Shown: piece by piece, positions 1-63,906 of the stretch | Numbering within the stretch: position 1 is the stretch's first letter | Layout of the letters: the number at the start of each line of letters is the position of its first letter | Assembly (NCBI GenBank): GCA_018823795.1 | Contig: JAHJGZ010000007.1 | Location: 1-63,906, forward strand | DNA: 63,906 nt | Source: Candidatus Omnitrophota bacterium | GTDB lineage: Bacteria > Omnitrophota > Omnitrophia > JAHJGZ01 | Direction: 5' to 3' | Notes under the pieces: model-generated | Seen by the model: the letters and a program-made list of their open reading frames with translations, nothing else | Told to the model about the DNA's origin: nothing | The model's database searches: none | Translations under genes and position numbers: made by a program

Positions 1-109
1 CAACAATAGCTCCCTCATTATGTTGGCTGAAGCGTTTCCGTAAATCACTCGTAAAACCGGTATAAAAACGATTATCTTTTTTACTTCGTAATACGTATAT
101 ATAATACAT
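1..109 (-). CDS. GIY-YIG family endonuclease, N-terminal part only
   Basis: The minus-strand frame from an ATG at 109 runs off the left edge of the window. The first 36 residues begin MYYIYVLRSKKD and continue with FYTGFTSDLRKRFSQHN. This is the start of the small single-domain GIY-YIG nuclease family: YIYVL supplies the GIY equivalent, YTGFT the YIG equivalent, and the conserved Arg follows in LRKR. Such proteins are often about 80-100 residues, so most of the gene lies outside the window. Its cellular role is unknown. A hairpin-rich stretch lies directly upstream. The family assignment is firm, the function is not. Confidence 0.85.
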   Translation of the reverse strand, partial: MYYIYVLRSKKDNRFYTGFTSDLRKRFSQHNEGAIV

Positions 110-115
110 AGTGTA

Positions 116-320
116 TCTCTAACGGGGCTGGCTTCGCACTCAATTTACGGAACGTACGTGACGTAAATTGTAGGCCGTTAGGCCGTCTGCGCCTGCCTGC
201 CTGCCGGCAGGAATTAACCCCCCACCAATTATTTCAAATCATTCACATACCCCTCACATAATTGGTGTGGGGGTAAGTTCCGATATACGACTTAGCTTCA
301 TTACTCTCGCTAAGTCGTAT
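116..320. repeat. Intergenic hairpin cluster
   Basis: This gene-free stretch holds several inverted repeats. A half-palindrome TCTAACGGGG lies at 116-126. A hairpin at 141-170 has arms CAATTTACG and CGTAAATTG around a GA...GA internal loop. A C/G-rich block GCCTGCCTGCCGGCAGG follows near 187-210. Arms ACCAATTAT and ATAATTGGT lie within about 200-275, extended by runs of C and G. Another hairpin has arms 285-296 and 309-320 (ATACGACTTAGC and its complement). None has a clear T-run, so they look like dispersed palindromic repeats rather than simple terminators. Confidence 0.7.
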
Positions 321-322
321 CG

Positions 323-1342
323 TCACTCACGTCCCAGAATAACTTTACAGAGCTTCTTTGCCGACAGTGAATGTACCGCAGGACTCCAATGTGGATCGTA
401 TGGTAAACTCCGCTTGTCCGGCGTCAATATAATTGCTTCATCATATAAATCAATATACCGTAAATTTTTATTATGAGAAAGTGATTGTAAATGGCTCCGC
501 ATGGCCATATTCCATGGCTCAGCTGATTGCACGAATACAACTCCTTTGGTATTAAAGGCGAGGAATTCTTTATAAAAATTCGTTATGTACGTACCGGTTC
601 TTTTCCATTCTTCCTCGGTAATACGGTCGCTATTGAAGGGGCGGCGACGAGCAGTATCAAAGGGTATCTTCTTTTGACGCATCTTTTGTTTAAACAGAAA
701 TGTTTCTAAGTCCCCATGAAATACCCTAAAAAGAAAATCATAGAGATGTGAATGATGACGAAAAAATTGTTTACCGGGAAAGCGCATAAGGCCTTTTTCA
801 CCGCCATACAGGTTGTGTGAAAATTTTAAATCATCTTTCGGATCATTTCTACAAAACGTAAACACAATAATATCTGGTTTAAAAACACGGAAATGATCTT
901 TTGCATATGTTATTTCCTGCAACGTTCCCCAGCCGCCAACACCAGCATTGATCACGAGAAAGGCATTACCCGATGCATTCAATAACGTTTCTAGTTTATA
1001 GGCAAAGGTATCTTCCCGATTGACACCATAACCAAATGTATATGAATCACCAAGAAGCAACACCTTTGTAACAGCAGGATTTGACAATCGAGACGCATCA
1101 TAGTCTGTGCCTCTCAATCCCCACCTGTTTGTTTGTATAGTGATCTGATGATCAGAGCCGGGATAGCGATAGTGCTCACTAAAATTTTTCTTCATGAAAT
1201 ATCCGTACTTTTGATCAGGCACTACGCATTGCATCTTGTCATGTTTTGGTGAGAAAATCCTGACGATAATTTCAGCAAGACACAGTGTCAGGCACGTAAC
1301 AACTACCATTATTACTAAAGAGTATATGATCTTCTTTGTCAT
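323..1342 (-). CDS. SGNH/GDSL-type hydrolase with N-terminal membrane anchor
   Basis: The start at 1342 (MTKKIIYS) is chosen because GGAG sits 9 nt upstream; an in-frame ATG at 1357 and the longest frame, from 1399, lack such a site. The 339-residue product has one N-terminal membrane segment (about residues 5-27) and then an extracytoplasmic SGNH fold. GDSYTFGYG (Ser about 100) is block I, NAGVGGWG block II, FCRND block III, and a C-terminal D-x-H (DPHWSPAVH) block V. Proteins of this type often act as esterases or acetylhydrolases on cell-surface glycans, but the substrate cannot be told. The gene follows the corrinoid importer ATPase by 25 bp, so it may be co-transcribed with it. Confidence 0.8.
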   Translation of the reverse strand: MTKKIIYSLVIMVVVTCLTLCLAEIIVRIFSPKHDKMQCVVPDQKYGYFMKKNFSEHYRYPGSDHQITIQTNRWGLRGTDYDASRLSNPAVTKVLLLGDSYTFGYGVNREDTFAYKLETLLNASGNAFLVINAGVGGWGTLQEITYAKDHFRVFKPDIIVFTFCRNDPKDDLKFSHNLYGGEKGLMRFPGKQFFRHHSHLYDFLFRVFHGDLETFLFKQKMRQKKIPFDTARRRPFNSDRITEEEWKRTGTYITNFYKEFLAFNTKGVVFVQSAEPWNMAMRSHLQSLSHNKNLRYIDLYDEAIILTPDKRSLPYDPHWSPAVHSLSAKKLCKVILGRE

Positions 1343-1367
1343 AGGAAATGTCTCCATAGGATCGCAC

Positions 1368-2087
1368 TTAAAACATTTTAATAAGATTATCTTCAGCACT
1401 CAGTACATCGACATTATCAATTTTCGAAACTTTCCCGTCCTTCATAAAAAAAACCTGTTCGCCGTATTCCCGGATAAAGTTGAGATGATGTGAAATAATA
1501 AAAAGGGTGATCCCTTTTTCTTTATTCAATATCCGGAGCAGCTTAAAAAGTTCCCGCTGCTGTTTTATATCAAGATGGGATGACGGCTCATCAAGCAGTA
1601 AAATATCCGCCTCCTGAGCAAGAACGCGTGCTATTTCAACGCGCCGCCGCTCCCCGCCGCTTAAAGTCAGGACGGAACGGTCCCGGAACTTGAGTGTATC
1701 GGTCATCCGCATGGCTTCGTGCCCCTTCTCTTCGTCTTCCGGCGACTCAAACATCCCGAACGAGGCATGCGCATAACGGCCCATCAAAACAACCTCTTCA
1801 GCCGTGTATGGGTACAGGTATGACGTATCCTGCTCGATCACACCGATGCGGCGCGCGCGCTCACGGTTGGTAAGCACCGCAAGCGGTGTGCCATCGATCG
1901 TAACCGTACCGCACTGAGCTTTGAGAAGACCGCACATAACTTTAATGAGAGTTGTTTTTCCCGCGCCGTTGGGCCCCATAAGAAACGTAAATGCACCTTG
2001 CCTAAGGGTTACGCTGCAATCGGTGATGACCCGCGCTGTTTTATATGCAAAAGAAACGTTTTCAACGGTAATAGCATTACCAGTCAT
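1368..2087 (-). CDS. btuD: Corrinoid ABC importer, ATP-binding protein
   Basis: ATPase of a FecCD-type importer. It has Walker A GPNGAGKTT (about residues 38-46), a Q-loop (VIEQDT), signature LSGGERRR, Walker B ILLLDEPSSHLD and switch His in ISHH. The start at 2087 (MTGNAITVENV) follows GGAG by 8 nt; the longer frame from 2132 has no such site. The permease and binding-protein genes lie upstream in the same direction, and a cobalamin riboswitch heads the set, so corrinoid is the likely cargo. A 195-bp hairpin-rich spacer separates it from the permease, which is unusual within such an operon. Confidence 0.9.
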   Translation of the reverse strand: MTGNAITVENVSFAYKTARVITDCSVTLRQGAFTFLMGPNGAGKTTLIKVMCGLLKAQCGTVTIDGTPLAVLTNRERARRIGVIEQDTSYLYPYTAEEVVLMGRYAHASFGMFESPEDEEKGHEAMRMTDTLKFRDRSVLTLSGGERRRVEIARVLAQEADILLLDEPSSHLDIKQQRELFKLLRILNKEKGITLFIISHHLNFIREYGEQVFFMKDGKVSKIDNVDVLSAEDNLIKMF

Positions 2088-2145
2088 ATTTACTCCGTTG
2101 TGTGTATTGTATGACTCATCCCGATTAGACAATACTTTAACTGCT

Positions 2146-2280
2146 GTCTAACGGGATAAATTCCTGCCTGCCGGCAAGGCAGGCGCACAATAATTTATGT
2201 TTACAAACAGTATCCAGCGAAGCTGGATAAATTCGCACAGTAACTTATGTCGTGCTTTGCACTCCATAAGTTACGTGCTC
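2146..2280. repeat. Composite hairpin repeat between btuC and btuD
   Basis: The stretch contains TCTAACGGGATAAATTC, a CTGCC/GGCAG palindrome near 2163-2185, a small hairpin TCCAGC-GAA-GCTGGA at 2213-2227, and a larger hairpin at 2240-2274. On the minus strand the large hairpin has a lower stem GTAACTTATG/CATAAGTTAC, a GA/GA internal loop, an apical stem GTGC/GCAC and an AAA loop. The hairpin-TAAATTC-hairpin arrangement recurs at 4370-4447. No T-run follows, so it looks like a dispersed palindromic element inside the transcription unit rather than a terminator. Confidence 0.75.
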
Positions 2281-2282
2281 AT

Positions 2283-3341
2283 TTATACAATCCTTCGTGT
2301 TTCTTTTTTCTTTAAAAGAAAAATAAAAAACGGGGCGCCGATAAACGAGGTCACCACCCCGACCGGCAGTTCCTGCGGCATAAGGATCGTGCGCGCAATC
2401 GTATCGGCGATCACCAAAAACATCCCGCCCACAAGCGCGCTCGCCGGAAGGCTCAGCCGGTGGTCAGGCCCAAAGAGAAGCCGCACGATATGCGGCACGA
2501 CAAGCCCCACAAACCCAATCAGGCCACTCACCGCGACTGAGAGACCGGTAATAAAAGAAGCGCCGATAAAACAGATCGCTTTGGTCCGTTCGGTCGAGAC
2601 GCCTAACTGCCGCGCTTTTTCATCGCCGAGGGTAAGCAGGTTGATGTTACGGGTCTGGGAAAAGAGCACGGTGACACTCGCACACACCGCTACGGAGACG
2701 ACTACAATAAGCGTCCCGTTCACGTTCGAGAGGCTTCCGAGCAGCCAGAAAAAGATGCTCGTCAGCTGGTCATGGCTGACGATCGTTTCGATAAAAATGA
2801 CAATCGAAATAAAGAACGAGTTTAAAATCACCCCGACAAGAAGCAAGGAATAGACCGACAGTTCCCCCTTGCGTTTCGATAAAGCGTACACCAGTCCCAT
2901 CGCGCCGAGAGAACCTGCGAATGAAAAAAACGGGACGGTGATGATGTTCTGTAAAAAAATGGGGATGCCGCATGCCGTGGCAAGCACCGCGCCGAGCGCG
3001 CCGCCTGATGAAGTCCCGAGAATATGCGGATCGGCAAGCGAGTTCCTAAGCAGTGCCTGAAAGATACAGCCGCTGACCGCAAGAGCCATCCCGACTACGA
3101 ACGCAAGCATGATCCGTTTCAAGCGGATATCCCACACGATAAGGCTGATGCGTGCCTCGACGTGCGGCACGTCGGGCTGCGTCATCTTCTCGATGAGGCA
3201 GGAGACAATATCACGCGTCCCGATCTTAAGCACACCGCAATGCAGCGCGCCGAAGATGACCGCAAGTGAAAGGAACATAAGAATGCTCATGATCACTATG
3301 ACGCGGGCGGCCGTGAGCCTGGTTGTCGTCCCTTGTTCCAT
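2283..3341 (-). CDS. btuC: Corrinoid ABC importer, FecCD-type permease
   Basis: The 352-residue integral membrane protein has about ten hydrophobic segments. It carries the FecCD family landmark GLVVPHIVRLLFGPDHR near the C-terminal third (the coupling-helix region that contacts the ATPase) and the ALLRNSLADPHILGTSSGG stretch typical of BtuC/FhuB/FecD permeases. It starts 1 bp after the binding-protein gene ends, so the two are translationally close. Corrinoid specificity is inferred from the upstream cobalamin riboswitch and BtuF-like neighbour; the family also moves iron-siderophores and haem. Local GC content is higher here than in most of the window. Confidence 0.92.
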   Translation of the reverse strand: MEQGTTTRLTAARVIVIMSILMFLSLAVIFGALHCGVLKIGTRDIVSCLIEKMTQPDVPHVEARISLIVWDIRLKRIMLAFVVGMALAVSGCIFQALLRNSLADPHILGTSSGGALGAVLATACGIPIFLQNIITVPFFSFAGSLGAMGLVYALSKRKGELSVYSLLLVGVILNSFFISIVIFIETIVSHDQLTSIFFWLLGSLSNVNGTLIVVVSVAVCASVTVLFSQTRNINLLTLGDEKARQLGVSTERTKAICFIGASFITGLSVAVSGLIGFVGLVVPHIVRLLFGPDHRLSLPASALVGGMFLVIADTIARTILMPQELPVGVVTSFIGAPFFIFLLKKKETRRIV

Positions 3342-3342
3342 A

Positions 3343-4236
3343 TTACTCCGTAATTATCCGTTCACTGTATGTGGTTTCTTCGCCGAAGATCTCAGGATGC
3401 ACAATTTGCGCCATGATATCGAGCATGAGCGGCGTACGCGGCCCCGGCACCGAATGGATATCGGTCTTGATGATATAGACCTGTCCGTTCGCGACGGCGT
3501 CGATACTCTTCACCGAAGACCAAAAATCCCGGATGAGCCTGCGCTGCAAAAAATCGGGTGTCTCATAAAATGTCGCGTCGATAATGATCGCCGGATTGAG
3601 CCGTATGATCTCTTCAATATTGTACTGCGGGTAGCGCACCGCGCTTTCCACAATGCATTGTTTTCCGCCCGCGACCGTGATAAGGTCGTCTTCATAGGTT
3701 CCGCATCCTGCCACATAGAGCGGCTCGTGGGAGCGCACAAAGAGCACCAGCGGGCTCGCCGCCTCCTGCACGCGGGATGAGATACTTTTCATACGGCCGC
3801 GTACGGTATTTTCGAACGCAATTGCTTCCTGTTCTTTGCCCAGCATTTTCCCTATCACTTTATAGGCATCGATAAGTTCTTCAATCGTATAAAAACTAAC
3901 GACCGTATTCTTCACCCCGAGCCTGTCAAGCCGGGACTGGATCTGTTGCGTACCGCTATTGGGGGAAAGGATCACCATGTCTGGGGAAAGTGAGACGATC
4001 TTCTCAAGGTTCGGGTTAATAAAACCACCCACCTTTTCTTTCGTGAACGCAGCCGGCGGATAATCGCAGTAGTCACTCACACCGACAAGCACATCCTCGG
4101 CGCCGAGCGAATAAATGATCTCGGTAATAGCCGGAGCGAGCGAGACAACGCGCCGGACCGTATCATCGGCCCCGGCCACGCTAGTCATAGCAAAAAACGC
4201 TGCCGTTAGCACTAACGTAATTGTTCTTTTCATCAT
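3343..4236 (-). CDS. btuF: Corrinoid ABC importer, periplasmic binding protein
   Basis: Secreted substrate-binding protein of about 297 residues, beginning with a signal peptide (MKRTITLVLTAAFFAMTSVAGA). It belongs to the BtuF/FepB helical-backbone class: AITEIIYSLGAEDVLVGVSDYCDYP followed by LEKIVSLSPDMVILS. GAGG lies 6 nt before the ATG at 4236 and 9 nt before one at 4233; the longest frame begins at 4242, abutting the GAGG, so 4236 or 4233 is preferred. It is the first gene after the cobalamin riboswitch and its terminator, and delivers corrinoid to the BtuC/BtuD pair. No outer-membrane BtuB receptor is seen in this window. Confidence 0.92.
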   Translation of the reverse strand: MMKRTITLVLTAAFFAMTSVAGADDTVRRVVSLAPAITEIIYSLGAEDVLVGVSDYCDYPPAAFTKEKVGGFINPNLEKIVSLSPDMVILSPNSGTQQIQSRLDRLGVKNTVVSFYTIEELIDAYKVIGKMLGKEQEAIAFENTVRGRMKSISSRVQEAASPLVLFVRSHEPLYVAGCGTYEDDLITVAGGKQCIVESAVRYPQYNIEEIIRLNPAIIIDATFYETPDFLQRRLIRDFWSSVKSIDAVANGQVYIIKTDIHSVPGPRTPLMLDIMAQIVHPEIFGEETTYSERIITE

Positions 4237-4247
4237 GTTCATCCTCG

Positions 4248-4447
4248 TTTCCCGCTTCGCGGGATAATTCCTGCCTGACGGTAGGCAGGGCAGGCGGCCT
4301 TATAACTTACGCTCACTTCATCCATCAACACACTCTTCATTATCCCCCCCATGTTTCTTTCAGGTACGCTATCCCGATACAATACTTCGTATTGTACGGG
4401 ATTAATTCCGGCATATCAGTTATGTCGTTACACTTCATAACTGATGC
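4248..4447. repeat. Intergenic hairpin cluster downstream of the cobalamin riboswitch
   Basis: Four inverted repeats sit between the terminator and btuF: CCCGC-TTC-GCGGG near 4250, CTGCCT-GACGGT-AGGCAG near 4270-4287, TCCCG...CGGGA enclosing TACAATAC-TTC-GTATTGTA near 4370-4400, and 4415-4444 with arms ATCAGTTATG and CATAACTGAT. On the minus strand the last has an AA/GA internal loop and matches the GA-loop hairpin family. The linker TTAATTC between the last two matches the linker at 2228-2234. An open frame here (4340-4660) is treated as non-coding, because it lies over the riboswitch and terminator. Confidence 0.7.
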
Positions 4448-4454
4448 CATCATT

Positions 4455-4498
4455 AAAAAAGAGCTCTTACTTCCACAATAAGGAAATAAGAGCTCTTT
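4455..4498 (-). terminator. Rho-independent terminator of the cobalamin riboswitch
   Basis: On the minus strand AAAGAGCTCTTA and TAAGAGCTCTTT form a 12-bp stem around a short loop, followed by a run of T. It lies about 60 bases after the B12 box and about 215 bases before btuF. Corrinoid binding would be expected to favour this terminator and shut off the importer genes. Confidence 0.93.
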
Positions 4499-4559
4499 GA
4501 GTCGTTTGCATTGATTTAATCTTTCCTTTTTATCGAAGGCGTCCTTGACATTGAAAAAA

Positions 4560-4808
4560 TGCCAAGTGTCTTTTGGGTCTCCTGACTTACGGATCATTTT
4601 ACTAATCGTACCTTCCCGGAATGAGCAAGTAAAAAGGAAAAAAGATAAAGGATAAAACAAATACAGCCTTTATTTGTTTTTCCTTTTACCTTTATCCTTT
4701 ATCCTTGTCTCCCCCAGTGGCCATTACGACGTTCATCCCCGTTCACAGTGGCGCAACCGCGTGGGATTTTCACCCAACTTCCCCGTATATCAAAAATCAT
4801 AAGTGGCG
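4560..4808 (-). promoter_or_regulatory. Cobalamin (adenosylcobalamin-class) riboswitch with an expanded arm
   Basis: Read on the minus strand, the conserved blocks appear in order: GGGGAAG (about 4785-4779), GGTGAAAATCCCACGCGG, GCGCCACTGTGAACGGGG, GGCCACTG, GGGAAGG (about 4617-4611), and the B12 box AAGTCAGGAGACC (about 4589-4577). Partial complementarity between GCCA..TTTTG at the 5' end and CAAAA...TGGC at the 3' end can form P1. The hairpin between CCACTG and GGGAAGG is normally short but here spans about 94 nt (4621-4714), made of GATAAAGG-type repeats that fold back on themselves. Because the core blocks are intact, ligand binding is probably retained. A terminator follows. Confidence 0.96.
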
Positions 4809-4811
4809 GAA

Positions 4812-4840
4812 ATTATACCTCTTTTGCCGCTTCGTGTACA
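4812..4840 (-). promoter_or_regulatory. Sigma-70-type promoter for the corrinoid importer operon
   Basis: On the minus strand, TGTACA (4840-4835, four of six matches to TTGACA) is separated by exactly 17 bp from a perfect TATAAT (4817-4812). The predicted start is near 4805, which is the first base of the riboswitch. It sits just after the PEP carboxykinase stop codon (TAG at 4853-4855), so the importer is a separate transcription unit. Confidence 0.8.
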
Positions 4841-4852
4841 TCCTTTTTTATG

Positions 4853-6733
4853 CTACTGACTATGTCGAAACGCAGGCGGAAATAAAGAGTCTCCATGTTC
4901 TTCGTGTGCCCGCTCAAGCCGCTTTTTTTGTTCATCAAGTATGGTAAATAAAATATCAGGTACATTCTTCTTATGTTTTGTATAAAATTCTTTAATTCGC
5001 GCAATCTTCGCACAATTTTCCAAAACCCTTATAGAAAACTGCTTCAGATAATCCTCTTCTGTATATTCTTTATTGAGTACTTCCTTAAATAATCGTTTCA
5101 GATCTTCATATTCCGGAATAGATCCGGTAGGCAATTTAATCGCATCGACATCCCCATGGACACGCAGTTCCATCCATTTTATCCATACACGCTTGTCCTC
5201 CATAGCGGTTAAATAGTTCCCCTCTTTATCTTTCTGGAAGTAGTTGACGAGAAAGATACGCGGCGGTTTCTCAATCCCTTTAACAATCTGTAAATTGTTA
5301 TTAATATACGTTCCCAGATAAATTGAAAGAAAGTCAAGGTTCGACATCGGATTTATTTGCCGGACCCCTTCTTTTCCTAAGGTCGCCGCTGTTGTCTCCG
5401 ATTCCAGTGAAGCTCCCATGGTTATGATCCCATGCTCCCAGTTAAATGCTTCTTGTACGGGTGGTAAAATACTCGAATCTCTGCCGCCATAAATAATACC
5501 GCGTACGGGAACGCCGTGTGGATTATCTAATTCACTATCAGTATTGCTGAGATCATATAAACTAATGGTGTAGCGCGCATTTTTATGTGCAGAGGGAATC
5601 TCTTTCCCGTCAGCATCTTTTTTCCCCTTATGCCATTGTCCAGAAAAATTTATCCCCTTTTCAGGAGCCGGTCTTCCGTCACCTAACCAGCGGGGATGAT
5701 TATCATCACAGACCAATACATTAGAAAAAATAGCCTGTCCCGGCGTTGAAAGAACCTTCCAAATAACCGGATCATCCTTGTCGTTAACATCCTGAATAAT
5801 GCCGAAGATCCCACACTCAACATTGACTCCATGCAAGGCGTCCTTATATTTTCGTAAATAGGCTATATCGTCACCGATAATCGTTTCTCCGGGTAACATT
5901 GCTGTCGATGTTTTTCCGCACGCACTGGGAAAGGCACCACTAAAATAGGTTTTCCTGCCCTTTGGCCCATGTACTGCCATAAGAAACATGTGTTCAGCAA
6001 GCCATCCTTCACGAGATGCCTTCTGAATAGCCAGCCGCAGGGAAAGCTTCTTAAGACCAACGGTATTGCCGGCATATTGCGTATTTGTACTGTATACAAT
6101 ATCCTCTTCAATATCAATGTAGACTCTCCGCTTATCAACATTCTTACTCACACCATTTTCTAAATCGCCAGCACTGTGCACATAGCGGAAAAATGCTTCT
6201 GATGAGCCAATTTCTTTAAACTGTTCATACCCAGTTCGACAGAGTATGTATTCTGAATGCCCGACATAGCTTGAATCGGTAAGCTGAACACAGGGAATAG
6301 AAAACTCAGACCCCGTCGGGCCAAGACAAAAGAACAACACATACATCTCTTTTCCAACCATTATATCCTTGAGAATCGAACGAATTTCTTCTATTCCCGG
6401 CCCTTTTTCTATTGCATTTGGTACTGACGTTAAATCAGCTCCGTGTGGTAAAAGATACTTCGTTTGTGCTTTATCTCGCGCTTGATCCTGCGCCCCGTCA
6501 AAATGGATCGTATGCCCCTTAATGGCAAGACTTTTTTCTTCTCCATTCTTCAACGCTTGTTGTCGTATATAGGCCCTATCTTCCTTTGCATCTGTACCTA
6601 CATAGATTGAATTCGGGTTACATAATTCGGCATAGGATGCAACAAATTCATGTAGTTTCGTATTCCGAAGCGCCATAAGCTTCTCGTAGCTTGCCGGGTT
6701 GCATTTTTCTTTTAATAATTCGTTATTCGTCAT
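4853..6733 (-). CDS. pckG: Phosphoenolpyruvate carboxykinase (GTP)
   Basis: GTP-dependent enzyme interconverting oxaloacetate and phosphoenolpyruvate in the cytoplasm. The 626-residue length is slightly above the usual 590-620. Diagnostic parts are the P-loop FPSACGKTSTAML with its reactive Cys, the metal-binding GETIIGDDIAYLR segment, and RGIIYGGRD with GVPVRG further along. The start at 6733 (MTNNELLKEKC) is preceded by an AAAAAAGGA-like stretch. It appears to be a stand-alone unit ending in TAG, which shows that TAG is an ordinary stop in this genome. Confidence 0.97.
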   Translation of the reverse strand: MTNNELLKEKCNPASYEKLMALRNTKLHEFVASYAELCNPNSIYVGTDAKEDRAYIRQQALKNGEEKSLAIKGHTIHFDGAQDQARDKAQTKYLLPHGADLTSVPNAIEKGPGIEEIRSILKDIMVGKEMYVLFFCLGPTGSEFSIPCVQLTDSSYVGHSEYILCRTGYEQFKEIGSSEAFFRYVHSAGDLENGVSKNVDKRRVYIDIEEDIVYSTNTQYAGNTVGLKKLSLRLAIQKASREGWLAEHMFLMAVHGPKGRKTYFSGAFPSACGKTSTAMLPGETIIGDDIAYLRKYKDALHGVNVECGIFGIIQDVNDKDDPVIWKVLSTPGQAIFSNVLVCDDNHPRWLGDGRPAPEKGINFSGQWHKGKKDADGKEIPSAHKNARYTISLYDLSNTDSELDNPHGVPVRGIIYGGRDSSILPPVQEAFNWEHGIITMGASLESETTAATLGKEGVRQINPMSNLDFLSIYLGTYINNNLQIVKGIEKPPRIFLVNYFQKDKEGNYLTAMEDKRVWIKWMELRVHGDVDAIKLPTGSIPEYEDLKRLFKEVLNKEYTEEDYLKQFSIRVLENCAKIARIKEFYTKHKKNVPDILFTILDEQKKRLERAHEEHGDSLFPPAFRHSQ

Positions 6734-6832
6734 TAGAACATCCTTTTTTCTTGTGATTTAAGTATCCGAGAATTGTGTCGTTATAAAATAGTATCAAAAA
6801 ATTGAAATTTATCAACTACTATTTCAAAACGC

Positions 6833-7465
6833 CTAAAATCCTTCCTCCTGTAACAATTGTGCCGTAAGAGAAGATTTCTCTCCTTTTAAATGTTGTTTAA
6901 CATACTTCGATAGAATATCGACTTCAATATTCACCCGATCATTAACTTTCAAAAGAGTGAATGAGGTGTTTTTAAAGGTATGAGGAATAATGACAACGGA
7001 AAAAGAATCGGAGCTCATCTCCTGGATAGTTACACTCACACCATCAACTGCCACCGACCCCTTCATCACCATGTTGTTTCGTATCGCAGGTGAAACACCG
7101 ATGTGTAAAAAAATATCCTTTTTATTCTTTACAATTCTTTTTATCTGTCCCATCCCATCAACATGCCCCTGAACCCAATGCCCGCCAAGCCGGTCACCAA
7201 TACGTAATGCTCGTTCTATGTTTACGAAAGCGCCTTTCTTGAGTAACCCTATAGTAGTCACCGCAAGCGTCGGTTGTGATGCATCAGCAAAAAACATATT
7301 TTTCTTAAAACCGGTAACCGTAAGGCATACACCGTTCACTGCAATACTTTCCCCTATTTGAAAGTCGTTCCACAGTGTATCAACAGCAATGCACACCTCA
7401 TGCATATCAGATTTTGTCTTTTTCGCCTTCAAGGTACCAACCTTTTCAATTATCCCCGTAAACAT
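6833..7465 (-). CDS. ribE: Riboflavin synthase, alpha chain
   Basis: Last step of riboflavin synthesis: dismutation of two 6,7-dimethyl-8-ribityllumazines. The 210-residue protein has the expected two lumazine-binding repeats, the first starting MFTGIIEKVG with VNGVCLTV, the second GHWVQGHVDGMGQI with VDGVSVT. GGAGG lies 6 nt before the ATG. It is the last gene of the FMN-riboswitch operon and is separated from ribD by a membrane glycosyltransferase gene, an unusual interruption. Confidence 0.96.
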   Translation of the reverse strand: MFTGIIEKVGTLKAKKTKSDMHEVCIAVDTLWNDFQIGESIAVNGVCLTVTGFKKNMFFADASQPTLAVTTIGLLKKGAFVNIERALRIGDRLGGHWVQGHVDGMGQIKRIVKNKKDIFLHIGVSPAIRNNMVMKGSVAVDGVSVTIQEMSSDSFSVVIIPHTFKNTSFTLLKVNDRVNIEVDILSKYVKQHLKGEKSSLTAQLLQEEGF

Positions 7466-7497
7466 CGATCCTCCAGTGAAACATAATGATTATACGG

Positions 7498-9033
7498 TTA
7501 CGCTGCTTCTTCATCAGATTTGTTTAGACTGAGGTCATACAGATAGAGTGATGCACCAATAGTCTTCATTGAACCAACCCTTTTGCCTAAAATATCTAAA
7601 TAATATAACATAAGCATTTCTTCATCAACGCCTGACTGACTATAGACGCCACAAAACACCATCCACACTCGTTTTTTGCCACGCAATAGAGATAACCGAT
7701 ACCAATATTGGTTCCAATCATCATAGCTGGGCATTATACAATGGATATTCTTTTCTTGCTTTTGTATAGCATTATATCTTTTAATATAGTATTGAAACGG
7801 AGCATTAGCCCAATGATACAGACATATATAATCACCCTCTCTAATATGCTCGTCGAGAACAGCCATAACCTCCCGTACCTCCCAAGCACGATATTTATTA
7901 ACAACCTGTTGACTCGTTGTAATCAAAGAAGGCAAAATCAACAATCCTCCTATTATTATTCCTATTTGAAACCGGTTTCGCGAAAGAAGTGTAACAATAA
8001 AATAAAACCCATTTGCTATGATTAATAACGCTAGAGGAACTAAAAATAATAACAATCTGCCACTAAACGGATATTTATGTAAACTGTATGCTATTAAAAC
8101 AAATGGTACTGGTGAAAGCACAATAAGTAAAATCCTCTTTCTCCTTACATACATTGCAATGCACCCTATTAAGAATAGGGCAATCCCAAGACCATGAAAA
8201 TATATTCCTAAAGGATCTGAAAAAAACGATACCAAAAGGTCTGAAAAGATTTTTATATCAGCAAAAGTTTTAAACGGAAGGGGCACAAAATGCCAATCCC
8301 AATAATTTACCAAATAATTAAGTTTTTCGATAAATCTAAGAGATACTACATAGGTGCTGATGAAACTTATTATCCACATGAGCCCTATCGGCACAAGCTG
8401 GGCCATTTTTCTCCACTGTTTTTTATAAAAAGATATGACAAAAAAAGCACATCCAATACCAGCTAAAACAAATACGGCCGGATACGAAAAATAAATTGCA
8501 CATGCACCAATCGCACTATAAAAAATCCCCCGAGAGACAGTCATCTCCTTTTCTTGTATGTGTGCACACATAATCAATAGGAGTAATGTCACGACCACAT
8601 CACTCATATACGGTTTTGCTTCGATGGAATAATTAATTAATTGCGGGGAAAGTGAAAATAAAAAAACTGCAAAAGGAACGGTCCATTTGATGAGATACTT
8701 TTTCGCGACTGTATAGAATAAAAAGAGTGACACAATACCACATACAAAGGGCCACAATCTAAGAAAATACTCATTATTGATAAATGTCTGAATACTACTT
8801 TTTTCAACAAAGACAAAACCGATCGGATAGTGGACTTTTTGTATAAGGGACAAAAAGGAAAGTCCCCCAAAATTTAATTCATTTGCGAACCGTGCTTCAT
8901 CTCCACTCAGTGATCTATTCGAAATAAAGGCATATGTTCTCAGGAAACATCCAAGGTATATTATTATCCGACAGAGTACTGTTGAATGAAGCGCTTGTAT
9001 CATTAATTCTTTACATCGAGATTGCGTAGACAC
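7498..9033 (-). CDS. Multi-pass membrane glycosyltransferase (GT39/GT83-like)
   Basis: A 511-residue protein with many hydrophobic segments and the PMT/ArnT-class N-terminal loop SLSGDEARFANEL, whose Asp-Glu pair is the expected catalytic/lipid-phosphate site. The first segment is followed by a luminal loop (HYPIGFVFVEK), and an extracytoplasmic tail follows residue about 380. Such enzymes move a sugar from a polyprenyl-phosphate carrier to lipid or protein outside the inner membrane. The start is GTG at 9033, with AAGGAG 7 nt upstream. It lies between ribD and ribE, yet no riboflavin role is expected; co-expression is probably incidental. Confidence 0.75.
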   Translation of the reverse strand: MSTQSRCKELMIQALHSTVLCRIIIYLGCFLRTYAFISNRSLSGDEARFANELNFGGLSFLSLIQKVHYPIGFVFVEKSSIQTFINNEYFLRLWPFVCGIVSLFLFYTVAKKYLIKWTVPFAVFLFSLSPQLINYSIEAKPYMSDVVVTLLLLIMCAHIQEKEMTVSRGIFYSAIGACAIYFSYPAVFVLAGIGCAFFVISFYKKQWRKMAQLVPIGLMWIISFISTYVVSLRFIEKLNYLVNYWDWHFVPLPFKTFADIKIFSDLLVSFFSDPLGIYFHGLGIALFLIGCIAMYVRRKRILLIVLSPVPFVLIAYSLHKYPFSGRLLLFLVPLALLIIANGFYFIVTLLSRNRFQIGIIIGGLLILPSLITTSQQVVNKYRAWEVREVMAVLDEHIREGDYICLYHWANAPFQYYIKRYNAIQKQEKNIHCIMPSYDDWNQYWYRLSLLRGKKRVWMVFCGVYSQSGVDEEMLMLYYLDILGKRVGSMKTIGASLYLYDLSLNKSDEEAA

Positions 9034-9052
9034 TCTCTTTCTCCTTAATTAT

Positions 9053-10129
9053 TCAATATATCGGATATCCCTCAAATAAATAATCATTTCCGCTTTTCGA
9101 ATAAGAAACATTTCGAAAGCGAATTGCTTTCTTTATACATGCCACGCCATTTCCTTCAACTGAAGTCGGCGCGTGCATACCGCCAATGATCAACGGAGCA
9201 CAAAACAAAAACATTTTATCAACTAATTTTCGTTCAAAAAAAGAAGCGGCCACATTCCCCCCACCTTCAACTAAAACGGTTCCTATATGAAAATCGACTA
9301 ATCTTTTCAACACAAAGGCTACATCTATCTTTTGCCGGTACAAAGGGGCTTGAATGACTGAAATTCCCTTTTTTTGATACAATGCTATTTTACGAGAAGA
9401 AACTTTTTTAGAAACAACAATAATTACCTGATCACGTGTGGCATAGTGAAATACCTTCTTAGTAAGAGGAATTTCTCCTTGTGTATCTAAAATAACCCGC
9501 GCCGGATTCTTCGTGGATGAAACAAATCGCACCGTAAGGGATGGATCATCATAAAGCACCGTTTGTTTTCCGACTAAAACAGCATCAACATTTTTTCTTA
9601 GTTGATGCACACCGGTGCGCGACGTAATACCGCTAATCCACTGTGAATCGCCCGTTCGTGTTGCACTTTTCCCATCAAGGCTCTGAGCCATTTTGACGGT
9701 CACAAAGGGGCGTTTTTTACTCATACGAGTAAAAAAGGCTTCATTCTGTTTTTTTATCTCATTTTTGAGCAGACCAACTGAAACAGCTATATTATTTTTT
9801 CGTAATATACGAACACCGCGCTTGTGATGCTGTGGATTTGGATCAAAGCTTCCAATAACAACTTTTTTAATGCCGCTTTGTATGATCGCCTCAGTACATG
9901 GCGGTGTTTTTCCCTGCGTCGAACAGGGTTCTAACGTTACATATAATGTTGCGCCGTTGGCCGCTCGCCCCGCCCGTTTCAGTGCAACTATTTCTGCATG
10001 AGGCCCGCCAAAAAATGCATGATAGCCACGAGAGCGGATGACGCCATCCTTCACGACAAGCGCACCGACTAACGGATTAAGCTTTGTATGCCCTCTTCCG
10101 CGTTCGGCAAGCCAGAGTGCTTCACGCAT
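9053..10129 (-). CDS. ribD: Bifunctional pyrimidine deaminase/reductase of riboflavin synthesis
   Basis: The N-terminal deaminase domain carries the zinc motif HAE with PCSTQGKTPPC, and the C-terminal reductase domain begins around FVTVKMAQSLDGK. It deaminates and then reduces the GTP-derived pyrimidine intermediate. ATG at 10129 (MREALWLAERG) has GGAG 6 nt upstream. ATG at 10165 (MKISQKTRDG) would restore the N-terminal residues usual in the family but lacks a ribosome site and overlaps nusB by 26 bp. Total length is 358-370 residues, normal for RibD. Confidence 0.95.
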   Translation of the reverse strand: MREALWLAERGRGHTKLNPLVGALVVKDGVIRSRGYHAFFGGPHAEIVALKRAGRAANGATLYVTLEPCSTQGKTPPCTEAIIQSGIKKVVIGSFDPNPQHHKRGVRILRKNNIAVSVGLLKNEIKKQNEAFFTRMSKKRPFVTVKMAQSLDGKSATRTGDSQWISGITSRTGVHQLRKNVDAVLVGKQTVLYDDPSLTVRFVSSTKNPARVILDTQGEIPLTKKVFHYATRDQVIIVVSKKVSSRKIALYQKKGISVIQAPLYRQKIDVAFVLKRLVDFHIGTVLVEGGGNVAASFFERKLVDKMFLFCAPLIIGGMHAPTSVEGNGVACIKKAIRFRNVSYSKSGNDYLFEGYPIY

Positions 10130-10139
10130 GAAGGCTCCA

Positions 10140-10559
10140 TCACGAGTTTTTTGTGATATTTTCATGGTGATTGATATGATCGAGGACACCGTTTACAAAT
10201 TTTCCTGAATCTTCTTGAGAATATTTCTTTGCAATATTAACCGATTCATTAATCGTCACTTTGGGGGGAATATCAGGCATAAAAAGCAGTTCATAGGCAC
10301 CAGAGCGCAGGATATTTTTATCCAAGATCGCCATACGTGAAAGATCCCAGTTCTCGGTATGACGTACGATAGTCTCATCAAGTATCTTTGTCTGAGCAAG
10401 AACTCCCTGAATAATCCGCTCAGCAAATGCTTGCACTTCTGCATCCACAGGATTATGTTCCCAAAATTGTTCTCGGATACTATCAAAATCTTCTTTGACT
10501 ACTTCGAGCTGATATAAAACCTTTAGTGCGCATTCACGTGCAATTGTTCTCTTCCTCAT
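10140..10559 (-). CDS. nusB: Transcription antitermination factor NusB
   Basis: All-helical RNA-binding protein of the rRNA antitermination complex, about 139 residues from the chosen start (MRKRTIARECALKVLYQLE), which has AAGGA 8 nt upstream at 10559. The C-terminal family landmark is VTINESVNIAKKYS followed by KFVNGVLDHI. The ribH-nusB pairing is common in bacteria. It sits inside the FMN-riboswitch operon, so its expression may respond to flavin unless an internal promoter exists. Confidence 0.94.
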   Translation of the reverse strand: MRKRTIARECALKVLYQLEVVKEDFDSIREQFWEHNPVDAEVQAFAERIIQGVLAQTKILDETIVRHTENWDLSRMAILDKNILRSGAYELLFMPDIPPKVTINESVNIAKKYSQEDSGKFVNGVLDHINHHENITKNS

Positions 10560-10581
10560 AAAAATGTCCTTACGATAATGG

Positions 10582-11055
10582 TTATTTTTTCTCAAAAGCG
10601 GAAAGGAGATTTGCCATTTCTATAGCAGACTCGGCTGCGTGAGCTCCTTTATTACCACTCTTGGCCCCCGCACGGTCGATTGCCTGCTCTAAGGTATCAG
10701 TTGTGATGACACCAAAAACCACCGGTATTCCTGTGTCAAGAGAAATGCGCGCAATGCCCTTTGCAAGCTCACTGGACACATATTCAAAATGCGCTGTTTC
10801 ACCACGAATCACTGCCCCCAGTGCAATCACTGCATCAAATTTGTTACTCTGCGCCATTTTTAAACAGGCAAGCGGAACTTCAAAAGAACCGGGAACCCAT
10901 ATCACTTCAATGCTGTTATCCGCTACGCCGGAGCGCATAAGACGGTCAATAGCACCATCCAAAAGGCGTTTCGTAATAAATTCGTTAAAACGAGAAACAA
11001 CAAGTCCAAAACTTTTTCCTTTACCGGTCAACGTACCTTCATATATCTTTGCCAT
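10582..11055 (-). CDS. ribH: 6,7-dimethyl-8-ribityllumazine synthase
   Basis: Condenses the RibD-pathway pyrimidine with the C4 phosphate from RibBA. The 157-residue length is typical. Active-site segments are [24 protein letters not shown] (with the catalytic His) and [16 protein letters not shown]. The start follows an AAAGGAGG ribosome site. The spacer before this site is a tandem GATAAAAGTTAAAA repeat that follows the IVP gene. Confidence 0.97.
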
Positions 11056-11069
11056 ACGACCTCCTTTGG

Positions 11070-11107
11070 TTTAAAAAGATAAAAGTTAAAAGATAAAAGT
11101 TAAAACA
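11070..11107. repeat. Tandem GATAAAAGTTAAAA repeat next to the IVP gene
   Basis: Two and a half copies of a 14-bp unit (GATAAAAGTTAAAA on the plus strand) lie directly after the IVP stop codon and before the ribH ribosome site. Together with the GATAAAGG-type tract on the other side (11510-11562), it brackets the IVP gene. Confidence 0.75.
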
Positions 11108-11108
11108 A

Positions 11109-11489
11109 TTACACATCTTTACGAAAATGTACTTTCTTAGATATACTAGCAAAAATACTTTTTAACTCGAATGACTCTTGTAATAATCTTTCCAACTCTT
11201 TGCCTTCGGTGATCTCTACTGCCTCAATAATCCTTAACCAATAGTTGCTTTCCTTTGACTCCCGAAAACAAATACTAATCTTATATTTAAAATCATCTTT
11301 ACTAAAGGCTCCTTCTGCTTCCTCATAATTTGCCCCTATTGACGTAGCGGCTTTTGCGAGTTGATATCGAATAATATCATTTTCTTTTGATAGTCTTATT
11401 TTCTTTAAAAATCTTATTACCGCTACTGCAAAATCAAATGTTCTTTCCTTTAAATCCCTTCCTTTCGTACCGTTTTTTTGCCCTTTCAT
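11109..11489 (-). CDS. Four-helix-bundle protein of the 23S rRNA intervening-sequence (IVP) family
   Basis: A 126-residue all-helical protein. It matches the IVP/four-helix-bundle family in layout: LKERTFDFAVAVIRFLKK, then QLAKAATSIGANYEEAEGA (the most conserved block of the family), KDDFKYKISICFRESKES and NYWLRIIE. Members occur inside insertions in 23S rRNA hairpins in other bacteria, and the related Avd protein of diversity-generating retroelements binds RNA. No biochemical role is proven. AAGGAAC lies 5 nt before the ATG. It splits the riboflavin operon between ribBA and ribH and is bracketed by low-complexity repeats. Confidence 0.9.
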   Translation of the reverse strand: MKGQKNGTKGRDLKERTFDFAVAVIRFLKKIRLSKENDIIRYQLAKAATSIGANYEEAEGAFSKDDFKYKISICFRESKESNYWLRIIEAVEITEGKELERLLQESFELKSIFASISKKVHFRKDV

Positions 11490-11509
11490 CTCGTGTTCCT
11501 TGTATATTT

Positions 11510-11562
11510 TTTATCCCTTGTCTTTTTTCTTTTTTTATCCTTCATCCTTTATCCCTTATCCT
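11510..11562. repeat. GATAAAGG-type low-complexity tract upstream of the IVP gene
   Basis: The plus strand shows TATCCTT/TATCCCTT words repeated (ATCCCTTGTC, ATCCTTCATCC, ATCCCTTATCC). The same words (TTTATCCTTTATCCTTGTC) make up the insertion inside the cobalamin riboswitch at 4690-4710. The tract reaches the ribBA stop codon. Confidence 0.7.
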
Positions 11563-12753
11563 TTACAGTAAGTGTCCTAGTTTTTCTTTTTTTGTTTGTA
11601 AATATTTTCTATTATAAACTGTAGATTTTACGTGAAGCGGAATCCGTTCAACAACTTCCAGTCCAAATCCTCCAAGTCCGATAATTTTTCGGGGATTATT
11701 TGATAATAATCTGATCTTCTTGACCCCGAGTTCGACAAGAACTTGCGCTCCTATCCCGTAATCACGCAGATCCGGCTTAAATCCTAACCGTTCGTTTGCT
11801 TCAACGGTGTCCATCCCCTTATCCTGCAGTTCATACGCTTTAATCTTATTAATAAGCCCGATTCCTCGGCCTTCTTGACGAAGATACAGAACGATGCCGT
11901 TACCCTCACGATTGATCATATCCATGGCAGCATAGAGTTGTTCTTGGCAATCACAACGCAGGGAACTTAATACCTCACCCGTAAAACATTCAGAATGGAC
12001 CCTGACAAGCATAGGGTCTTGTGTAATGGTTCCTTTAATCAATGCAATATGTTCTTTAGTATCAATAAATGACTGAAATGCAATAATTTTCCATTCACCA
12101 AAACGTGTCGGAAGAATTGCTTCTGAAACACGCTCAACTAATTTATCAAACGTACGCCGGTATTCAATTAATCGGGCAATGGTACTTATTTTTAAGCCGT
12201 GTTTTTTTGCAAAAATGAGAAGATCATCCATCCGTGCCATTGATCCATCATCATTCATAATTTCACAAATCACCGCTGAAGGACGAAGCCCTGCAAGACG
12301 GGCTAAATCAACGCTTGCTTCTGTATGACCAGCACGGACAAGCACCCCCCCTTTTTTCGCTCGCAAAGGAAAAATATGTCCCGGCACCGTCAGATCCGAG
12401 GAACTATATTGAGGATTTGCCAAAATATCAACCGTGCGTGCACGGTCTGATGCAGAGATACCGGTGGTAATACCCGCTTTCGCATCAACTGAAACGGTAA
12501 AGGCAGTATTGAAACTATCCTCATTCCGTTCCACCATATCTTTCAATTCAAGCGCTTGAAGTCGTTCTTCTGTTACGGGCACACAAATAAGCCCGCGGCC
12601 GTATTTTGCCATAAAATTTATTTTTTCCTTATCCACATGCTGCGCGGCAAAAATAAGGTCCCCTTCGTTCTCCCGTGATTCATCGTCGGTAAGAATGACC
12701 ATCTTTCCTTGCTTGATATCTTCTAGTATTTCTTCTATTGAGTTCAATTCCAT
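11563..12753 (-). CDS. ribBA: Bifunctional 3,4-dihydroxy-2-butanone-4-phosphate synthase / GTP cyclohydrolase II
   Basis: Both entry steps of riboflavin synthesis in one protein of about 396 residues. The N-terminal RibB domain has [11 protein letters not shown] and [16 protein letters not shown]. The C-terminal RibA domain has the zinc cysteines in [15 protein letters not shown], the substrate motif RQEGRGIGL and the Arg finger region. The start is set at [17 protein letters not shown] (12753) by family alignment. No ribosome site is visible: the 5' side is a GATTACACAGATT-type repeat whose edge supplies the start codon. The longer frame to 12813 reads through this repeat and is rejected. 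Confidence 0.96.
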
Positions 12754-12795
12754 GATTACACAGATTTTTAAAAAGATTACACGGATTACATGCTG
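12751..12795. repeat. GATTACACAGATT repeat between GxxExxY gene and ribBA
   Basis: Plus strand CATGATTACACAGATT-TTTAAAAAGATTACACGGATTACATG. The ribBA start codon lies at one end and the GxxExxY stop codon at the other. A near-identical word order (CATGATTGCACAGATTAG-AAAAAGATTACATAGAT) fills the variable arm of the FMN riboswitch at about 13298-13332. Confidence 0.8.
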
Positions 12796-13160
12796 TATCT
12801 TTTCACCTGACAACTTTTATTGCTAAAATTAATTAATAATCCTACTTTAAGGTGTGACGCTCTAAGATATGACCGTATCTGATACTTAAAAACATCTGGC
12901 ATATAGCCCACCACCGCCTTTATTTCTACTATTACTTTATTCTCAACAACTAGATCGACAACGCAATAGCCAACTTTTCTTTTTATATATGACATATCAT
13001 ATCGCTTCTCGGTTTCATAGGACAATCCTTCGTCAGCAAAAGCAAGGAGAAGCGCTTTGTGGTATAACTTTTCGCTAAATCCCGGCCCTAATTCAGAATG
13101 AACTTTATAACAACATGCAATGATGCGTTCCGTTAAAGAATCTCTGTTAGTTTTATTCAT
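12786..13160 (-). CDS. GxxExxY family protein
   Basis: A 124-residue protein with the hallmark [13 protein letters not shown] (the GxxExxY motif), [17 protein letters not shown] and a C-terminal [16 protein letters not shown]. The EIK and upstream Glu resemble a PD-(D/E)xK nuclease core, but the function of the family is not established. It is the first gene after the FMN riboswitch terminator, flanked on both sides by GATTACACAGATT-type repeats. No ribosome site is visible. The gene probably entered the riboflavin operon leader with those repeats. Confidence 0.9.
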
Positions 13161-13196
13161 AATCTAGGTAATCTTTTTCTAATCTTTCTAATCATC
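13161..13196. repeat. GATTAGAAAAAGATTACCTAGATT repeat upstream of the GxxExxY gene
   Basis: On the minus strand the tract reads GATGATTAGAAAGATTAG followed by AAAAAGATTACCTAGATT, then the ATG of the GxxExxY gene. It is the same family as 12751-12795 and as the insertion in the FMN riboswitch. Confidence 0.7.
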
Positions 13197-13197
13197 A

Positions 13198-13233
13198 AAA
13201 AAAAAGAGACCTGAGGACAATCCTCGGGTCTTT
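13198..13233 (-). terminator. Rho-independent terminator of the FMN riboswitch
   Basis: On the minus strand GACCCGAGGA-TTG-TCCTCAGGTC forms a 10-bp stem with one C-A mismatch, followed by CT and nine T. It starts a few bases after the 3' end of the FMN aptamer, as expected for flavin-induced premature termination. Confidence 0.93.
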
Positions 13234-13237
13234 TTTT

Positions 13238-13498
13238 TTATCTTCTCCCATCCAGACTATACTGTCGGCTTCAGAATTACACTGAATCAAGCTAAAGCAT
13301 GATTGCACAGATTAGAAAAAGATTACATAGATAATCCCTCTTTTCTTACTGCTTAATCATCCTCGCGCTTCGCGGGCTTTCACCGCCGGTAGGGAATAGC
13401 AAATTCAATTACAAATTAAAAATTACGAATTCAAAATTAATTTTGAATTGCTCATTTTGAATTTTTCATTGAGCTCGCATCACCCATCCCCGAAGATT
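13238..13498 (-). promoter_or_regulatory. FMN riboswitch (RFN element) with two expanded arms
   Basis: On the minus strand, P1 is formed by ATCTTC (13496-13491) and GAAGAT near 13240-13246. Conserved blocks follow: GGGGATGGGTG, TTCCCTACCGGCGGT, GAAAGCCCGCGA, TGTAATTCTGAAGCCGACAG and GTCTGGATGGGAGAAGAT. Two tracts are inserted. About 90 nt of AT-rich palindromic sequence separates GGGTG from TTCCC, where the consensus hairpin loop has only a few bases. About 75 nt of GATTACATAGATT-type sequence lies in the arm after CGCGAAGC, which is naturally variable. The aptamer is otherwise clear, and it heads the riboflavin operon. Confidence 0.95.
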
Positions 13499-13529
13499 TA
13501 TGTACATCTTTGTGTAAAAGAGCGTGTTG

Positions 13530-13558
13530 TTTATATCAATAAACCAACATTATGTCAA
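13530..13558 (-). promoter_or_regulatory. Sigma-70-type promoter of the riboflavin operon
   Basis: On the minus strand a perfect TTGACA (13558-13553) and TATAAA (13535-13530) are separated by 17 bp. The predicted transcription start is near 13523, about 25 bases before the FMN aptamer. The remaining 13559-13700 shows nothing else recognisable. Confidence 0.88.
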
Positions 13559-13700
13559 GTAAAGAAAGATACCAGCAACGCATGTTACCGGTATACCCTG
13601 TTACATTCATTACTGAACGATATGATTATTTACTGTACCACTTTACGGATTATATCTAACCCTTTATATAAGAATAAGATACATCAAAATAATTAAACCA

Positions 13701-15290
13701 TTATTTCTCCTGATTGTATTTTTTCGGCAATCGTGTTTCTAAATCCTTTTCCTTCTGATAGCGACGAATAAAATCTAAAAATTCAGGTTGTACAAAACAG
13801 GCAAGGTCCGGTGCTCGCCTGCCACATGAGGCAACAGCCTTATTCCAATAGTGAAAAGACGCATCATAGTGCTCGGTTTTATAATAATGGCACGCCAAGT
13901 AAAGGTACGCGAGCTCACAGGCAGGGTTAAGCTCGATTGCTTGCTTAAATAACTCGACAGCGTGTTCTTTTTCATCAAGAGCGTAATAATCAAACCCAAG
14001 GCTGAGGTATCCCATCCACGCCTTTGGATTCTTTTTAATTAATGTTTCCCAAAAAGTAAAGCGATTACGATATCCCTGAATTAAAGCAACCGATGTCAAC
14101 GCCATATGAAATGTTATGACAATAACCATTGCAACGAGAAATGTTCGTACTTCTCTTTCATATCGAATATACAACCTATCATATATCGTGTCCCATAAAA
14201 AGAGCACACTTGAACAAATCAATAGAAAGAGTGCTGGTGTTGACAGATAGGTAAAATGATCGGCAACATAGGAAAACCGAATCATAGGGAATACTTTTAA
14301 AAATCCCAAGACGGGAAAGATAGAAATACCATAAAACAGGAAAAGTGCTACCACTCCTCGACCAAGAATTTTGCGGTAATAAAAAAGGAGAAAGGCAGCG
14401 ACGATAACACTGCACGGAAAAAGCCACTGCCACAGGACTGAAACGTTAATATCCCAGTTAGGATAAAAAGTCATAAAATTAATCGGGAGGCATATCTGAT
14501 ATATATAAAACCAGAATATCCTTCCCGCAAGAATAACACGTTCGAAAATTGAAAGCTCCCAGTCAAATTTATACGCCCCGACTTTATACAATTCTAAATA
14601 CGATGTGTGTAGTGCACTGATGAGACCGATGAACAATAAGGGTAATGAAAGCAAAATATTCTTTCGTCGAACGGTTCCCGTTCGCCACCATGCGTACAGC
14701 ACCGGAACAAAGACAAAACACGCCGAAATAGATTTACTCAGCAGCGCGCACACAAAAAAGATGCACATACACGTATAGTATCTATATTTTTCTGTCTGAT
14801 TAAATTTAATATACTGTGTTGTGGCAGATAAAAAAAAGAGAAGGCTCAAGAGATTCTTTCGTTCCGTAATCCATGCTACCGTTTCGACTTGAATAGGATG
14901 CACAGCAAAAAGTAAAGCAACAAAAAAAGCAACGCGGGGATAGAGGCATTGTATAATAAAAAAAAGGAGACATGCATTTATGATATGCAGTAATACATTG
15001 ACCACATGATAGCCGCACGGATTATCGTGCCACAGCGCATATTCAATCAAAAAGGATGTAAAGGTTATGGGGTAATACTGAGGTGTTTTATGCGAAAACC
15101 AAATATCGTGCAATCCGTCAGGACTTTTAATGGTGTCATTTGAATACACATATGAGTCATCGTCCCAGATAAAATCATTATAGAGAGAAGGAAGATAGAC
15201 AAGAAACGCGCAAAAAATAATGAAGACAATCTGAAATTTCTTCGAATGAAATACGGGGCTTAGCAGTACACTACTCTTATTGGACACCAT
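13701..15290 (-). CDS. Membrane glycosyltransferase with C-terminal TPR repeats (TMTC-like)
   Basis: A 529-residue protein with about ten membrane segments. The first periplasmic loop contains NDFIWDDDSYVY, the Asp-rich catalytic-loop signature of the GT-C/TMTC type, and LHIINACLLFF with FAVHPIQVETVAWITERKNLLS is typical of bacterial TMTC-like proteins. The C-terminal 100 residues contain at least two TPR-like helical hairpins (AWMGYLSLGFDYYALDEKEHA, ACELAYLYLACHYYKTEHY). The likely role is transfer of a sugar from a lipid carrier to a protein or glycan at the cell surface; the substrate is unknown. A second such gene is at 31427. Confidence 0.75.
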   Translation of the reverse strand: MVSNKSSVLLSPVFHSKKFQIVFIIFCAFLVYLPSLYNDFIWDDDSYVYSNDTIKSPDGLHDIWFSHKTPQYYPITFTSFLIEYALWHDNPCGYHVVNVLLHIINACLLFFIIQCLYPRVAFFVALLFAVHPIQVETVAWITERKNLLSLLFFLSATTQYIKFNQTEKYRYYTCMCIFFVCALLSKSISACFVFVPVLYAWWRTGTVRRKNILLSLPLLFIGLISALHTSYLELYKVGAYKFDWELSIFERVILAGRIFWFYIYQICLPINFMTFYPNWDINVSVLWQWLFPCSVIVAAFLLFYYRKILGRGVVALFLFYGISIFPVLGFLKVFPMIRFSYVADHFTYLSTPALFLLICSSVLFLWDTIYDRLYIRYEREVRTFLVAMVIVITFHMALTSVALIQGYRNRFTFWETLIKKNPKAWMGYLSLGFDYYALDEKEHAVELFKQAIELNPACELAYLYLACHYYKTEHYDASFHYWNKAVASCGRRAPDLACFVQPEFLDFIRRYQKEKDLETRLPKKYNQEK

Positions 15291-15369
15291 GTGAAAATAA
15301 AGACTTTGGTATATTTACAAATTTGTGAATTTACTATTAATACGATACCATTTGATCGAGCCTCAGATG

Positions 15370-15403
15370 TTTATTATTATTTTCGGATACGAAAATAAAT
15401 AAA
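15370..15403 (-). terminator. Possible AT-rich terminator hairpin
   Basis: TTATTTATTTTCG-TATC-CGAAAATAATAATAA forms a long AT-rich stem in the spacer after the glycosyltransferase at 15438. No clean T-run follows, so this is only a weak candidate. Confidence 0.3.
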
Positions 15404-15437
15404 ACCTTAGTGTGTCTCTCGTATAATGAGATGCATT

Positions 15438-17261
15438 TTAATTCCTCTCATATATAGCAATGCCAAATTCGAGAGTTGTGAAAGGAAATGGGCCTATCTG
15501 TTCAACCATCGTATAATTTTCATTAATCCATGCCATTATCCCTCGTGCATAATCAATGCCAAAAAAAGCGGCCCCAAATTCATGCGTAAAACGAGACGTT
15601 AAAACAATATAATCAGCTTTCACCTTAATGAATTGATCAATAATGTTTTTCTCACCAATTATATCGACAATGGGAGGAACAATCCCATAATTCCTTAAAG
15701 GATTTCTCCTCTTAGAAAAATAATTAATACTTGCACCTTCAGGAACAACAATAACGGTGGCATCGTGCGGTGTCTGGTTCTTTAAATACTCAACGGTTTT
15801 CCATACACGCCTTGTACGCTCATCATTGAAGCTTTTCATCACTCCTCTTTCATTGCCTATCGTAGAGTTATAACCTGAATACCACTGAGCAGAATATTGC
15901 CAAAATGAATTAATGAATGCGAGAAAAAAGACTACGAGAACCGCATGATACAAATAGTGAGAGTGTGGATAAAAAACTTTATCAAACGATCTTTTGATAA
16001 GCGTAAAGAAAAAAACGTAATAACAAATAAGTCCCAATGGCATCAAGCTAAATCCATACGATATAGGAGTTATTCTGAAAAATATTCGAATACTAAATAA
16101 TAGTGCGGTTGAGAACAAGGCAAACAAGGATAGATTTTCCTTAAAATCAGAAGAATTAAATATGCGAAGAAAAAATATGACTGAGCACGACACCAGTATA
16201 AGACTTAAGCACCTAAATTGCCAAAAATAATAACTTTTATATTGCGGAATTAAAAAAGCGGCCGTAATAAAGATTATGCCGATTATAAGTGATACATATA
16301 AATCTTTTTTTTTATCAAAATAACCAGACACTAAGTGGCAGCCTGCACCTATCAATATAACAGCACCGACATTCATGAAAAATGATTTGAGGATAATGTA
16401 ACTATAAAGCTGAATGTTATTAAACCCTCCCATGCTCAGAACAAATCCGTTGGTTCTGGTATGAAAGATATGATCGATTATTGATTCTCTAAATCCACTA
16501 AACGCATCTGCCATGCCAATAAACAATCCGTAAATGACACTGACGCAAACCAACGGTAAAAACATTAGTGCTATAACGCTCAAGGACTTTGCATTTCTTT
16601 TTTTGATAATGTAAGCAACAGCCGTACAAAAAAAGCCAGCCCAAATCAATAAAGACAATTCTATGCGAGACAAAAACGCACATGACATAAAAAGATTCCA
16701 CAAAAAGAGATAACTCCGTTTTTCTGTGTGTATAAATAAAAGAAAATAATATAAGGCTGCTAATATAAAAAGGGAGAAAAAAACAGAGGCAAAACTATAC
16801 GGAAAGATAAAATTAAAGATGCCGGTATACATATACCGACCAAAAGCACACACATAAAGAAAGGTCACAACGACAAGCGTGGAAATAATTCTATCCAAAA
16901 ATAACCGGGAAATTTTATACAACAATAATGCCATCGCTATTGTAACCCCGACACCACATCCGACAAATGTGTAAACATGCAGTCCAAACAATTGACACAG
17001 CATTGCTAAAAAATAAGGGGCAAAGATTCCATAGGAATAAAAAAAATCTTTATAAAGAACTTTTCCCTGAAGGATTTTTTCCGCCGCTAAAGGGTCGCGA
17101 AAAGTATCGATTATCAGTGATCCCCATTTCCCCCACGATATAAATAATAAATAACAAAAACACAGTGAAATCACTATTAAGGGCAAACGAGCAATAATGA
17201 ACTGTCGTATTCTTTGCTCACCAGGAAAATTGAATGATATATTCTCATGTTTTTTTATCAT
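15438..17261 (-). CDS. Large integral membrane protein, probable GT39-type glycosyltransferase
   Basis: A 607-residue protein with about twelve hydrophobic segments. The N-terminal loop contains IDTFRDPLAAEKILQGKVLYKDFFYSYG, a pattern seen in dolichyl-phosphate-mannose-type transferases of bacteria (an acidic D-x-D/R-D pair followed by KDFFY-YG). A soluble tail of about 130 residues (NDERTRRVWKTVEYLKNQTP onwards) contains VIVVPEGASINYFSKR, common in this group. It follows the GHMP kinase by about 100 bp in the glycan locus. The substrate is unknown. Confidence 0.65.
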   Translation of the reverse strand: MIKKHENISFNFPGEQRIRQFIIARLPLIVISLCFCYLLFISWGKWGSLIIDTFRDPLAAEKILQGKVLYKDFFYSYGIFAPYFLAMLCQLFGLHVYTFVGCGVGVTIAMALLLYKISRLFLDRIISTLVVVTFLYVCAFGRYMYTGIFNFIFPYSFASVFFSLFILAALYYFLLFIHTEKRSYLFLWNLFMSCAFLSRIELSLLIWAGFFCTAVAYIIKKRNAKSLSVIALMFLPLVCVSVIYGLFIGMADAFSGFRESIIDHIFHTRTNGFVLSMGGFNNIQLYSYIILKSFFMNVGAVILIGAGCHLVSGYFDKKKDLYVSLIIGIIFITAAFLIPQYKSYYFWQFRCLSLILVSCSVIFFLRIFNSSDFKENLSLFALFSTALLFSIRIFFRITPISYGFSLMPLGLICYYVFFFTLIKRSFDKVFYPHSHYLYHAVLVVFFLAFINSFWQYSAQWYSGYNSTIGNERGVMKSFNDERTRRVWKTVEYLKNQTPHDATVIVVPEGASINYFSKRRNPLRNYGIVPPIVDIIGEKNIIDQFIKVKADYIVLTSRFTHEFGAAFFGIDYARGIMAWINENYTMVEQIGPFPFTTLEFGIAIYERN

Positions 17262-17361
17262 AGTGTATGCCTTACTTCGATTTTTACCCTATAGGTGACT
17301 GATGTCTCACCGGTATATTGATGCTGTCCGTATTGCGAGCATTATATATGTACCAATGTCG

Positions 17362-18372
17362 TTACGATGTTTCTGTAAAGCTATCACCTGGACTATAAAA
17401 AATAATTTGACTGCCAGCAGTTTGGAATTTAAATGGAACATACAAAAGCTTTCCGAGCCTTTCGCGTATTTTCAATTGATCCTCGGGCCGGGCAAAAATA
17501 AGCATAAAACCCCCACCGCCAGCCCCTAATAATTTACCACCTAAAGCACCAGCATCGCGTGCCGTTTCATACATTTCATCAATATGCGCATTGGTAATTT
17601 TTGATGATAAGGTTCGCTTCAACTCCCAATTTTCATGTAACAATTTCCCAAAATTGTCAAGATCATCGTGGGTATTACAAAGTATTGCAATAGCTTCTTC
17701 TGTCATGGCCGTCATCGTTTTTAATTCTTTCTTTTTGACAGGAATATTTTTGATTTGCTCTTTTGCAATATCTGTTGCGTTTCGTGAGAAACCAGTAAAA
17801 AATAACATCAAGCAGTTCTGCAATTCTTTCAGTTTATCTCTGTCTATAATCACTGGCGAAACTTCTATCCTTTGCTGTTTATGAAACGTGATCCTATTAA
17901 ATCCACCAAATGCGGCTATCGTTTGATCTTGGGAACCGATATTCTCACCAACTCGGTCTTGTTCGACGTGCATGGCATCTAAAGCTAATTGTCGCTTCGA
18001 AACCATCTTCCCTTGTAACGCATATAATGAATGAAGCAATCCAACGGTAAACGACGAACTGGACCCAAGTCCAGACCGTGCAGGTAAATCAGCATTGTGC
18101 GCTATTTCTACACCACGATTAACCTGTAAATACAACAAACATTCTCGCACTGATGGATGTTGTATTTCTTGAATAGTATTTGTTTCCTCCCTTTTGGTAT
18201 AGCGGATCCGATATTTATGATCAAAAAAAGGTGGAAGATACCGGCAGGTAATATAACAATACTTATTTATCGAAGTACTCAACACCACCCCTCCCTGTTC
18301 CTCATACCAATCAGGATAATCTGTCCCCCCTCCAAAAAATGAAATCCGAAAAGGTGTTCTACTTATATTCAC
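17362..18372 (-). CDS. hddA: GHMP kinase, D-glycero-D-manno-heptose 7-phosphate kinase type
   Basis: A 336-residue sugar kinase with the three GHMP motifs: SFFGGGTDYPDW near the N-terminus, the phosphate loop LPARSGLGSSSSFTVG around residue 97-112, and GGKLLGAGGGGFMLIF near 285-300. FFGGGTDYP and Asn-Ile-Gly-Ser-Gln-Asp-Gln are typical of HddA-type heptose kinases, though fucose and other sugar kinases are close. The start is a GTG at 18372 preceded by AAGGAGG; an ATG 2 bp upstream is out of frame. No hddC or gmhA is present in the window, so the exact sugar is open. Confidence 0.8.
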   Translation of the reverse strand: MNISRTPFRISFFGGGTDYPDWYEEQGGVVLSTSINKYCYITCRYLPPFFDHKYRIRYTKREETNTIQEIQHPSVRECLLYLQVNRGVEIAHNADLPARSGLGSSSSFTVGLLHSLYALQGKMVSKRQLALDAMHVEQDRVGENIGSQDQTIAAFGGFNRITFHKQQRIEVSPVIIDRDKLKELQNCLMLFFTGFSRNATDIAKEQIKNIPVKKKELKTMTAMTEEAIAILCNTHDDLDNFGKLLHENWELKRTLSSKITNAHIDEMYETARDAGALGGKLLGAGGGGFMLIFARPEDQLKIRERLGKLLYVPFKFQTAGSQIIFYSPGDSFTETS

Positions 18373-18450
18373 ATCAACCTCCTTAAACTATTTAGATACA
18401 AACACTGACTTCAATTAATACTATTTTGGGCATTTATCTACGAAAAATAT

Positions 18451-19827
18451 TTATGCTTTTTTTAATTTAAATATTTTATTCATAATATAAAAAGTATAAA
18501 ATCGATCATGTAATTTCTTAAAAAAAGCATTTGGAGGAATTATTTTAATTACAAACAAAGCACATTGATACAATGGAAAAGGCAATTTTGTTATTATACT
18601 GCCTAAGAGATAAATATTATAGCGAATATCTTTCTCTTTTTCTGAAAAACAAGAAAGAGTCGACTTCTGGATACATCCCGTCATATCACTTTTATGCAAC
18701 GTGCTGTTAATATAGCCTCTTTCAACACAATGATTAAATAAACGAGTACCTTTAATCGGGACAGTGGTTGAATAATTAGTATACGTCACTTTACCTTCAC
18801 GGCTCATTTCTATTGAATCAAGATCATCCTGTAAAGAAGATTCTGGCACCGCAAGCATATAATTGACCCACGTATTGATTCCATACCTTTTAATTTTTTT
18901 TAGCATATCAGAAATGGGAATCGCTTTCATGCTTCTATTTAATACGTGTTCCCTGATATGCTGCGAGGTACTATCAACAGAAAGATGCACTGAAAAACAA
19001 CCAGCCTCCTTGAGCAGCTTTAGCATCGCATCAGTAATACAATCAAATCTCAAATAACAATTGAATGGAATGCCGATTCGCTGAGCATATTTTTTCGTAA
19101 ATTCTTCAAGCCATGGATCGGCTTTCATAGCAAATAAATCATCACCAAACTTGATAAAAGACATTTGATACTCACTTCGCACCCTCTCAATTTCCTGAAT
19201 AATTCGTTCCACCGAAAAACGTCTTACTAATGGACCTTTGCCCTTGTACAAATCTTGATAATAATTATTACAGCAATATGCGCAAGAAAAAGGGCATCCT
19301 CGAGTTGCATAAAAAGTTTTTTTTTGTGTATCCTTAAGAAAAGAATTCGCTAAAACTAAATCTCTATCAGCAGGAGGAAGCGTATCCAAATCACTAATTA
19401 ATGATCGTATCGGATTAATTCTGTTTTTCGTAATAAGATTCTCTACAAAATCAAAAGATTCGCCTTTCTCAACATTACGCAAAAATTCCTGAAACGCGTA
19501 CTCCCCTTCCCCAATGCAATAGGCGTCTACACCACTTTCTGAAAATGTCTCTGGAGAAAATGTTCGATGAGGTCCTCCCATAATAGAGATAAATGAATGT
19601 CTCTTACAAGCCTCCTTATGGGCTTTAACCAGTGGAATAAATCCCTGGATATTAACTGAATACGCTATCACATCGGGTTTAATTGCATCAACCATAGAAA
19701 AAAAATCGTGACTATCAAGTGAACAAAAAAATGTTGAATGATGCAATTGTTTTGCCATAGCTGACAAATACGCAAGGGCAATATGGTCAGCGTATGAAAG
19801 TTCATAAATAACAAAAAGGATTTTCAT
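18451..19827 (-). CDS. B12-binding-domain radical SAM protein
   Basis: A 458-residue protein. The N-terminal 150 residues form a Rossmann-like cobalamin-binding-type domain (KPDVIAYSVNIQGF, GGPHRTFSPETF, CIGEGEYAF) but lack the DxHxxG loop, so cobalamin would bind base-on or not through His. The radical SAM cluster motif is ATRGCPFSCAYCC, about residue 175. The TIM-barrel portion contains FIKFGDDLFAMK and VHLSVDSTSQHIREHVLNR. Such enzymes often methylate or rearrange unactivated carbons. In this glycan locus a sugar or lipid-linked intermediate is a fair guess, not a proof. A second paralogue is at 23061. Confidence 0.82.
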   Translation of the reverse strand: MKILFVIYELSYADHIALAYLSAMAKQLHHSTFFCSLDSHDFFSMVDAIKPDVIAYSVNIQGFIPLVKAHKEACKRHSFISIMGGPHRTFSPETFSESGVDAYCIGEGEYAFQEFLRNVEKGESFDFVENLITKNRINPIRSLISDLDTLPPADRDLVLANSFLKDTQKKTFYATRGCPFSCAYCCNNYYQDLYKGKGPLVRRFSVERIIQEIERVRSEYQMSFIKFGDDLFAMKADPWLEEFTKKYAQRIGIPFNCYLRFDCITDAMLKLLKEAGCFSVHLSVDSTSQHIREHVLNRSMKAIPISDMLKKIKRYGINTWVNYMLAVPESSLQDDLDSIEMSREGKVTYTNYSTTVPIKGTRLFNHCVERGYINSTLHKSDMTGCIQKSTLSCFSEKEKDIRYNIYLLGSIITKLPFPLYQCALFVIKIIPPNAFFKKLHDRFYTFYIMNKIFKLKKA

Positions 19828-19847
19828 TCTATTTTTGTGGTTCTAAA

Positions 19848-20546
19848 TTAAAATTTTAAAAGTTGATCGATAAAGAAGGATGGTATATTAAAAAACTCTT
19901 CAATGATAATAAACAACTCATTTAAACCATTTTTTACCGTATGTGTATAACTTTTCCCCGCAATGCGTTTCGGTTCATCACCCGATATCTCAGCAACTTT
20001 ATAACCTTTTTTTGCTAACCGAGCACTCAACCGTGTCTGAACAGGACGCCGCTTTATTTCAATACCTGCTTTTTGATACACATCACGTCGACAGGCACGA
20101 AAGAAATTGAGTACATCGGTATACTGTGCCTTAAACAAAACATTGACTAATGTAGTAAATAACCAATTACCAAGCCCACTGATGAGTGTATCATCATAGC
20201 TTTTTGCGTTATCCTTATAACGAGATACAATCACCATATCATACCCTTCTTTCATTTTCTCAACTAATTCAGGAATTTTTTCTGGTATACAATTACCGTC
20301 AGGAGTAAAATCAATTATTACATCACCCGTTGTTTGGTCAAACCCCTCTTTATATCCCTGTATAATGCCTTCTCCTTTTTGTGATAAAACATAAAACCCT
20401 TGCCCTCGTGCATATTCAACACTGCCATCTGTTGATCCTCCATCCACTATAATTATTTCATCGACCCAGGTCTTATCAACTCTTGGTAGAATTATTTTTA
20501 AACATTCAAATTCATTTAAACAAAGCATCACTAAAGAAAATTTCAT
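19848..20546 (-). CDS. GT2 family glycosyltransferase
   Basis: A 232-residue GT-A enzyme resembling dolichyl-phosphate mannose synthases without the membrane tail. It has DEIIIVDGGSTDGSVEYA for nucleotide-sugar binding, IDFTPDGNCIPEKIPELV in place of the DxD segment, and IVSRYKDNAKSYDDTLISGLGNWLFT. It lies 11 bp after an SDR gene and 20 bp before the radical SAM gene, so it is probably co-transcribed. The donor and acceptor are not known. Confidence 0.85.
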   Translation of the reverse strand: MKFSLVMLCLNEFECLKIILPRVDKTWVDEIIIVDGGSTDGSVEYARGQGFYVLSQKGEGIIQGYKEGFDQTTGDVIIDFTPDGNCIPEKIPELVEKMKEGYDMVIVSRYKDNAKSYDDTLISGLGNWLFTTLVNVLFKAQYTDVLNFFRACRRDVYQKAGIEIKRRPVQTRLSARLAKKGYKVAEISGDEPKRIAGKSYTHTVKNGLNELFIIIEEFFNIPSFFIDQLLKF

Positions 20547-20557
20547 AATACAACCCC

Positions 20558-21526
20558 TTATCTCCCTTTACATTGACTGCGATACCATGTAATCGTTTTT
20601 TTTATGCCATCCGTCAATACGGTTTTCGCCGTAAATTTTAAAATACGTTTTGCTTTTGAAACATCAATTAATCGTTTGGGAATCATTGTTGGCTTAGAAG
20701 AATTAAAAACTATTTTTGCATCACAATAATTATCCGCAACTAACATAGCTTGTAATGCTTGTTTAATGCTACAGGGCTTGCCGGTGCCAATATTAACAGG
20801 GTCAAACGTTTCAATTTTTTCCATAGCTTCCAGTATTCCTTCGATAAAATCATCGATATATATAAAATCTTTAATATCATTACCGTCTCCCCACACCTCG
20901 ATCGGATCATGACGTTCAGCTACTTTTCGCATCAAGGCTGGCAGGACATGCGACGTTTCCCATTCAAAATCATCATAGGGCCCATAAATATTCGCTGGCC
21001 TGATGACTCCCACCTTCATAGGATTTTTAATCTTCTCGGCATACATTTGACATAAAATTTCTGTAAAACGTTTCATCCATCCCACACAAAAATACTTTTC
21101 AAACAAGTCACCTCCGACATCCTCTTCTTTTACGGGATAATCAGCAACTGGATAAACCGTATTACTGCTCAGCCATAAAAATTTATCAACTTTTGCCTGA
21201 TAGGCAGCATCAAGCATCAAAGTATTCATGATAATATTCGGCGTAACGTGGACAAGCGGGTCTTTCTCCATTACTGCTGCACCGGACGTATTTGCTGCAC
21301 ACATAAACACATAGTCCATGCCCTCAACAACTTTACGACAGTCTTCTTTCCTTGTTAAATCACATTTTATAAATTCAATTCTATCATCAACCAGTTGTGG
21401 TTCTCGAAGATGTACGGTAGCCCGAATGCGTACGTTATAATCAAGAAGTCTCTTTATGAGGTTCGTTCCTACAAAACCGGCTCCACCAGCTATCAATATC
21501 TTCCTATTTTTAAAAAATTCTGACAC
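20558..21526 (-). CDS. NAD-dependent epimerase/dehydratase family protein (SDR) lacking the catalytic Tyr
   Basis: An extended SDR with Rossmann motif ILIAGGAGFVGTNL and about 322 residues. It has the substrate-side WGDGNDIKDFIYIDDFIEG typical of GDP-fucose-synthase and UDP-glucose-4-epimerase relatives. Where YxxxK is expected it reads CVGWMKRF, so Val replaces the Tyr while the Lys is kept. A GTG at 21526 with AAAGGAG 7 nt upstream is the best start; TTG at 21532 directly abuts the ribosome site. It is paired with the similar gene at 22047 on the other side of an RmlC-like gene. The missing Tyr points to altered chemistry or a partner role. Confidence 0.8.
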   Translation of the reverse strand: MSEFFKNRKILIAGGAGFVGTNLIKRLLDYNVRIRATVHLREPQLVDDRIEFIKCDLTRKEDCRKVVEGMDYVFMCAANTSGAAVMEKDPLVHVTPNIIMNTLMLDAAYQAKVDKFLWLSSNTVYPVADYPVKEEDVGGDLFEKYFCVGWMKRFTEILCQMYAEKIKNPMKVGVIRPANIYGPYDDFEWETSHVLPALMRKVAERHDPIEVWGDGNDIKDFIYIDDFIEGILEAMEKIETFDPVNIGTGKPCSIKQALQAMLVADNYCDAKIVFNSSKPTMIPKRLIDVSKAKRILKFTAKTVLTDGIKKTITWYRSQCKGR

Positions 21527-21539
21527 GATCAAACTCCTT

Positions 21540-22043
21540 TTATAATGAATCTCTTTTTGAAAATATCGGGTTATCTACCGGCCAAGAAATATTAAACCGT
21601 TCATCATTCCATGCATACGTAAACTGTCTTTCACGATTATAATAGGTAGACTGCTTATAATGAAATATTACTTTATCACTAAGTGCGACATGCGCATTAC
21701 CATACAGCGGCGGCACTAATATCTGCTGTCGATTGTCTTCAGAAAGAATAAAAGATTGCCACTTTCCAAAATGAGCACTCTCTTCATCACAATTAACCAC
21801 AACAAAGAAAAACTTTCCCTGTAAACAGGTAATAAGCTTCCATGTTTGACGGTCACCATGAATGCCACGGAGTACATTCTTCTTCGATACCGAAATATCA
21901 TCCTGGATGAATTTAATCGTTATTCCATTATCGTTATACAGTTGCTCGTTATAAAGCTCAATATATTTACCGCGATGATCACAAAAAACATCGGGTTCAA
22001 TCACCAATACACCATCTAATTCTGTTGTAGTAACTTTTATCAT
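21540..22043 (-). CDS. RmlC-like cupin, nucleotide-sugar 3,5-epimerase type
   Basis: A 167-residue cupin. It has DHRGKYIELYN, NVLRGIHGD (the family's RGxH with catalytic His; usually RGLHYQ), VPPLYGNAHVALSD, and the C-terminal YNRERQFTYAWND that carries the second active-site Asp. It probably epimerises a dTDP- or GDP-4-keto-6-deoxysugar at C3 and/or C5. The two adjacent SDR genes make a three-gene nucleotide-sugar cassette. The precise substrate is not deducible. Confidence 0.82.
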   Translation of the reverse strand: MIKVTTTELDGVLVIEPDVFCDHRGKYIELYNEQLYNDNGITIKFIQDDISVSKKNVLRGIHGDRQTWKLITCLQGKFFFVVVNCDEESAHFGKWQSFILSEDNRQQILVPPLYGNAHVALSDKVIFHYKQSTYYNRERQFTYAWNDERFNISWPVDNPIFSKRDSL

Positions 22044-22046
22044 GAT

Positions 22047-23030
22047 TTAAGTAAAATAATTCTTCTTTTTCTTATATTCATCCTGATGATTGACAAACCA
22101 CTCCCATGTTTCTTTCAGTCCATCCAACAAAGATGTTGTGGGGTTATAATCAATGAGGCTCTTTGCTCGGGATATATCCATAATTCTTTTTGGAAAACCG
22201 CTCGATTTGGTAGTATCAAAACGGTAGTTAAACGGCAAAAAGTTTGCAAGTGTTTCTACCAATTCTTTAATGGAATAACCTTTGCCGCTCCCTAAATTAA
22301 CAAATGATCCTTTTGTTCCATGATACAGTGCCAAAATGACTCCTTCGGCAACATCACGGCTAAATGCAAAATCACGAATAGCCGTTCCATCTCCCCATAC
22401 AACGACCGGATCTTCTTTGTGGTATATCCTATGCATTAATGTAGGAATAACCATTGCATTATGAGGATCGAAATTATCACCCGGGCCATACACATTACAC
22501 GGTCGCACAACAGAAAAATTGTCCGCATTATACTGAATTGCATAAGCCTGTATCTGTAGCTCTGCCATACGTTTAGCCCATCCCGGAAACATATCCATCG
22601 GATCCCCCTGAAAGCCATCGCACTCCTTAAAAATCTCGGCACTACCATAGGCGCCAATGGAACTTGTATATACTATCCTTTTAACTTTATTTTGACGACA
22701 TGCTTCAAGTACATTGGTATTAAACATTAATAATGGTACAAAGAAGCTTGCCGGCTTTTTCTTCGTTACTTCAATCGACCCTTTTACGCCTGCTAAATGG
22801 AAGACACAATCCATATCTTTGGTAAGTTTCTTACATAACGTAAAGTCAGTGAGATCCCCAAAAACATGTTTTGCCTTCTTATGAACTTTAATATCATCAA
22901 GTGAAACAATAACAACATGTGCAGCAGCAGAACAAAGTAAATCAACAACTCGTCTACCAATAAGTCCGGTACCACCCGTTACTAAAACATTTTTTCCTGC
23001 AAAACTTTTCAGCACTTCATCTTTGATCAT
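22047..23030 (-). CDS. NAD-dependent epimerase/dehydratase family protein (SDR) lacking the catalytic Tyr
   Basis: A 327-residue extended SDR with VLVTGGTGLIGRRVV at the N-terminus, YTSSIGAYG before the active site and VVWGDGTAIRDFAFSRDVAEG after it. The expected YxxxK reads FPGWAKRM: Pro occupies the Tyr position and Lys is kept. The start follows AAGGAT. Together with the gene at 20558 this gives two tandem paralogues that both lost the catalytic Tyr, which suggests a shared specialised reaction rather than decay of one copy. Confidence 0.8.
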   Translation of the reverse strand: MIKDEVLKSFAGKNVLVTGGTGLIGRRVVDLLCSAAAHVVIVSLDDIKVHKKAKHVFGDLTDFTLCKKLTKDMDCVFHLAGVKGSIEVTKKKPASFFVPLLMFNTNVLEACRQNKVKRIVYTSSIGAYGSAEIFKECDGFQGDPMDMFPGWAKRMAELQIQAYAIQYNADNFSVVRPCNVYGPGDNFDPHNAMVIPTLMHRIYHKEDPVVVWGDGTAIRDFAFSRDVAEGVILALYHGTKGSFVNLGSGKGYSIKELVETLANFLPFNYRFDTTKSSGFPKRIMDISRAKSLIDYNPTTSLLDGLKETWEWFVNHQDEYKKKKNYFT

Positions 23031-23060
23031 AGTAATCCTTACATCCTTTACTTGAAAAAA

Positions 23061-24386
23061 TCAATATACCATTTGATGTTCTTGAAGGTAATGTTGTAAC
23101 TCTTTAATATTATTAATAATATCCGCTCGTGAAAAGGCCTTGCCCCAGCGGGTTGTTTCCTCATATTCAAACGGTAGGCCAAAGTGTTCTTCATCAGAAA
23201 AACGATACAACAAATGCGCGTGTTTTCTCCAATCATTATCGATATATTTAATTCCATACTGCGTACTATTCTTAAAAATAGCAGAGCCCGGCATAGGACA
23301 AAACCCAGAAATGTTTACATAATCAGGTTGCACCTCATCAATAAATTTTCGTGTACTCTCAACAATATTCAATGGTTCCCCGGGCAGTCCCAAGATAAGA
23401 CACATTTTTACTTTAATGCCAACGGATTTACATGTGTCAATAAAAGATCGTGCCTGCTGCACCGTCTGACCTTTATGTATTATATCTAATACCTCTTGCG
23501 AAGCACTTTCAACACCTACCGCAAGTTCAACGCAACCAGCATCATGCGCTAATTCAAGTATCTCCTTCGACGCACCAATCCGTGTCTGTCCTCGCCACAG
23601 AACCTGCTGTCGTCCAAGAGCACGCACATAGGGAGTAGCCACTTCCGGTTTAACGGGGATACATATTTCATCTCTTAAATTAATTCCTTTCACCGCATAG
23701 GTATCTTTTAAATAGGCAATTTCCGATTCTATAAGCTCAGGTTTCCGCATATGCACCATAGGGGGAGTATTATACACACAGTAGGCACACTGAAAATTAC
23801 AACCACGAGAAAACATTGCTGAGGTTCCCGCAATACCGTCAAATTTTTCAAAAAGCACGGTATTAACAATAGTAGATTCCGGTAAATAATGTCTGCGAGG
23901 AAAAGGATATTTATTAAAATCGCTGGATTGCCAATCAGACGTATATATTTTTTTGAGTTCCCCTTTACGACAATCATTAATAATAGTAATAAACGATTCT
24001 TCCCCGGGACCGGTTACGAGGGCGTCGAAAGATTCTGCGCATTCCGGTAAAAAATTGTCAATATGTGTTCCACCTGCAGCATGTTTTGCTTTTTTGTATA
24101 TGTTGCGGATCGCATTCACAACATCGACGATTTCAAAATAATCTGCTGATTTGGCAATCCAATAGAGATACAAATCATGCTCTGCAATATATGAAGCTAT
24201 TTTCTCTCGCTCTACCTGACCATCACGGTTACGCAGCTGCCGTAAATCAATAACACTAACCGTCACGCCTTTACCGGCGAAACGATCATCAATAACCGTT
24301 GCAAAATAGAGCTCGTTTAACGGCTGCAATTTAAAAGGATTCTTAAAATAATGCCATGTCGGCACAATTATACCGATTGAAAACAT
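23061..24386 (-). CDS. B12-binding-domain radical SAM protein
   Basis: A 441-residue protein with an N-terminal cobalamin-binding-like domain (AAGGTHIDNFLPECAESFDALVTGPGEESF) and a radical SAM core with FSRGCNFQCAYCVYN around residue 190. Its C-terminal part has DYVNISGFCPMPGSAIFK. GAGGAG lies 7 nt before the start. This type includes methyltransferases and ring-rearranging enzymes in natural-product and glycan pathways. It lies between a TylF-type methyltransferase and an SDR, consistent with sugar tailoring. Reaction unknown. Confidence 0.83.
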   Translation of the reverse strand: MFSIGIIVPTWHYFKNPFKLQPLNELYFATVIDDRFAGKGVTVSVIDLRQLRNRDGQVEREKIASYIAEHDLYLYWIAKSADYFEIVDVVNAIRNIYKKAKHAAGGTHIDNFLPECAESFDALVTGPGEESFITIINDCRKGELKKIYTSDWQSSDFNKYPFPRRHYLPESTIVNTVLFEKFDGIAGTSAMFSRGCNFQCAYCVYNTPPMVHMRKPELIESEIAYLKDTYAVKGINLRDEICIPVKPEVATPYVRALGRQQVLWRGQTRIGASKEILELAHDAGCVELAVGVESASQEVLDIIHKGQTVQQARSFIDTCKSVGIKVKMCLILGLPGEPLNIVESTRKFIDEVQPDYVNISGFCPMPGSAIFKNSTQYGIKYIDNDWRKHAHLLYRFSDEEHFGLPFEYEETTRWGKAFSRADIINNIKELQHYLQEHQMVY

Positions 24387-24503
24387 CTATGCTCCTCTTA
24401 AAACAAAATATTTTTTCGATTGTGTAAAATTTATTTCTCTGTACGTAATTGCTCTGTTACACACTATTGTTCAGTGTAAAAAACTCTTATTGCCTGCCCG
24501 TAT

Positions 24504-25262
24504 TTATTCCAACACAATGTATGATGTTCGAGACGCATAACGATACCGTTCGATTTTAACCGTATAATTTTTGAGCACTTCACGCAATGCGATTGTTTCA
24601 CCAGGAGAATCGGGATCGTTTAATTCATCGAAACCTATGACACTCCCCTTTGCGACGTGTGGCAAAATAAGCTTCAAACATTCCTTCGTTGGTTCATAAA
24701 GGTCAAAATCAAAATAAGCAAGAGCAATAATAGTCTCGGGATGTTTTGTAAGATACTTTTTTATTCCAACAATCGCATCGCCGGGACATAATTCAAATTT
24801 CTTAATATGTGCAAGAGGATTATCTTTTTCCTGCAACTCTAAAATCTTCTCTAAATATTTGACATAATTTTTAGAAACACATAGATTCCCTTTCTTCATC
24901 AACTCAGAGCTGCCATCTTTCTGTGATATTCCGGGGAACCCTTCAAATGTATCAAAACCAATGATTTTTCTATGACGATTAAACGTATCGTATATTCCAC
25001 GAAGCGCCGCAAATAAAGCCAGATTTTGTCCCCAGCGTACACCAAATTCAACAATACTGCCTTGCAGGTCGATAATTTTTCGATAGAGATGGTCCATAAA
25101 AAGAACACGAGACAAATTTTTAGAATTCAAAAATAAACCTAGATTAGATAAAATCTGTTCATCGGGAATAGGACATTTTTTAAAATGGCGAACAAATTGC
25201 AGCAGAGTCTGTTTTTCTTTCTGGCTCGCATAGGTCGTATTCGCGAGCTGTTTCTTTTTCAT
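24504..25262 (-). CDS. TylF/MycF-type SAM-dependent O-methyltransferase
   Basis: A 252-residue methyltransferase with SIVEFGVRWGQNL (SAM pocket), IIGFDTFEGFPGIS, and the C-terminal metal-site region AYFDFDLYEPTKECLKLI with GFDELNDPDSPGE. All are hallmarks of the TylF/MycF macrocin-type family that methylates sugar hydroxyls. AGAGGAGG sits before the ATG. The setting in a nucleotide-sugar locus fits methylation of a surface sugar. An alternative is amino-sugar or lipid-linked acceptor methylation. Confidence 0.85.
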   Translation of the reverse strand: MKKKQLANTTYASQKEKQTLLQFVRHFKKCPIPDEQILSNLGLFLNSKNLSRVLFMDHLYRKIIDLQGSIVEFGVRWGQNLALFAALRGIYDTFNRHRKIIGFDTFEGFPGISQKDGSSELMKKGNLCVSKNYVKYLEKILELQEKDNPLAHIKKFELCPGDAIVGIKKYLTKHPETIIALAYFDFDLYEPTKECLKLILPHVAKGSVIGFDELNDPDSPGETIALREVLKNYTVKIERYRYASRTSYIVLE

Positions 25263-25286
25263 AACTAATCTCCTCCTCTTACCTGT

Positions 25287-26402
25287 CTATTCACTACACA
25301 CATAAATGGGAACATCTTTTTCCCAACCATACGCAATAACTAATGCCCAATAACGAATCCTTCCTTCTATTAAATCATAATCATACTGACCACTTCTGTC
25401 CGTTGTCTTGATAACCCGTAACGGCCGTATCCTCTCTTCACCCTTTATTTTTTCTGCTAAATCAGCAGGACTGGGACAGAAGCCTAATTTGTTTTCGCGT
25501 GCTTCGGTAAGTGAATAATATGTTTGTAACTGTTTATTTTCTACAACACGTATACGTTTCGGTGCACCATACACACATTGGGTCGTAAATACCGCATTAA
25601 TTTTCTTATAATCCTCTTCTGATAGTTTGAAATCAGTCGCGGCTGCATTTTCTTTTATATGGATTAAACTTTCTGCTTTAGGAATTGCAACAACAGCGTT
25701 ATGAGAAACAAGCCAATTAAGAGCAACTTGAGCGCCTGTTTTTTTATATTTCACCGCAATATTCTCCAACAGTTCAAGCTTTTCCTGACTATCGGCGATT
25801 GCTCCCCTGTTCAATGGACTATACGCAATCAATGTTATCCCATTCTGCTCGCAAAAGGGGAGTATATCATCTTCAATACTACGATCGAATAAATTATACT
25901 CAAGTTCAATAGAAACAATACTTGAAACAGAAAGGAGCTTTTTGATTTCTGTACATGCTTTTAACGAAACATTGCCAACGCCAAGATAGCGCACTTTGCC
26001 ATCCTTTACGAGTTGTTCCATGGCACGCACGGTCTCTGAAATAGGAATGGTCGGATGTGGCCAATGAATTTGATATACATCAATATAATCGGTCTGTAAT
26101 CGACGAAGGCTGCCCTCTGCAGCATTCAAGACACCCTTGTAGTCACTATGTTCAGGAGAAAATTTTGTTGCTACACAGACCCGTTTCCGTATACCGCGAA
26201 TAACCTCTCCTATCATTTCTTCTGCAGCACCACCGCCATACTCTTCAGCAGTATCAATAAAGGTCATTCCTAATTCTATTCCCAATCGCAAAGCATCCCT
26301 TTGTTTTTCTCCATACTGAGCACTTCGTGCTAACGCACCTCCAATACCGGTCCCCTGACCTATAACCGGTACCATTTGATCAGTATTTCCCAACCTTTTC
26401 AT
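25287..26402 (-). CDS. Aldo/keto reductase fused to a ParB-like C-terminal domain
   Basis: A 371-residue fusion. Residues 1-275 form an aldo/keto reductase barrel with the catalytic tetrad visible: FIDTAEEYGGG (Asp, Tyr), CVATKFS (Lys) and YQIHWPHP (His). From about residue 280 a ParB/Srx-like segment follows: SPADLAEKIKGEERIRPLRV, then YDLIEGRIRYWALVIAYG, matching the ParB LIxGxRRYxA pattern. ParB-fold domains can hydrolyse or use CTP/ATP, so nucleotide-linked sugar chemistry or gating is possible. The neighbours are transketolase halves and a methyltransferase. The fusion boundary lies within one uninterrupted frame. Confidence 0.8.
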   Translation of the reverse strand: MKRLGNTDQMVPVIGQGTGIGGALARSAQYGEKQRDALRLGIELGMTFIDTAEEYGGGAAEEMIGEVIRGIRKRVCVATKFSPEHSDYKGVLNAAEGSLRRLQTDYIDVYQIHWPHPTIPISETVRAMEQLVKDGKVRYLGVGNVSLKACTEIKKLLSVSSIVSIELEYNLFDRSIEDDILPFCEQNGITLIAYSPLNRGAIADSQEKLELLENIAVKYKKTGAQVALNWLVSHNAVVAIPKAESLIHIKENAAATDFKLSEEDYKKINAVFTTQCVYGAPKRIRVVENKQLQTYYSLTEARENKLGFCPSPADLAEKIKGEERIRPLRVIKTTDRSGQYDYDLIEGRIRYWALVIAYGWEKDVPIYVCSE

Positions 26403-26445
26403 GGACTGGTAGTTCCCCTATATAATTTTTTTAAGAGTAGTATCC

Positions 26446-27387
26446 TTACATCTCTTCAAGCCACGCTCGAATTGTTTTTGTTATACTCGTCACATCCAAA
26501 CCATACAGTGAATGCATCCACGATCGGTCTCCGTAGCCATTATATTTGAGATCGGCTAGAGCAATACGTTTAAGAGGAATTGATTTTTTCGTATCGGTAA
26601 GTAATTCACTAATGATACTGCCAATGCCACCACTCATTGAATGTTCTTCCAACGTTACAATAGATTTATACTGCGCAACATAGTGCAATAGTTCTTGCTT
26701 ATTTAACGGCTTTATTCTATACATATCAATAATACCGGCATCAATGCCGTCTCGAGCTAGTGCAGACGCAGTTTGATGCGCCTGATGAACCATACTACCT
26801 GTTGCAATAATCAATACACTATTCCCCTCCTTCACGTGAGCAATGCCGCTTGAAAAATCATACTCGTGATCATACAAAACAGGCCATAGTCCTTTATCAA
26901 GACGTACATAGATTGGACCATCACTTGTATACGCTTGCTGTGCAAAGCGAGACGCTGCTATCGAATCAGCAGGACTTAAAATAGTTATCTCAGGAAGCAC
27001 CCGCATAATGGCAATATCGTGAATGGCATGATGCGTCGGCCCATCACTATTGTATGCAATACCAGGACCAACACCGATCACGGTTATGGGAAGAGCCATA
27101 CCACACACATCAACTTTAATTTGTTCATAGCAACGCTGCGTTATAAATGAAGCGATTGCGTATATAAAAACCCTCTTTCCCCCGAGTGCCAATCCTGCTG
27201 CAACACTGACCATATTTTGTTCAGCAACACCAACATTAATATATTGCTGAGGTAAATCTTTTTTAAAACGAACGAGGCTATGCGCACTCATATCAGCGGT
27301 AAGGAAAATCACTTTCGGATCATTTTTCGCAATCTGATACAATGCATCAAAAAAAGCATCTCGTATATCAATGTCGGATAACGCCAT
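26446..27387 (-). CDS. Transketolase-like TPP enzyme, C-terminal (pyrimidine-binding) subunit
   Basis: A 313-residue second half of a split transketolase. It has FLTADMSAHSLVRF, INVGVAEQNMVSVAAGLALGG (with the Glu that activates thiamine diphosphate), and IKVDVCGMALPITVIGVGPG; the C-terminal domain has VLIIATGSMVHQA. The start at 27387 (MALSDIDIRDAF) has GAGG 8-9 nt upstream; a longer start at 27405 lacks a site. It overlaps the N-terminal subunit gene's end region and acts with it as a heterodimer. Transfer of a two-carbon ketol unit to or from a sugar is expected. Confidence 0.9.
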   Translation of the reverse strand: MALSDIDIRDAFFDALYQIAKNDPKVIFLTADMSAHSLVRFKKDLPQQYINVGVAEQNMVSVAAGLALGGKRVFIYAIASFITQRCYEQIKVDVCGMALPITVIGVGPGIAYNSDGPTHHAIHDIAIMRVLPEITILSPADSIAASRFAQQAYTSDGPIYVRLDKGLWPVLYDHEYDFSSGIAHVKEGNSVLIIATGSMVHQAHQTASALARDGIDAGIIDMYRIKPLNKQELLHYVAQYKSIVTLEEHSMSGGIGSIISELLTDTKKSIPLKRIALADLKYNGYGDRSWMHSLYGLDVTSITKTIRAWLEEM

Positions 27388-27397
27388 TCTTTCATCC

Positions 27398-28228
27398 TCA
27401 TTCATTATAAGACAGTTCTTTCCTGGCAATTGCTAGTTCCTGTTCCGTCGGAATGCCGTGATGCCATTTAATCGTGCCTTCCATAAAAGAAACCCCTTTA
27501 CCCTTAACAGTATGCGCAATTATGGCAAGAGGCCTGTCTGAAGGCCGATCATGAATATTCTTTAAAGTCGATACTATTTCTTTAAATGAATGGCCATCAA
27601 TAGTAGCGACATCCCACCCAAACGACAACCATTTATCCTTAAGCGGTTCTAAACGATTGCAATCTTCAGTACAATCGGTTACACAGTGTTGATTACGATC
27701 AATCACCGCAATAAGCTTACCAAGCCCGTGATGTCCCGCAAACATGGCCGCTTCCCATACCGATCCTTCATAACATTCCCCATCACCAAGCATAACAACG
27801 GTTATAAAACTTTTGTTATCCATCTTTCCACTCAATGCTAATCCGGCACCAATACCCAATCCATGGCCTAAAGAACCGGTATCTGCTTCAACACCAGGTA
27901 TACGTTTATCAGGATGTCCGCCCAACATACTTCCATTCTGACAAAATGATTTTAATTCACTCTGAGAAAAAAAACCCAAATCCGATAATAATGCATAAAG
28001 AACCACTCCTGAATGCCCCTTACTCAGGATAAACCGATCCCTTTCTTTCCAATCGGGCTTTTTCGGATCAATATGTAAAAATCCGCCATAATACAATGCT
28101 ACTAATATATCCGTACAAGAAAAGGCCCCACCAATGTGTCCTTTCCCTGAAGATACAATCATTTCTAATATTTGACGCCGTATATATCGTGCCTTTTTCT
28201 CAAAATCCGCGCTCGTAGTTATTTTCAT
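27398..28228 (-). CDS. Transketolase-like TPP enzyme, N-terminal (pyrophosphate-binding) subunit
   Basis: A 276-residue first half of a split transketolase. It has SGKGHIGGAFSCTDILVALYYGG, GSLGHGLGIGAGLALS and the thiamine-diphosphate motif GDGECYEGSVWEAAMFAGHH ending in DRNQ. It lies directly between the PDH-beta-like gene and its partner subunit. Split transketolases occur in archaea and many anaerobes for central metabolism, but this pair is embedded in a sugar-modification locus, so a role in making an unusual sugar is equally plausible. Confidence 0.9.
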   Translation of the reverse strand: MKITTSADFEKKARYIRRQILEMIVSSGKGHIGGAFSCTDILVALYYGGFLHIDPKKPDWKERDRFILSKGHSGVVLYALLSDLGFFSQSELKSFCQNGSMLGGHPDKRIPGVEADTGSLGHGLGIGAGLALSGKMDNKSFITVVMLGDGECYEGSVWEAAMFAGHHGLGKLIAVIDRNQHCVTDCTEDCNRLEPLKDKWLSFGWDVATIDGHSFKEIVSTLKNIHDRPSDRPLAIIAHTVKGKGVSFMEGTIKWHHGIPTEQELAIARKELSYNE

Positions 28229-29269
28229 TTAAAAAGGTCCTTTGAACTTATTTTCGTAACTATAAAAGTCTTCTCCTGATAAATCGGTTTCCGGTAATCC
28301 TAACTTTTCTTCCACTGCGCGAATAATATTGATCGCATTTGGATAGAAACAATCTTCAAGCGGACGCGTACAAGGGCATGGCGTAAATGCAAAACCGATA
28401 CGCCGCACAGGACTCTTGAGGAGACCAAAACAGTCCTCAGCAATACGGGCTGCCACTTCAGCACTAAATCCGCAATGAAGCCAATCATTATCAACAACAA
28501 TACAATGCCCGGTCTTCTTTACTGAATTAATAAGCAGCAATTCATCAAGCGGAGTTATGGATACCGGATCAATTATTTCAATAGCAACCCCTTGTCGGTG
28601 TAAAACCTCCGCAGCTTTTAAAGCCTCAACGTTCATCCACGAAGTTGCAATAATGGTCAGGTCTTTTCCTTCACGTAATACCCGTCCTTTTCCCAGGGGA
28701 AGTGGATCCGCTTCAATAGGAACCTCTCCGACGACATCATATAACCACCGATGTTCAATACAAATAACCGGATTATCATCTCGTATTGCTGCAATAAGTG
28801 TTGCTTTCACATCACGTGGTGTCGAAGGTAAAACAACCTTCAACCCGGGAACATGTGCAAAACATGAATGCATTGTTTTACTATGCTGATATGCCTGTCC
28901 CCACCCTCGACCGACAATGGCCCTAATAACCATAGGGACTTTGATATGACCATTTGTTCCATAGCGATAGCTTGAAATCATATTCACCAGTTGATTCATA
29001 GCCAGCAACATAAAATCGACTCGCATATGAACATGAATAGGCCGCAAGCCGTTGATGGCAGCGCCAAGACCAAAACCGCTCATCGCATCTTCTGACAATG
29101 GCGTGCTAAAACACCGTTCGGGACCAAATTTTTCTAATAATCCTTTTGTAGAACCAAAAATACGCTTATGGTCTGCTACATCAATACCATATACAAAAAC
29201 GGCTGGATCGCGTTCCATTTCACTGATAAGTGCCTCATTAATTGCATCACGATACGTTATCGTTCTCAT
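28229..29269 (-). CDS. PDH-type E1 beta-like TPP enzyme subunit
   Basis: A 346-residue E1-beta homologue. It has ITYRDAINEALISEMERD, FSTPLSEDAMSGFGLGAAINGLRPI (with the Glu that contacts thiamine diphosphate), and VVDNDWLHCGFSAEVAARI in the C-terminal domain. ATG at 29269 overlaps the alpha-subunit stop by one base (TGATG) and follows GAGG by 6 nt. No E2 acyltransferase or E3 dehydrogenase gene lies nearby, which argues against an ordinary 2-oxoacid dehydrogenase. Similar alpha/beta pairs in orthosomycin clusters attach a two-carbon branch to a sugar. Confidence 0.88.
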   Translation of the reverse strand: MRTITYRDAINEALISEMERDPAVFVYGIDVADHKRIFGSTKGLLEKFGPERCFSTPLSEDAMSGFGLGAAINGLRPIHVHMRVDFMLLAMNQLVNMISSYRYGTNGHIKVPMVIRAIVGRGWGQAYQHSKTMHSCFAHVPGLKVVLPSTPRDVKATLIAAIRDDNPVICIEHRWLYDVVGEVPIEADPLPLGKGRVLREGKDLTIIATSWMNVEALKAAEVLHRQGVAIEIIDPVSITPLDELLLINSVKKTGHCIVVDNDWLHCGFSAEVAARIAEDCFGLLKSPVRRIGFAFTPCPCTRPLEDCFYPNAINIIRAVEEKLGLPETDLSGEDFYSYENKFKGPF

Positions 29270-30222
29270 CACAAAACCTCTTTATATAAAGTACTCCCGT
29301 CAGCAAATGGATCTTTTCGTGCTTTCCGGATACTTTCATCAACCTTATGTTTAATACACTCTTCGATTGAGAGTATTTCTTCTTCGGTATGTCCCGTTTT
29401 CTTTAATTTCTTCCGCTGTAAAAGTACAGGGTCTTTCTTCTGCCACTTTTCATATTCAGCTCTTGAACGATAGCCTGCATGGTAATCTTCATGAACACCG
29501 ACATGTTCGAGGTATCGATAACATTGCATATGGAGGAAAAATGGTCGAGGATTATTTTGAATATCTTTAATAGCTTTCGTTGCTATGGTATAAATTTCTT
29601 CCACATCCGTTGAGGCGGTGGTAACCGTCTCACAGCGGAACTGCTTCATAACCTCCACTATTGAATCAAATCCATATCGTTTTGAAGATGGATTATGAAC
29701 TGCATAGCCATTATCTTCACATACAAAGAGAATAGGAAGCTTCATAAGGCATGCTCCATTAACACTCTCCCAAAATGCGCCTTCATCAACCGCCCCATCA
29801 CCAAAAAATGCAGCAACTAACTTACCATTTTTAACACGCACATTAGCAAATGCAGCACCAACAGCAACAGGAATAATACTTGCGACAATTGCTGAGGTTC
29901 CCATAACGCCATGTTCCGGGGCGCACAAATGCATAGACCCACCTTTGCCGTGGAGTAATGCGGTTCCCTTGCCGTATATTTCGGCAAAAAAATCATCGGT
30001 ATTCTGCGTCTTCGCTAAATATAAGGCATGAGAACGATACGTGCCAAAAACCTGGTCCTTACTGTTTAACGCATGGCACATACCAACCGCAATTGCCTCT
30101 TGCCCCATCGACATATGCATGGGGGTCTTCATGTCATCTTCATGATAGCACTCAATAATTTTCTCTTCACTGCGTCTGATGAGATACAATTTTTTATACA
30201 GTTCAATATTTAATTTTGACAT
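29269..30222 (-). CDS. PDH-type E1 alpha-like TPP enzyme subunit
   Basis: About 317 residues from the ATG at 30222 (MSKLNIELYKKLYLIRRSEE), which has AAAGGAA upstream; the longer frame overlaps the preceding SDR gene. It has FGTYRSHALYLAKT, GKGGSMHLCAPEHGVMGTSAIVAS and the thiamine-diphosphate motif GDGAVDEGAFWESVNGAC ending in CEDNGYA. It forms an alpha2-beta2 enzyme with the next gene. With no E2/E3 genes it may donate an acetyl or hydroxyethyl unit from pyruvate directly to a keto-sugar. That role is inference. Confidence 0.88.
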   Translation of the reverse strand: MSKLNIELYKKLYLIRRSEEKIIECYHEDDMKTPMHMSMGQEAIAVGMCHALNSKDQVFGTYRSHALYLAKTQNTDDFFAEIYGKGTALLHGKGGSMHLCAPEHGVMGTSAIVASIIPVAVGAAFANVRVKNGKLVAAFFGDGAVDEGAFWESVNGACLMKLPILFVCEDNGYAVHNPSSKRYGFDSIVEVMKQFRCETVTTASTDVEEIYTIATKAIKDIQNNPRPFFLHMQCYRYLEHVGVHEDYHAGYRSRAEYEKWQKKDPVLLQRKKLKKTGHTEEEILSIEECIKHKVDESIRKARKDPFADGSTLYKEVL

Positions 30223-30263
30223 ACAATACACATTTCCTTTATCAGTATTGTTTTTTTTATCTC

Positions 30264-31256
30264 TTACCGTACAACGACCGCAGCCTTCCAAGGAAACAGT
30301 TTGAGTTGCTCGCGCCAATAATTAAGCAAATCTTCTAACGTTTGCTGAGGCAAAATCTCCGGTTCCCATCCGGTAATTTCCTTAAACTTTTCAATACAGG
30401 GAATTTGAAGAGTCACATCTGAAGGACGCAGCAACTTTTCATCGACAACAACGTTACACTTGACCCGTGCAAATGAGAGTAGAATATCCAATGCTTTTTG
30501 GATGGTCATGGTATGACTGCCGCCAATATTGTAACACTCTCCCGGCACACCATGCTGTATGAGTAACCAATATGCTTTCACCGCATCACGAACATCACAA
30601 ATAGTACGCACCGATTTTAGATTTCCTACAGAGATACACGGTTCCTTAAGCCCTAATTCAGCAGCTGCAATTTGATTTGCAAAATAAGATAACGCAAAAA
30701 CATCTCCTCGCCGGGGCCCGGTATGAGTAAACATTCGTGTTCGAATAGTCTTCATACGATACGAAAGCCAATACTGGAGCGCTACCATATCTTCACCAAC
30801 TTTACTAACACCATATGGCGACGCTGGCCTGAGGGGGCAGTCCTCTTTAATCGGCACATCTTCTTCCCTTACTTGCCCGTATACTTCTGATGATGAACAA
30901 ATATGTATACGAGGGTTAAGCTTTAGAATTCGAAGAGCTTCCAACAGGTTAGCTGTTCCAATAACATTTGTCCACAATGTTTGAAAAGGTACGTTAAAGC
31001 TTGCTACGACATAACTTTGAGCTGCCAGATGAAAGATAATATCCGGCTTAATAGTTTTCAATTCGTGTATTAAAGAACCGAGGTCGCAGATATCTGCATT
31101 AAAAAGCATTATTTTTTTATATATATTGGCAAGATTTTCCCGCGAACTGCGCCATCGGCACAATCCATAAATATCATGTTTTTCATTGAGTTGGATAATA
31201 TATTCTGCTAAATGGCTTCCTACAAAACCAGTGATTCCTGTTATCAAAATACGCAT
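30264..31256 (-). CDS. GDP-mannose 4,6-dehydratase-like SDR
   Basis: A 330-residue extended SDR with ILITGITGFVGSHLAEYI, FHLAAQSYVVASF, CSSSEVYG and an intact catalytic ASPYGVSKVGEDM (YxxxK). Its length and the HTGPRRGD segment fit GDP-mannose 4,6-dehydratase, which makes the GDP-4-keto-6-deoxymannose precursor for many surface sugars. It is the first gene of the locus, with a good promoter 75-100 bp upstream and GGGGAG before the ATG. The downstream SDR/RmlC cassette would act on its product. Confidence 0.87.
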   Translation of the reverse strand: MRILITGITGFVGSHLAEYIIQLNEKHDIYGLCRWRSSRENLANIYKKIMLFNADICDLGSLIHELKTIKPDIIFHLAAQSYVVASFNVPFQTLWTNVIGTANLLEALRILKLNPRIHICSSSEVYGQVREEDVPIKEDCPLRPASPYGVSKVGEDMVALQYWLSYRMKTIRTRMFTHTGPRRGDVFALSYFANQIAAAELGLKEPCISVGNLKSVRTICDVRDAVKAYWLLIQHGVPGECYNIGGSHTMTIQKALDILLSFARVKCNVVVDEKLLRPSDVTLQIPCIEKFKEITGWEPEILPQQTLEDLLNYWREQLKLFPWKAAVVVR

Positions 31257-31331
31257 AACTTCTTTCTCCCCTTTTAATTATATTAAACAGTCGATTCTCT
31301 TTGAGTTATAAATGATATTCTAAGCCTTGCT

Positions 31332-31359
31332 ATTATACAAAACACACGTATCTTATCAA
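31332..31359 (-). promoter_or_regulatory. Sigma-70-type promoter of the glycan-modification locus
   Basis: On the minus strand TTGATA (31359-31354) and a perfect TATAAT (31337-31332) are separated by 16 bp. The predicted start is about 70 bp before the GMD-like gene. The tight spacing of the following genes suggests one long transcript down to the GHMP kinase. Confidence 0.8.
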
Positions 31360-31426
31360 GAAATAATATAGAATGCTCGCAACAGTTGCTTTCAGAACAT
31401 ATTATGATGTTTTAGGATAAAACTGA

Positions 31427-33487
31427 TTATTTGACTTCACTGAAGGACGGTGAGCCTGTTTGACCATAGCTGAGAGCTCCTATTTTCTCCCTCTCTTTTT
31501 CTCCCCTTTCAATCTGCCGGAGCTGTTCATAACAATAGGCAAGATTACTGCGGGCAACGCATACGTACGGATCAACAGATAAGACTTTTTGATAAAAATG
31601 AGCTGCTTCCTCAAAAAGGTAATTAAGCCGATAGACAGATGCTAAGCGAAATAATGCCTTCGTATCTGAAGGATTTGTCTTGATTCGCTCTACATACATT
31701 TCAATAACATCCTTTTGGCTGCTATGCTGATACAGAAAATCGGCAAAATATCGCGCAAGAGAGCTAAACGTAGGCTTTAACGACAATGCCTTTCGTATGT
31801 TTTCCTCAACGAGAACATAATCATTCTTTGCTATATAGACATGAGCTAAAAAGAAATAAAAAATGTGACAATCAGGAAATAAATCAATACCAAGGTGACA
31901 CACATTACGCAATTTTTCAAATTCATATACCCGGCTGTAAATAATAGCAAGGTTAATATATGAATTAGGCTTTAGTGCAATGTGTCCCCATTTTGATTCG
32001 AGTATTGCTATTGCTTGCGTAAGGAGATGGGCGGCGGCATCCAAATGGCCCTTCTGTGCATATTGAATGGCCAAATCATTGCGAAATTCACTGCTGTACG
32101 GAACGTGCTCCAATACTTTTTGATTGTAATCTATTGCATTCGTCCAGACAATATTGTAATACATAGTTAAAAAAGAAAAAAGAAGCACAACACTAATAAA
32201 AAACCATACGCGTATATTTTGCACAATTTTTTTTAATGAATCCTTTGTAACAACCGTATCAGAATAAAAGAAAAGGCGACCGATAACGATACAAAACCCC
32301 ACTAACGGGATATGCAAAAATTGTTTGCCAACAAAAAATGTATATGGCGCGATTTGTCGCCATAACGGGATAACATTAGAGGCAGGAAAATATGTAATAA
32401 GAAACCAGCCAATGCCAAAAAAGATCACCTTATCACGCCGCCAACTCAATCGCATAACACTCAAAAGGATAATTAAAAAAAACAAGGACATCCAAAACTC
32501 TTTTCCAAACGGAACGGTTACGAGCGGTATATAACGCCAATAATAATAGACAGGAAAAGGGAAAATTATCGTTTTGATCTGGGAAATAAGGATCGTGACA
32601 ACCGTAAGCATTCTCAGATAAAAATAGGGAATACAAAAAGCACTCTTTACCATGTCTCCCATTCCAACGCTTACAGCGTTTCGTCGTATAATAAGATAGA
32701 GAATGAAAATAAAAAAAAATGAGCTATACGTACCCGCCTGTCTGAACCACTGATGATACAACCTTTTCTTTTGGTTCGGATGAGAATGGTTACTTGCATC
32801 CGGATTATCCGGTGGAAAACAAAGGTCATATACTATGAGGAGAGCAGGAATGACGATCCCTATTTCTTTAGAAAGCAGTGCACAGAAAAAAGAACTTAAC
32901 GATACAAGAATATAAATGTTTTTTCGAACAATAGAATTCGCACCCCTGAAGTACGCATATGAAACAACAGATAAAAGTATAAAAACAAGACAGAGCAAAT
33001 CGGTCCGACCTGACAATGAGGCAATATGCGGTGACTGAAGTGGATGAGTAAGAAAAATAGTTGCCGCAATAAATGAAAAAAGAACCCGATTGAAAATACA
33101 CTGTAGAAAAAGAAAGAAAAGAATCACACTGACCACATGGAGCAGGATATTCGTGAGATGGTACCCAAACGGAACAAGGTGCCAGATGGTGTAATCAAGC
33201 AAATAACTCATAATGATCAAGGGGCGGTAATACAGGTGCTTAAAAAAAACGTAATCCCGCATACCGCCACTATCAAAAAAAGGGAGGGAAAAGAGTCGGG
33301 CACTATTGGCGAGTGAAAAATTATAAATATTAGAGTTCTCGGTAATAAGGGAAAAATCGTCTCCGATAAATTCACCGTCAAGACTATTATAATAGAGCAT
33401 CCCGCCAAGAAGAATAAAAAAAATTATACAATAAAAGAGCTGACGGTTCCGGGAAATTTTTAACGGTGAAAAGATGTGAGCAAACAT
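31427..33487 (-). CDS. Membrane glycosyltransferase with long TPR tail (TMTC-like)
   Basis: A 686-residue protein with roughly eleven membrane segments in the first 440 residues. The first periplasmic loop reads NSLDGEFIGDDFSLITENSN, the acidic pair typical of these GT-C enzymes, and YHLTNILLHVVSVILFF with LTHPLQSPHIASLSGRTDLL is conserved in TMTC-like proteins. The remaining ~240 residues are TPR repeats (DLAIQYAQKGHLDAAAHLL, ALFRLASVYRLNYLFEEA, ARSNLAYCYEQL). It is the larger relative of the gene at 13701, so two such enzymes flank the glycan locus. The acceptor is unknown; protein O-glycosylation is one option. Confidence 0.78.
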   Translation of the reverse strand: MFAHIFSPLKISRNRQLFYCIIFFILLGGMLYYNSLDGEFIGDDFSLITENSNIYNFSLANSARLFSLPFFDSGGMRDYVFFKHLYYRPLIIMSYLLDYTIWHLVPFGYHLTNILLHVVSVILFFLFLQCIFNRVLFSFIAATIFLTHPLQSPHIASLSGRTDLLCLVFILLSVVSYAYFRGANSIVRKNIYILVSLSSFFCALLSKEIGIVIPALLIVYDLCFPPDNPDASNHSHPNQKKRLYHQWFRQAGTYSSFFFIFILYLIIRRNAVSVGMGDMVKSAFCIPYFYLRMLTVVTILISQIKTIIFPFPVYYYWRYIPLVTVPFGKEFWMSLFFLIILLSVMRLSWRRDKVIFFGIGWFLITYFPASNVIPLWRQIAPYTFFVGKQFLHIPLVGFCIVIGRLFFYSDTVVTKDSLKKIVQNIRVWFFISVVLLFSFLTMYYNIVWTNAIDYNQKVLEHVPYSSEFRNDLAIQYAQKGHLDAAAHLLTQAIAILESKWGHIALKPNSYINLAIIYSRVYEFEKLRNVCHLGIDLFPDCHIFYFFLAHVYIAKNDYVLVEENIRKALSLKPTFSSLARYFADFLYQHSSQKDVIEMYVERIKTNPSDTKALFRLASVYRLNYLFEEAAHFYQKVLSVDPYVCVARSNLAYCYEQLRQIERGEKEREKIGALSYGQTGSPSFSEVK

Positions 33488-33501
33488 AGAAACTTCAAGC
33501 C

Positions 33502-34461
33502 TTATCCTTTGAACAAGAGTACCAATTCATGAAATATAGTTTTATCAATCTTTCCTTCAAATTCTTTATGCATAACTTCTATTGAATGAAAGGTATCAGC
33601 CGCTTCTTTATAGGGCCGGTTAGTATTGAGTGCATCAAAAATATCGGCAATACAAACAATTTTCGCATAGAGCGGAATGGCACGCTCTTTCAACCCATCA
33701 GGATAGCCAGAACCATCCAGCTTTTCATGATGATAGTTAATCACCTGCAAGATATCACTATGAAGATTTTGATATTTCTTGATGAGACCGACACCCCGTT
33801 GCGGATGTTCTTTAATGATCTCCCATTCTTCATCGGTCAGCTTGCCTTTTTTCAGTAAAATTTCAGGTGAAATAGTTTTTTTACCGATATCATGTAAAAG
33901 TGCACCGGTTCCTAAATTGGCAAGTTTATAGGGTGAGTGTATATCCATGCGCCGAGCCAGTGAAAGAGCATAAATACACACATTGATCGAATGAGTATAC
34001 GTATAATAGGTATGCGGCACGAAGCTAATAATATTGAAAAAAAAGTTTCGCTCTTTGAGGATGTACTGGACGGTATTTTTGATAAAGTCCCGTACTCGAT
34101 CAATCATGGCACCGTTCAGTGTACCTTCCATGACCTCCTCCATAAGATCACGTGCTGCCTGGTAAACAATACGAGCCTTCTCGTCCGAACGCAATTCAAC
34201 ATTTTCAACAATCTGATGTAAATGCGTCTCAATATACTGTTGATACTGCCTCCGTTCATGCGCCGTAATAAAGAGCAAAGAAATACCATTTTCGATAAGC
34301 AGGTGACGTCCTTTTTTACTAAATCCGGTTTGGTGTGGATGATACAAAACATAGGAATTCTGAATGCGGTCATACAGATAAAGATTAAAATTGAGAACGG
34401 TATTGGTAATAAGCGATTCTAAAAAGATAGGGATGAACTGCTCTTGTGCCTGTTCATTCAT
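33502..34461 (-). CDS. HD-GYP domain phosphodiesterase
   Basis: The 319-residue protein has an N-terminal ~135 residues of unknown fold and a C-terminal HD-GYP domain. The domain is visible as GALLHDIGKKTI (HD pair), HPQRGVGLIKK, NYHHEKLDGSGYPDGLK (the GYP signature), RAIPLYAKIVCIADIFDAL and RPYKEA. HD-GYP enzymes hydrolyse cyclic di-GMP or related dinucleotides. Its position between the pilin operon and a surface glycosyltransferase fits control of surface structures. No membrane segment or receiver domain is seen, so it is probably cytoplasmic. Confidence 0.92.
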   Translation of the reverse strand: MNEQAQEQFIPIFLESLITNTVLNFNLYLYDRIQNSYVLYHPHQTGFSKKGRHLLIENGISLLFITAHERRQYQQYIETHLHQIVENVELRSDEKARIVYQAARDLMEEVMEGTLNGAMIDRVRDFIKNTVQYILKERNFFFNIISFVPHTYYTYTHSINVCIYALSLARRMDIHSPYKLANLGTGALLHDIGKKTISPEILLKKGKLTDEEWEIIKEHPQRGVGLIKKYQNLHSDILQVINYHHEKLDGSGYPDGLKERAIPLYAKIVCIADIFDALNTNRPYKEAADTFHSIEVMHKEFEGKIDKTIFHELVLLFKG

Positions 34462-34556
34462 GGGACAATACGATACGTTGGTGTAGTATACATGACAAAT
34501 TTATTTATAACGATCTATTATACGCAACAATATGCTTTGCCGTAACCTTTGCATAC

Positions 34557-34595
34557 AAAACTGGCTAGTAACTTAAAAGATACTAGCCAGTTTTT
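34557..34595. terminator. Bidirectional rho-independent terminator
   Basis: ACTGGCTAGTA and its complement TACTAGCCAGT form an 11-bp stem flanked by AAAA on one side and TTTTT on the other. On the minus strand it lies about 36 bp after the major pilin stop codon and would terminate pilin transcription; it can also work on the plus strand. Confidence 0.92.
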
Positions 34596-34631
34596 ATTCT
34601 TCTATAAAAAATTTAAATTTCTAATTAACTA

Positions 34632-35099
34632 CTAAAATTGATTTTCAGCATTAGTGCTTGTATTAGCGTAAAAAATACCTGTTGTTGAGCAATATGCCCA
34701 CCCTGCACTTGTTCCAGAAATAGAACGACTATTTGCATTGGGAACATCTACGGCAACGATAAAGTTTCCGACTGCAGCCGCTGCAAGCGGATTTGCAGGC
34801 ATTTTAGAATCTAATGGACAGGTATCAAGTGAAACGCCTGACGCTGTTGACGATGCTGCAAGTTCCGCATATAACGGCCAATAATTACCATCTTTTATTG
34901 CACTTGTACCCGTTATTAGATTATTAGATTTTGCAATAGACAGTGCTGAACGTACGTTACCAGAAGTCCCTTTTACAGAAGCTAATGATGCTTCCTCCCG
35001 GATGTCTGCAAATTTTGGTATAGCAACAGCAGCTAATATACCAATGATGATAAGCACAATGACCAACTCAATTAAAGTAAAACCTTTCTTTCCTCTCAT
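34632..35099 (-). CDS. Major type IV pilin-like protein
   Basis: A 155-residue prepilin with the canonical short leader MRGKKG, cleavage before FTLIELVIVLIIIGILAAVAIPKFADI, and Glu at +5. The C-terminal part contains a Cys pair (DTCPLDS and WAYCST) that could form the pilin disulfide loop. A strong AAAGGAGGAG site precedes the ATG. It has its own promoter and terminator, so it can be expressed at higher level than the upstream pseudopilins. Unlike them, its leader contains no repeat. Confidence 0.93.
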   Translation of the reverse strand: MRGKKGFTLIELVIVLIIIGILAAVAIPKFADIREEASLASVKGTSGNVRSALSIAKSNNLITGTSAIKDGNYWPLYAELAASSTASGVSLDTCPLDSKMPANPLAAAAVGNFIVAVDVPNANSRSISGTSAGWAYCSTTGIFYANTSTNAENQF

Positions 35100-35169
35100 A
35101 GTCTCCTCCTTTGATTGTTTGATTGTTCTTTTTTTTCTATTATTATAATTTTTTGATCTCTATAGGTAA

Positions 35170-35198
35170 AGTATAATGCAATCTTACAAAAATTACAA
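35170..35198 (-). promoter_or_regulatory. Promoter of the major pilin gene
   Basis: On the minus strand TTGTAA (35198-35193) and TATACT (35175-35170) are separated by 17 bp, giving a start near 35163 and a leader of about 65 bases. Confidence 0.75.
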
Positions 35199-35409
35199 CT
35201 AATAAAATGTCTTTGTTGAATATTTAAAATATCGCGTTAAAAATCGCACAATGTTCACACCCACAGCTTTAAAGTACTTAACGGCATATTGTTCAATAAA
35301 CTTTACCCCGTGAGAGTGTGATCCTAAAAAGGATATCTATACTAAAAAAATATTCATGATGTGACGTCATGTAATAAATCTATTTAAAAAAGTCGCTCTC
35401 TAACGGGGT
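35199..35409. other. Gene-free spacer with one half-palindrome
   Basis: AT-rich spacer between the PilX-like gene and the major pilin promoter. The only recognisable element is a half-site CTCTAACGGGGT at 35398-35409, which abuts the PilX-like stop codon and equals one arm of the palindrome found in the pilin leaders. GTGACGTCAT at about 35361-35370 is a short perfect palindrome. No gene or RNA structure is recognised. Confidence 0.6.
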
Positions 35410-36975
35410 TTACTTATAATAGGCAATAACGAGGCGCGGCCTGACATCGGGTGTAAGAGGATTATTGTCTGGATCTGGGTTGCTTTCCTGGGATTTAAAC
35501 GCATAGTAATCATCCACGCTAGCACTTTCATCGGTTATTCGGACCAAGAAACCATAATTGCTCCAATCGCCGATCACCCACTTTTGTACCGCTACAGTAA
35601 CATCAAAGCTGAGATACGCTGGTGGCGACGAAGCAAAATATTGTTCGCCTTGTTTATCACTATAATCATCATCCACATCAGTCCACGCATGGTTAGTTGA
35701 ACTTTCATTCCAGTTACCACCGGTAAACCGATGGACCTCAACGGTATCAGACCCAGCTATATGATCAGTATCGTTAAATAATATTAATTCAGCAAAGACC
35801 ACTTTTGAACTACTCGTCAAACCAGGAGGCTTCCCTGCTCCTGTTAAATCGAATTTCAATAAAGCCCGACATGATGTTACGCCAGACCCGAGATCTGCTC
35901 TGCCAACAATAAGATATTCATACGGGTCTCCACCTCCCACTGGGCTTTCTGGGTCATAGGGATCAAGATAATTATAATCGTTACCGGGAAAATCAACCAT
36001 TTTATCCTGATGTACTTCTGCAGTCGTATCGCCTGTTTCCCGCAAACCATACGCTGGTGCAATAACCGGGTAGACAATATTGAATTTTTGGCGTTCGGAT
36101 GTTGGAGAAACAAAAATATAGGTTGACAATACATTGTGGAGCGCACCACCCTCTTCTCCCTGCCAGTAAGGGTCAAACCGATTGGTATTCCATGGTGTTA
36201 ATGGTGTTATCTGTAACCGATGATATCCGTAGGGGACATTATCAGCAGTAAAATATTTGGTAGGACCACCGCCTGCGTCAGTCATAGCCTGCGTCTGATA
36301 GATCAAGTCGGTCTGCGCAATACTCGGATCAAAGACAGGTGGATGATACAGACAAACCGTTAAATCAGTATCATCAAGAATAGTATGTCCCCACTGAGGA
36401 TCTAATACCCCGAATGTCGTAGTATTAACAAAATAATCATCAGTATTACCGGTAACCGTTGCATTACCAGAAACGCTCGCATCAACAATACGAACCGCAA
36501 TATCACAACCGGTACGATACGCTTCTGTTATCGAAATAGACCTGTCAGCATCATCACCCGTACCAGCGGCAAGCTTATCCCGCCCAAGACTTGTAATCGT
36601 ATAATTGCCTCCACCACTAGCTAAACTAATCGTACCATACGCATCTTCCTCAGCCAATGAACTACCATCCGACCTTTTAAAGGCATCCACATCCGCCATA
36701 AGGGCGTTGATCTCTGTAGTCCCGGGAAACGTCGTTGCCTCTGAAAAATTACCGGTGTTACTACCCGCATCATTGTGACACAAATATCGATGTCCTATGA
36801 GGCGGGCTTCGACACCGCGCAGCCGCTGCCATGATAATTGTCCACGCTCCGCTGAAACAACCTCATTTAATAAGTACATTGACGTAGACAACACTATCGT
36901 AGATAAAACTATCAAAACGATGATACTTACTAAAACAAATCCTTGTTTTTTTATGCTCCTATGACTTTTATTCAT
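35410..36975 (-). CDS. PilX/GspK-like minor pilin with C-terminal DNRLRE-like domain
   Basis: A 521-residue protein with a prepilin-type start: MNKSHRSIKKQG before FVLVSIIVLIVLSTIVLSTS. Ser instead of Glu at +5 is reminiscent of GspK/PilX. After a Cys-containing pilin-like part (RYLCHNDAGSN, YRTGCDIAVRI) there is an Ig-like stretch, and from about residue 320 a DNRLRE-type adhesive domain: TTAEVHQDKMVDF, RALLKFDL, AELILFND, VEVHRFTGGNWNE, ending in RPRLVIAYYK. A tip adhesin on the pseudopilus is plausible. It is the last gene of the pseudopilin run. Confidence 0.78.
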   Translation of the reverse strand: MNKSHRSIKKQGFVLVSIIVLIVLSTIVLSTSMYLLNEVVSAERGQLSWQRLRGVEARLIGHRYLCHNDAGSNTGNFSEATTFPGTTEINALMADVDAFKRSDGSSLAEEDAYGTISLASGGGNYTITSLGRDKLAAGTGDDADRSISITEAYRTGCDIAVRIVDASVSGNATVTGNTDDYFVNTTTFGVLDPQWGHTILDDTDLTVCLYHPPVFDPSIAQTDLIYQTQAMTDAGGGPTKYFTADNVPYGYHRLQITPLTPWNTNRFDPYWQGEEGGALHNVLSTYIFVSPTSERQKFNIVYPVIAPAYGLRETGDTTAEVHQDKMVDFPGNDYNYLDPYDPESPVGGGDPYEYLIVGRADLGSGVTSCRALLKFDLTGAGKPPGLTSSSKVVFAELILFNDTDHIAGSDTVEVHRFTGGNWNESSTNHAWTDVDDDYSDKQGEQYFASSPPAYLSFDVTVAVQKWVIGDWSNYGFLVRITDESASVDDYYAFKSQESNPDPDNNPLTPDVRPRLVIAYYK

Positions 36976-37096
36976 ATCGTATTTATCTCATTATCCCCCT
37001 TGAGAAAGCATCTTTTCGTACAGAACATAATGACTCCCACTTTTATTAATAAGTTATATGGTACAAGAAATAACACTCGCCCTTAGAACTTAAATT

Positions 37097-38350
37097 TCAA
37101 TTGAGTATTACATCATAGCTTCCCGTTTCATCCGGCGACAACACGCCCGGTAGCCGCACTTCAAAGCACTGGGTCACATTCAATCCACGGGGATATACCG
37201 TAATCACTTTTTGGATATATGTTTCGCCATTCCCCGCAAGGTCATCAAGACCGGCTAAATCATCTTGATGGCAAAATTCGCCCTGCTGCGCCGAACCTTT
37301 TGGCGTTGGTACAACCGATACTAAATAAAATCCTGCGGGGAGATTAATAACCCTCACCGCACCTGAATCATACGTTATATCGGTACCCGCCGGCCCTCCG
37401 GCAGCTCCACCACCTGCATTTGATACAAAATAGTAGTGAGCGTTAGAACCAAAAGTAGTTATGTCTACCCGATATATCTGATGAAAATAGTAAGCAGTCT
37501 CTGCTGCATGATTTAATCGGAGTAATGTTCCGTTGGCATCTTTGATAAAGATTGCTATTTTATTTCTCGTATAGGCATAGGTACTAGTATCCATTAGATA
37601 GGTAATATTCTGCTCAAAACGGTCGGCACCCCCACCATCGGTTAATGAGCCAGTAGGGGGTATACTGTAATACCCGTCACTTCCGTAACTTTCAATTTTA
37701 CGTTCATAATCACTACCAAACTCATTCCATCGAAACCGATATTCCTTTCCCCATTCATCCATTAAAAAATCGTGTATACCTGCCTCGGTAATCCCCTTCG
37801 GTTCTGCCGTTAATTCATACATTACAAGCGCAACTCCATCCCGATCATCACCTGCCGGCCAACCATGATGCAGCCCAAAATAGCCAAAACCTGCCTGATG
37901 GCCAGTCTGAACTTCTTCAGGCTCTCCTACCATTGCATGAGCTACTTTTTCCATCTACGTCATCGTCTTTTTGTATCTATTCGCATCAATCAAGTCATGC
38001 GATAATGACGCACCCGCAAGAAGAACCACGGTCATAATGACAAATCCTATAAGTAATTCTAAGAGGCTGAACCCCGTTAGAGAACGATCTTTAAATAAAC
38101 ATTTTTTACCTACAATAATATTATGAATATTTTTTTTAGTGGAGACACTCTTTTGGCAAGGGGTATACTCTAACGGGGTGAACCCGGTTAGAGAACGATC
38201 TTTAAAGAAAGATTTTGTAAATCTCATAAGACTATAACTATTTTTTTTAGTATATACCCTTTTTTTACTAGGGACGCACTCTAACGGGGTGAACCCTATT
38301 ACAGCGCGTTTTTTAATAACAAGATTTTGTAAAGTATCTGTTTTCATCAT
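37097..38350 (-). pseudogene. Large pseudopilin with triple leader motif, interrupted by an in-frame TAG
   Basis: Two open stretches in the same frame (38350-37958, and ATG 37954 to 37097) are divided only by TAG at 37957-37955. Alignment with the paralogue at 38358 is gapless across it: RYKKTMT-stop-MEKVAHAMVGE against KYKATVKEMKQIKKALVGD, so TAG replaces Glu. The N-terminal half has three GF-type cleavage motifs exactly 37 codons apart (IGFTPLE, TGFTPLE, TGFSLLE); only the last is followed by a hydrophobic helix. The C-terminal half has a RINLPAGFYLV-type end domain shared with its neighbours. ATG directly after TAG may allow reinitiation, but that product would lack the leader. Confidence 0.8.
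38057..38304 (-). repeat. Three 26-bp leader palindromes at 111-bp spacing
   Basis: Copies lie at 38057-38082, 38168-38193 and 38279-38304. The consensus on the minus strand is CTCTAACGGGGT, TC, ACCCCGTTAGAG, encoding SLTGFTPLE. The spacer between them (85 bp) is also repeated. The last functional copy (38057) has diverged to TGFSLLE. The periods are exactly 111 bp (37 codons). Confidence 0.92.
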
Positions 38351-38357
38351 GAACTCA

Positions 38358-39266
38358 CTATATCTCAAGAGCATTAAGAGCGCCCGGTAAACGCATAACA
38401 ACAACATGAACCCGACTTGCTCCTTTTGGATAGACAACAATATCTTGAGAAAAAGTAGTATTCCCTTCATTAAGACAATTTTTCCAATTAGTACCGCCAC
38501 TGCCCGAATTATCCTGAACCGTAACGACCACGGGATGTGTTCCTACATCAACACCCGTTACACTAAAGATACCCGCACTATATGCTGCAGCCCCACCAGA
38601 CAACGTTACCGAGGTTATCTGGTAATTCGATTGAGTATCATTCCCCCGCAAAAGGTTTCCTTTTATATCGTATACCATAATCCTTACAATGTTGTTTGTA
38701 TATAACAACTTATTAATGGTAAGGACGATATCTTCATCGAAAGGATCACCGCTCGCTGCACCATCAAGGCCATCCCGCCCACGACTGGTCACCGTAATCA
38801 GGCCAGCTGCATCAGCATACACATAATCCCTTCCCCATGCATCTTTATCATAGTCAGTATTTGCACGAAAATAACTTGAAATATTACTTAATGCAGCCGG
38901 CCAAGAACCATTATCTCCCACATAGCCAAAATCTACCCGCTGTTTTCCTTCAACCGCATTCTCATCGCCGACCAAAGCTTTCTTTATCTGTTTCATTTCT
39001 TTTACTGTTGCTTTATACTTGGATACTTCAACACTATCCCCCATACCCCGGATACCGACCGCACCAACAATACCAATAATAACAAGGACTAAAATAAATT
39101 CTATAAGGGTGAACCCCGTTAGAGAACGACCTTTTAATAAATATTTCTTACCGACAATAACATCGTGAATATCTTTTTTAGCATAGATATTCTTTTGAGG
39201 GAGATTACACTCTAACGGGGTGAACCCCGTTAAGGAAAAAACTTTTTTCTTCATCAGCTGTTTCAT
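38358..39266 (-). CDS. Large GspG-like pseudopilin with double leader motif
   Basis: A 302-residue protein. A decoy motif SLTGFTPLEC occurs at residues 11-20 and the functional SLTGFTLIEFILVLVIIGIVGAVGIRG starts at 48, exactly 37 residues later. The middle has the GspG-type DAWGRDYVYADAAGLITVTSRGRDG, followed by an ~100-residue C-terminal domain of beta character (NIVRIMVYDIKGNLLRG, SQDIVVYPKGASRVHVVVMRLPG) that ordinary GspG lacks and that the genes at 37097 and 39315 share. It is a probable pseudopilus subunit. The start is 39266 or 39254; neither has a strong ribosome site. Confidence 0.82.
   Translation of the reverse strand: MKQLMKKKVFSLTGFTPLECNLPQKNIYAKKDIHDVIVGKKYLLKGRSLTGFTLIEFILVLVIIGIVGAVGIRGMGDSVEVSKYKATVKEMKQIKKALVGDENAVEGKQRVDFGYVGDNGSWPAALSNISSYFRANTDYDKDAWGRDYVYADAAGLITVTSRGRDGLDGAASGDPFDEDIVLTINKLLYTNNIVRIMVYDIKGNLLRGNDTQSNYQITSVTLSGGAAAYSAGIFSVTGVDVGTHPVVVTVQDNSGSGGTNWKNCLNEGNTTFSQDIVVYPKGASRVHVVVMRLPGALNALEI
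39099..39235 (-). repeat. Two leader palindromes at 111-bp spacing
   Basis: Copies at 39099-39124 (functional, diverged left arm, encoding SLTGFTLIE) and 39210-39235 (decoy, SLTGFTPLE, right arm ending imperfect). They are the same element and the same 111-bp period as in the adjacent genes. Confidence 0.9.
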
Positions 39267-39314
39267 GGATCTTTTTATATTTTTTATTGTTTATAAATTG
39301 CGTGTATCTTTTTT

Positions 39315-40418
39315 TTATAATTCCTTAACATCGACAACACCGGGCAACCGAAATTCAATATAATTGGGAACTTTTGGACTTTTTGGATATATGGGAACCC
39401 ATTGAGAAAGAGAACTATTCCCCCGCATTAAATCATCTCTATGATCTATTTTTCCTGCTGAATTCTCACCCGGCCACGACGAATAAGTGGTAGGATACAC
39501 TACTATGCGATAAAAACCGCAGGGAATAAAATATTCTGTCGCTCCTTGAACATTCGCAAATATACCATGAGAATAAAATAATTCATACCCGCTCGCTCCC
39601 TCAGTCTCAAGGATAGTATTACCATCAACATCGATAACATCCACCTGGTAAATCTGATGATCATAATTGGCACCTGCATAACCGCGAAGGATTGTCCCAT
39701 TCACATCCATGACGTTCATAAGCAAAAGATTTTCTGTATAGAGATCCTGGCGTATGATAATGTGAAAGTCTCCATAAAAAATCGTTGTCGTCCCACCCGC
39801 TGCACCATCTCTGCCTAAACATTTAATCTCAACTGCATCATAATCGGTTCCTCCTAACGTAATAGTTTCTGTGGTACTATACACAAAATCATTTCCCCAG
39901 GCATCCTGTTTATAGCTGTCAGCCACATTGGCAGCACCGATTGTTTCTTTTTGAGGTGCAGGAGGAAGGAAATCTGCTAGCCCAGAATTTGCGGGGGTGA
40001 CCGCATCATGCCCATCAGTAGGAACCTCATCACCATTTTCTGGATTAGGAAATACTCCATACCGCTCCACAAAGCCGAAATCGACCCGCGTGCCTAAATT
40101 ATTAAGCCGCTCATCACCGATAAGAGCCCGTCGTATGGTAACCATGGTATGGCAACTCTCGACATATTTTTGCGCATCAATGGCATACACCGCGTAGCGA
40201 GACCCCGTAATAGCAATAATCGAAAGAATAATGAGAACAAGAAGAACTTCAAGAAGGGTAAACCCCATTAGAGAACGATTTTTAAATATACATTTTTTAC
40301 CTATAATAATATCATGAATGTTTTTTTTAGTAGGGATACTTTCTTGGCCAGGGACATACTCTAACGGGGTAAACCCCGTTAGAGAACGATTTTTAAAGAA
40401 ATATTTTGTACATCTCAT
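39315..40418 (-). CDS. Large GspG-like pseudopilin with double leader motif
   Basis: From ATG at 40418 (MRCTKYFFKNRSLTGFTPLE) the product has about 367 residues; an ATG at 40442 is also open. The decoy SLTGFTPLEY precedes the functional SLMGFTLLEVLLVLIILSIIAITGSRYA by 37 residues. The middle shows GspG-type DAWGNDFVYSTTETITLGG and CLGRDGAAGG, and the end domain (LLLMNVMDVNGTILRGY, GFYRIVVYPTTYS, IEFRLPGVVDV) is shared with the two downstream genes. Its MRCTKYFFKNR start matches an internal MRFTKSFFKDR of the 37097 gene, so the repeats also carry a start-like segment. Confidence 0.82.
   Translation of the reverse strand: MRCTKYFFKNRSLTGFTPLEYVPGQESIPTKKNIHDIIIGKKCIFKNRSLMGFTLLEVLLVLIILSIIAITGSRYAVYAIDAQKYVESCHTMVTIRRALIGDERLNNLGTRVDFGFVERYGVFPNPENGDEVPTDGHDAVTPANSGLADFLPPAPQKETIGAANVADSYKQDAWGNDFVYSTTETITLGGTDYDAVEIKCLGRDGAAGGTTTIFYGDFHIIIRQDLYTENLLLMNVMDVNGTILRGYAGANYDHQIYQVDVIDVDGNTILETEGASGYELFYSHGIFANVQGATEYFIPCGFYRIVVYPTTYSSWPGENSAGKIDHRDDLMRGNSSLSQWVPIYPKSPKVPNYIEFRLPGVVDVKEL
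40248..40384 (-). repeat. Two leader palindromes at 111-bp spacing
   Basis: Copies at 40248-40273 (functional, one arm diverged) and 40359-40384 (a perfect 12-bp inverted repeat with 2 central bases). The latter encodes the decoy SLTGFTPLE motif. Confidence 0.92.
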
Positions 40419-40467
40419 ACTAGTATGACCACTTTTTAGCATTCACATTTTTGCTTTTCGTATCACA

Positions 40468-40482
40468 CTCTAACGGGGTAAA
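40468..40482 (-). repeat. Decayed half-palindrome upstream of the 39315 gene
   Basis: CTCTAACGGGGTAAA on the plus strand equals one palindrome arm. It lies 109 bp from the next copy, not 111, so it is out of register with the reading frame and outside the gene. It looks like a decayed third repeat unit. The surrounding spacer 40443-40618 holds nothing else recognisable. Confidence 0.7.
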
Positions 40483-40618
40483 GTTTTGCAAAGATTGTAT
40501 GCTTTGTAAGCGATTTCTTCGCATGTTTTATTTAGACAATTAAAAAAATATCCACTCTGAAACATCTTTATATAATACTTCAAACAAAAAACATCGCAAC
40601 GCACTCTTCTTTATGAGA

Positions 40619-41158
40619 CTAGCCACCGGTTCCTTCATACTGAAATGATACTTCAATATCATCAGTACCCCCGGTACTGGTAATGGTAATTGCACCATCA
40701 GTCGTTGCATACCCATAGTCAACTCCCCATGCATCTTCTAAAGAATCAGCGGTGCCATTACTATCATTATCTTTGTCATCAACATACGGACCATACCATC
40801 CAGTGCCTGAAACGGGATCTATCGCACCGTCCGCAGGAGTATTGACCAGTTCACTTAATCCGGTCGGAACTCGATACATGTGCGGTATAAACCCATGAAA
40901 CTGTGTATCAACATTGCCAGCAATAGCAGAAATAAGTTCCGCCATTTCTGCCTTTGTAGCCTGTATCCGCGCGGTTTCTTGTAAATCCCCAAATTTAGGG
41001 ATGAGCACACTCGCTATGATGCCGATTATTACCATAACCATAACACACTCGATAAGGGTAAACCCGGTTAAAGAACGATCTTTAAAGGAATGTTTTTGTG
41101 ATATGATCGATTGGTTTTTTCCGGCACGTGGTACCATGGTGTGTGTTCTCTTCTGCAT
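40619..41158 (-). CDS. GspG-like pseudopilin
   Basis: A 179-residue protein with a 33-residue leader ending KDRSLTG before FTLIECVMVMVIIGIIASVLIPKFGDL. The same KDRSLTGFTLIE words as the repeated leaders are used, but only one copy occurs. The globular part has WYGPYVDDKDNDSNG and DAWGVDYGYATTDGAITI, the GspG calcium-loop type pattern. It lacks the C-terminal extension of the three downstream pseudopilins. It is probably a subunit of the same pseudopilus. Confidence 0.85.
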   Translation of the reverse strand: MQKRTHTMVPRAGKNQSIISQKHSFKDRSLTGFTLIECVMVMVIIGIIASVLIPKFGDLQETARIQATKAEMAELISAIAGNVDTQFHGFIPHMYRVPTGLSELVNTPADGAIDPVSGTGWYGPYVDDKDNDSNGTADSLEDAWGVDYGYATTDGAITITSTGGTDDIEVSFQYEGTGG

Positions 41159-41203
41159 GAGGACTGTTTAAGAAATAAATCTATCGAATTAACGTTTTGT
41201 TAT

Positions 41204-41746
41204 TCACGAATTCTTTATATTGACGACAATATTACCACCACCACCGCCGGTACTCGTAATCGTTGCAGCACCCGCAGCATAAACATACGCATTGCCCCAT
41301 GCATCGTACAATATATCAATATTGCCATCTCGTTCTCGTACATCAATATACGGACCGTTCCATCCTGTTTGGGTCAGTGGATCATAATCGGCTTGAGCAT
41401 CTTGAGTATATAATTCTACCAATCCGGGAGCCCCATCCACCGGCAATCTTCCCATATCATCATAATATCCTCTAAACCCTTGTGAAGCATCGCCAATAAT
41501 TGCTCGCACGAGTTCCATCATCTCCTTTTCGGTTGCACTACGCCGTGCATTGTTAGTAATCTCTCCCATTTTAGGAATAGCAACCGCTGAGACAAGTGCT
41601 AAGATGACAATTACCAGAATTAACTCTGTTAAAGAAAATCCTGCGGTGTTGTCTACTGATGCTTTATGTCTTTGTAGAAATTTATTCAAAAGACTCTTTT
41701 TGAGAGGTGTAGTGACATTATTAGAAATTCTTTTTTTACTATTCAT
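41204..41746 (-). CDS. GspG-like pseudopilin
   Basis: About 180 residues from ATG 41746 (MNSKKRISNN). The leader ends NTAG before FSLTELILVIVILALVSAVAIPKMGEI. GWNGPYIDVRERDGNIDILYDAWGNAYVY is the GspG-type C-terminal core. It is a close paralogue of the gene at 41770 (NNARRSATEKEMMELVRAIIGD is shared), so the two arose by tandem duplication. A GTG at 41770 overlapping the preceding stop is an alternative start. The leader has no palindrome. Confidence 0.87.
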   Translation of the reverse strand: MNSKKRISNNVTTPLKKSLLNKFLQRHKASVDNTAGFSLTELILVIVILALVSAVAIPKMGEITNNARRSATEKEMMELVRAIIGDASQGFRGYYDDMGRLPVDGAPGLVELYTQDAQADYDPLTQTGWNGPYIDVRERDGNIDILYDAWGNAYVYAAGAATITSTGGGGGNIVVNIKNS

Positions 41747-41769
41747 AAATATCTTTTTGAAGACGCACA

Positions 41770-42297
41770 CTACTCGCCCACCTTGACAACAATATCATCC
41801 GCCGTACTAGAAGTTTTATCAGGCCCATCGCTTGTAATGGTTGACGGAGAGCCAACAAAATCAGGAACATAGGGCTGGTCCCATGCATCGTACAGGATGT
41901 CTAATTCAAGCTCACCACCATCACCTAAAATATCCCTCTTGCGCTGGTCAATATACGGGCCATTCCAACCTGTTTTGGTAAAAGGGTTATAGGGAGATTC
42001 ACCACTACTGGAATATAAATTTGATAACTGTGTTGGTAATGATCCTATATCATCAAGATATCCCTGAAAACCGGTTTCAGGATCACCAATGATCGCCCGC
42101 ACGAGCTCCATCATCTCCTTTTCTGTCGCACTAATTCGTGCATTCTCAGCAATTTCCCCCATTTTAGGAATAGCAACTGCTGCAATAATCGCCAAGATGA
42201 CAATGACAAGGATTAATTCCGTTAAAGAAAAGCCTCTGGAATGAAGTCTCATATCCCGCTCGACGTCTACATGCCCTCTTCTTTTTTTTGCTTTCAT
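41770..42297 (-). CDS. GspG-like pseudopilin
   Basis: A 175-residue prepilin: a 22-residue leader ending RLHSRG before FSLTELILVIVILAIIAAVAIPKMGEI, then ATEKEMMELVRAIIGDPETGFQGYLDD, and the core WNGPYIDQRKRDILG ... DILYDAWDQPYVP. GTGAGG lies just upstream of the ATG. It ends in TAG, again showing TAG as a normal stop. It is the first pseudopilin after gspF and most likely the major pseudopilin of this system. Confidence 0.88.
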   Translation of the reverse strand: MKAKKRRGHVDVERDMRLHSRGFSLTELILVIVILAIIAAVAIPKMGEIAENARISATEKEMMELVRAIIGDPETGFQGYLDDIGSLPTQLSNLYSSSGESPYNPFTKTGWNGPYIDQRKRDILGDGGELELDILYDAWDQPYVPDFVGSPSTITSDGPDKTSSTADDIVVKVGE

Positions 42298-42346
42298 AGC
42301 CTCACCCTTACCGTTTATACATTTTAATAATAACTTTTGTATTATA

Positions 42347-43567
42347 TTAATGAGCGGTCTGTGAACCTGACATACTCCATAATGGTAAAAATACTCCGAG
42401 TGCTAAAACAACGACAATGCCAGCGATAAATAACAAGAGGAGTGGTTCGAGCAACAATGTTAAATTATGAATAGTATAATCCGATTCTCGCTCATAGTAA
42501 TCAGCTACCATTTCCATCAACTCATCAATTCTTCCTGCCTCCTCGCCGGAGGCAACCATCTGTATAATCATGTCAGGAAAAACAGTTTCTTCGCTCATAG
42601 ACGCTGCTATTGATTTTCCTTCACGCACTTTTTCTTTTACATTGTTCATTGCCCTAGTAAGAACAACATTGTCGGCTGTTTGCCCTGCTAAATTCAACGT
42701 TTCTACGATAGGAACACCGCTTTTGACCAGCGTTCCTATCGTACGAGCAAAACGACACATAAAAATTTTAGTGAACAAAGGGCCAAAAATATATACCTTC
42801 AAAAGAAAGCGATGCCATAACAATTTTCCTACGGGAGTACGGGTAATAAATCGAAAGGTACAAATAAATACGACAATACCAATGATGACATAATACCAAT
42901 AATGTTGCAAAAAATAACTTGATCGCATTAAAATCTTTGTAAAAATAGGAATTTCAACATTAAATCCTTCGAAGAGTGTCATAAAACGAGGGAGTACAAA
43001 AAGACCAATGGCAAGGATCGCTATAATAATGACCGCAATAACGATGACCGGATAACTCATAGCCTGTTTAATCTTCGCTGTTACTTCCTGATCCTTCTCT
43101 ATCGACTCAGCAAGCCGGCTTAAAACTTCAGGCAACGAACCAGATGCCTCACCGGCTTTGATAGTACTACAATATATTTTATTAAATGCTTTAGGATACT
43201 TTGTAAGCGTAGCGGAAAAACTTGAGCCACTTTCAATATCGCGTCGAATGTCCTCAAGCATTCCTCTCATTGTTTTATTTTTAGTTGAATTTGATAAAGA
43301 CTTGATCCCCTTTACTAACGGCAACCCTGCGATACACAACGCATACATTTGTCGCGTGAAAAGCATCACATCTTTTATACTGACTCCTCCTTTAAGAAAA
43401 AACAATTTATCAGCAAAAGAAAAGCGGGTACTTTGTTCTTTCAATACCAGTAATACCATTCCCATTTCTTTAAACCGCTGCGCAGCATTTTGTGGGGAAT
43501 CAGCACGTATAACTCCTTCATTAAGTTTTCCTTTTTTATCACGTGCTTTATACTGATACGTTTTCAT
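42347..43567 (-). CDS. gspF: Type II secretion / type IV pilus inner-membrane platform protein
   Basis: A 406-residue GspF/PilC protein. It has an N-terminal MKTYQYKARDKKGKLNEGVI segment, two T2SSF repeats each with LFTRQMYALCIAGLPLV-like and FARTIGTLVKSGVPIVETL motifs, and three membrane segments (about 170-190, 220-240, 375-395). It anchors the assembly ATPase to the membrane. A GAGGAG site precedes the ATG. It lies between gspE and the pseudopilins. No secretin or prepilin peptidase gene is in the window. Confidence 0.95.
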   Translation of the reverse strand: MKTYQYKARDKKGKLNEGVIRADSPQNAAQRFKEMGMVLLVLKEQSTRFSFADKLFFLKGGVSIKDVMLFTRQMYALCIAGLPLVKGIKSLSNSTKNKTMRGMLEDIRRDIESGSSFSATLTKYPKAFNKIYCSTIKAGEASGSLPEVLSRLAESIEKDQEVTAKIKQAMSYPVIVIAVIIIAILAIGLFVLPRFMTLFEGFNVEIPIFTKILMRSSYFLQHYWYYVIIGIVVFICTFRFITRTPVGKLLWHRFLLKVYIFGPLFTKIFMCRFARTIGTLVKSGVPIVETLNLAGQTADNVVLTRAMNNVKEKVREGKSIAASMSEETVFPDMIIQMVASGEEAGRIDELMEMVADYYERESDYTIHNLTLLLEPLLLLFIAGIVVVLALGVFLPLWSMSGSQTAH

Positions 43568-43622
43568 ATATGGTTACTCCTCATGTTATTATGTAGTGTC
43601 ACGGCTGTATGTTCCATTATAT

Positions 43623-45296
43623 CTAAAGATATTTCGTGGCCTTTATAACTTCGTCGGGTGTTGTGATACCCGCTTTAATTTTGTCAACGCCATCATCACG
43701 CAGTGATAGCATCCCCTCTTTTAAAGCAATTTTACGTATTTCAAGATGAGTTTCCTTATGGGTAATCGCTTCTTGCAAGCGTGCTGATACTTCCATCAGT
43801 TCAAAAATTGCTATGCGACCATGATATCCTGTATTGCGACACTGCTGACATCCTTTTCCTCTATAATATTTCATGTCTGTATGAAAAAGACGTAATTCTT
43901 CAATAATTTCCTTTGACGGAGTATATTCTTCCTTACAATCGGGACAAATAACGCGTACCAAACGTTGCGCTATTGCTCCTACTAATGTTGAAGCAACAAG
44001 AAAATGTTCGACCCCCATCTCAGTAAATCGGCTTATGCATGCGGGTGCGTCATTCGTATGCAATGTCGTAAAAACCAAATGTCCCGTCATGCCTGCTTGT
44101 ACAGCAATATTAGCTGTCTCCAAATCACGAATTTCTCCTACCAAAATGATATCAGGATCTTGTCGCATGACACAACGCAATCCGTGCGGAAAGGTAAAAC
44201 CAGTTCTCGTATTTATTTGTGACTGTCGAATTAACGGCATTTGATACTCGACGGGGTCTTCCAAGGTCATAATATTTCTATCAACCGAATTAATTCGTCC
44301 GAGCGCTGCATAAAGGGTGGTTGTCTTTCCACTCCCCGTGGGACCGCTTGTCAAAATAATACCATAGGGTCTTTTGATCCACACACTAAATTGCTCGAGA
44401 CCTTTTTTCGAAAGGCCTAAATCCTCAAGCCCCATTAAGACACTCCCTTTTTTTAGGATCCTCATGACAATATTTTCTCCATGAACAGTAGGAAAGGTCG
44501 ACAGACGAATATCAACCGGCTGATTATCAATTTTCATGTCAATTCTTCCATCCTGCGGCATTCGTCGTTCAGCAATATCCAAGTTAGCAAGAATCTTTAA
44601 ACGAGAAATAATAGCCGGTTGCAGTCGTTTCGCCGGCTGTGCAACCTCTTGTAATGCGCCATCAATACGATACCGAACACGCAATATCTCTTCCTCAGGA
44701 TTAATATGGATATCACTTGCTCTATCTCGTATCGCATGTGAAATAAATAAATTTACGAGTTTAACAATCGGCTCATCACTTGCAGCTTCAATTAATTCTG
44801 CTGGCGCATCCAGCTTGTTTGCCGCCTCTTCATCCTCTATTGTTTCGATGACATCACTGACCGAGTCTTTTACACCGTATGCTTTGTTAATGGCATCGTC
44901 AATAGCTCTGCGCAATGCTAAAATGGGTTCAACACCATAACCTGTTTTTACTCTAATTTCATCCATTGCATGAACGTCAGAAGGATTAGCAGTTGCCATC
45001 ATAAGGGTGTTTTTAATCTTAAAGAGGGGGAAAACTTGATACTTCTGGCAAAGATTCATTGTCATAAGTTCGACAACTTCTGCATCCGGAGTATAAAAAT
45101 GCAGGTTAACGCCGACAATGCCGCTATATTTCGTAAGGATATCAAGAAGAACATCCTCTTCAACAATTTGTTGTTCATACAAAATATCGACTAATGACTT
45201 CTCGGTTGAAACCATTTGTTCAGCTTTTTCAAGCTTGTCAGTAGCAACTAAATTTTGTTCGAGGAGAGAATCCTTCAGAAAATTATTTATATCCAT
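43623..45296 (-). CDS. gspE: Type II secretion / type IV pilus assembly ATPase
   Basis: A 557-residue hexameric ATPase. The N-terminal MshEN-type domain (FLKDSLLEQNLVATDKLEKA ... VGVNLHFYTPDAEVVELM) may bind cyclic di-GMP, of interest given the HD-GYP gene nearby. The C-terminal motor has Walker A GPTGSGKTTTLYAAL, Asp box, Walker B RQDPDIILVGEIRD, His box TTLHTNDA, and the zinc tetracysteine CPDC...CQQC. The start follows AAGGGAA. It heads the pilus operon. Confidence 0.96.
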   Translation of the reverse strand: MDINNFLKDSLLEQNLVATDKLEKAEQMVSTEKSLVDILYEQQIVEEDVLLDILTKYSGIVGVNLHFYTPDAEVVELMTMNLCQKYQVFPLFKIKNTLMMATANPSDVHAMDEIRVKTGYGVEPILALRRAIDDAINKAYGVKDSVSDVIETIEDEEAANKLDAPAELIEAASDEPIVKLVNLFISHAIRDRASDIHINPEEEILRVRYRIDGALQEVAQPAKRLQPAIISRLKILANLDIAERRMPQDGRIDMKIDNQPVDIRLSTFPTVHGENIVMRILKKGSVLMGLEDLGLSKKGLEQFSVWIKRPYGIILTSGPTGSGKTTTLYAALGRINSVDRNIMTLEDPVEYQMPLIRQSQINTRTGFTFPHGLRCVMRQDPDIILVGEIRDLETANIAVQAGMTGHLVFTTLHTNDAPACISRFTEMGVEHFLVASTLVGAIAQRLVRVICPDCKEEYTPSKEIIEELRLFHTDMKYYRGKGCQQCRNTGYHGRIAIFELMEVSARLQEAITHKETHLEIRKIALKEGMLSLRDDGVDKIKAGITTPDEVIKATKYL

Positions 45297-45447
45297 AATA
45301 GTTCCCTTATTGTCTTACTCACTGCCCTGTGCCCTTATAGATAAAAAATATAATAGATACAATAGTCGTATTATCCGTTTAACTTTAAAAGTGCTCGTTC
45401 TTCTATTACCATTGACGTGTAGCCAATACCTCTTTAAGGACATGCCG

Positions 45448-45834
45448 TTAATTCTGATGTTCTGCAACCATTCGCTCGATTTTCTCAATAACCGCTTCGG
45501 TATCTAACGGTTTCGTCATGAAGCTATTAAATCCCATTCGTTGCGCTTCATCTTGTGTTTCTTGGCGGCCAAGTTGTGTTATTGCTATCATATAAATATC
45601 TTTATACCGCTCATCAAACTTTAAAAATCGTGCAACGCGGAATCCGTCAAGTTTTGAAAGTAATATATCTAATAAAATAATAAGCGGTTTTTCTTTTCGA
45701 GCAATCATTAATCCGTCCTGTCCGTTGCTCGCTTCTAATATTTCATAGCCGCGAAGAATGAGAGGAATTTTTAAACTTTCCCGAATATTAATATCGTCAT
45801 CTACTATTAATATTTTTCTGTTTTTACCGACCAT
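45448..45834 (-). CDS. Stand-alone response-regulator receiver domain
   Basis: A 128-residue CheY-like protein with ILIVDDDINIRESL (acidic pocket), phosphoacceptor Asp in LIILLDILLSKLDG, Thr in AITQLG and the conserved Lys in FMTKPLD. No output domain is present. AAGGA precedes the ATG. It lies about 150 bp upstream of gspE in the same direction, so it may regulate the pilus machinery. No partner kinase is seen. Confidence 0.92.
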   Translation of the reverse strand: MVGKNRKILIVDDDINIRESLKIPLILRGYEILEASNGQDGLMIARKEKPLIILLDILLSKLDGFRVARFLKFDERYKDIYMIAITQLGRQETQDEAQRMGFNSFMTKPLDTEAVIEKIERMVAEHQN

Positions 45835-45921
45835 GTCCGTCCTTTTAAATTTTTTATACAGCGCTATCGCGTATACATAACAATTATCTTATATTACAGT
45901 CTATTATAAAGCGTTTTACAC

Positions 45922-46425
45922 TTAAAGGAAACTATAAAATGTATGTCCTCCTAAGGTGAGCAGCGTAACAATAACTCCGGCAATAAATACTCCGCAGGTA
46001 ATGCTTATAAAAGATTTTTTCCGGTCAATTCCCAGAATAAATGCCGCAACACTCCCGGTCCATGCTCCGGTAATCGGAAGAGGAATTGCTACAAAAAGCA
46101 TTAATCCCCATAATTCAAAACGCTCGATCACTTTTGTTTGTTTCTTAACCTTGGCAAGGTACCATTGCAAAAATGTATTGGAAAATTCATACCTTTTTAA
46201 TAACTGTTCGACTTTTCCAAAGAACATTAAAAGGGGAAAAATGGGTAGTGTATTCCCTAAACAACACAAAAAATATGTTTTAATTGGATGGAGTTTAAAT
46301 AATAAAACACCAAGAGGGATTGCTCCGCGTAGTTCAGTTATTGGCAATGCTGACAACACTATTAATGAAAGTTCTTTCGAACTGAATTGTATATGATTGA
46401 CAAGAGATTGAACGATTTCATCCAT
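45922..46425 (-). CDS. COG2426 small multidrug-export-type membrane protein
   Basis: A 167-residue protein with four to five membrane segments and the family's conserved N-terminal ALPITELRGAIPLGVLLF, followed by GNTLPIFPLLMFFGKVEQLL and VAIPLPITGAWTGSVAAFILG. The family (PF06695) was named for putative drug export, but its true function is poorly known; the paired P-x-E/T-x-RG and PLP-x-TG motifs resemble DedA-like re-entrant loops. It lies between kdsD and the receiver gene with no clear functional link. Confidence 0.85.
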   Translation of the reverse strand: MDEIVQSLVNHIQFSSKELSLIVLSALPITELRGAIPLGVLLFKLHPIKTYFLCCLGNTLPIFPLLMFFGKVEQLLKRYEFSNTFLQWYLAKVKKQTKVIERFELWGLMLFVAIPLPITGAWTGSVAAFILGIDRKKSFISITCGVFIAGVIVTLLTLGGHTFYSFL

Positions 46426-46482
46426 GAATGTGAATACGCACTTAATTACTTACAGAATAATAATAGTATCTTAACCCTACCC

Positions 46483-47445
46483 TTACAAAAATCCTGCTCT
46501 GAGAAGATCTTGCACATCTAACAGGCCAACAGGTTTATCCTCATCATCGACAACAGGAAGTTCATCTATTTTATTTTCTTTTAGAATATTGAGTGCTTCA
46601 GCAGCAAGTTTGTCTTGGTGGATAGATCGGGGATTCACCGTCATGACTAATGATATTTTCTCGCGTGATAAATCTTGTGCGTCTTCTTTTTCAAAATGAC
46701 GGCGCAAATCACCGTCAGTAAATATACCCGTTAATACTCCTTTCGTATTCACCACTGAACAACTTCCGGCTCGAGCACCGGTAATAGCGAGAAGTGCCTC
46801 TTTAACAGTCACCTTTTCTTTGACTATCGGATTGGCGTCACCTTTACGCATAATATCTGCTACCGTAAGCAGTTGTCTACCCAAGTTACCACCCGGATGA
46901 TAAAAAGCAAAATCTTCCGCTTTAAATCCTCGTTTATCTAACAAAGTGACGGCAAGTGCATCCCCCATTGCAAGCTGAGCAGTGGTAGAAGCAGTAGGCG
47001 CTAATCCTAACGGACATGCTTCCTTGTCAATACATATATGAAGGACAATATTACTGTTTTTTGCCAATGTTGATTTTTTATTACCGGTTAACGATATTAA
47101 TTTTGCTCCGATCTTTTTGATAGTGTTAAGAAGCTTTACAATTTCCTCTGTCTCTCCACTATGTGAAATTGCTAAAACGACATCATCTTTTGTAACCATA
47201 CCTAAGTCACCATGAATTGCTTCTGCAGGATGTAAAAATAAACTCGGTGTTCCCGTTGACGCTAATGTCGCTGCAATTTTTCGACCAATGAGTCCTGGCT
47301 TTCCCATACCGGTAACAATAACGCGTCCTGAGCACTGAAACATCAGATTAACCGCGTTTTCAAAATTTTCATCAATAACATCGATTAACCGCCTAATCGC
47401 ATCAGCTTCTATTGTGAGTACTTCCTTAGCCAATTCACATACCAT
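46483..47445 (-). CDS. kdsD: D-arabinose 5-phosphate isomerase
   Basis: The 320-residue enzyme makes arabinose 5-phosphate from ribulose 5-phosphate for Kdo synthesis. It has a SIS domain (VTGMGKPGLIGRKIAATLASTGTPSLFLHPAEAIHGDLGM, ISHSGETEE, and PLGLAPTASTTAQLAMGDALA) and two C-terminal CBS domains. AAGGAAA precedes the ATG. kdsA and kdsB lie just upstream in the same direction, so the three form the Kdo precursor cassette. Confidence 0.96.
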   Translation of the reverse strand: MVCELAKEVLTIEADAIRRLIDVIDENFENAVNLMFQCSGRVIVTGMGKPGLIGRKIAATLASTGTPSLFLHPAEAIHGDLGMVTKDDVVLAISHSGETEEIVKLLNTIKKIGAKLISLTGNKKSTLAKNSNIVLHICIDKEACPLGLAPTASTTAQLAMGDALAVTLLDKRGFKAEDFAFYHPGGNLGRQLLTVADIMRKGDANPIVKEKVTVKEALLAITGARAGSCSVVNTKGVLTGIFTDGDLRRHFEKEDAQDLSREKISLVMTVNPRSIHQDKLAAEALNILKENKIDELPVVDDEDKPVGLLDVQDLLRAGFL

Positions 47446-47470
47446 ACAATGATTTCCTTTTTAATGAGTG

Positions 47471-47618
47471 CATTACTTACGGAATAAAATGACGTAAGTG
47501 ATGTGCGCGAATTAAATCCTTGACTTTTTTTCTTGATTTCATGTGCAAAATGTCAAGGATCAAGTTCAGACACACACCTTATGGAGACTGCCTATACGGC
47601 AGACTCCATAAGGTGTGT
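47471..47618. repeat. Three intergenic inverted repeats between kdsA and kdsD
   Basis: The first, 47471-47503, has arms CATTACTTACG and CGTAAGTGATG with a GA/GA internal loop and belongs to the GA-loop hairpin family. The second has arms 47516-47524 (ATCCTTGAC) and 47552-47560. The third, 47572-47618, has two 21-bp arms starting ACACACCTTATGGAG with one A-A mismatch and a TATAC loop. No T-run follows the third, so it is not an obvious terminator. Confidence 0.8.
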
Positions 47619-47620
47619 CT

Positions 47621-48439
47621 TCACTCGATAACTTTCTTTATTGCACTCAGTACGGTTAAAAGGTCTTTTACTTCCCCTAACGGCAATGTATTGGGGCCAT
47701 CACAAAGCGCTTTGCTCGGGTCTTCGTGCACTTCTAAAAAAATGGCGTCAACTCCAGCGGCAATTGCACATTTAGAAAGCATCGGAATAAACTCCCTCAT
47801 GCCTCCCGAAATTTTTCCTAATCCACCCGGCATTTGAACAGAATGCGTTCCATCAAAAACGACCGGATATCCCATGGCACGGATAATTGGAATTGATCGA
47901 AAATCATTTACGAGATTATTATAGCCAAAACTAAAACCACGCTCGGTAATTAAAATCTTTTTATTCCCCTGTGATAGAACTTTTTTAATAATATTGATAA
48001 CTTCCCACGGAGATACAAATTGTCCCTTTTTTATGTTCACCACCTTTCCCGTCTTGGCCGCCGCAAAGATCAGATCAGTCTGGCGACATAAAAATGCGGG
48101 GATTTGAATAATATCTAATACCTCTTGTGCAACAGTTACTTCTTCAACAGAATGGACATCGCTTACTACAGGAATTTTATATTCCTGCTTAATTTTTTTT
48201 AATATTGACAGCCCTTTCTTTAATCCGGGGCCTCGATAAGAAGTATGAGAACTACGGTTGGCTTTATCAAAACTGGATTTGTACACGAATGGTATCTTCA
48301 AGTCAGTGCTTAAACGAATTAATTTTTCAGCATGGCGTAAAGCACTTTTTTCATTTTCAATAACACACGGACCGCCGATAAAAACAAAACGCTTTTTCTC
48401 GCCAAAAACAATATTGTTAATTTTTATTTTTTGTATCAT
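47621..48439 (-). CDS. kdsA: Kdo-8-phosphate synthase
   Basis: The 272-residue enzyme condenses phosphoenolpyruvate with arabinose 5-phosphate. Family segments are FIGGPCVIENEKSALRHAEKL, YKSSFDKANRSSHTSYRGPGL, PVVSDVHSVEE, DIIQIPAFLCRQTDLI, ITERGFSFGYNNLVNDFRSI and FDGTHSVQMPGG. Asn at the position after YKSSFDKA identifies the metal-independent-type residue (KANRSS), as in E. coli. Length is normal. Confidence 0.97.
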   Translation of the reverse strand: MIQKIKINNIVFGEKKRFVFIGGPCVIENEKSALRHAEKLIRLSTDLKIPFVYKSSFDKANRSSHTSYRGPGLKKGLSILKKIKQEYKIPVVSDVHSVEEVTVAQEVLDIIQIPAFLCRQTDLIFAAAKTGKVVNIKKGQFVSPWEVINIIKKVLSQGNKKILITERGFSFGYNNLVNDFRSIPIIRAMGYPVVFDGTHSVQMPGGLGKISGGMREFIPMLSKCAIAAGVDAIFLEVHEDPSKALCDGPNTLPLGEVKDLLTVLSAIKKVIE

Positions 48440-48474
48440 AGTATTTCTACTTATTTATATAAGAAAATCCTGTC

Positions 48475-49197
48475 TCATCGTGACAATCTTTTCTCAACTT
48501 CATTTAAATCATCTAAAGTATCGATACCAACCGAATCTTGAGTAACTTCAACCATTTTAATAGCATAGCCATTCTCTACGATACGAAGTTGTTCCAACCT
48601 TTCAGTCTCTTCTAAAAATGATTTTTTCATTCGGGGGATTTTTAAAAGAAACGTGCGACGATATGCATAAATACCTAAATGTTTAAAAAATTCTATTTCT
48701 CTTGATTTCTGAAAATACGGTATTGGTAAGCGAGAAAAATAAATTGCATTATTATCCTTATTTTTGACCACCTTCACCACATTGACATCATGGTATTGCC
48801 TTTTGTCAGAACTCTTACAGCAGAGGGTTGCCATTTGAACAGTTCTATTTTTTGCAAAAACGCTCACTAATTTATCAATTGATGCGGGTTTCATGAGCGG
48901 TTCATCCCCCTGAATATTAACAATAATGGGGAATTTATATTTCCGTGCAACTTCAACCACGCGATCTGTTCCACTTTGATGGGACGGATGGGTCATAACC
49001 ACGTCTGCTCCAAAACTGGTTGCAATATCTTTTATGCGCTCATGGTCCGTCGCAATAACCACTTTGGATAATTTACGTGCAGCTCGCGCATTCTCCCATA
49101 CCAATTCTAAAATATACTTATCACATACCTTTCGAATTAACTTCTCAGGTAAGCGTGTCGAATATAAACGTGCTGGTATAACTCCGAGTGCTTTCAT
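48475..49197 (-). CDS. kdsB: CMP-Kdo synthetase
   Basis: The 240-residue cytidylyltransferase activates Kdo with CTP. It has GVIPARLYSTRLPEKLIRKV (nucleotide loop), VVIATDHERI, VMTHPSHQSGTDRVVEVA, NIQGDEPLMKP and HLGIYAYRRTFL. GAGG sits 10 nt before the ATG. It is followed after 35 bp by kdsA. Confidence 0.97.
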   Translation of the reverse strand: MKALGVIPARLYSTRLPEKLIRKVCDKYILELVWENARAARKLSKVVIATDHERIKDIATSFGADVVMTHPSHQSGTDRVVEVARKYKFPIIVNIQGDEPLMKPASIDKLVSVFAKNRTVQMATLCCKSSDKRQYHDVNVVKVVKNKDNNAIYFSRLPIPYFQKSREIEFFKHLGIYAYRRTFLLKIPRMKKSFLEETERLEQLRIVENGYAIKMVEVTQDSVGIDTLDDLNEVEKRLSR

Positions 49198-49213
49198 GAT
49201 TTACCACCTCACC

Positions 49214-50227
49214 TTATGTATTAATTGATGAAACGAGCTCTTCTTTTGTTATTGCTGCAGCTCCTACTTTTCCCACTACAATTCCCGCTGCACAATTGGC
49301 AATTAGTGCTGCATCTTGAAAATTTGCTCCGGCACCAAGCGCTAAGGATAGAACAGCAATAACGGTATCTCCCGCACCCGATACGTCAAATACTTCTTGT
49401 GCCGCTGTCGGTATTTTTGATATTTTTCCTTTTCCCTCAAAAAGAGCCATCCCTTCTTCACCAAGTGTTATGAGTACTGCTTGACACCCAATTTTTTTAA
49501 GAATCCTCTTACCCACATCCTCGATCGTCACCTGTTTATCTTCAAGCGAAACGCCGACAGCACAATATGCCTCTTTTTTATTTGGCGTAATAATAGTAAC
49601 GTTTTTATAATATTGAAAATGCTTTTCTTTCGGGTCAACAGCAATAAATTTATTGTAACGTTTAGCAAGAATAGAAATTTCTTTAAGCAATTCAGGAGAA
49701 ATGACCCCCTTGCCGTAATCTTCAATAATAATACCATCAACATCTTTGACTTTCTTCCGACAAAAATCTATTACCTTCCGTCTCTCGTTATGTGAAATGT
49801 CTTCTCTGCTTTCGCGGTCAATACGAACAACCTGCTGTGAATGAGCAATAACACGCGTTTTTAATGTTGTTGGACGCTCGTTATCGATAATAATCCCGCT
49901 ACTATCTATTCCTTCACTTTTAACACGTTTGAGAAACATTCTACCATACAGATCCCTGCCAATAGCACCACAGGGAAATACTGTTGCACCTAATTCCTTA
50001 ATATTGTTTCCCACATTTAATGCCCCACCGGGGACATACGTTTCTCGACGTACATCAACATCAACGACAGGGACAGGAGCTTCAGGAGAAATCCGTGACA
50101 CCTTCCCAAAAATATACTGATCAAGAATAAAATCTCCGATAATGAGAAGTTTAACGCGTGCAAATTTTTCAACAAGTTCTGTTAATTGTTTCTTTTTCGT
50201 CTTTGTCAAAGTTATTCTTTCTTTCAT
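49214..50227 (-). CDS. D-beta-D-heptose 7-phosphate kinase (RfaE domain I type)
   Basis: A 337-residue PfkB-family kinase. It has IIGDFILDQYIFGKVSRISPEAPVPVV, GGALNVGNNIKELG, IEDYGKGVISPELL and the C-terminal anion hole DVSGAGDTVIAVLSLAL. It is monofunctional: the HldE adenylyltransferase domain is absent. ATG at 50227 is preferred over the TTG one codon earlier. It adds the 1-phosphate in ADP-heptose synthesis, and hldD upstream performs the last step. Confidence 0.93.
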   Translation of the reverse strand: MKERITLTKTKKKQLTELVEKFARVKLLIIGDFILDQYIFGKVSRISPEAPVPVVDVDVRRETYVPGGALNVGNNIKELGATVFPCGAIGRDLYGRMFLKRVKSEGIDSSGIIIDNERPTTLKTRVIAHSQQVVRIDRESREDISHNERRKVIDFCRKKVKDVDGIIIEDYGKGVISPELLKEISILAKRYNKFIAVDPKEKHFQYYKNVTIITPNKKEAYCAVGVSLEDKQVTIEDVGKRILKKIGCQAVLITLGEEGMALFEGKGKISKIPTAAQEVFDVSGAGDTVIAVLSLALGAGANFQDAALIANCAAGIVVGKVGAAAITKEELVSSINT

Positions 50228-50241
50228 CAATGTACCGTATA

Positions 50242-51210
50242 TTATATATATTGCGTTGTTTCTAATAGAGCAACGTACTCTTTTACTGCATCTTCAAGCT
50301 TTAAAAACGATGAAGAAAAACCGGCTTGACGCAATTTTGTTATATCAGCCTCTGTAAAATACTGATATTTTTCACGTAATGTGTGTGGCATATCGAAATA
50401 TTCAATGGAGGGGTTCAAGTCTAACGCTTTAAAAATAGCACAGGCAAGCTCATTCCAGCTATGCGCTTTGCCCGTTCCCACATTATAAATTCCCGTTTTT
50501 TGGGGGTTATTAAAAAAGTACCCTACAACGTCAACAGCATCCTGAACATACATAAAATCCCGTTTTTGCTCTCCATCGCCATATTCTTTACGATATGATT
50601 TAAACAGGCGGATGGTTCCTTTCTGCTTAATGTGCTGATACCCTTTATGAATCATACTGCGCATGTCTTCTTTATGGTACTCATTAGGACCGAAAATATT
50701 AAAAAACTTAAATCCAACAAATATCTTTTGAAGATTATTTTTAAGGACCCACAAATCAAACGCATGCTTTGAATAGCCATACATATTTAACGGCATTAAC
50801 GTAGGAGCAACGGTGTCCCGGTCGGAATATCCCTTTTCCCCTGCCCCATATGTTGCGGCACTACTTGCATATAAAAAGCGTTTTTTATTCCGGATCGTCC
50901 ATTCCGCAAGCTTTTTTGAGTAATTAAAATTGTTGTCCATTAAATACGCAGCATTTGTTTCAGTTGTTGACGAACACGCACCAAGATGAATAATGCAATC
51001 TATGGTTTTATCAAACGTTCCCTTGGAAAGTGCGTCTAAAAAAAAATCTTTATCTACGTAATCTTCATACTGCTTCCCAAGGAGGTTCTTCCATTTTTCA
51101 GTTGAGCCAAGTTCATCAACAATAACAATATCCGTTATTCCTGCAATATTAAGTTTTTTCAGCAGGCAACTTCCGATAAAGCCAGCACCACCGGTAATTA
51201 CGATACTCAT
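50242..51210 (-). CDS. hldD: ADP-L-glycero-D-manno-heptose 6-epimerase
   Basis: A ~322-residue SDR. It has ITGGAGFIGSCLLKKLN, HLGACSSTTETNAAYLMDNN (the HldD signature ACSSTTE), YASSAATYG, MYGYSKHAFD (YxxxK) and KFFNIFGPNEYHKEDMRS. The start at 51210 (MSIVITGGAGF) matches the usual N-terminus; a longer start exists at 51225. It epimerises ADP-D-heptose to the form used by the GT9 heptosyltransferases upstream. Confidence 0.96.
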   Translation of the reverse strand: MSIVITGGAGFIGSCLLKKLNIAGITDIVIVDELGSTEKWKNLLGKQYEDYVDKDFFLDALSKGTFDKTIDCIIHLGACSSTTETNAAYLMDNNFNYSKKLAEWTIRNKKRFLYASSAATYGAGEKGYSDRDTVAPTLMPLNMYGYSKHAFDLWVLKNNLQKIFVGFKFFNIFGPNEYHKEDMRSMIHKGYQHIKQKGTIRLFKSYRKEYGDGEQKRDFMYVQDAVDVVGYFFNNPQKTGIYNVGTGKAHSWNELACAIFKALDLNPSIEYFDMPHTLREKYQYFTEADITKLRQAGFSSSFLKLEDAVKEYVALLETTQYI

Positions 51211-51370
51211 ATGTTTTCTCGACATTCTTTATATACTACTTTTTCTAACTCTATTTAAAAAATAGAGTTAGATTTTAACACTAGCCCTACACAGTGTCAA
51301 CAAAACAATATTAACATAATGCTGTAACCTATTGAAAATAAAGGTATTATAAATATTTCGGCGGGTTTTT

Positions 51371-52429
51371 TTACGAGAGGAGGTAGGAAAAATGCTTTTT
51401 AATAACCGATAGCACGTCATCGACACTAATTGCCCGGAGACATAAAAAGCCTTTTTTACAATTGTGCGCAGAGCATGAAGCACATCCAACATCTTTATGC
51501 ATAAACAAACTGCGCGGGCCTAATGGCCGCCATCGTGTTGGACTTAAACCGCGGTCACTACGGCCAAATAAAGAAATAACAGGAACATTTAAACTTGCGG
51601 CAATATGAACAGGGCCACTATCATTTGAAATCAATAGGTTTGACCTTTTAAACAATACCCCCAGCATTTTTAATGATACTTTTCCTGTTAAGTTTACCGC
51701 CGTTTCTTTCATATAATGCATTACTTCCTCGACCGTCTTTTTATCATTCTCACTCCCGACAATAACAATCTGTTTTTTATATTTTTTATTGAGTATATCA
51801 GCAAGTTGTGCAAAACGCTCAGGTGGCCACATTTTTGAGCGACAACTCGCACCGGGAAATAAAACAACAAAAGACGATAAGGCAACCGGTAAAGTATTCA
51901 ATACGATATCTAAAGCTTTTTCATCTTTCTGATCAATAAAAAATAAAGGCTTTATTTCCCGTGGGGGTTCAATACCCAACAATTTTACAAGATCAAAATT
52001 ATATTCCGCTTCGTGTTTCGCCCCCGCTGCCTTTTTTTCCTCAATCGAATGCGTAAGAAGAAAATGACACTTCTTCTTGTACCCAATACGTATGGGAATA
52101 CCAGCAAAAAATGATATCATGTGGACACGGTTTGTGGGATGTAAATGAATTGCAATATCGATTTTTTCTTTACGAAGATGAAGCGCAAACTGTACCGTCT
52201 TCCAAAAGCATTTATGCTTCCCCCTTTTATCATAAATAATAATGTTCTCTACATAAGGATTGCCTTCAATGATCTCATAGGTAGCGGGAAGAACAAGCAT
52301 GCTAATCGATGCTTTTGGGAACACCTCTTTTAAAACCTTGCATATCGGCGTGCTTAATATGACATCACCAATGCGATCGGTTCTCGTCACCAATATCTTG
52401 TGTATCGATTTCAGATGTATAGGCTTCAT
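51371..52429 (-). CDS. GT9 heptosyltransferase
   Basis: A 352-residue GT-B enzyme of the ADP-heptose transferase family. It has KILVTRTDRIGDVILSTPICKVLKE at the N-terminus, FPGASCRSKMWPPERFAQLADIL in the second domain, and SNDSGPVHIAASLNVPVISLFGRSDRGLSPTRW. The cysteine-rich end (CASCSAHNCKKGFLC) is usual. It overlaps the upstream GT9 gene by 4 bp, indicating coupled translation. It would transfer heptose or a related sugar to the lipopolysaccharide inner core. Confidence 0.93.
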   Translation of the reverse strand: MKPIHLKSIHKILVTRTDRIGDVILSTPICKVLKEVFPKASISMLVLPATYEIIEGNPYVENIIIYDKRGKHKCFWKTVQFALHLRKEKIDIAIHLHPTNRVHMISFFAGIPIRIGYKKKCHFLLTHSIEEKKAAGAKHEAEYNFDLVKLLGIEPPREIKPLFFIDQKDEKALDIVLNTLPVALSSFVVLFPGASCRSKMWPPERFAQLADILNKKYKKQIVIVGSENDKKTVEEVMHYMKETAVNLTGKVSLKMLGVLFKRSNLLISNDSGPVHIAASLNVPVISLFGRSDRGLSPTRWRPLGPRSLFMHKDVGCASCSAHNCKKGFLCLRAISVDDVLSVIKKHFSYLLS

Positions 52430-53412
52430 ATCGTTTTTTGCAGTAATTCTAATGCAAGCGGTAGTACTTTTTCCGGGGTAAGTTTTTCAAGACATTCACG
52501 TTTATATTTACAAATACTTTCTTCACAGGGTATACAGTGAAGATCTAACCGTGCAATACGTGCAGTCGGCAGAGAACTACCATATTTCGCAACATTCGTT
52601 GGCCCAAAAATGCCAACAACAGGTCTTTTGTAAAAACTGGCAAAATGCATAGTCGCACTATCATTCGAAATGACAAGACGTGCTCGTTCGACAAGTATCG
52701 CCAATTCTTTCTGAGTGATTTTTCCACAAAGATTAATAACATCCATATTCGTAAGCAACGGCTCTATTTCATGCGCTGCAGCGCAATCAAAATCATCTCC
52801 CACAAGGATCACTGCCATTTCTTCTTTTTTTACAATTGAACTTATCAACGCTGCAAAATACCGTGCTGGCCATCGTTTCATTAAAAAACGCGCTCCCGGT
52901 GATATAAGTAAAATATTCTGCACATTAAATAATCCTTTTGAATGTAGCTTCCGCATTAAACGATCATTATCCTCTCTTACATATAATGGTAAATACGAGA
53001 AATCAACGGTAGGCAAATGAAGTAGTTTAATAATATGTTGATATCGTTCATATCGCGATGGTATCTTACGAGCCTGTCGGTTAAGCCACCAGTTATTACT
53101 TGGTTTTCCTAATAGGTACGGCAATAATGTATCTTTAAAATCCAGAACAAGATCAAACTTTTCAGCACGTAACATAAGAACAAACTTTAATTTTTACCAC
53201 AATGAACTTTCTTTTCTGTAGCAAATGACTTTTTGTAAGGCTGGGTTTCCGTGGAGTAAATCAAATGCCTTCTCCCCCACGACTACCTGTATTTCAGCGT
53301 CGGGAAAAGCTTTTCGCAATGATACAATAATAGGAATGGTGAGTACAACATCACCAAGATTACTTAAGGTAATAACCAATATCTTATGGTACGATTTTTT
53401 ATGTACTGTCAT
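52426..53412 (-). pseudogene. GT9 heptosyltransferase interrupted by an in-frame TAA
   Basis: Two open stretches in one frame, 53412-53197 (MTVHKKSYHKILVITLSNLGDVVLTIPI) and 53193-52426, are divided by TAA at 53196-53194. The frame is unbroken and the reading CYRKESSLW-stop-KLKFVLMLRAEKFDLVLDF matches intact GT9 paralogues without gap, so a single base change from CAA, GAA or AAA explains it. Without the stop the product would be about 328 residues, the normal length. The second part has SPGARFLMKRWPARYFAAL and SNDSATMHFASFYKRPVVGIFG. Both ends overlap neighbouring genes by 4 bp, as in an intact operon, so the lesion is recent. Confidence 0.88.
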
Positions 53413-54449
53413 AAAGCTTTAACCAATGTATTTTTTTTAATACAATTTAAAACGTCATCGGCTTTTATACGTTTCATACATTCACTGGTAGAACATCTTT
53501 CCTGAAAACACGGGATATCGCATTGCTCTGGTAGATTTTGAAGAACAAAATAGATACCATTTCCGCGAGGACCGGTTATGACAGCATCAGTAGGACCAAA
53601 AAGAGCAACGACCGGTGTGCCAACACCACTCGCTATATGGAGCGGACCACTATCAGCTGAAATGACAAACTGTGCGAAGTGAAAAAGAGCGCCGAGTTGT
53701 ATAATATTTGTTTTACCACATAATGAAATCGGTTTTTTTCCCTTTATTCCAGCAATAATCTGTTTCGCTAAAGCATCGTCATCACTCGTCCCGGTAATAA
53801 GACAGGGGACATCATAGTGCTCATTAAGTTTGTTTATTAATTCGATAAAATATGCTGTTGGCCATCGTTTTTTATCCCAATTTCCGCCGGGATGTATTGC
53901 AATGAATGAATGTGGTGTAACTTCATGTGATGCCAATAACGATTCCACAAATCGTTCATCGCCCGTGTCATAATACAATGAGTATGCATACGCCAGTGAA
54001 TCTTCAATAAACAGCAGTGTCTCTTTTAAGATATGTAAAAAATAATCAACACGGTGCATCTTTTGTGTGGGCTCTTGAATGGGCTGTGTAAGTAAAAAAC
54101 CTCGTTGCTTTGTATTATACCCAAACCGTTCTGGAATAGAAGCAAGCCACACGATCAATGCTCGTGAAAATGAACGATGTAAAATAAACGCCTTAGTGAT
54201 TTTTTTTTCTTTGAGTAATTTAATTAATCTGAGTGCTGCAATAATTCCTTTATCTTTTTTTCGGTCGTCAAAACCGATCACTTCATCAACATAAGGGTTT
54301 GCCGTTAAAATATCCCGACAACGGTAATTAGTAACACAAATAATATAGGCGCTTTCCCATTTTCTCTTGAGTGCACGAATAAAAGGTTCTTCAAAAATAA
54401 CATCACCAAGCCAATTTTTAGTGAACACCAGTATCCGTTCTTGCTTCAT
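53409..54449 (-). CDS. GT9 heptosyltransferase
   Basis: A 346-residue GT-B enzyme. It has ILVFTKNWLGDVIFEEPFIRALKRK, IAIHPGGNWDKKRWPTAYFIELINKL and SADSGPLHIASGVGTPVVALFGPTDAVITGP. WaaF and WaaQ share these features, so the exact acceptor heptose is open. It overlaps its neighbours by 4 bp on both sides. It ends in a Cys-rich CDIPCFQERCSTSECM segment. Confidence 0.93.
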   Translation of the reverse strand: MKQERILVFTKNWLGDVIFEEPFIRALKRKWESAYIICVTNYRCRDILTANPYVDEVIGFDDRKKDKGIIAALRLIKLLKEKKITKAFILHRSFSRALIVWLASIPERFGYNTKQRGFLLTQPIQEPTQKMHRVDYFLHILKETLLFIEDSLAYAYSLYYDTGDERFVESLLASHEVTPHSFIAIHPGGNWDKKRWPTAYFIELINKLNEHYDVPCLITGTSDDDALAKQIIAGIKGKKPISLCGKTNIIQLGALFHFAQFVISADSGPLHIASGVGTPVVALFGPTDAVITGPRGNGIYFVLQNLPEQCDIPCFQERCSTSECMKRIKADDVLNCIKKNTLVKAL

Positions 54450-55573
54450 TGTTTATTTTTGTTCTCCCTCTCGACCTCAAGTTCTTTGTACACATTGATG
54501 ATACTCTCAGTCATCTTTTCAATTGAAAAAACTTCACGAGCAATTTGACGACTATTTTCGCCCATGGATTTAAGAAGCGTCGGATCTTCGATTAACCTAT
54601 TAATAGCTGTTGCTAAAGCAGAAATATCACCTGGTGGGAGGAGCCAACCATTGACCCCCTCTTTTACCAGTGCATACACTCCTCCTAAATTTGAAACAAT
54701 GATCGGCTTCCCTGCTGCCATTGCCTCTAATACCGCAAGGCCGAATCCTTCACTTGAAACAGAAGGAAGAACGAAAATATCGATAAGCTCTAAAACAACA
54801 TCGACATCTTCAACCTTTCCGGTAAAAACAAGTTTATCTTCTATATCTAGTTTTCGAGCCAACTTCATTAACTTTGCTTTATACTTCCCTTCACCAATTA
54901 AAACGAACTTTATCTTCGGATGTTGCGCAAGTACTTGCGGGATACATCGAATAAGACTTTGATATCCTTTAATTTTTTCAAGACGTGAAATACCGCCCAC
55001 AATTAATCCTTCTTCACCAACGTTGTAATACCGCCTTAATTCTTCTTTATCAAAGCTTGATAAATTCACTTCAAACTTTTCAGGTTCAACGCCATTGTAG
55101 ACTAAAGAAATTTTTGACTTTGATACTTTGAAATCATTTACTAAATGTTCACGCACCGGATCACTGATAGCAATGATTTTATCTCCCCATGCAGGAAATA
55201 TTTTACGAAAAAGTCGCCTTTTAAAAAAACCATGGCAGGTAGTAATAAATTCTATATTGCGGATCTTCTTCAGTACTGCTCCGAGAACTTGAGCAACCCG
55301 TGTATGAGCATGGAGATGGGTAATGCCTTCTTTATCAATGATCTCTAAAATTTTAAAAAAAGCGAATAAAAGCTTTATATGCAGTTCATTCTTTGTCTGT
55401 ATCGGAATAGTATAATGCTTAATACCATTTCGATCTAATTCAGATAAAAGCGTACCTCCAGCAGAAGCACAGACTACTTCGACCCCTTTTTGTTTTAAAT
55501 GTTTTGCGAGTGTTGTTACATACGTACTTACGCCACCAACGTTTAAATGTGTTGTAAGAAATAATATCTTCAT
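54446..55573 (-). CDS. GT4 family glycosyltransferase
   Basis: A 375-residue GT-B retaining enzyme. It has ILFLTTHLNVGGVSTYVTTLAKHL, AISDPVREHLVNDFKVSKSKISLVYNGVE, VGGISRLEKIKGYQSLIRCIP, and the donor-site SSEGFGLAVLEAMAAGKPIIVSNLGG (E-x7-E). It overlaps the GT4-GT9 fusion gene by 4 bp. A lipopolysaccharide core or outer-core sugar transfer is likely. Confidence 0.93.
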   Translation of the reverse strand: MKILFLTTHLNVGGVSTYVTTLAKHLKQKGVEVVCASAGGTLLSELDRNGIKHYTIPIQTKNELHIKLLFAFFKILEIIDKEGITHLHAHTRVAQVLGAVLKKIRNIEFITTCHGFFKRRLFRKIFPAWGDKIIAISDPVREHLVNDFKVSKSKISLVYNGVEPEKFEVNLSSFDKEELRRYYNVGEEGLIVGGISRLEKIKGYQSLIRCIPQVLAQHPKIKFVLIGEGKYKAKLMKLARKLDIEDKLVFTGKVEDVDVVLELIDIFVLPSVSSEGFGLAVLEAMAAGKPIIVSNLGGVYALVKEGVNGWLLPPGDISALATAINRLIEDPTLLKSMGENSRQIAREVFSIEKMTESIINVYKELEVERENKNKQ

Positions 55574-57675
55574 AACCCTAACTGTCCTTTCACCGCTTGA
55601 AAAACATCCTCTACATTAATTTCTCGCATGCATCTATACTCACAAGAACACTGTTCTTTATAACAAGGAGCACACGCCAAATTTCTTCGTAATACTTTAT
55701 GATTTGTGCCCGGTGGCATATGCCTTCGCGGATCCGTTGGTCCAAATAATGCGACTATTTTTGTCTTCATCGCACTTGCAATGTGTAACGGTGCAGTATC
55801 TCCACATACGATGCAATCAAGTTTTGCAATAAGTGCTACCAGTTGCGTAATAGTAGTACTGCCGATCATATCAAGCACCTCATTGTTTCGCGTCGTAAAA
55901 AAAAGATCACGTTCTTTCTTTGAATTCAAATCACCAATAAGAACAACACGGCATCCGAGCTCTTCAATGAGCCGGCGAGAAAGAATAACAAAATTTTCTG
56001 TCGGCCACCGTTTCGTATACCACCGCTTGCTGGCACCAAGAATCAAGCCTACTTTTTTTTGTTTTTGACTTATCCATGCTCCACTAAAAATAGTATCAAT
56101 ATAGTGTAAATCTTCTTTCTGTGGCCATAATTCTAATCGTTCATCATACTGCGAAACACCAAGAAGACTGAGCACGCGAAACTGGTGCTGGACCGGTGGC
56201 AAAGGATCAGAAAAAGAACCGACTCTATGCGTCAATAAGCTGCCGAACATATCACGCTTATATCCATACCGAGAAGAAATTCCTGCCAAAAAAGCAATAA
56301 GATGTGTTTTTTTATTATTCTGAAAATCAACGGAGATATCAAATGAATAGCGTCTTAGTTTCTTAATAAGATTTTTCATTTGAATAAATTGTCTCTTTTT
56401 GTCTTTTCTTTTAAAGGGAATAATCTCATCGATATAAGGACAATTTTCAAGGCAGAGAATAAAATCAGCGTCTATTAACACCGCAATATATGCTTTGGGG
56501 AATTTTTTCCGTATCATCCGTAAACTGGGGATTGCTAAAACAATATCACCGAATGCACCTAGTTTAATAACTAAAATGCGTCGTTGGTGCCGGACATCTC
56601 CATACACCCTCAGGGTGTTATCAATCATCGTTTTCACCGTAAAAACACTTTCCACTTTTTTCCTTAAGTTTAATACACACGTACGTGTTAACGTATGATG
56701 TTGTAACATGTGTACAATAGCATTGCTCATTTTTATTTCATCACGAGGAGGGACTAAAAGACCATGTTTACCATCATCAACAATATCGGTAACACCCCCC
56801 ACTTTAGTAGCAACAACGGCAACACCGCTTGCTCCCGCTTCAATGATAACGCGACCAAACCCTTCTGGATAAGTCGTAGAAAGGACAAGAAGATCAACTT
56901 TTTTAAGTAGCTCAGGAATATTTTTTTCAACACCGACAAATTTAACCACTGTATTCATTCCCAACTTGTCTACTAATATCTTCAGTCTGTCCACATACTT
57001 CGTGTGCCGTTTTGATGCTCCCCCAACAATCCACGCCTCTATCTGAGGGAAATGATGTGATACTAAATGAATCGCTTTGATGAAATATTCATGTCCCTTA
57101 ATCGGTGTGAGGCGGCCAATATTTGCAATGATTATTTTTTCTTTTCCTCTAAGCCATCCAGCGTCATATTTTGCTTTATCAAACGAATACTTTGACAGGT
57201 CAATACCACGATGTATTAAGGTGATTCTCTCGGGAAGAACGCCAAAATCATCTATCATATGACGCCCAATAGCGCGTGAAATAACAATTACCTTCTCTCC
57301 CCATCCCATGATAGTCGATAACAAATGTTTTGAATAATACCCATGACAGGTGGTAACAAATTTTGCATCGGTATTACGGATAGCAAAGTACGCGATCCAA
57401 GCAGGAATACGACTCCGCGCATGAACGATATCAATTCCTTCTTTTACGATAATCGCCCGTACTTTTTGAATCATGGCAAGTGTTTTAAGCGATTTAGCAT
57501 GTACCGGAAGTTCATAGTGTTGCACCCCCATCTTAATCAACCGCCCAACCAATTCTCCCCCCGCTGAAATGACACATGCTTTATGCCCTCTTTCGATGAG
57601 CGCCTGCGCAAGATCTACCGTTCCCACTTCGACGCCGCCATAATTAAGCTGAGGAAGGATCTGCAATACGTTCAT
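55570..57675 (-). CDS. GT4-GT9 two-domain glycosyltransferase fusion
   Basis: The 701-residue protein combines two complete glycosyltransferases. Residues 1-372 are GT4: VLQILPQLNYGGVEVGTVDLAQAL, VHARSRIPAWIAYF, IANIGRLTPIKGHEYFI and YPEGFGRVIIEAGASGVAVVATKVGG. Residues 375-701 are GT9: RRILVIKLGAFGDIVLAIPSLRMI, LILGASKRWYTKRWPTENFVIL and CGDTAPLHIASAMKTKIVALFGPTDPRR, ending in a Cys-rich tail. Both catalytic halves look intact, so the protein could add two successive core sugars. Such fusions occur but are uncommon. Confidence 0.93.
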   Translation of the reverse strand: MNVLQILPQLNYGGVEVGTVDLAQALIERGHKACVISAGGELVGRLIKMGVQHYELPVHAKSLKTLAMIQKVRAIIVKEGIDIVHARSRIPAWIAYFAIRNTDAKFVTTCHGYYSKHLLSTIMGWGEKVIVISRAIGRHMIDDFGVLPERITLIHRGIDLSKYSFDKAKYDAGWLRGKEKIIIANIGRLTPIKGHEYFIKAIHLVSHHFPQIEAWIVGGASKRHTKYVDRLKILVDKLGMNTVVKFVGVEKNIPELLKKVDLLVLSTTYPEGFGRVIIEAGASGVAVVATKVGGVTDIVDDGKHGLLVPPRDEIKMSNAIVHMLQHHTLTRTCVLNLRKKVESVFTVKTMIDNTLRVYGDVRHQRRILVIKLGAFGDIVLAIPSLRMIRKKFPKAYIAVLIDADFILCLENCPYIDEIIPFKRKDKKRQFIQMKNLIKKLRRYSFDISVDFQNNKKTHLIAFLAGISSRYGYKRDMFGSLLTHRVGSFSDPLPPVQHQFRVLSLLGVSQYDERLELWPQKEDLHYIDTIFSGAWISQKQKKVGLILGASKRWYTKRWPTENFVILSRRLIEELGCRVVLIGDLNSKKERDLFFTTRNNEVLDMIGSTTITQLVALIAKLDCIVCGDTAPLHIASAMKTKIVALFGPTDPRRHMPPGTNHKVLRRNLACAPCYKEQCSCEYRCMREINVEDVFQAVKGQLGL

Positions 57676-59621
57676 ATTAAATTCCTCAACGCATTACTAA
57701 TAATGTCTTTTTCATCACTGTACGGTTGCTTTTCTCCGCGCCGTTTCATCATTACACGGAATGAGTTACTGATATTTTCATACGTATTGACGGTAATAAG
57801 CTTTTCGTCAATTAAATTATTCTGAAAACGCACATGTTTTTTTGAAATTCCCTTTTTTGCCATTTTTATGACGATTACCGGTTTTCCTGACTGGACGCTT
57901 TCTGAAATCATTGAAACACTATCTTCTGTAACAATAATGATGCGCGCAACATCAATCATACCATAGACGATGTTTTCAATATTGTTTTCAGTCGGAATTA
58001 CTAAAAGTTTACAACAATCTTCTTGAAAAAGTTTTTCTTTAACGAGATGAATGATATCCGGCCGGGTACGTCGTGATGTCGTCACGAGTAAAAAACCATT
58101 GCGCTCTCTCGTTAAACGAATTAATTCATCAATGGTTTTCTCAACCATATTCACATCATACACATAGTCTTTTGTATCGCCACCCACTAATACACTCATT
58201 ATGTTATTATTTGAAAGCATTAATTTTTCTTTCAACTTTTTCCCCTCACTCTTCAGTTTATCTGTATCAGTAGGACTGAGTGCCACTGTAAGCTTAATAA
58301 TATTTTTTCTCTTTACCGGACAATAATCGTGTTGAGGTATAAGCATAAGGTCAAAATTACAATGATTATACGGAAAGGGCGGTTTCATAATCGCAATATT
58401 TTTTGCTCCATTTTCATGTTTCAAAAGTATGTTAAGTGGAACTGCGCTGGCGCCACACGAAACAACCACATCGGCATATGCGGTACGCACCTTTTCATAT
58501 GATTCGGGAAGAAGAAAAAATCTGAGGAAGGGAATGTATCCTTGCATCCATCGACCACATAAAAATGCAATGACAAAAAGAAACATACGATGAATCTCGC
58601 TTTTATATCGTACCGTACATATTTCTGTCGTAAGCTGTAATCCTTTTTCTTGTGCAACGTCCTCAAATAACTCTAACAGAGCCTGAACTTGTGAACGATG
58701 TCCTGCTTTATCGTCGGTCAAAAAAACAACAGATCTATTCAATGTGTATTTCCATCGCTTGTGTCCCCAGAGCCACTGATCAGGATATTTTCGAACATAC
58801 TGTTCTAATAACTGGAGGTAATTCCGCAATCCTACCTTGACATCTTCTTTTGCATTGCCCGTCGCCGGTATTTCGAGTGGTTCATGGACACACACATGCT
58901 GACGACCTTTCTGTTTTCGTACGATAAATGCAGGAAGTACAACACATCCCGTCCGTTGTGCAATACTAATGACTCCCGGTGGCGTTGACGTTTTACGGTC
59001 AAAAAGATCAACATAAACACCATCCGGCCCACCCGATTGGTCGCTCGCAAACGCAACAATTTCATTATGACGCAATGCTTGCATAATCTCCCGCACTGCC
59101 ATTCCCTTGCCAATAACTTCATTATCATGTGTTGATCGAAGTCTGTTTAAAAAACCATTAAGGCGTGAATGTTTTTGTTCACGAGCTAAAATTTTCATCG
59201 GAAAACCCCTAATGGCTGAGGCGATCCCCATTAATTCCCAGTTTCCAAAATGCCCTGTCAAAAACATAAGCCCCTTCCCTTTTTTTAATGCCTGGGGAAT
59301 TCTTTCCATGCCATCCATTTGTACGTATGTATCAACGTATGCTTCATCAAGATAAGGGAAACGAAACATTTCAACCGCTATTTGTGCAATATGCACATAC
59401 GTACGTCGTGCTATTCTCTTTAACTCTCGCGGCGTGTATTGAGTACCAAAAGCGGCTTTAAGATTAACATACGCTACTCGCTTTCGTTTATGGCAATAAT
59501 AAAACACCGCTCCGAGAAAACGTCCCACGGCTAATGCCCATTGAAACGGCAGCGCATTAATACAACAGGCGAGCAATCTAACTGCCCAATATCCTATCCA
59601 ATCGACGAGAAAATGTCCCAT
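57672..59621 (-). CDS. LpxL-type acyltransferase fused to an ELM1-family domain
   Basis: About 649 residues from ATG 59621 (MGHFLVDWIGYW), which has AGGA 5 nt upstream; a TTG at 59639 is longer. Residues 1-300 form a lipid A late acyltransferase: the catalytic LTGHFGNWELMG (HxxxxE) and SDQSGGPDGVYVDLFDRKTSTPPG. From about residue 305 an ELM1-type (PF06258) domain follows: SVVFLTDDKAGHRSQVQALLE, VALSPTDTDKLKSEGKKLKE, VLVGGDTKDYVY, TTSRRTRPDI and VTEDSVSMISESVQSGKPV. ELM1-like domains are GT-B-like and of uncertain function. The gene overlaps lpxK, placing it in lipid A assembly. Confidence 0.88.
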   Translation of the reverse strand: MGHFLVDWIGYWAVRLLACCINALPFQWALAVGRFLGAVFYYCHKRKRVAYVNLKAAFGTQYTPRELKRIARRTYVHIAQIAVEMFRFPYLDEAYVDTYVQMDGMERIPQALKKGKGLMFLTGHFGNWELMGIASAIRGFPMKILAREQKHSRLNGFLNRLRSTHDNEVIGKGMAVREIMQALRHNEIVAFASDQSGGPDGVYVDLFDRKTSTPPGVISIAQRTGCVVLPAFIVRKQKGRQHVCVHEPLEIPATGNAKEDVKVGLRNYLQLLEQYVRKYPDQWLWGHKRWKYTLNRSVVFLTDDKAGHRSQVQALLELFEDVAQEKGLQLTTEICTVRYKSEIHRMFLFVIAFLCGRWMQGYIPFLRFFLLPESYEKVRTAYADVVVSCGASAVPLNILLKHENGAKNIAIMKPPFPYNHCNFDLMLIPQHDYCPVKRKNIIKLTVALSPTDTDKLKSEGKKLKEKLMLSNNNIMSVLVGGDTKDYVYDVNMVEKTIDELIRLTRERNGFLLVTTSRRTRPDIIHLVKEKLFQEDCCKLLVIPTENNIENIVYGMIDVARIIIVTEDSVSMISESVQSGKPVIVIKMAKKGISKKHVRFQNNLIDEKLITVNTYENISNSFRVMMKRRGEKQPYSDEKDIISNALRNLI

Positions 59622-60615
59622 ACATGTCCTGTAATTCAAAAGTTATTTTTAAAATATACGGATTAAGTTCCTTTTTCATTCGTAATTGATCTCTCATAAA
59701 ATCTTTTTCAGTCGTAATAATAGCCAAAGAAGAATCGGTCTTTTTTTCATCCTGTATGGCTAAAAAATCATCAGAACTATAGACGTGATGATCATCAAAC
59801 GTAAAATATTGTACTATAGTAACCCCAAGCTTCTCTAAGGAGAGCTTCAATGACGTCGGCGAACCAATGCCGGAGAATACCAGCGCTTTCTTCCCCTGAA
59901 ATGTTTCAAGAGGAATTGTTTCTTGCGGTGTACTAGCCTTATAAAAGTAAAGAGGCTTATGGACTCCCTCAAGAATGTTTTCTTCAGCAATAAAATCTTT
60001 TAAGCAATTTTTGATCTTCGTCCTCATCTCTTCGGAAACCAAAGAAGCATTGGTCAGAATAACACAATGTGCTCTTTGCAACGTAGATATTGGTTCACGT
60101 AAACTCCCCCGAGGAATAAGATGCCCATTCCCCCACGGATCAAGACAATTCACTGTTACTATATCAAAATCACGACAGAGCTCCCATTGCTGAAATCCAT
60201 CATCAAGAAGAAAAATATCCGTCTTGTTCACTGCCAGATGTGCCATTGCATTTTTATACCTCTTTTTTCCACAAATAACCGCAACATGCGGATACTGCGT
60301 TCGCAACAACACATCTTCGTCATTGCCGTAACCACGCATTAAAACGGCAATTTTTTTCCCTTGTTTATTTAACTGTTCTATTAAAAGCCCAATAAGAGGC
60401 GTCTTGCCGGTCCCACCCCACGTAATATTGCCAACACTGATCACCGGATGTGGTAACTTTTTTTTATTCCCTGTACTCACTTCTCTTACAATATAAAGCA
60501 AAACACGATAGCAATAACTCCCCACAAGAAGCAACATCCGAAGCACTTTTGCATCTATGCCATTTCTCTTATGCGTTACTACGTTAAGGAAATATTGTCT
60601 CATCGTGATCACCAT
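59578..60615 (-). CDS. lpxK: Tetraacyldisaccharide 4'-kinase
   Basis: The 345-residue kinase phosphorylates the lipid A disaccharide at the inner membrane. It has an N-terminal membrane helix (VLRMLLLVGSYCYRVLLYIV), Walker A SVGNITWGGTGKTPLIGLLI, and DIFLLDDGFQQWELCRDFDIVTVN with the DDGFQ motif. A C-terminal FSGIGSPTSLK with FDDHHVYSSDDF follows. ATG at 60615 overlaps the preceding stop (TAATG); ATG 60603 is the alternative. It overlaps the acyltransferase fusion by about 44 bp. Confidence 0.96.
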   Translation of the reverse strand: MVITMRQYFLNVVTHKRNGIDAKVLRMLLLVGSYCYRVLLYIVREVSTGNKKKLPHPVISVGNITWGGTGKTPLIGLLIEQLNKQGKKIAVLMRGYGNDEDVLLRTQYPHVAVICGKKRYKNAMAHLAVNKTDIFLLDDGFQQWELCRDFDIVTVNCLDPWGNGHLIPRGSLREPISTLQRAHCVILTNASLVSEEMRTKIKNCLKDFIAEENILEGVHKPLYFYKASTPQETIPLETFQGKKALVFSGIGSPTSLKLSLEKLGVTIVQYFTFDDHHVYSSDDFLAIQDEKKTDSSLAIITTEKDFMRDQLRMKKELNPYILKITFELQDMYGTFSRRLDRILGS

Positions 60616-61898
60616 TAAAAGAATATTCGCCCAAAAAGTAAGAAAATAAGTGTTGCTATCACTAATGAAATAAGTGTTAAAACCGATGCGGTCTTAATCC
60701 ATGTCTTCATAGATAATGGGCGTTCCGAACGCTTTAAAATCGAAATACATACCACACCAGCTGCCGAACTAATCGGGAGCGCATTACCGCCAAATCCAGC
60801 ACCGACTGCAAGAGCCCACCATAGTGTCTCAGTCTGTTCAGGAAGAAGCGGAACTTCTTTAATAACCGGAATAGCGGCTGCAGTAAAGGCAATACTGCCA
60901 ATAAAAGTAGAAAAGAATGATGCACACCACATCAATAATACAGCACACCATGAAAAATGCATCTTTGCTAAATGAGTAATCCCTTCCGTAATGACAATAA
61001 AGAGTCCTGTTTGTTCAACTGCTCGTACGAGAACAAAAAGCGCAGCAAAGAAAAACAAGATATCCCATTCAACATCACGAAAGACTTCGTCAGGGTCAGG
61101 ACGTACTAAGATAAGCGCTAAACTTCCTCCAAAAAGAGCAATAAATGCCGGCTCAAATGGAAAAAATGTAGGGAAAATAAGCATAACTAATACCACCCCT
61201 AATGAAAAAAGGGAACCTCGAACCCCTTTGTGATCACTAATAGCCTTCCTTTCATCCATAGCAAGGACTGCCTCAAAATTATCTCCGCTCATTTTTAACT
61301 CTCGCCGAAAGATAATCTTGATAAAAAAAGTCAATATAATAAGAACTATGATGACAAGAGGAAAGAGGTGTACTAAAAAATCATTAAAAGTAAATCCTGC
61401 TGCTGATGCAATCATAATATTTGGCGGGTCACCGATTAACGTTCCGACTCCACCGATATTTGAAAAAATTACTTCTGTAATAAGAAAGGGGATTGCTGAA
61501 ACACCCAAAATGTCCGCAATCAAAATTGTCGTTGGTCCTATGATGACCAACGTTGTTACATTATCAATCAACATAGAAAGAAACGCAGTAGCAAATCCCA
61601 AGATAATCATCAGTGAAAAAAGATTCCCTTGTGACGCTTTAGCACTTTTAATCGCAATATAGGTTAAGAACCCCGTTTTCTTAATAATCGCTACTAATAT
61701 CATCATTCCCATTAAAAGACCAATAGTATTAAAATCAATTGCCTGTAACGCTTCTTCTTGTGTAAGAAAATGTGAGTATTCACCAATCAACACAAGCAAT
61801 AATGCTCCAACCATGGCAACGATAGAACGAGGAATTTTGTTCCACACAATGAGAATTAAAACAATAAAAAAAATACAAAGCACAATACCGACAATCAC
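60615..61898 (-). CDS. ArsB/NhaD-type ion transporter (SLC13-like superfamily)
   Basis: A 427-residue protein with about twelve membrane segments. It has the ion-transporter family blocks LIDNVTTLVIIGPTTILIADILG, NIGGVGTLIGDPPNIMIASAAGFTFNDFL and WALAVGAGFGGNALPISSAAGVVCISI. These are typical of the arsenite/Na+:H+ antiporter clade. Its place between waaA and lpxK is odd for a transporter, though overlaps of 1-2 bp show true operon membership. The transported ion cannot be told from sequence. Confidence 0.88.
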   Translation of the reverse strand: MIVGIVLCIFFIVLILIVWNKIPRSIVAMVGALLLVLIGEYSHFLTQEEALQAIDFNTIGLLMGMMILVAIIKKTGFLTYIAIKSAKASQGNLFSLMIILGFATAFLSMLIDNVTTLVIIGPTTILIADILGVSAIPFLITEVIFSNIGGVGTLIGDPPNIMIASAAGFTFNDFLVHLFPLVIIVLIILTFFIKIIFRRELKMSGDNFEAVLAMDERKAISDHKGVRGSLFSLGVVLVMLIFPTFFPFEPAFIALFGGSLALILVRPDPDEVFRDVEWDILFFFAALFVLVRAVEQTGLFIVITEGITHLAKMHFSWCAVLLMWCASFFSTFIGSIAFTAAAIPVIKEVPLLPEQTETLWWALAVGAGFGGNALPISSAAGVVCISILKRSERPLSMKTWIKTASVLTLISLVIATLIFLLFGRIFF

Positions 61899-61899
61899 G

Positions 61900-63252
61900 T
61901 TATGAATTTCCTTTCTGCATCACAGATAGCATTTGTATAATATGATTACTATTCCTTGTACTAGCCCCTTTCATCTCCTGAAGCCATGCATATGCCCTAT
62001 CAGCCATTGCCTGTGTTCGTTTTTGATCACCTAAAAGACCTTCAATCGCCTGAACATACTTGTCAGGGGAAGAAACTTTTATAATAGCATCCAATTCGAA
62101 AAGCGTTTCATAAATATCAGCAAAATTAAAAATATGCTTACCAGTCACAATCGGCTTTTTAAACACAATCGCTTCCAAGGGATTTTGTCCGCCGTGTTTA
62201 ATTAAACTGCCTCCCATAAAAACAATATCCCCTATGGAATAAATCGTACGAAGTTCACCAATAGTGTTAAGCAGGTAAACGTCAAAATTGGTATCCTTCT
62301 TTTTGTTTACTAATTCCGGTGAAATGGCTGATGTATCTGCTACATTAAACGACAAGTCAGCATTGTTAAAAATACCAAGAATTTCATTCACCCGTTCAAT
62401 ATGGCGAGGAACTATTAAAAGCTTAAGTTCGGGATACGATTGCTTTAGTCTACGATACATATCACACAGAAATACTTCTTCACCACGATGGGTACTTGCA
62501 GCAATGAGAATTTTATCCTGTCGTTGGAACCCACGCCGTACTTTTTCTTTCTCAGAATGTTCTCCCGTATCGGGTTTAACAGTAACATTATCAAATTTCA
62601 TATTACCCGTTACTCTAATTTTATTGTCTGGTACTCCAATTCTTTTTAAACGTTTTGCATAACGCTCAGTTTGCATAAGGCAAAGATCTATCTTTCTAAA
62701 AACTAAACGGAGTAATCTTTTTACCCGGTAATAACTGCGAAATGACTTCGGGGACACCCTCCCATTCACAATTGCAACTTTAGCACCATATTTCTTAGCC
62801 GAAAGGATAAGATTCGGCCATAGTTCTGTTTCCATTAAAATAATAAGCTGCGGTTTTAGGAATCGCACTACCCTATTAGTAATCCAGCTGACATCCAAAG
62901 GTAAATAAAAAACCTCTGCTTTATTTTCTATTATCTTTTTTGCGATACGGTTACCGGTTGGTGTCACTGTTGAAAATACAATTTGATAGCCTGAAACTGC
63001 ATTCGAGAGCTGTTGCAAAAAATTTTGTGCCGCTAAAACTTCGCCGACACTGACTGCATGAATCCAAATAATTTTTTTCTGAGATACCTTCTCTTTAAAC
63101 TGAGTAGAAAAAAAACCAAATCGATCAAGCAACAATCGTTTTTTATTTTCAGCCTGTTGAAGCTTAACAAAAAAAATCGGTAAATAAAATATCATGAAAA
63201 CAATAAATATTACATCATACAGTAAAAACATCATGCCCTCTGCTCTGTTCAT
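61900..63252 (-). CDS. waaA: Kdo transferase
   Basis: A 450-residue GT30 enzyme that adds Kdo to lipid IVA. It has an N-terminal membrane helix, IWIHAVSVGEVLAAQNFLQQL (acidic catalytic Glu), PLDVSWITNRVVRFLKPQLIILMETELWPNL, ARVSPKSF-type INGRVSPKSFRSYYR, GNMKFD and the C-terminal GGSLIKHGGQNPLEAIVFKKPIVTG. ATGs at 63252, 63234 and 63231 are possible; AGAGGG lies just before 63231. The following transporter gene starts 2 bp after the stop. Confidence 0.95.
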   Translation of the reverse strand: MNRAEGMMFLLYDVIFIVFMIFYLPIFFVKLQQAENKKRLLLDRFGFFSTQFKEKVSQKKIIWIHAVSVGEVLAAQNFLQQLSNAVSGYQIVFSTVTPTGNRIAKKIIENKAEVFYLPLDVSWITNRVVRFLKPQLIILMETELWPNLILSAKKYGAKVAIVNGRVSPKSFRSYYRVKRLLRLVFRKIDLCLMQTERYAKRLKRIGVPDNKIRVTGNMKFDNVTVKPDTGEHSEKEKVRRGFQRQDKILIAASTHRGEEVFLCDMYRRLKQSYPELKLLIVPRHIERVNEILGIFNNADLSFNVADTSAISPELVNKKKDTNFDVYLLNTIGELRTIYSIGDIVFMGGSLIKHGGQNPLEAIVFKKPIVTGKHIFNFADIYETLFELDAIIKVSSPDKYVQAIEGLLGDQKRTQAMADRAYAWLQEMKGASTRNSNHIIQMLSVMQKGNS

Positions 63253-63258
63253 CGCACG

Positions 63259-63906
63259 TTATGCCCGTGGATGCGCTTGGTCATACACTTCCTTTAACCG
63301 TTTCGTCGTTATATGAGTATAAATCTGCGTTGTTGACAAATTTTCATGCCCGAGCAACTCTTGGACACTTCTTAAATCTGCCCCTCTATCCAGGAGATGT
63401 GTTGCAAAACTATGCCGTAACGTATGTGGTGAAACCCGTTTTTTAAGGGCAATACGTTGTGCATATTTTAAGATAACACGGCGAATGCTCCGATCGGTCA
63501 ATCGTGTACCACTTTTGTTTAAAAACAATGCGTGTTTATTTCCCGTTTGCTGGACTTCGCGTTTTTCTAAATACTGTTCAATTGCTTTCACCGCCATAGA
63601 ACCAAAAGGGACAATGCGCTCTTTCTTTCCTTTTCCGCGTACCTTAAGCAATCCACCAAAAAAATCAATGTCCTCTGTATTAATATCTTGCAATTCACTT
63701 ACCCGAATACCGGAGCTATACAAAAGTTCCATAATCGCTTTATCTCTTCGTTCGATCTCAGAATCCCCTGCCGGCGCATCGAGTAAACTCACCACTTCGG
63801 CTTGATCAAGAAAAAGTGGCAATTTTCGTTCACGTTTTGGCGTAGACACACTTACTGCCGGATTCGAACTAATAACATTCTCCCTATTTAAAAATTTGAA
63901 AAATGA
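63259..63906 (-). CDS. XerC/XerD-type tyrosine recombinase, N-terminus cut by window edge
   Basis: The frame continues upstream without a stop to the window end; a GTG at 63849 is probably not the true start, because the preceding residues (SFFKFLNRENVISSNPAVSV) match the end of the Xer core-binding domain. The catalytic domain is complete: Arg in SGIRVSELQ, Lys in RGKGKKERIVP, HxxR in PHTLRHSFATHLLD, His in LGHENLSTTQ and the nucleophilic Tyr in IYTHITTKRLKEVY. The HPRA end is typical of XerC. It resolves chromosome dimers at dif. It sits immediately upstream of waaA. Confidence 0.93.
   Translation of the reverse strand, partial: SFFKFLNRENVISSNPAVSVSTPKRERKLPLFLDQAEVVSLLDAPAGDSEIERRDKAIMELLYSSGIRVSELQDINTEDIDFFGGLLKVRGKGKKERIVPFGSMAVKAIEQYLEKREVQQTGNKHALFLNKSGTRLTDRSIRRVILKYAQRIALKKRVSPHTLRHSFATHLLDRGADLRSVQELLGHENLSTTQIYTHITTKRLKEVYDQAHPRA

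What the first reader, a model, noticed from the sequence alone, without database searches (positions are those of the whole stretch)
4621..13498. The repeat families that bracket the IVP and GxxExxY genes also fill the riboswitch insertions
TTTATCCTTTATCCTTGTC-type words flank the IVP gene (11510-11562) and form the cobalamin riboswitch insertion. GATTACACAGATT-AAAAAGATTACA words flank the GxxExxY gene (12751-12795, 13161-13196) and form the variable-arm insertion of the FMN riboswitch. IVP-family genes are known from intervening sequences inserted in 23S rRNA hairpin tips. A common mechanism, in which small elements with or without an IVP/GxxExxY gene insert into apical loops of structured RNAs, would extend that phenomenon to riboswitches.
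Basis: partly seen in the sequence, partly recalled or inferred. Interest (0 to 1): 0.85.

Follow-up and report, generated by a model that had tools for sequence, protein, structure and literature searches.

The report
Mobile IVP genes with heptad-repeat arms
Small bacterial genes of unknown function (IVP, and separately GxxExxY) turn out to be the cores of tiny insertion units framed by inverted arrays of short repeated words, and gene-less versions of the same arms sit as hairpins in the loops of riboswitches, which links features that had been seen only apart.

Summary
In this genome and in 115 IVP loci from many bacterial phyla, IVP genes are bracketed by inverted arrays of degenerate 7-nt (sometimes 8-nt) words: 72 of 115 loci against 21 of 414 control windows (odds ratio 31, p = 3e-39). 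Distant loci carry different words; close IVPs in unrelated operons share theirs. Empty sites in cyanobacterial plasmids show that arm + IVP + arm is one 0.4-0.5 kb insertion unit, placed in the sense direction between a stop codon and the next start (85 sense, 1 antisense). Gene-less hairpins of the same words occur at the same sites, in dozens of places per genome, and in apical loops of riboswitches: one in the cobalamin and one in the FMN riboswitch of this window, beside a GATTACA-type hairpin. GxxExxY genes share the architecture, with words spaced 9-12 nt. Not supported: a preference for RNA loops over other non-coding DNA, or one proven mechanism for both families. No IVP gene was found inside an RNA. 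How the units move, and what IVP does, is inferred.

The parts
4554..4815 (-). Cobalamin riboswitch aptamer (RF00174) before a btuF-like gene
   Evidence: 62.8 bits, E 3.6e-13
4620..4712 (-). Arm-only heptad hairpin inserted in an apical loop of the cobalamin riboswitch; arms 4634-4666 and 4668-4700
   Evidence: 90-nt insertion in the Rfam alignment; palindrome; lag-7 score 24 of 30
11070..11562 (-). IVP unit as a whole, between ribBA and ribH
   Evidence: arms plus gene fill the gap between the ribBA stop codon and the ribH region
11510..11562 (-). 5' arm of the IVP unit (reads AGGATAA GGGATAA AGGATGA AGGATAA directly after the ribBA stop codon)
   Evidence: lag-7 patch 27 of 35; sequence
11109..11489 (-). 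IVP gene (PF05635, 126 aa)
   Evidence: Pfam E 7.5e-15
11070..11108 (-). 3' arm of the IVP unit (AAAAGATAAAAGTT words on the + strand)
   Evidence: lag-7 patch 24 of 35; inverted match to the 5' arm, score 33 against shuffled 18.8 sd 3.2
12753..13196 (-). GxxExxY unit as a whole, between the FMN riboswitch terminator and ribBA
   Evidence: inverted arms, score 39 against shuffled 17.5 sd 2.8
13159..13196 (-). 5' arm of the GxxExxY unit
12786..13160 (-). GxxExxY gene (PF13366, 124 aa)
   Evidence: Pfam E 1.8e-32
12753..12795 (-). 3' arm of the GxxExxY unit; overlaps the end of the gene and the start region of ribBA
13228..13498 (-). FMN riboswitch aptamer (RF00050) with two loop insertions
   Evidence: 66.0 bits over 13236-13416; P1 partner AATCTTC at about 13498 read from the sequence
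13399..13480 (-). Arm-only heptad hairpin in the P2 apical loop of the FMN riboswitch
   Evidence: lag-7 patch 24 of 35 at 13390-13451; palindrome 13405-13472; fold
13294..13362 (-). GATTACA-type hairpin in another arm of the FMN riboswitch, related to the GxxExxY arms
   Evidence: 68-nt insertion in the Rfam alignment; 86% complementary to the GxxExxY arm over 37 nt

Best explanation
IVP genes are the coding cores of a widespread family of very small mobile units (median 0.47 kb): the gene between inverted arrays of degenerate 7-nt (less often 8-nt) words. The unit inserts whole, in the sense direction, into the gap between a stop codon and the next start codon of an operon (shown by empty sites). 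The arms travel with the gene (shown), can gain or lose whole words (shown in one pair, 14 nt), and drift fast into new words while both arms stay complementary (shown by examples). GxxExxY genes have the same architecture with longer word spacing. Arm-only copies are non-autonomous derivatives; they spread to many non-coding places and survive in structured RNAs only in apical loops, as in the two riboswitches of this window. Inferred: in RNA the arms pair into a long stem with the ORF in its loop, as in 23S rRNA intervening sequences, which insulates the insert from its neighbours or lets RNase III cut it out. Inferred: IVP, which is under purifying selection, recognises the arms and is needed for movement or persistence of the unit, arm-only copies included.
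For: Arms at 72 of 115 IVP loci against 21 of 414 control windows; lag 7, 14, 21, 28 only; inverted arms at z >= 4 in 59 of 80 loci. Empty and filled sites with up to 98% identical flanks. Same element in three unrelated operons, arms included. Gene-less heptad arrays at sites that hold IVP in relatives: L264, L260. Sense direction 85 to 1; arms fit between stop and start codon; 5' arm rich in G over C in 75 of 86. Words shared by close IVPs in unrelated contexts. IVP dN/dS about 0.10. Dozens of arm-only copies against three whole or near-whole elements in a Desmonostoc genome. Heptad hairpins in cobalamin and FMN loops.
Against: No movement has been observed; target duplications are clear in only one site (TAATTAA, L264) and approximate in two others, absent in the rest. 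About a third of IVP loci lack strong arms, and a few close IVPs have none. RNA pairing and cutting are not tested. Arm-only copies may be moved by another enzyme: their ends in Desmonostoc (GTTCGATAAA) differ from those of the IVP units.
Confidence: 0.72

Rival explanations
1. The arrays are host elements (insulators of translation or transcription, or binding sites of a host regulator), and IVP genes merely sit between them. Paired arrays of this kind in Geobacter metallireducens were read as global-regulator sites.
For: Paired inverted heptamer and octamer arrays described without a gene (PMC2700814). The 5' arm has stop codons in more frames than shuffled (2.06 against 1.71), which would suit an insulator.
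Against: Arms come and go together with IVP at empty sites; words differ between loci of one genome, unlike sites of one regulator; words follow the IVP lineage into unrelated contexts.
Confidence: 0.12
2. The arms are ends recognised by a Y1 (REP-associated or IS200/IS605-like) transposase in trans; IVP is a passenger.
For: Y1_Tnp genes in 38 of 49 genomes of the class, number correlated with IVP number (rho 0.36, p 0.01). Gene-less units in Desmonostoc end at GATAAA without a visible duplication, and in L277 that GATAAA is native to the target, as for elements that insert next to a fixed short motif.
Against: Six of 33 IVP-bearing genomes have no Y1 match (some are incomplete genomes). IVP is kept by purifying selection, odd for a passenger. 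Ends of IVP units show no common motif. The correlation is not corrected for genome size.
Confidence: 0.15
3. The units move through RNA with a reverse transcriptase in trans, IVP acting like the related Avd protein of diversity-generating retroelements.
For: Strict sense direction and insertion in transcribed gaps; kinship of IVP to Avd (from memory, not tested).
Against: No RVT_1 in this genome with 12 IVP genes and 99% completeness; RT in 8 of 33 IVP-bearing and 1 of 16 IVP-free genomes (p 0.24).
Confidence: 0.06
4. Low-complexity tracts that arose by slippage; the link to IVP genes and RNA loops is chance.
For: Arm-only arrays exist away from IVP genes (21 of 414 control windows).
Against: Odds ratio 31, p 3e-39, almost only at lag 7 and its multiples with lag 8 in 17 loci; arms are inverted, not direct. 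For the riboswitch insertions taken alone, a chance location is not excluded.
Confidence: 0.02

Closest known systems
23S rRNA intervening sequences (IVS) with an S23p/IVP gene, e.g. Coxiella burnetii (PMC4990558)
   Same: IVP-family gene, complementary ends, small size (428 nt in Coxiella)
   Different: These units lie in gaps between operon genes, not in rRNA helices; heptad arms; many copies per genome with different words. Period 7 in 23S IVS was not tested here.
Heptanucleotide repeats of cyanobacteria: trnL intron P6b stems of Nostoc (PMC4476775) and STRR in rnpB (Vioque 1997, cited in PMC2858038)
   Same: Degenerate 7-nt words on both sides of a stem in an apical part of a structured RNA; word classes replaced repeatedly
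   Different: No gene and no mobile unit had been tied to them; here the arrays frame IVP genes in many phyla
Paired heptamer/octamer arrays of Geobacter metallireducens (PMC2700814) and TAACTGA repeats of Beggiatoaceae (PMC4679880)
   Same: Arrays of 7- or 8-nt words, in Geobacter in pairs on opposite strands at variable distance
   Different: Read as regulator sites or regulatory repeats; no link to IVP genes
MITEs and REP/REPIN elements
   Same: Short gene-less palindromic copies outnumber gene-bearing ones; complementary ends
   Different: Ends are tandem words that differ between copies; no clear fixed target duplication; partner enzyme unknown
Avd of diversity-generating retroelements
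   Same: Four-helix-bundle fold related to IVP (from memory)
   Different: No reverse transcriptase in this genome

Membership tests
23S rRNA IVS | codes for an IVP/S23p protein (in the ORF-bearing kind) | tested here: met
   PF05635 hits; PDB 2gsc, E 1.5e-23, for L002
23S rRNA IVS | complementary ends that can form a stem | tested here: met
   inverted arms, median 35 aligned nt, 82% complementary
23S rRNA IVS | lies in a helix tip of rRNA | tested here: not met
   units lie between protein genes; no 23S motif in IVP loci
23S rRNA IVS | cut out by RNase III without religation | not testable with these tools
   needs RNA ends
MITE-like non-autonomous element (arm-only copies) | near-identical gene-less copies at unrelated sites | tested here: met
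   L336-L338 and others in a Desmonostoc genome
MITE-like non-autonomous element (arm-only copies) | target-site duplication of fixed length | tested here: inconclusive
   TAATTAA in L264; none visible in L336-L338
Cyanobacterial STRR heptads | tandem 7-nt words | tested here: met
   lag 7, 14, 21, 28
REP/REPIN with RAYT | Y1 transposase in the genome | tested here: inconclusive
   present in 27 of 33 IVP-bearing genomes
Diversity-generating retroelement | reverse transcriptase | tested here: not met
   no RVT_1 in G000
GxxExxY units as members of the IVP-unit family | inverted arms of tandem words | tested here: met
   about 18 of 29 loci at z >= 4
GxxExxY units as members of the IVP-unit family | period of 7 or 8 nt | tested here: not met
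   lag 7 at background, lags 9, 10, 12 raised
GxxExxY units as members of the IVP-unit family | inserts as one unit (empty sites) | not tested
   no suitable pair of replicons found

The most novel reading that the evidence does not exclude
IVP and GxxExxY proteins each define a class of extremely small autonomous mobile units: one protein of about 120 aa that recognises short tandem words rather than a fixed end sequence, inserts sense-wise at stop codons, and moves arm-only hairpins into intergenic DNA and RNA loops. 23S intervening sequences, cyanobacterial heptad stems and some riboswitch loop extensions would be products of these classes.
Probability: 0.3. Interest if true: 0.93.

Novelty: new variant of a known kind. 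Interest (0 to 1): 0.8.

Why it matters
IVP ('four helix bundle protein', 'S23 ribosomal protein') and GxxExxY are orphan families found in very many bacterial genomes, and heptameric repeats have been reported for decades without a source. If the arms belong to the genes, both questions become one with direct tests: does IVP bind the arms, and does the unit move? It also offers a source for length variation in riboswitches, group I introns and rRNA, and warns against reading such arrays as regulator sites.

Tried and rejected
The search for 23S genes by covariance model failed on the server; a 24-mer was used instead, and the seven 23S genes read showed no IVP or heptad insert, though two carry long intron-like insertions, so period 7 in 23S IVS stays untested. 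Rfam over contigs with stand-alone heptad patches: only tRNAs. IVP in phages: 1 of 50,697 records, so not phage cargo. GxxExxY in plasmids: seven records, no empty-site pair. Dependence on a reverse transcriptase rejected. A claim that heptad hairpins prefer RNA loops was considered and dropped: two or three of 30 cobalamin riboswitches and one of six FMN riboswitches carry one, no clear excess over intergenic DNA. Direct-repeat flanks rejected.
Full report
What is in the window. All features lie on the minus strand. The riboflavin operon reads FMN riboswitch, GxxExxY gene (12786-13160), ribBA (stop at 11563), IVP gene (11109-11489), ribH, nusB, ribD (ribH and ribBA by Pfam, nusB and ribD read from the translations). 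The cobalamin riboswitch at 4815-4554 stands before a btuF-like gene. It has a 90-nt palindromic insertion of TTTATCC heptads.

Is it more than chance? In 644 kb of the genome, 35-nt patches with at least 24 matches number 13 at lag 7, 4 at lag 14 and 0-2 at every other lag from 4 to 15. The genome has 12 IVP and 4 GxxExxY genes. Most IVP genes have a word of their own on both sides (AGTATAT, ACACTTA, TCATCCT, GATAGGT, GTAGTTT, TTTATCC), and flanks match as inverted rather than direct repeats. Pooled flank identity at lag 7 is 0.352 against about 0.285 for intergenic background.

Generality. One IVP locus from each of 29 other genomes of the class gives 0.374, 0.348, 0.333 and 0.296 at lags 7, 14, 21 and 28, with all other lags 0.253-0.280. 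Eighty named loci (Omnitrophota, Planctomycetota, Nitrospirota, Bacteroidota, Cyanobacteriota, Patescibacteria, several proteobacterial groups and others) give 0.367, 0.347 and 0.341, and 59 of 80 have inverted arms at z >= 4. A subset uses 8-nt words. Against windows 500-1100 nt away in the same loci, 72 of 115 loci versus 21 of 414 windows carry a strong lag-7 patch (odds ratio 31, p = 3e-39), and 17 loci carry a lag-8 patch. GxxExxY genes (29 loci) also have inverted arms in about 18 cases, with words such as CGCAAAGG, ACGCGGATTA and CGCCAAGA spaced 9-12 nt, and no lag-7 signal.

Anatomy. Of 109 IVP genes with a readable neighbour on both sides, 85 are co-directional with both and 1 with neither. 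The left arm starts at a median of -1.5 nt from the upstream stop codon and the right arm ends 8 nt before the next start; the unit is 468 nt at the median. In this window the ribBA stop codon is followed at once by AGGATAA GGGATAA AGGATGA AGGATAA. The 5' arm has more G than C in 75 of 86 loci (p = 7e-13), and GxxExxY arms show the same purine polarity in 17 of 19. Arms have a median of 35 aligned nt at 82% complementarity. IVP is under purifying selection, dN/dS about 0.10 over 57 pairs, which are not independent of each other.

Insertion units. Empty sites were found in cyanobacterial plasmids. In Trichormus and Scytonema (L256, L255) the unit lies in a site that reads GTAATTAACAAAT in Nostoc linckia and Aulosira (L257, L258), with about 98% identical flanks; L255 and L256 differ by exactly two heptads. 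Brasilonema (L264) has at this very site a gene-less heptad hairpin between two copies of TAATTAA, and Nostoc C052 (L259) a decayed IVP. In another operon the unit starts at the stop codon with GGTTCTA and GGATTCTA at its edges (L267, L275 against L270, L272-L274), and L270 carries a different unit in the next gap. A further unit lies between cmr2 and cmr3 of a type III-B CRISPR operon in Picosynechococcus PCC 7003 but not PCC 7002 (L266, L271). L260 is a gene-less array where L251 has IVP. L277 has a gene-less heptad element inside its IVP gene. The element of L256, L267 and L269, arms included, sits in three unrelated operons. So the unit is mobile on an evolutionary scale and includes its arms.

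Words travel with the gene and change in both arms. Close IVPs share words even with unrelated neighbours (median left-left score 30 against 16 for distant pairs); several cyanobacterial loci and a Gracilibacteria locus share GGGAAYA-like words. At what looks like one orthologous GxxExxY site, L293 has CGCAAAGG with CTTTGCG and L300 has CGCCAAGA with CTTGGCG: both arms changed together.

Arm-only copies. In a Desmonostoc genome the L267 element finds three whole or near-whole elements and dozens of arm matches; several are pairs about 200 nt apart with near-identical gene-less interiors at unrelated sites. Their right ends mostly read GTTCGATAAA, and in L277 the GATAAA is native to the target, which hints at a target motif. 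In this class such hairpins lie in riboswitch loops: the cobalamin riboswitches of G000 and G021 pass 20 of 30 at lag 7 and none passes at another lag but 14; L104 (G021) has heptad-like hairpins in more than one loop; L105 (G044) has a weaker one in the same loop as this window. Relatives carry other hairpins in FMN and c-di-GMP loops, so these loops are permissive, and no preference over intergenic DNA is claimed.

Mechanism. Shown: insertion as a unit, sense direction, word turnover, arm complementarity, gene-less derivatives. Inferred: pairing in RNA, cutting by RNase III as reported for the Coxiella IVS (PMC4990558), and a role of IVP in recognising arms. A reverse transcriptase is not needed in this genome, and a Y1 transposase is common but not universal.

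Known work. The trnL intron P6b stems of Nostoc are built on heptanucleotide motifs that replaced one another repeatedly (PMC4476775). STRR arrays lie in cyanobacterial rnpB (Vioque 1997, cited in PMC2858038). Paired heptamer and octamer arrays in Geobacter were read as regulator sites (PMC2700814). TAACTGA arrays were described in Beggiatoaceae (PMC4679880). None of the papers returned by ten full-text searches links such arrays to IVP or GxxExxY. Most subscription journals are outside that library, so priority is uncertain.

Noticed in passing
L091 (cobalamin riboswitch of G043): The same apical loop carries a 134-nt palindrome with ATTGCTTCGTCGCC and GGCTCCTCGCAATGAC words, another dispersed palindrome of a quite different kind.
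   Followed up: no
L104 (cobalamin riboswitch of G021): Heptad-like hairpins in at least two loops of one riboswitch (AGCTTTC words and CGTGAAG words), and an AAAATCTA palindrome in a third.
   Followed up: partly
window 13198-13240: A terminator-like hairpin with a T run lies between the FMN aptamer and the GxxExxY gene, so the GxxExxY gene is probably under control of the riboswitch.
   Followed up: no
L266 (Picosynechococcus sp. PCC 7003 plasmid): An IVP unit lies between cmr2 and cmr3 of a type III-B CRISPR operon; PCC 7002 lacks it.
   Followed up: yes
L312 and L314 (23S rRNA genes of G016 and G013): Insertions of 627 and 322 nt in conserved parts of 23S rRNA, without heptads; they look like group I introns, the first with an ORF.
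   Followed up: no
L218 (Desmonostoc) against L251 (Nostoc): The left arm of the same IVP unit is doubled, including the spacer before the gene.
   Followed up: no
L321, L325, L329, L333 (Moorena): GTCAGAA heptad arrays lie inside a different palindromic element, several copies of which share TATAGC...GCTATA ends.
   Followed up: no
window 7498-9033: A 511-aa gene for a multi-pass membrane protein, resembling glycosyltransferases of the mannosyltransferase type, lies between ribE and ribD in the riboflavin operon.
   Followed up: no

Follow-up and report, generated by a model that had tools for sequence, protein, structure and literature searches.

The window, by which we mean the whole 63,906-nucleotide stretch of Omnitrophota DNA analysed here, contains three prepilin genes (37097/37955, 38358 and 39315) with a repeated Gly-Phe (GF) motif, and all features of the repeats in these genes lie on the minus strand (Table 1). 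As originally predicted, the repeats are real and exactly spaced: the coordinates confirm three GF pairs in the 37097/37955 gene, at intervals of 111 and 111 bp, and two pairs each, 111 bp apart, in the 38358 and 39315 genes. An additional Phe copy in the 39315 gene is 109 bp off, out of frame and preceded by Asn. The earlier copies read GFTPLE (or NFTPLE), and a hydrophobic helix follows the last copy only. That this last copy is the sole functional site also held up, as N_methyl matches from a profile search of the window prepilins fell there and nowhere else. The final copy has Gly or Ala at −1 and then a hydrophobic segment, usually with Glu at +5 (for example, SLTG^FTLIEFILV). At 37955-37957 an in-frame TAG interrupts the three-GF gene, in place of a Glu codon in a sister gene, so the gene may be decaying.

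Table 1. Repeat elements, GF motifs and leaders in the window
Feature	Position	Strand	Details
Phe of original GF site, 37097/37955 gene	38293-38291	-
Phe of middle GF pair, 37097/37955 gene	38182-38180	-
Phe of functional GF site, 37097/37955 gene	38071-38069	-
Phe of GF pairs, 38358 gene	39224-39222; 39113-39111	-
Phe of GF pairs, 39315 gene	40373-40371; 40262-40260	-
Additional Phe copy, 39315 gene	40482-40480	-
Unit A, 37097/37955 prepilin gene	38072..38178	-	107-bp core; terminal inverted repeats; target duplication TTCA/TGAA at 38068-38071 and 38179-38182; downstream end encodes SLTG ahead of the functional Phe
Unit B, 37097/37955 gene	38183..38289	-	tandem copy on the upstream side of unit A; flanking duplications 38179-38182 and 38290-38293; in-frame ATG inside (MRFTKSFFKDRSLTG); 72% identity to unit A of its own gene, 71% to unit B at 40374
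Unit A, 38358 prepilin gene	39114..39220	-	TTCA duplications at 39110-39113 and 39221-39224
Unit A, 39315 prepilin gene	40263..40369	-	TTTA duplications at 40259-40262 and 40370-40373; 85% identity to unit A at 38072
Unit B, 39315 gene	40374..40478	-	105-bp core; TTTA duplications at 40370-40373 and 40479-40482
Partial element, ~44-bp downstream end (HSFKDRSLTG)	41056..41099	-	89% identity, 2 mismatches to repeat end; leader of the 40619-41158 prepilin; far end unrecognisable
Copy outside prepilin leaders	35306..35408	+	at the stop codon of the 35410-36975 gene; TTTA duplications at 35302-35305 and 35409-35412, carrying that gene's TAA
Original start and leader, three-GF prepilin (MKTDTLQNLVIKKRAVIG)	38294..38347	-	in frame across both elements (222 bp)
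Original start and leader, 38358 prepilin (MKQLMKKKVFSLTG)	39225..39266	-	in frame across the element (111 bp)
GIY-YIG nuclease element fragment, contig end	8..127	-	one intact repeat end (118-127)

An inverted-repeat element and its target

The repeat unit has the structure (TTYA)CCCCGTTAGAG...CTCTAACGGGG(TTYA), with terminal inverted repeats flanked by a 4-bp target duplication, and is about 60–170 bp long (111 bp net for the copies in the window). Joined, the element ends form CTCTAACGGGGTTYACCCCGTTAGAG, a near-perfect palindrome. Allowing up to 3 mismatches, this 26-mer has 9 matches in the genome against 0 for a reversed-pattern control, and the 11-bp half-site has 167 against 21; the GF repeats are far beyond chance. 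The genome to which the window belongs holds about 70 element copies, with target-site duplications in 25 of 46, and perfect 4-bp duplications flank 101 of 118 copies sampled from many phyla. These duplications led us to reject a REP-like extragenic repeat without an insertion signature. The target logo reads TTNA, followed by C in 80 of 97 cases; it has no preference for G before TTNA and nothing beyond TTNAC, and we therefore rejected the idea that prepilins are recognised by a longer sequence, for instance with a preceding GG.

Copies lie between genes and, in frame and stop-free, in MurE, MurG, a radical SAM gene and an NHL protein; the MurE and MurG insertions show that the element would be read through outside prepilins too. 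Judged by its sequence, each 111-bp unit is mobile DNA bounded by terminal inverted repeats and not a leader that evolved as a decoy. A search of 58 genomes for the exact palindrome returned one copy only and was too strict, because full palindromes arise at tandem junctions alone. With regard to phage spread, no complete element of the given form was present in 2.9 million viral contigs. In the open-access library searched we found no account of the element, and nothing relevant on the repeat sequence itself, on GIY-YIG nucleases with inverted repeats or MITEs, or on Omnitrophota transposable elements.

Insertion at prepilin cleavage sites

Phe-Thr codons (TTY-ACN) always contain the element's target and, in the Phe-Thr frame, the element end spells S-L-T-G, so that an element landing at G^FT restores the Gly(−1)-Phe(+1) pair. 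Within the window's own genome, 18 prepilins have TTYA at the site (17 Phe-Thr and one TTC-AGC), of which 10 carry a near-intact element end (0–1 mismatch) and an 11th an end with 2 mismatches; about 0.07 prepilins with an element end would be expected, and neither of the two TTTT (Phe-Ser) prepilins has one. Removing the element in silico yields canonical leaders (MRTNKG^FTLIEILLV, MKASAIKFRAG^FTLIEF and MKKEENRLCRRKG^FTLVE), and the empty site of the 38358 gene reads MKQLMKKKVFSLTG^FTLIEFILV. The GFTPLE 'decoy' is the original cleavage site, separated from its helix by the insertion.

Across Omnitrophota, prepilin insertion events occur in 32 of 384 genomes, compared with 0 in the control. 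Duplications are perfect in 44 of the 50 two-ended prepilin insertions in this phylum. In 38 of these 44, restoring the site places Gly or Ala at −1, and leader peptides end in one or the other (PMC10191384). Prepilin sites were found by pattern (n = 70), and 20 of the 70 lack a recognisable far end, so that decayed copies or normal leaders ending in LTGFT may be among them. The copy in C209 (L037) was discarded as a prepilin: its FTICE matched the regex by chance, and a prepilin segment could not be recognised there.

The original prediction further held that the spacers are translated, and they behave accordingly. The coding frame is open in all three unit A copies in the window, and 38 of the 50 two-ended prepilin insertions are in frame and stop-free, against a baseline of 49 of 236 element ends at any site, sampled from other phyla. 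Nei–Gojobori dN/dS values of 0.40, 0.74 and 0.43 for the three unit A copies are suggestive but cover only 29 codons, too few, and were replaced by a comparison within one other genome, in which pN/pS was 0.44 for 5 prepilin copies and 1.04 for 6 sister copies elsewhere; in both estimates the copies are few and related to one another.

We consider it highly probable (roughly 0.9) that the GF motifs mark where a non-autonomous transposable element with inverted repeats begins and ends, inserted at prepilin Phe(+1)-Thr(+2), with the mature pilin spared by prepilin peptidase. The element, its duplications and target, the restored leaders, the open frames and the selection signal can be read directly from sequence. 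The element inserts at TTNA|C, duplicating 4 bp, on the Phe-Thr codons of a prepilin; its entering end reads F-T-P-L-E, stop-free, and its S-L-T-G end puts Gly(−1)-Phe(+1) back ahead of the hydrophobic helix. Where an element has an open frame and a length divisible by 3 bp, translation would run from the old start through the helix-less old site and on across the element-encoded peptide until it reaches the rebuilt one; if it is closed or off-frame, an in-element start codon would provide a new leader. Unit B of the 39315 gene has a net insert of 109 bp, which leaves the original leader out of frame, so the start must lie inside the element (for example, MRCTKYFFKNRSLTG); no clear Shine–Dalgarno sequence accompanies the in-element starts that some copies in the window need. 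Prepilin peptidase, for which the genome has a gene (Peptidase_A24), would cut off everything before Phe(+1), presumably from long leaders too, and because all preceding residues are removed the mature pilin would be unchanged and the insertion tolerated. Most likely, then, the peptidase takes off the added peptide with the leader, which would make the insertion silent, and the enrichment at prepilins would reflect survivorship. Since TTYAC is regenerated at each junction, a second copy can insert alongside, giving tandem arrays.

It is very improbable that the GF motifs are instead functional decoys, kept by selection because they adjust how prepilins are processed or sorted or in what dosage, part of which had been proposed at the outset. 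The spacers are in frame and under purifying selection when in prepilins, as decoys would be, but frame maintenance alone explains this selection, and the same element, with inverted ends and transposon-type 4-bp target duplications, also sits between genes and in unrelated enzymes (MurE, MurG and the radical SAM gene). Further, copy number varies among sister genes, a class III signal requires a helix and none follows the upstream motifs, and taking the element out gives back a normal leader. We regard as still less probable a tandem duplication or gene conversion of the original leader, in which the palindrome caused slippage and mobile DNA played no part. Units follow one another head-to-tail with a period of exactly 111 bp, and unit A copies are 68–85% alike across genes (59–72% for A against B), so that arrays did spread through pilin gene duplication. 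Against it count the perfect 4-bp duplications flanking copies at unrelated sites, the occurrence of single copies in many phyla and at other places in this genome, and the clean empty sites: leader duplication as the origin is refuted by copies that lie scattered and have target duplications, although it may still explain the copying of existing arrays.

A GIY-YIG relative and comparison with known systems

Longer versions of the element, 265–290 bp with the same ends, have a GIY-YIG nuclease as their sole coding content (PF01541, 63 bits against a cut-off of 22.6). In tblastn searches, with a few loci counted twice, element ends bound 26 of 30 GIY-YIG loci with at least 62% identity to the query and 11 of 40 more distant loci. 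In one genome (G078, L302), the nuclease frame continues without a break into that of a prepilin (nuclease-LKRFLSLTG^FTLVE). The autonomous relative of the short elements is probably this GIY-YIG element, its nuclease being the putative mobiliser. For the mobilisation step only, a serious competitor, to which we give somewhat less than even odds, is that an unrelated transposase acts in trans and the GIY-YIG gene is a passenger or parasite of the same ends. The 4-bp duplications resemble those of DDE-type transposition, only 16 of 37 GIY-YIG elements have matching duplications, and at least one element-rich genome, DeMMO3_19 (G226/G238), lacks a close relative of the GIY-YIG protein (best E 1.5e-13); on the other hand, about 0.8 Mb of flanks contained no transposase ORF between matching ends, and the ends bound close GIY-YIG loci far more often than distant ones. 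A bolder proposal, which we hold only tentatively, is that the 265–290-bp element with its protein of about 86 residues is a complete self-mobilising transposon that, with its deletion derivatives, has spread through many phyla, partly via prepilin Phe-Thr codons, with the host peptidase removing the peptide. It would then be among the smallest known self-mobilising transposons, and in L302 one peptidase cut would free an active nuclease and a normal pilin.

Rickettsia palindromic elements are short (~150 bp) repeats that lie in frame in protein genes and add a peptide (reviewed in PMC10969869). Compared by this description, and with no membership claimed, the window element is likewise an in-frame, peptide-adding repeat, but it has clear inverted ends, 4-bp TTNA duplications and a nuclease-coding relative, occurs in many phyla, and prefers the prepilin cleavage site, which its own end rebuilds. 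Similar to MITEs, it is short, multicopy and transposase-less, with inverted ends and target duplications; unlike them, it has no parent transposase in the flanks searched, its only coding relative is the GIY-YIG nuclease, and its ends are translated as coding sequence. With inteins and other in-frame homing-nuclease elements it shares a small nuclease gene in frame in a host gene whose function is kept post-translationally. By contrast with these, there is no self-splicing, removal at prepilins would fall to the host leader peptidase, the peptide stays in MurE or MurG, and the duplications suggest that the element transposes and does not home into an allele identical to its own. As a class III signal, the last copy is normal, K/R..G^F(T/S)xxE plus hydrophobic helix, in a T2SS/T4P-like cluster, except that the leader is longer by 37–74 element-encoded residues with helix-less motif copies. 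The nuclease belongs to the same single-domain family, PF01541, as UPF0213-type GIY-YIG proteins (PDB 1zg2, BH0048; E 1.9e-9), but its ORF is enclosed by inverted repeats, usually has no stop of its own before the repeat edge, and can fuse to a prepilin, as in L302.

These observations define a widespread inverted-repeat element with a clear target rule, TTNA|C, explain through its coding why it is associated with pilins, and make the GIY-YIG protein a candidate minimal nuclease for its movement. What is annotated as the N terminus of a prepilin can, in Omnitrophota as in other uncultured phyla, come from the element. The damage done by the mobile element would be concealed by host protein processing and not by splicing, with the leader peptidase acting as an intein would.

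Tandem copies of a short mobile element

In three neighbouring prepilin genes on the minus strand (37097, 38358 and 39315), which belong to a type II secretion/type IV pilus cluster that also encodes T2SSE and T2SSF proteins, the Gly-Phe pairs do recur at exactly 111 bp, as the original prediction held; one further motif, out of frame, precedes the array of the last gene by 109 bp. Overlooked in that prediction were a near-perfect palindrome, CTCTAACGGGG-TTYA-CCCCGTTAGAG, at each upstream motif and the occurrence of half of this palindrome all over the genome. Allowing one mismatch at most, the 11-bp end occurs 167 times, versus 21 for the reversed pattern, and these half-site matches correspond to roughly 70 elements. 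Elsewhere in the 3.19-Mb genome most copies are solitary, as units of about 100–140 bp that start with CCCCGTTAGAG, finish with CTCTAACGGGG and often stand between repeats of the 4-bp word TTTA or TTCA. The palindrome is the junction of two tandem copies with one common duplication and, because this junction again contains TTYAC, is itself a target.

Features in the window and element peptides in Mur proteins
Feature	Position	Strand	Detail
37097 gene Gly-Phe pairs	F codons 38293-38291, 38182-38180, 38071-38069	minus	111-bp steps
38358 gene Gly-Phe pairs	F codons 39224-39222, 39113-39111	minus	111-bp step
39315 gene Gly-Phe pairs	F codons 40373-40371, 40262-40260	minus	111-bp step
Element copy at stop codon of 35410-36975 gene	35302-35412		TTTA duplication supplies TAA
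GIY-YIG nuclease element fragment at contig start	8-127	minus	one intact repeat end
MurG + MurE element peptides, 34-36 residues (TPLE/TQLE...SLTG)	stretch L041:273-1523, L041:6607-8220	minus	full-length family match

An exact-pattern scan of GTDB genomes returned at least 115 stretches with the element, those listed coming from Omnitrophota, Patescibacteria, Planctomycetota, Elusimicrobia, Deltaproteobacteria, Nitrospirae, Stahlbacteria and others. Perfect 4-bp duplications accompany 101/118 elements among the matches listed, and restored empty sites define the target as T-T-N-A, followed by C in 80/97, with no signal beyond. Very small members (stretches L287, L291-L294 and L297), with 65-bp cores (69 bp net), have perfect TTTA duplications at prepilin sites and encode PLE...LTG.

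Within the window, unit A, the copy next to the functional site, is 85% identical between the 37097 and 39315 genes and 74% between the 37097 and 38358 genes; the two copies of unit B, upstream of A, share 71%, and A and B 59-72%. From these identities we infer that the arrays are mostly older than the pilin gene duplications and were probably copied along with them. The 37097 prepilin is split by an in-frame TAG (37955-37957, minus strand) into ORFs 37955-38347 and 37097-37954 of one common frame, the latter being the C-terminal part; its sister 38358 has Glu there, and the TAG may reflect decay or an error in the consensus.

Coding fit to the prepilin cleavage site

Phe-Thr codons are TTY ACN, so the target is present in every F-T pair. 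In the phase of these codons the leaving end of the element reads TCT CTA ACG GGG (S-L-T-G) and the entering end ACC CCG TTA GAG (T-P-L-E), stop-free, so that insertion at G^F-T (^, prepilin peptidase cut) always rebuilds Gly(-1)-Phe(+1). Element removal gives back ordinary leaders, both in window genes (MKQLMKKKVFSLTG^FTLIEF and MKTDTLQNLVIKKRAVIG^FSLLELL) and on other contigs of this genome (MRTNKG^FTLIEILLV, MKASAIKFRAG^FTLIEF, KRLFKKRSTG^FTLIE and MKKEENRLCRRKG^FTLVE). In the third gene, removal leaves Asn at -1 (LQN^FTLLEV), perhaps because the restored site has been out of use. A nearby copy of the C167 subfamily (C167, 49.4 kb; L033:2956-3059) sits in another leader F-T pair, upstream of the prepilin's normal site, which suggests local hopping inside the pilin cluster.

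Eighteen prepilins of this genome carry TTYA at the site (17 Phe-Thr and one TTC-AGC); ten have a near-intact element end (0-1 mismatch) and an eleventh a two-mismatch end, as against 0/2 prepilins with TTTT (Phe-Ser). If about 73 elements fell randomly on some 17,700 TTYAC sites, about 0.07 would be expected under uniform insertion, and on the same assumption P is about 2e-10 even with only six independent events. Because the target logo gives no sign that prepilins specially attract the element, this enrichment is best explained by survival of the insertions there.

Recurrence and GIY-YIG elements

The element end occurs at a prepilin G^FTxxE site in 32 of 384 Omnitrophota genomes (29 genera), and a reversed-pattern control at such sites in none of the same 384. 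The other end is present at 50 of the 70 distinct prepilin sites read, and 44 of these 50 are flanked by perfect duplications. Restoring the empty sites of those 44 puts Gly at -1 in 30 cases and Ala in 8, the residues found at the end of class III leaders (PMC10191384). One Planctomycetes genome has the same prepilin insertion (L146).

The same ends also enclose larger elements, about 265-290 bp long, whose only ORF encodes a GIY-YIG nuclease. Such ends (at most one mismatch each) bound 37/70 GIY-YIG loci, 16 with matching duplications, and do so at 26/30 loci with at least 62% identity to the query versus 11/40 below 62%, a few loci being counted twice. The ORF is stop-free to the element edge in the S-L-T-G phase in 22 of 34 distinct elements, and for 15 of these 22 the next codon, from the flanking target word, is TAA or TGA; many nuclease ORFs have no stop codon of their own. 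This reading of the ORF into the element end explains the end's coding character. In one prepilin (L302, G078:C46), a 288-bp GIY-YIG element with TTTA duplications and the F codon at minus-strand 1510 forms a single frame, nuclease-LKRFLSLTG^FTLVE-pilin. We hypothesize that the nuclease is the mobiliser; a search between matching element ends found no transposase, but at least one genome is rich in short copies without a close nuclease, which argues against this role.

Translation and processing

The proposal that the spacers are translated probably holds for most copies, judging from open frames, dN/dS and pN/pS. Among 50 prepilin-borne elements, 38 have a length divisible by 3 and no stop in the phase that is read, versus 49/236 element ends sampled regardless of site (Fisher P 2e-13; baseline from other genomes, copies partly related); in 10 of the remaining 12 the last stop is followed by an ATG. 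None of the three window genes has a stop within unit A, and since this unit lacks an in-frame ATG, its translation must begin upstream. A spacer dN/dS near 1 had been named as evidence against translation; over 29 codons, window unit A gave 0.40, 0.74 and 0.43. In another genome, DeMMO3_19, pN/pS within one subfamily is 0.44 for five prepilin copies versus 1.04 for six non-prepilin copies (pairwise counts, not independent), and in shifted frames the prepilin copies yield 1.21 and 0.78. Both measures thus favour translation.

Pilins are not the only genes in which the element is read through: this genome also has in-frame copies inside MurE and MurG, where the family match carries on past the inserted peptide, as well as in a radical-SAM protein and an NHL-repeat protein, a situation like that of Rickettsia palindromic elements inside protein genes (PMC10969869). 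In prepilins, insertion would lengthen the cytoplasmic leader, and on our best reading, which draws on class III signal rules, the prepilin peptidase, encoded by one gene copy in this genome, would cut off leader and element peptide together.
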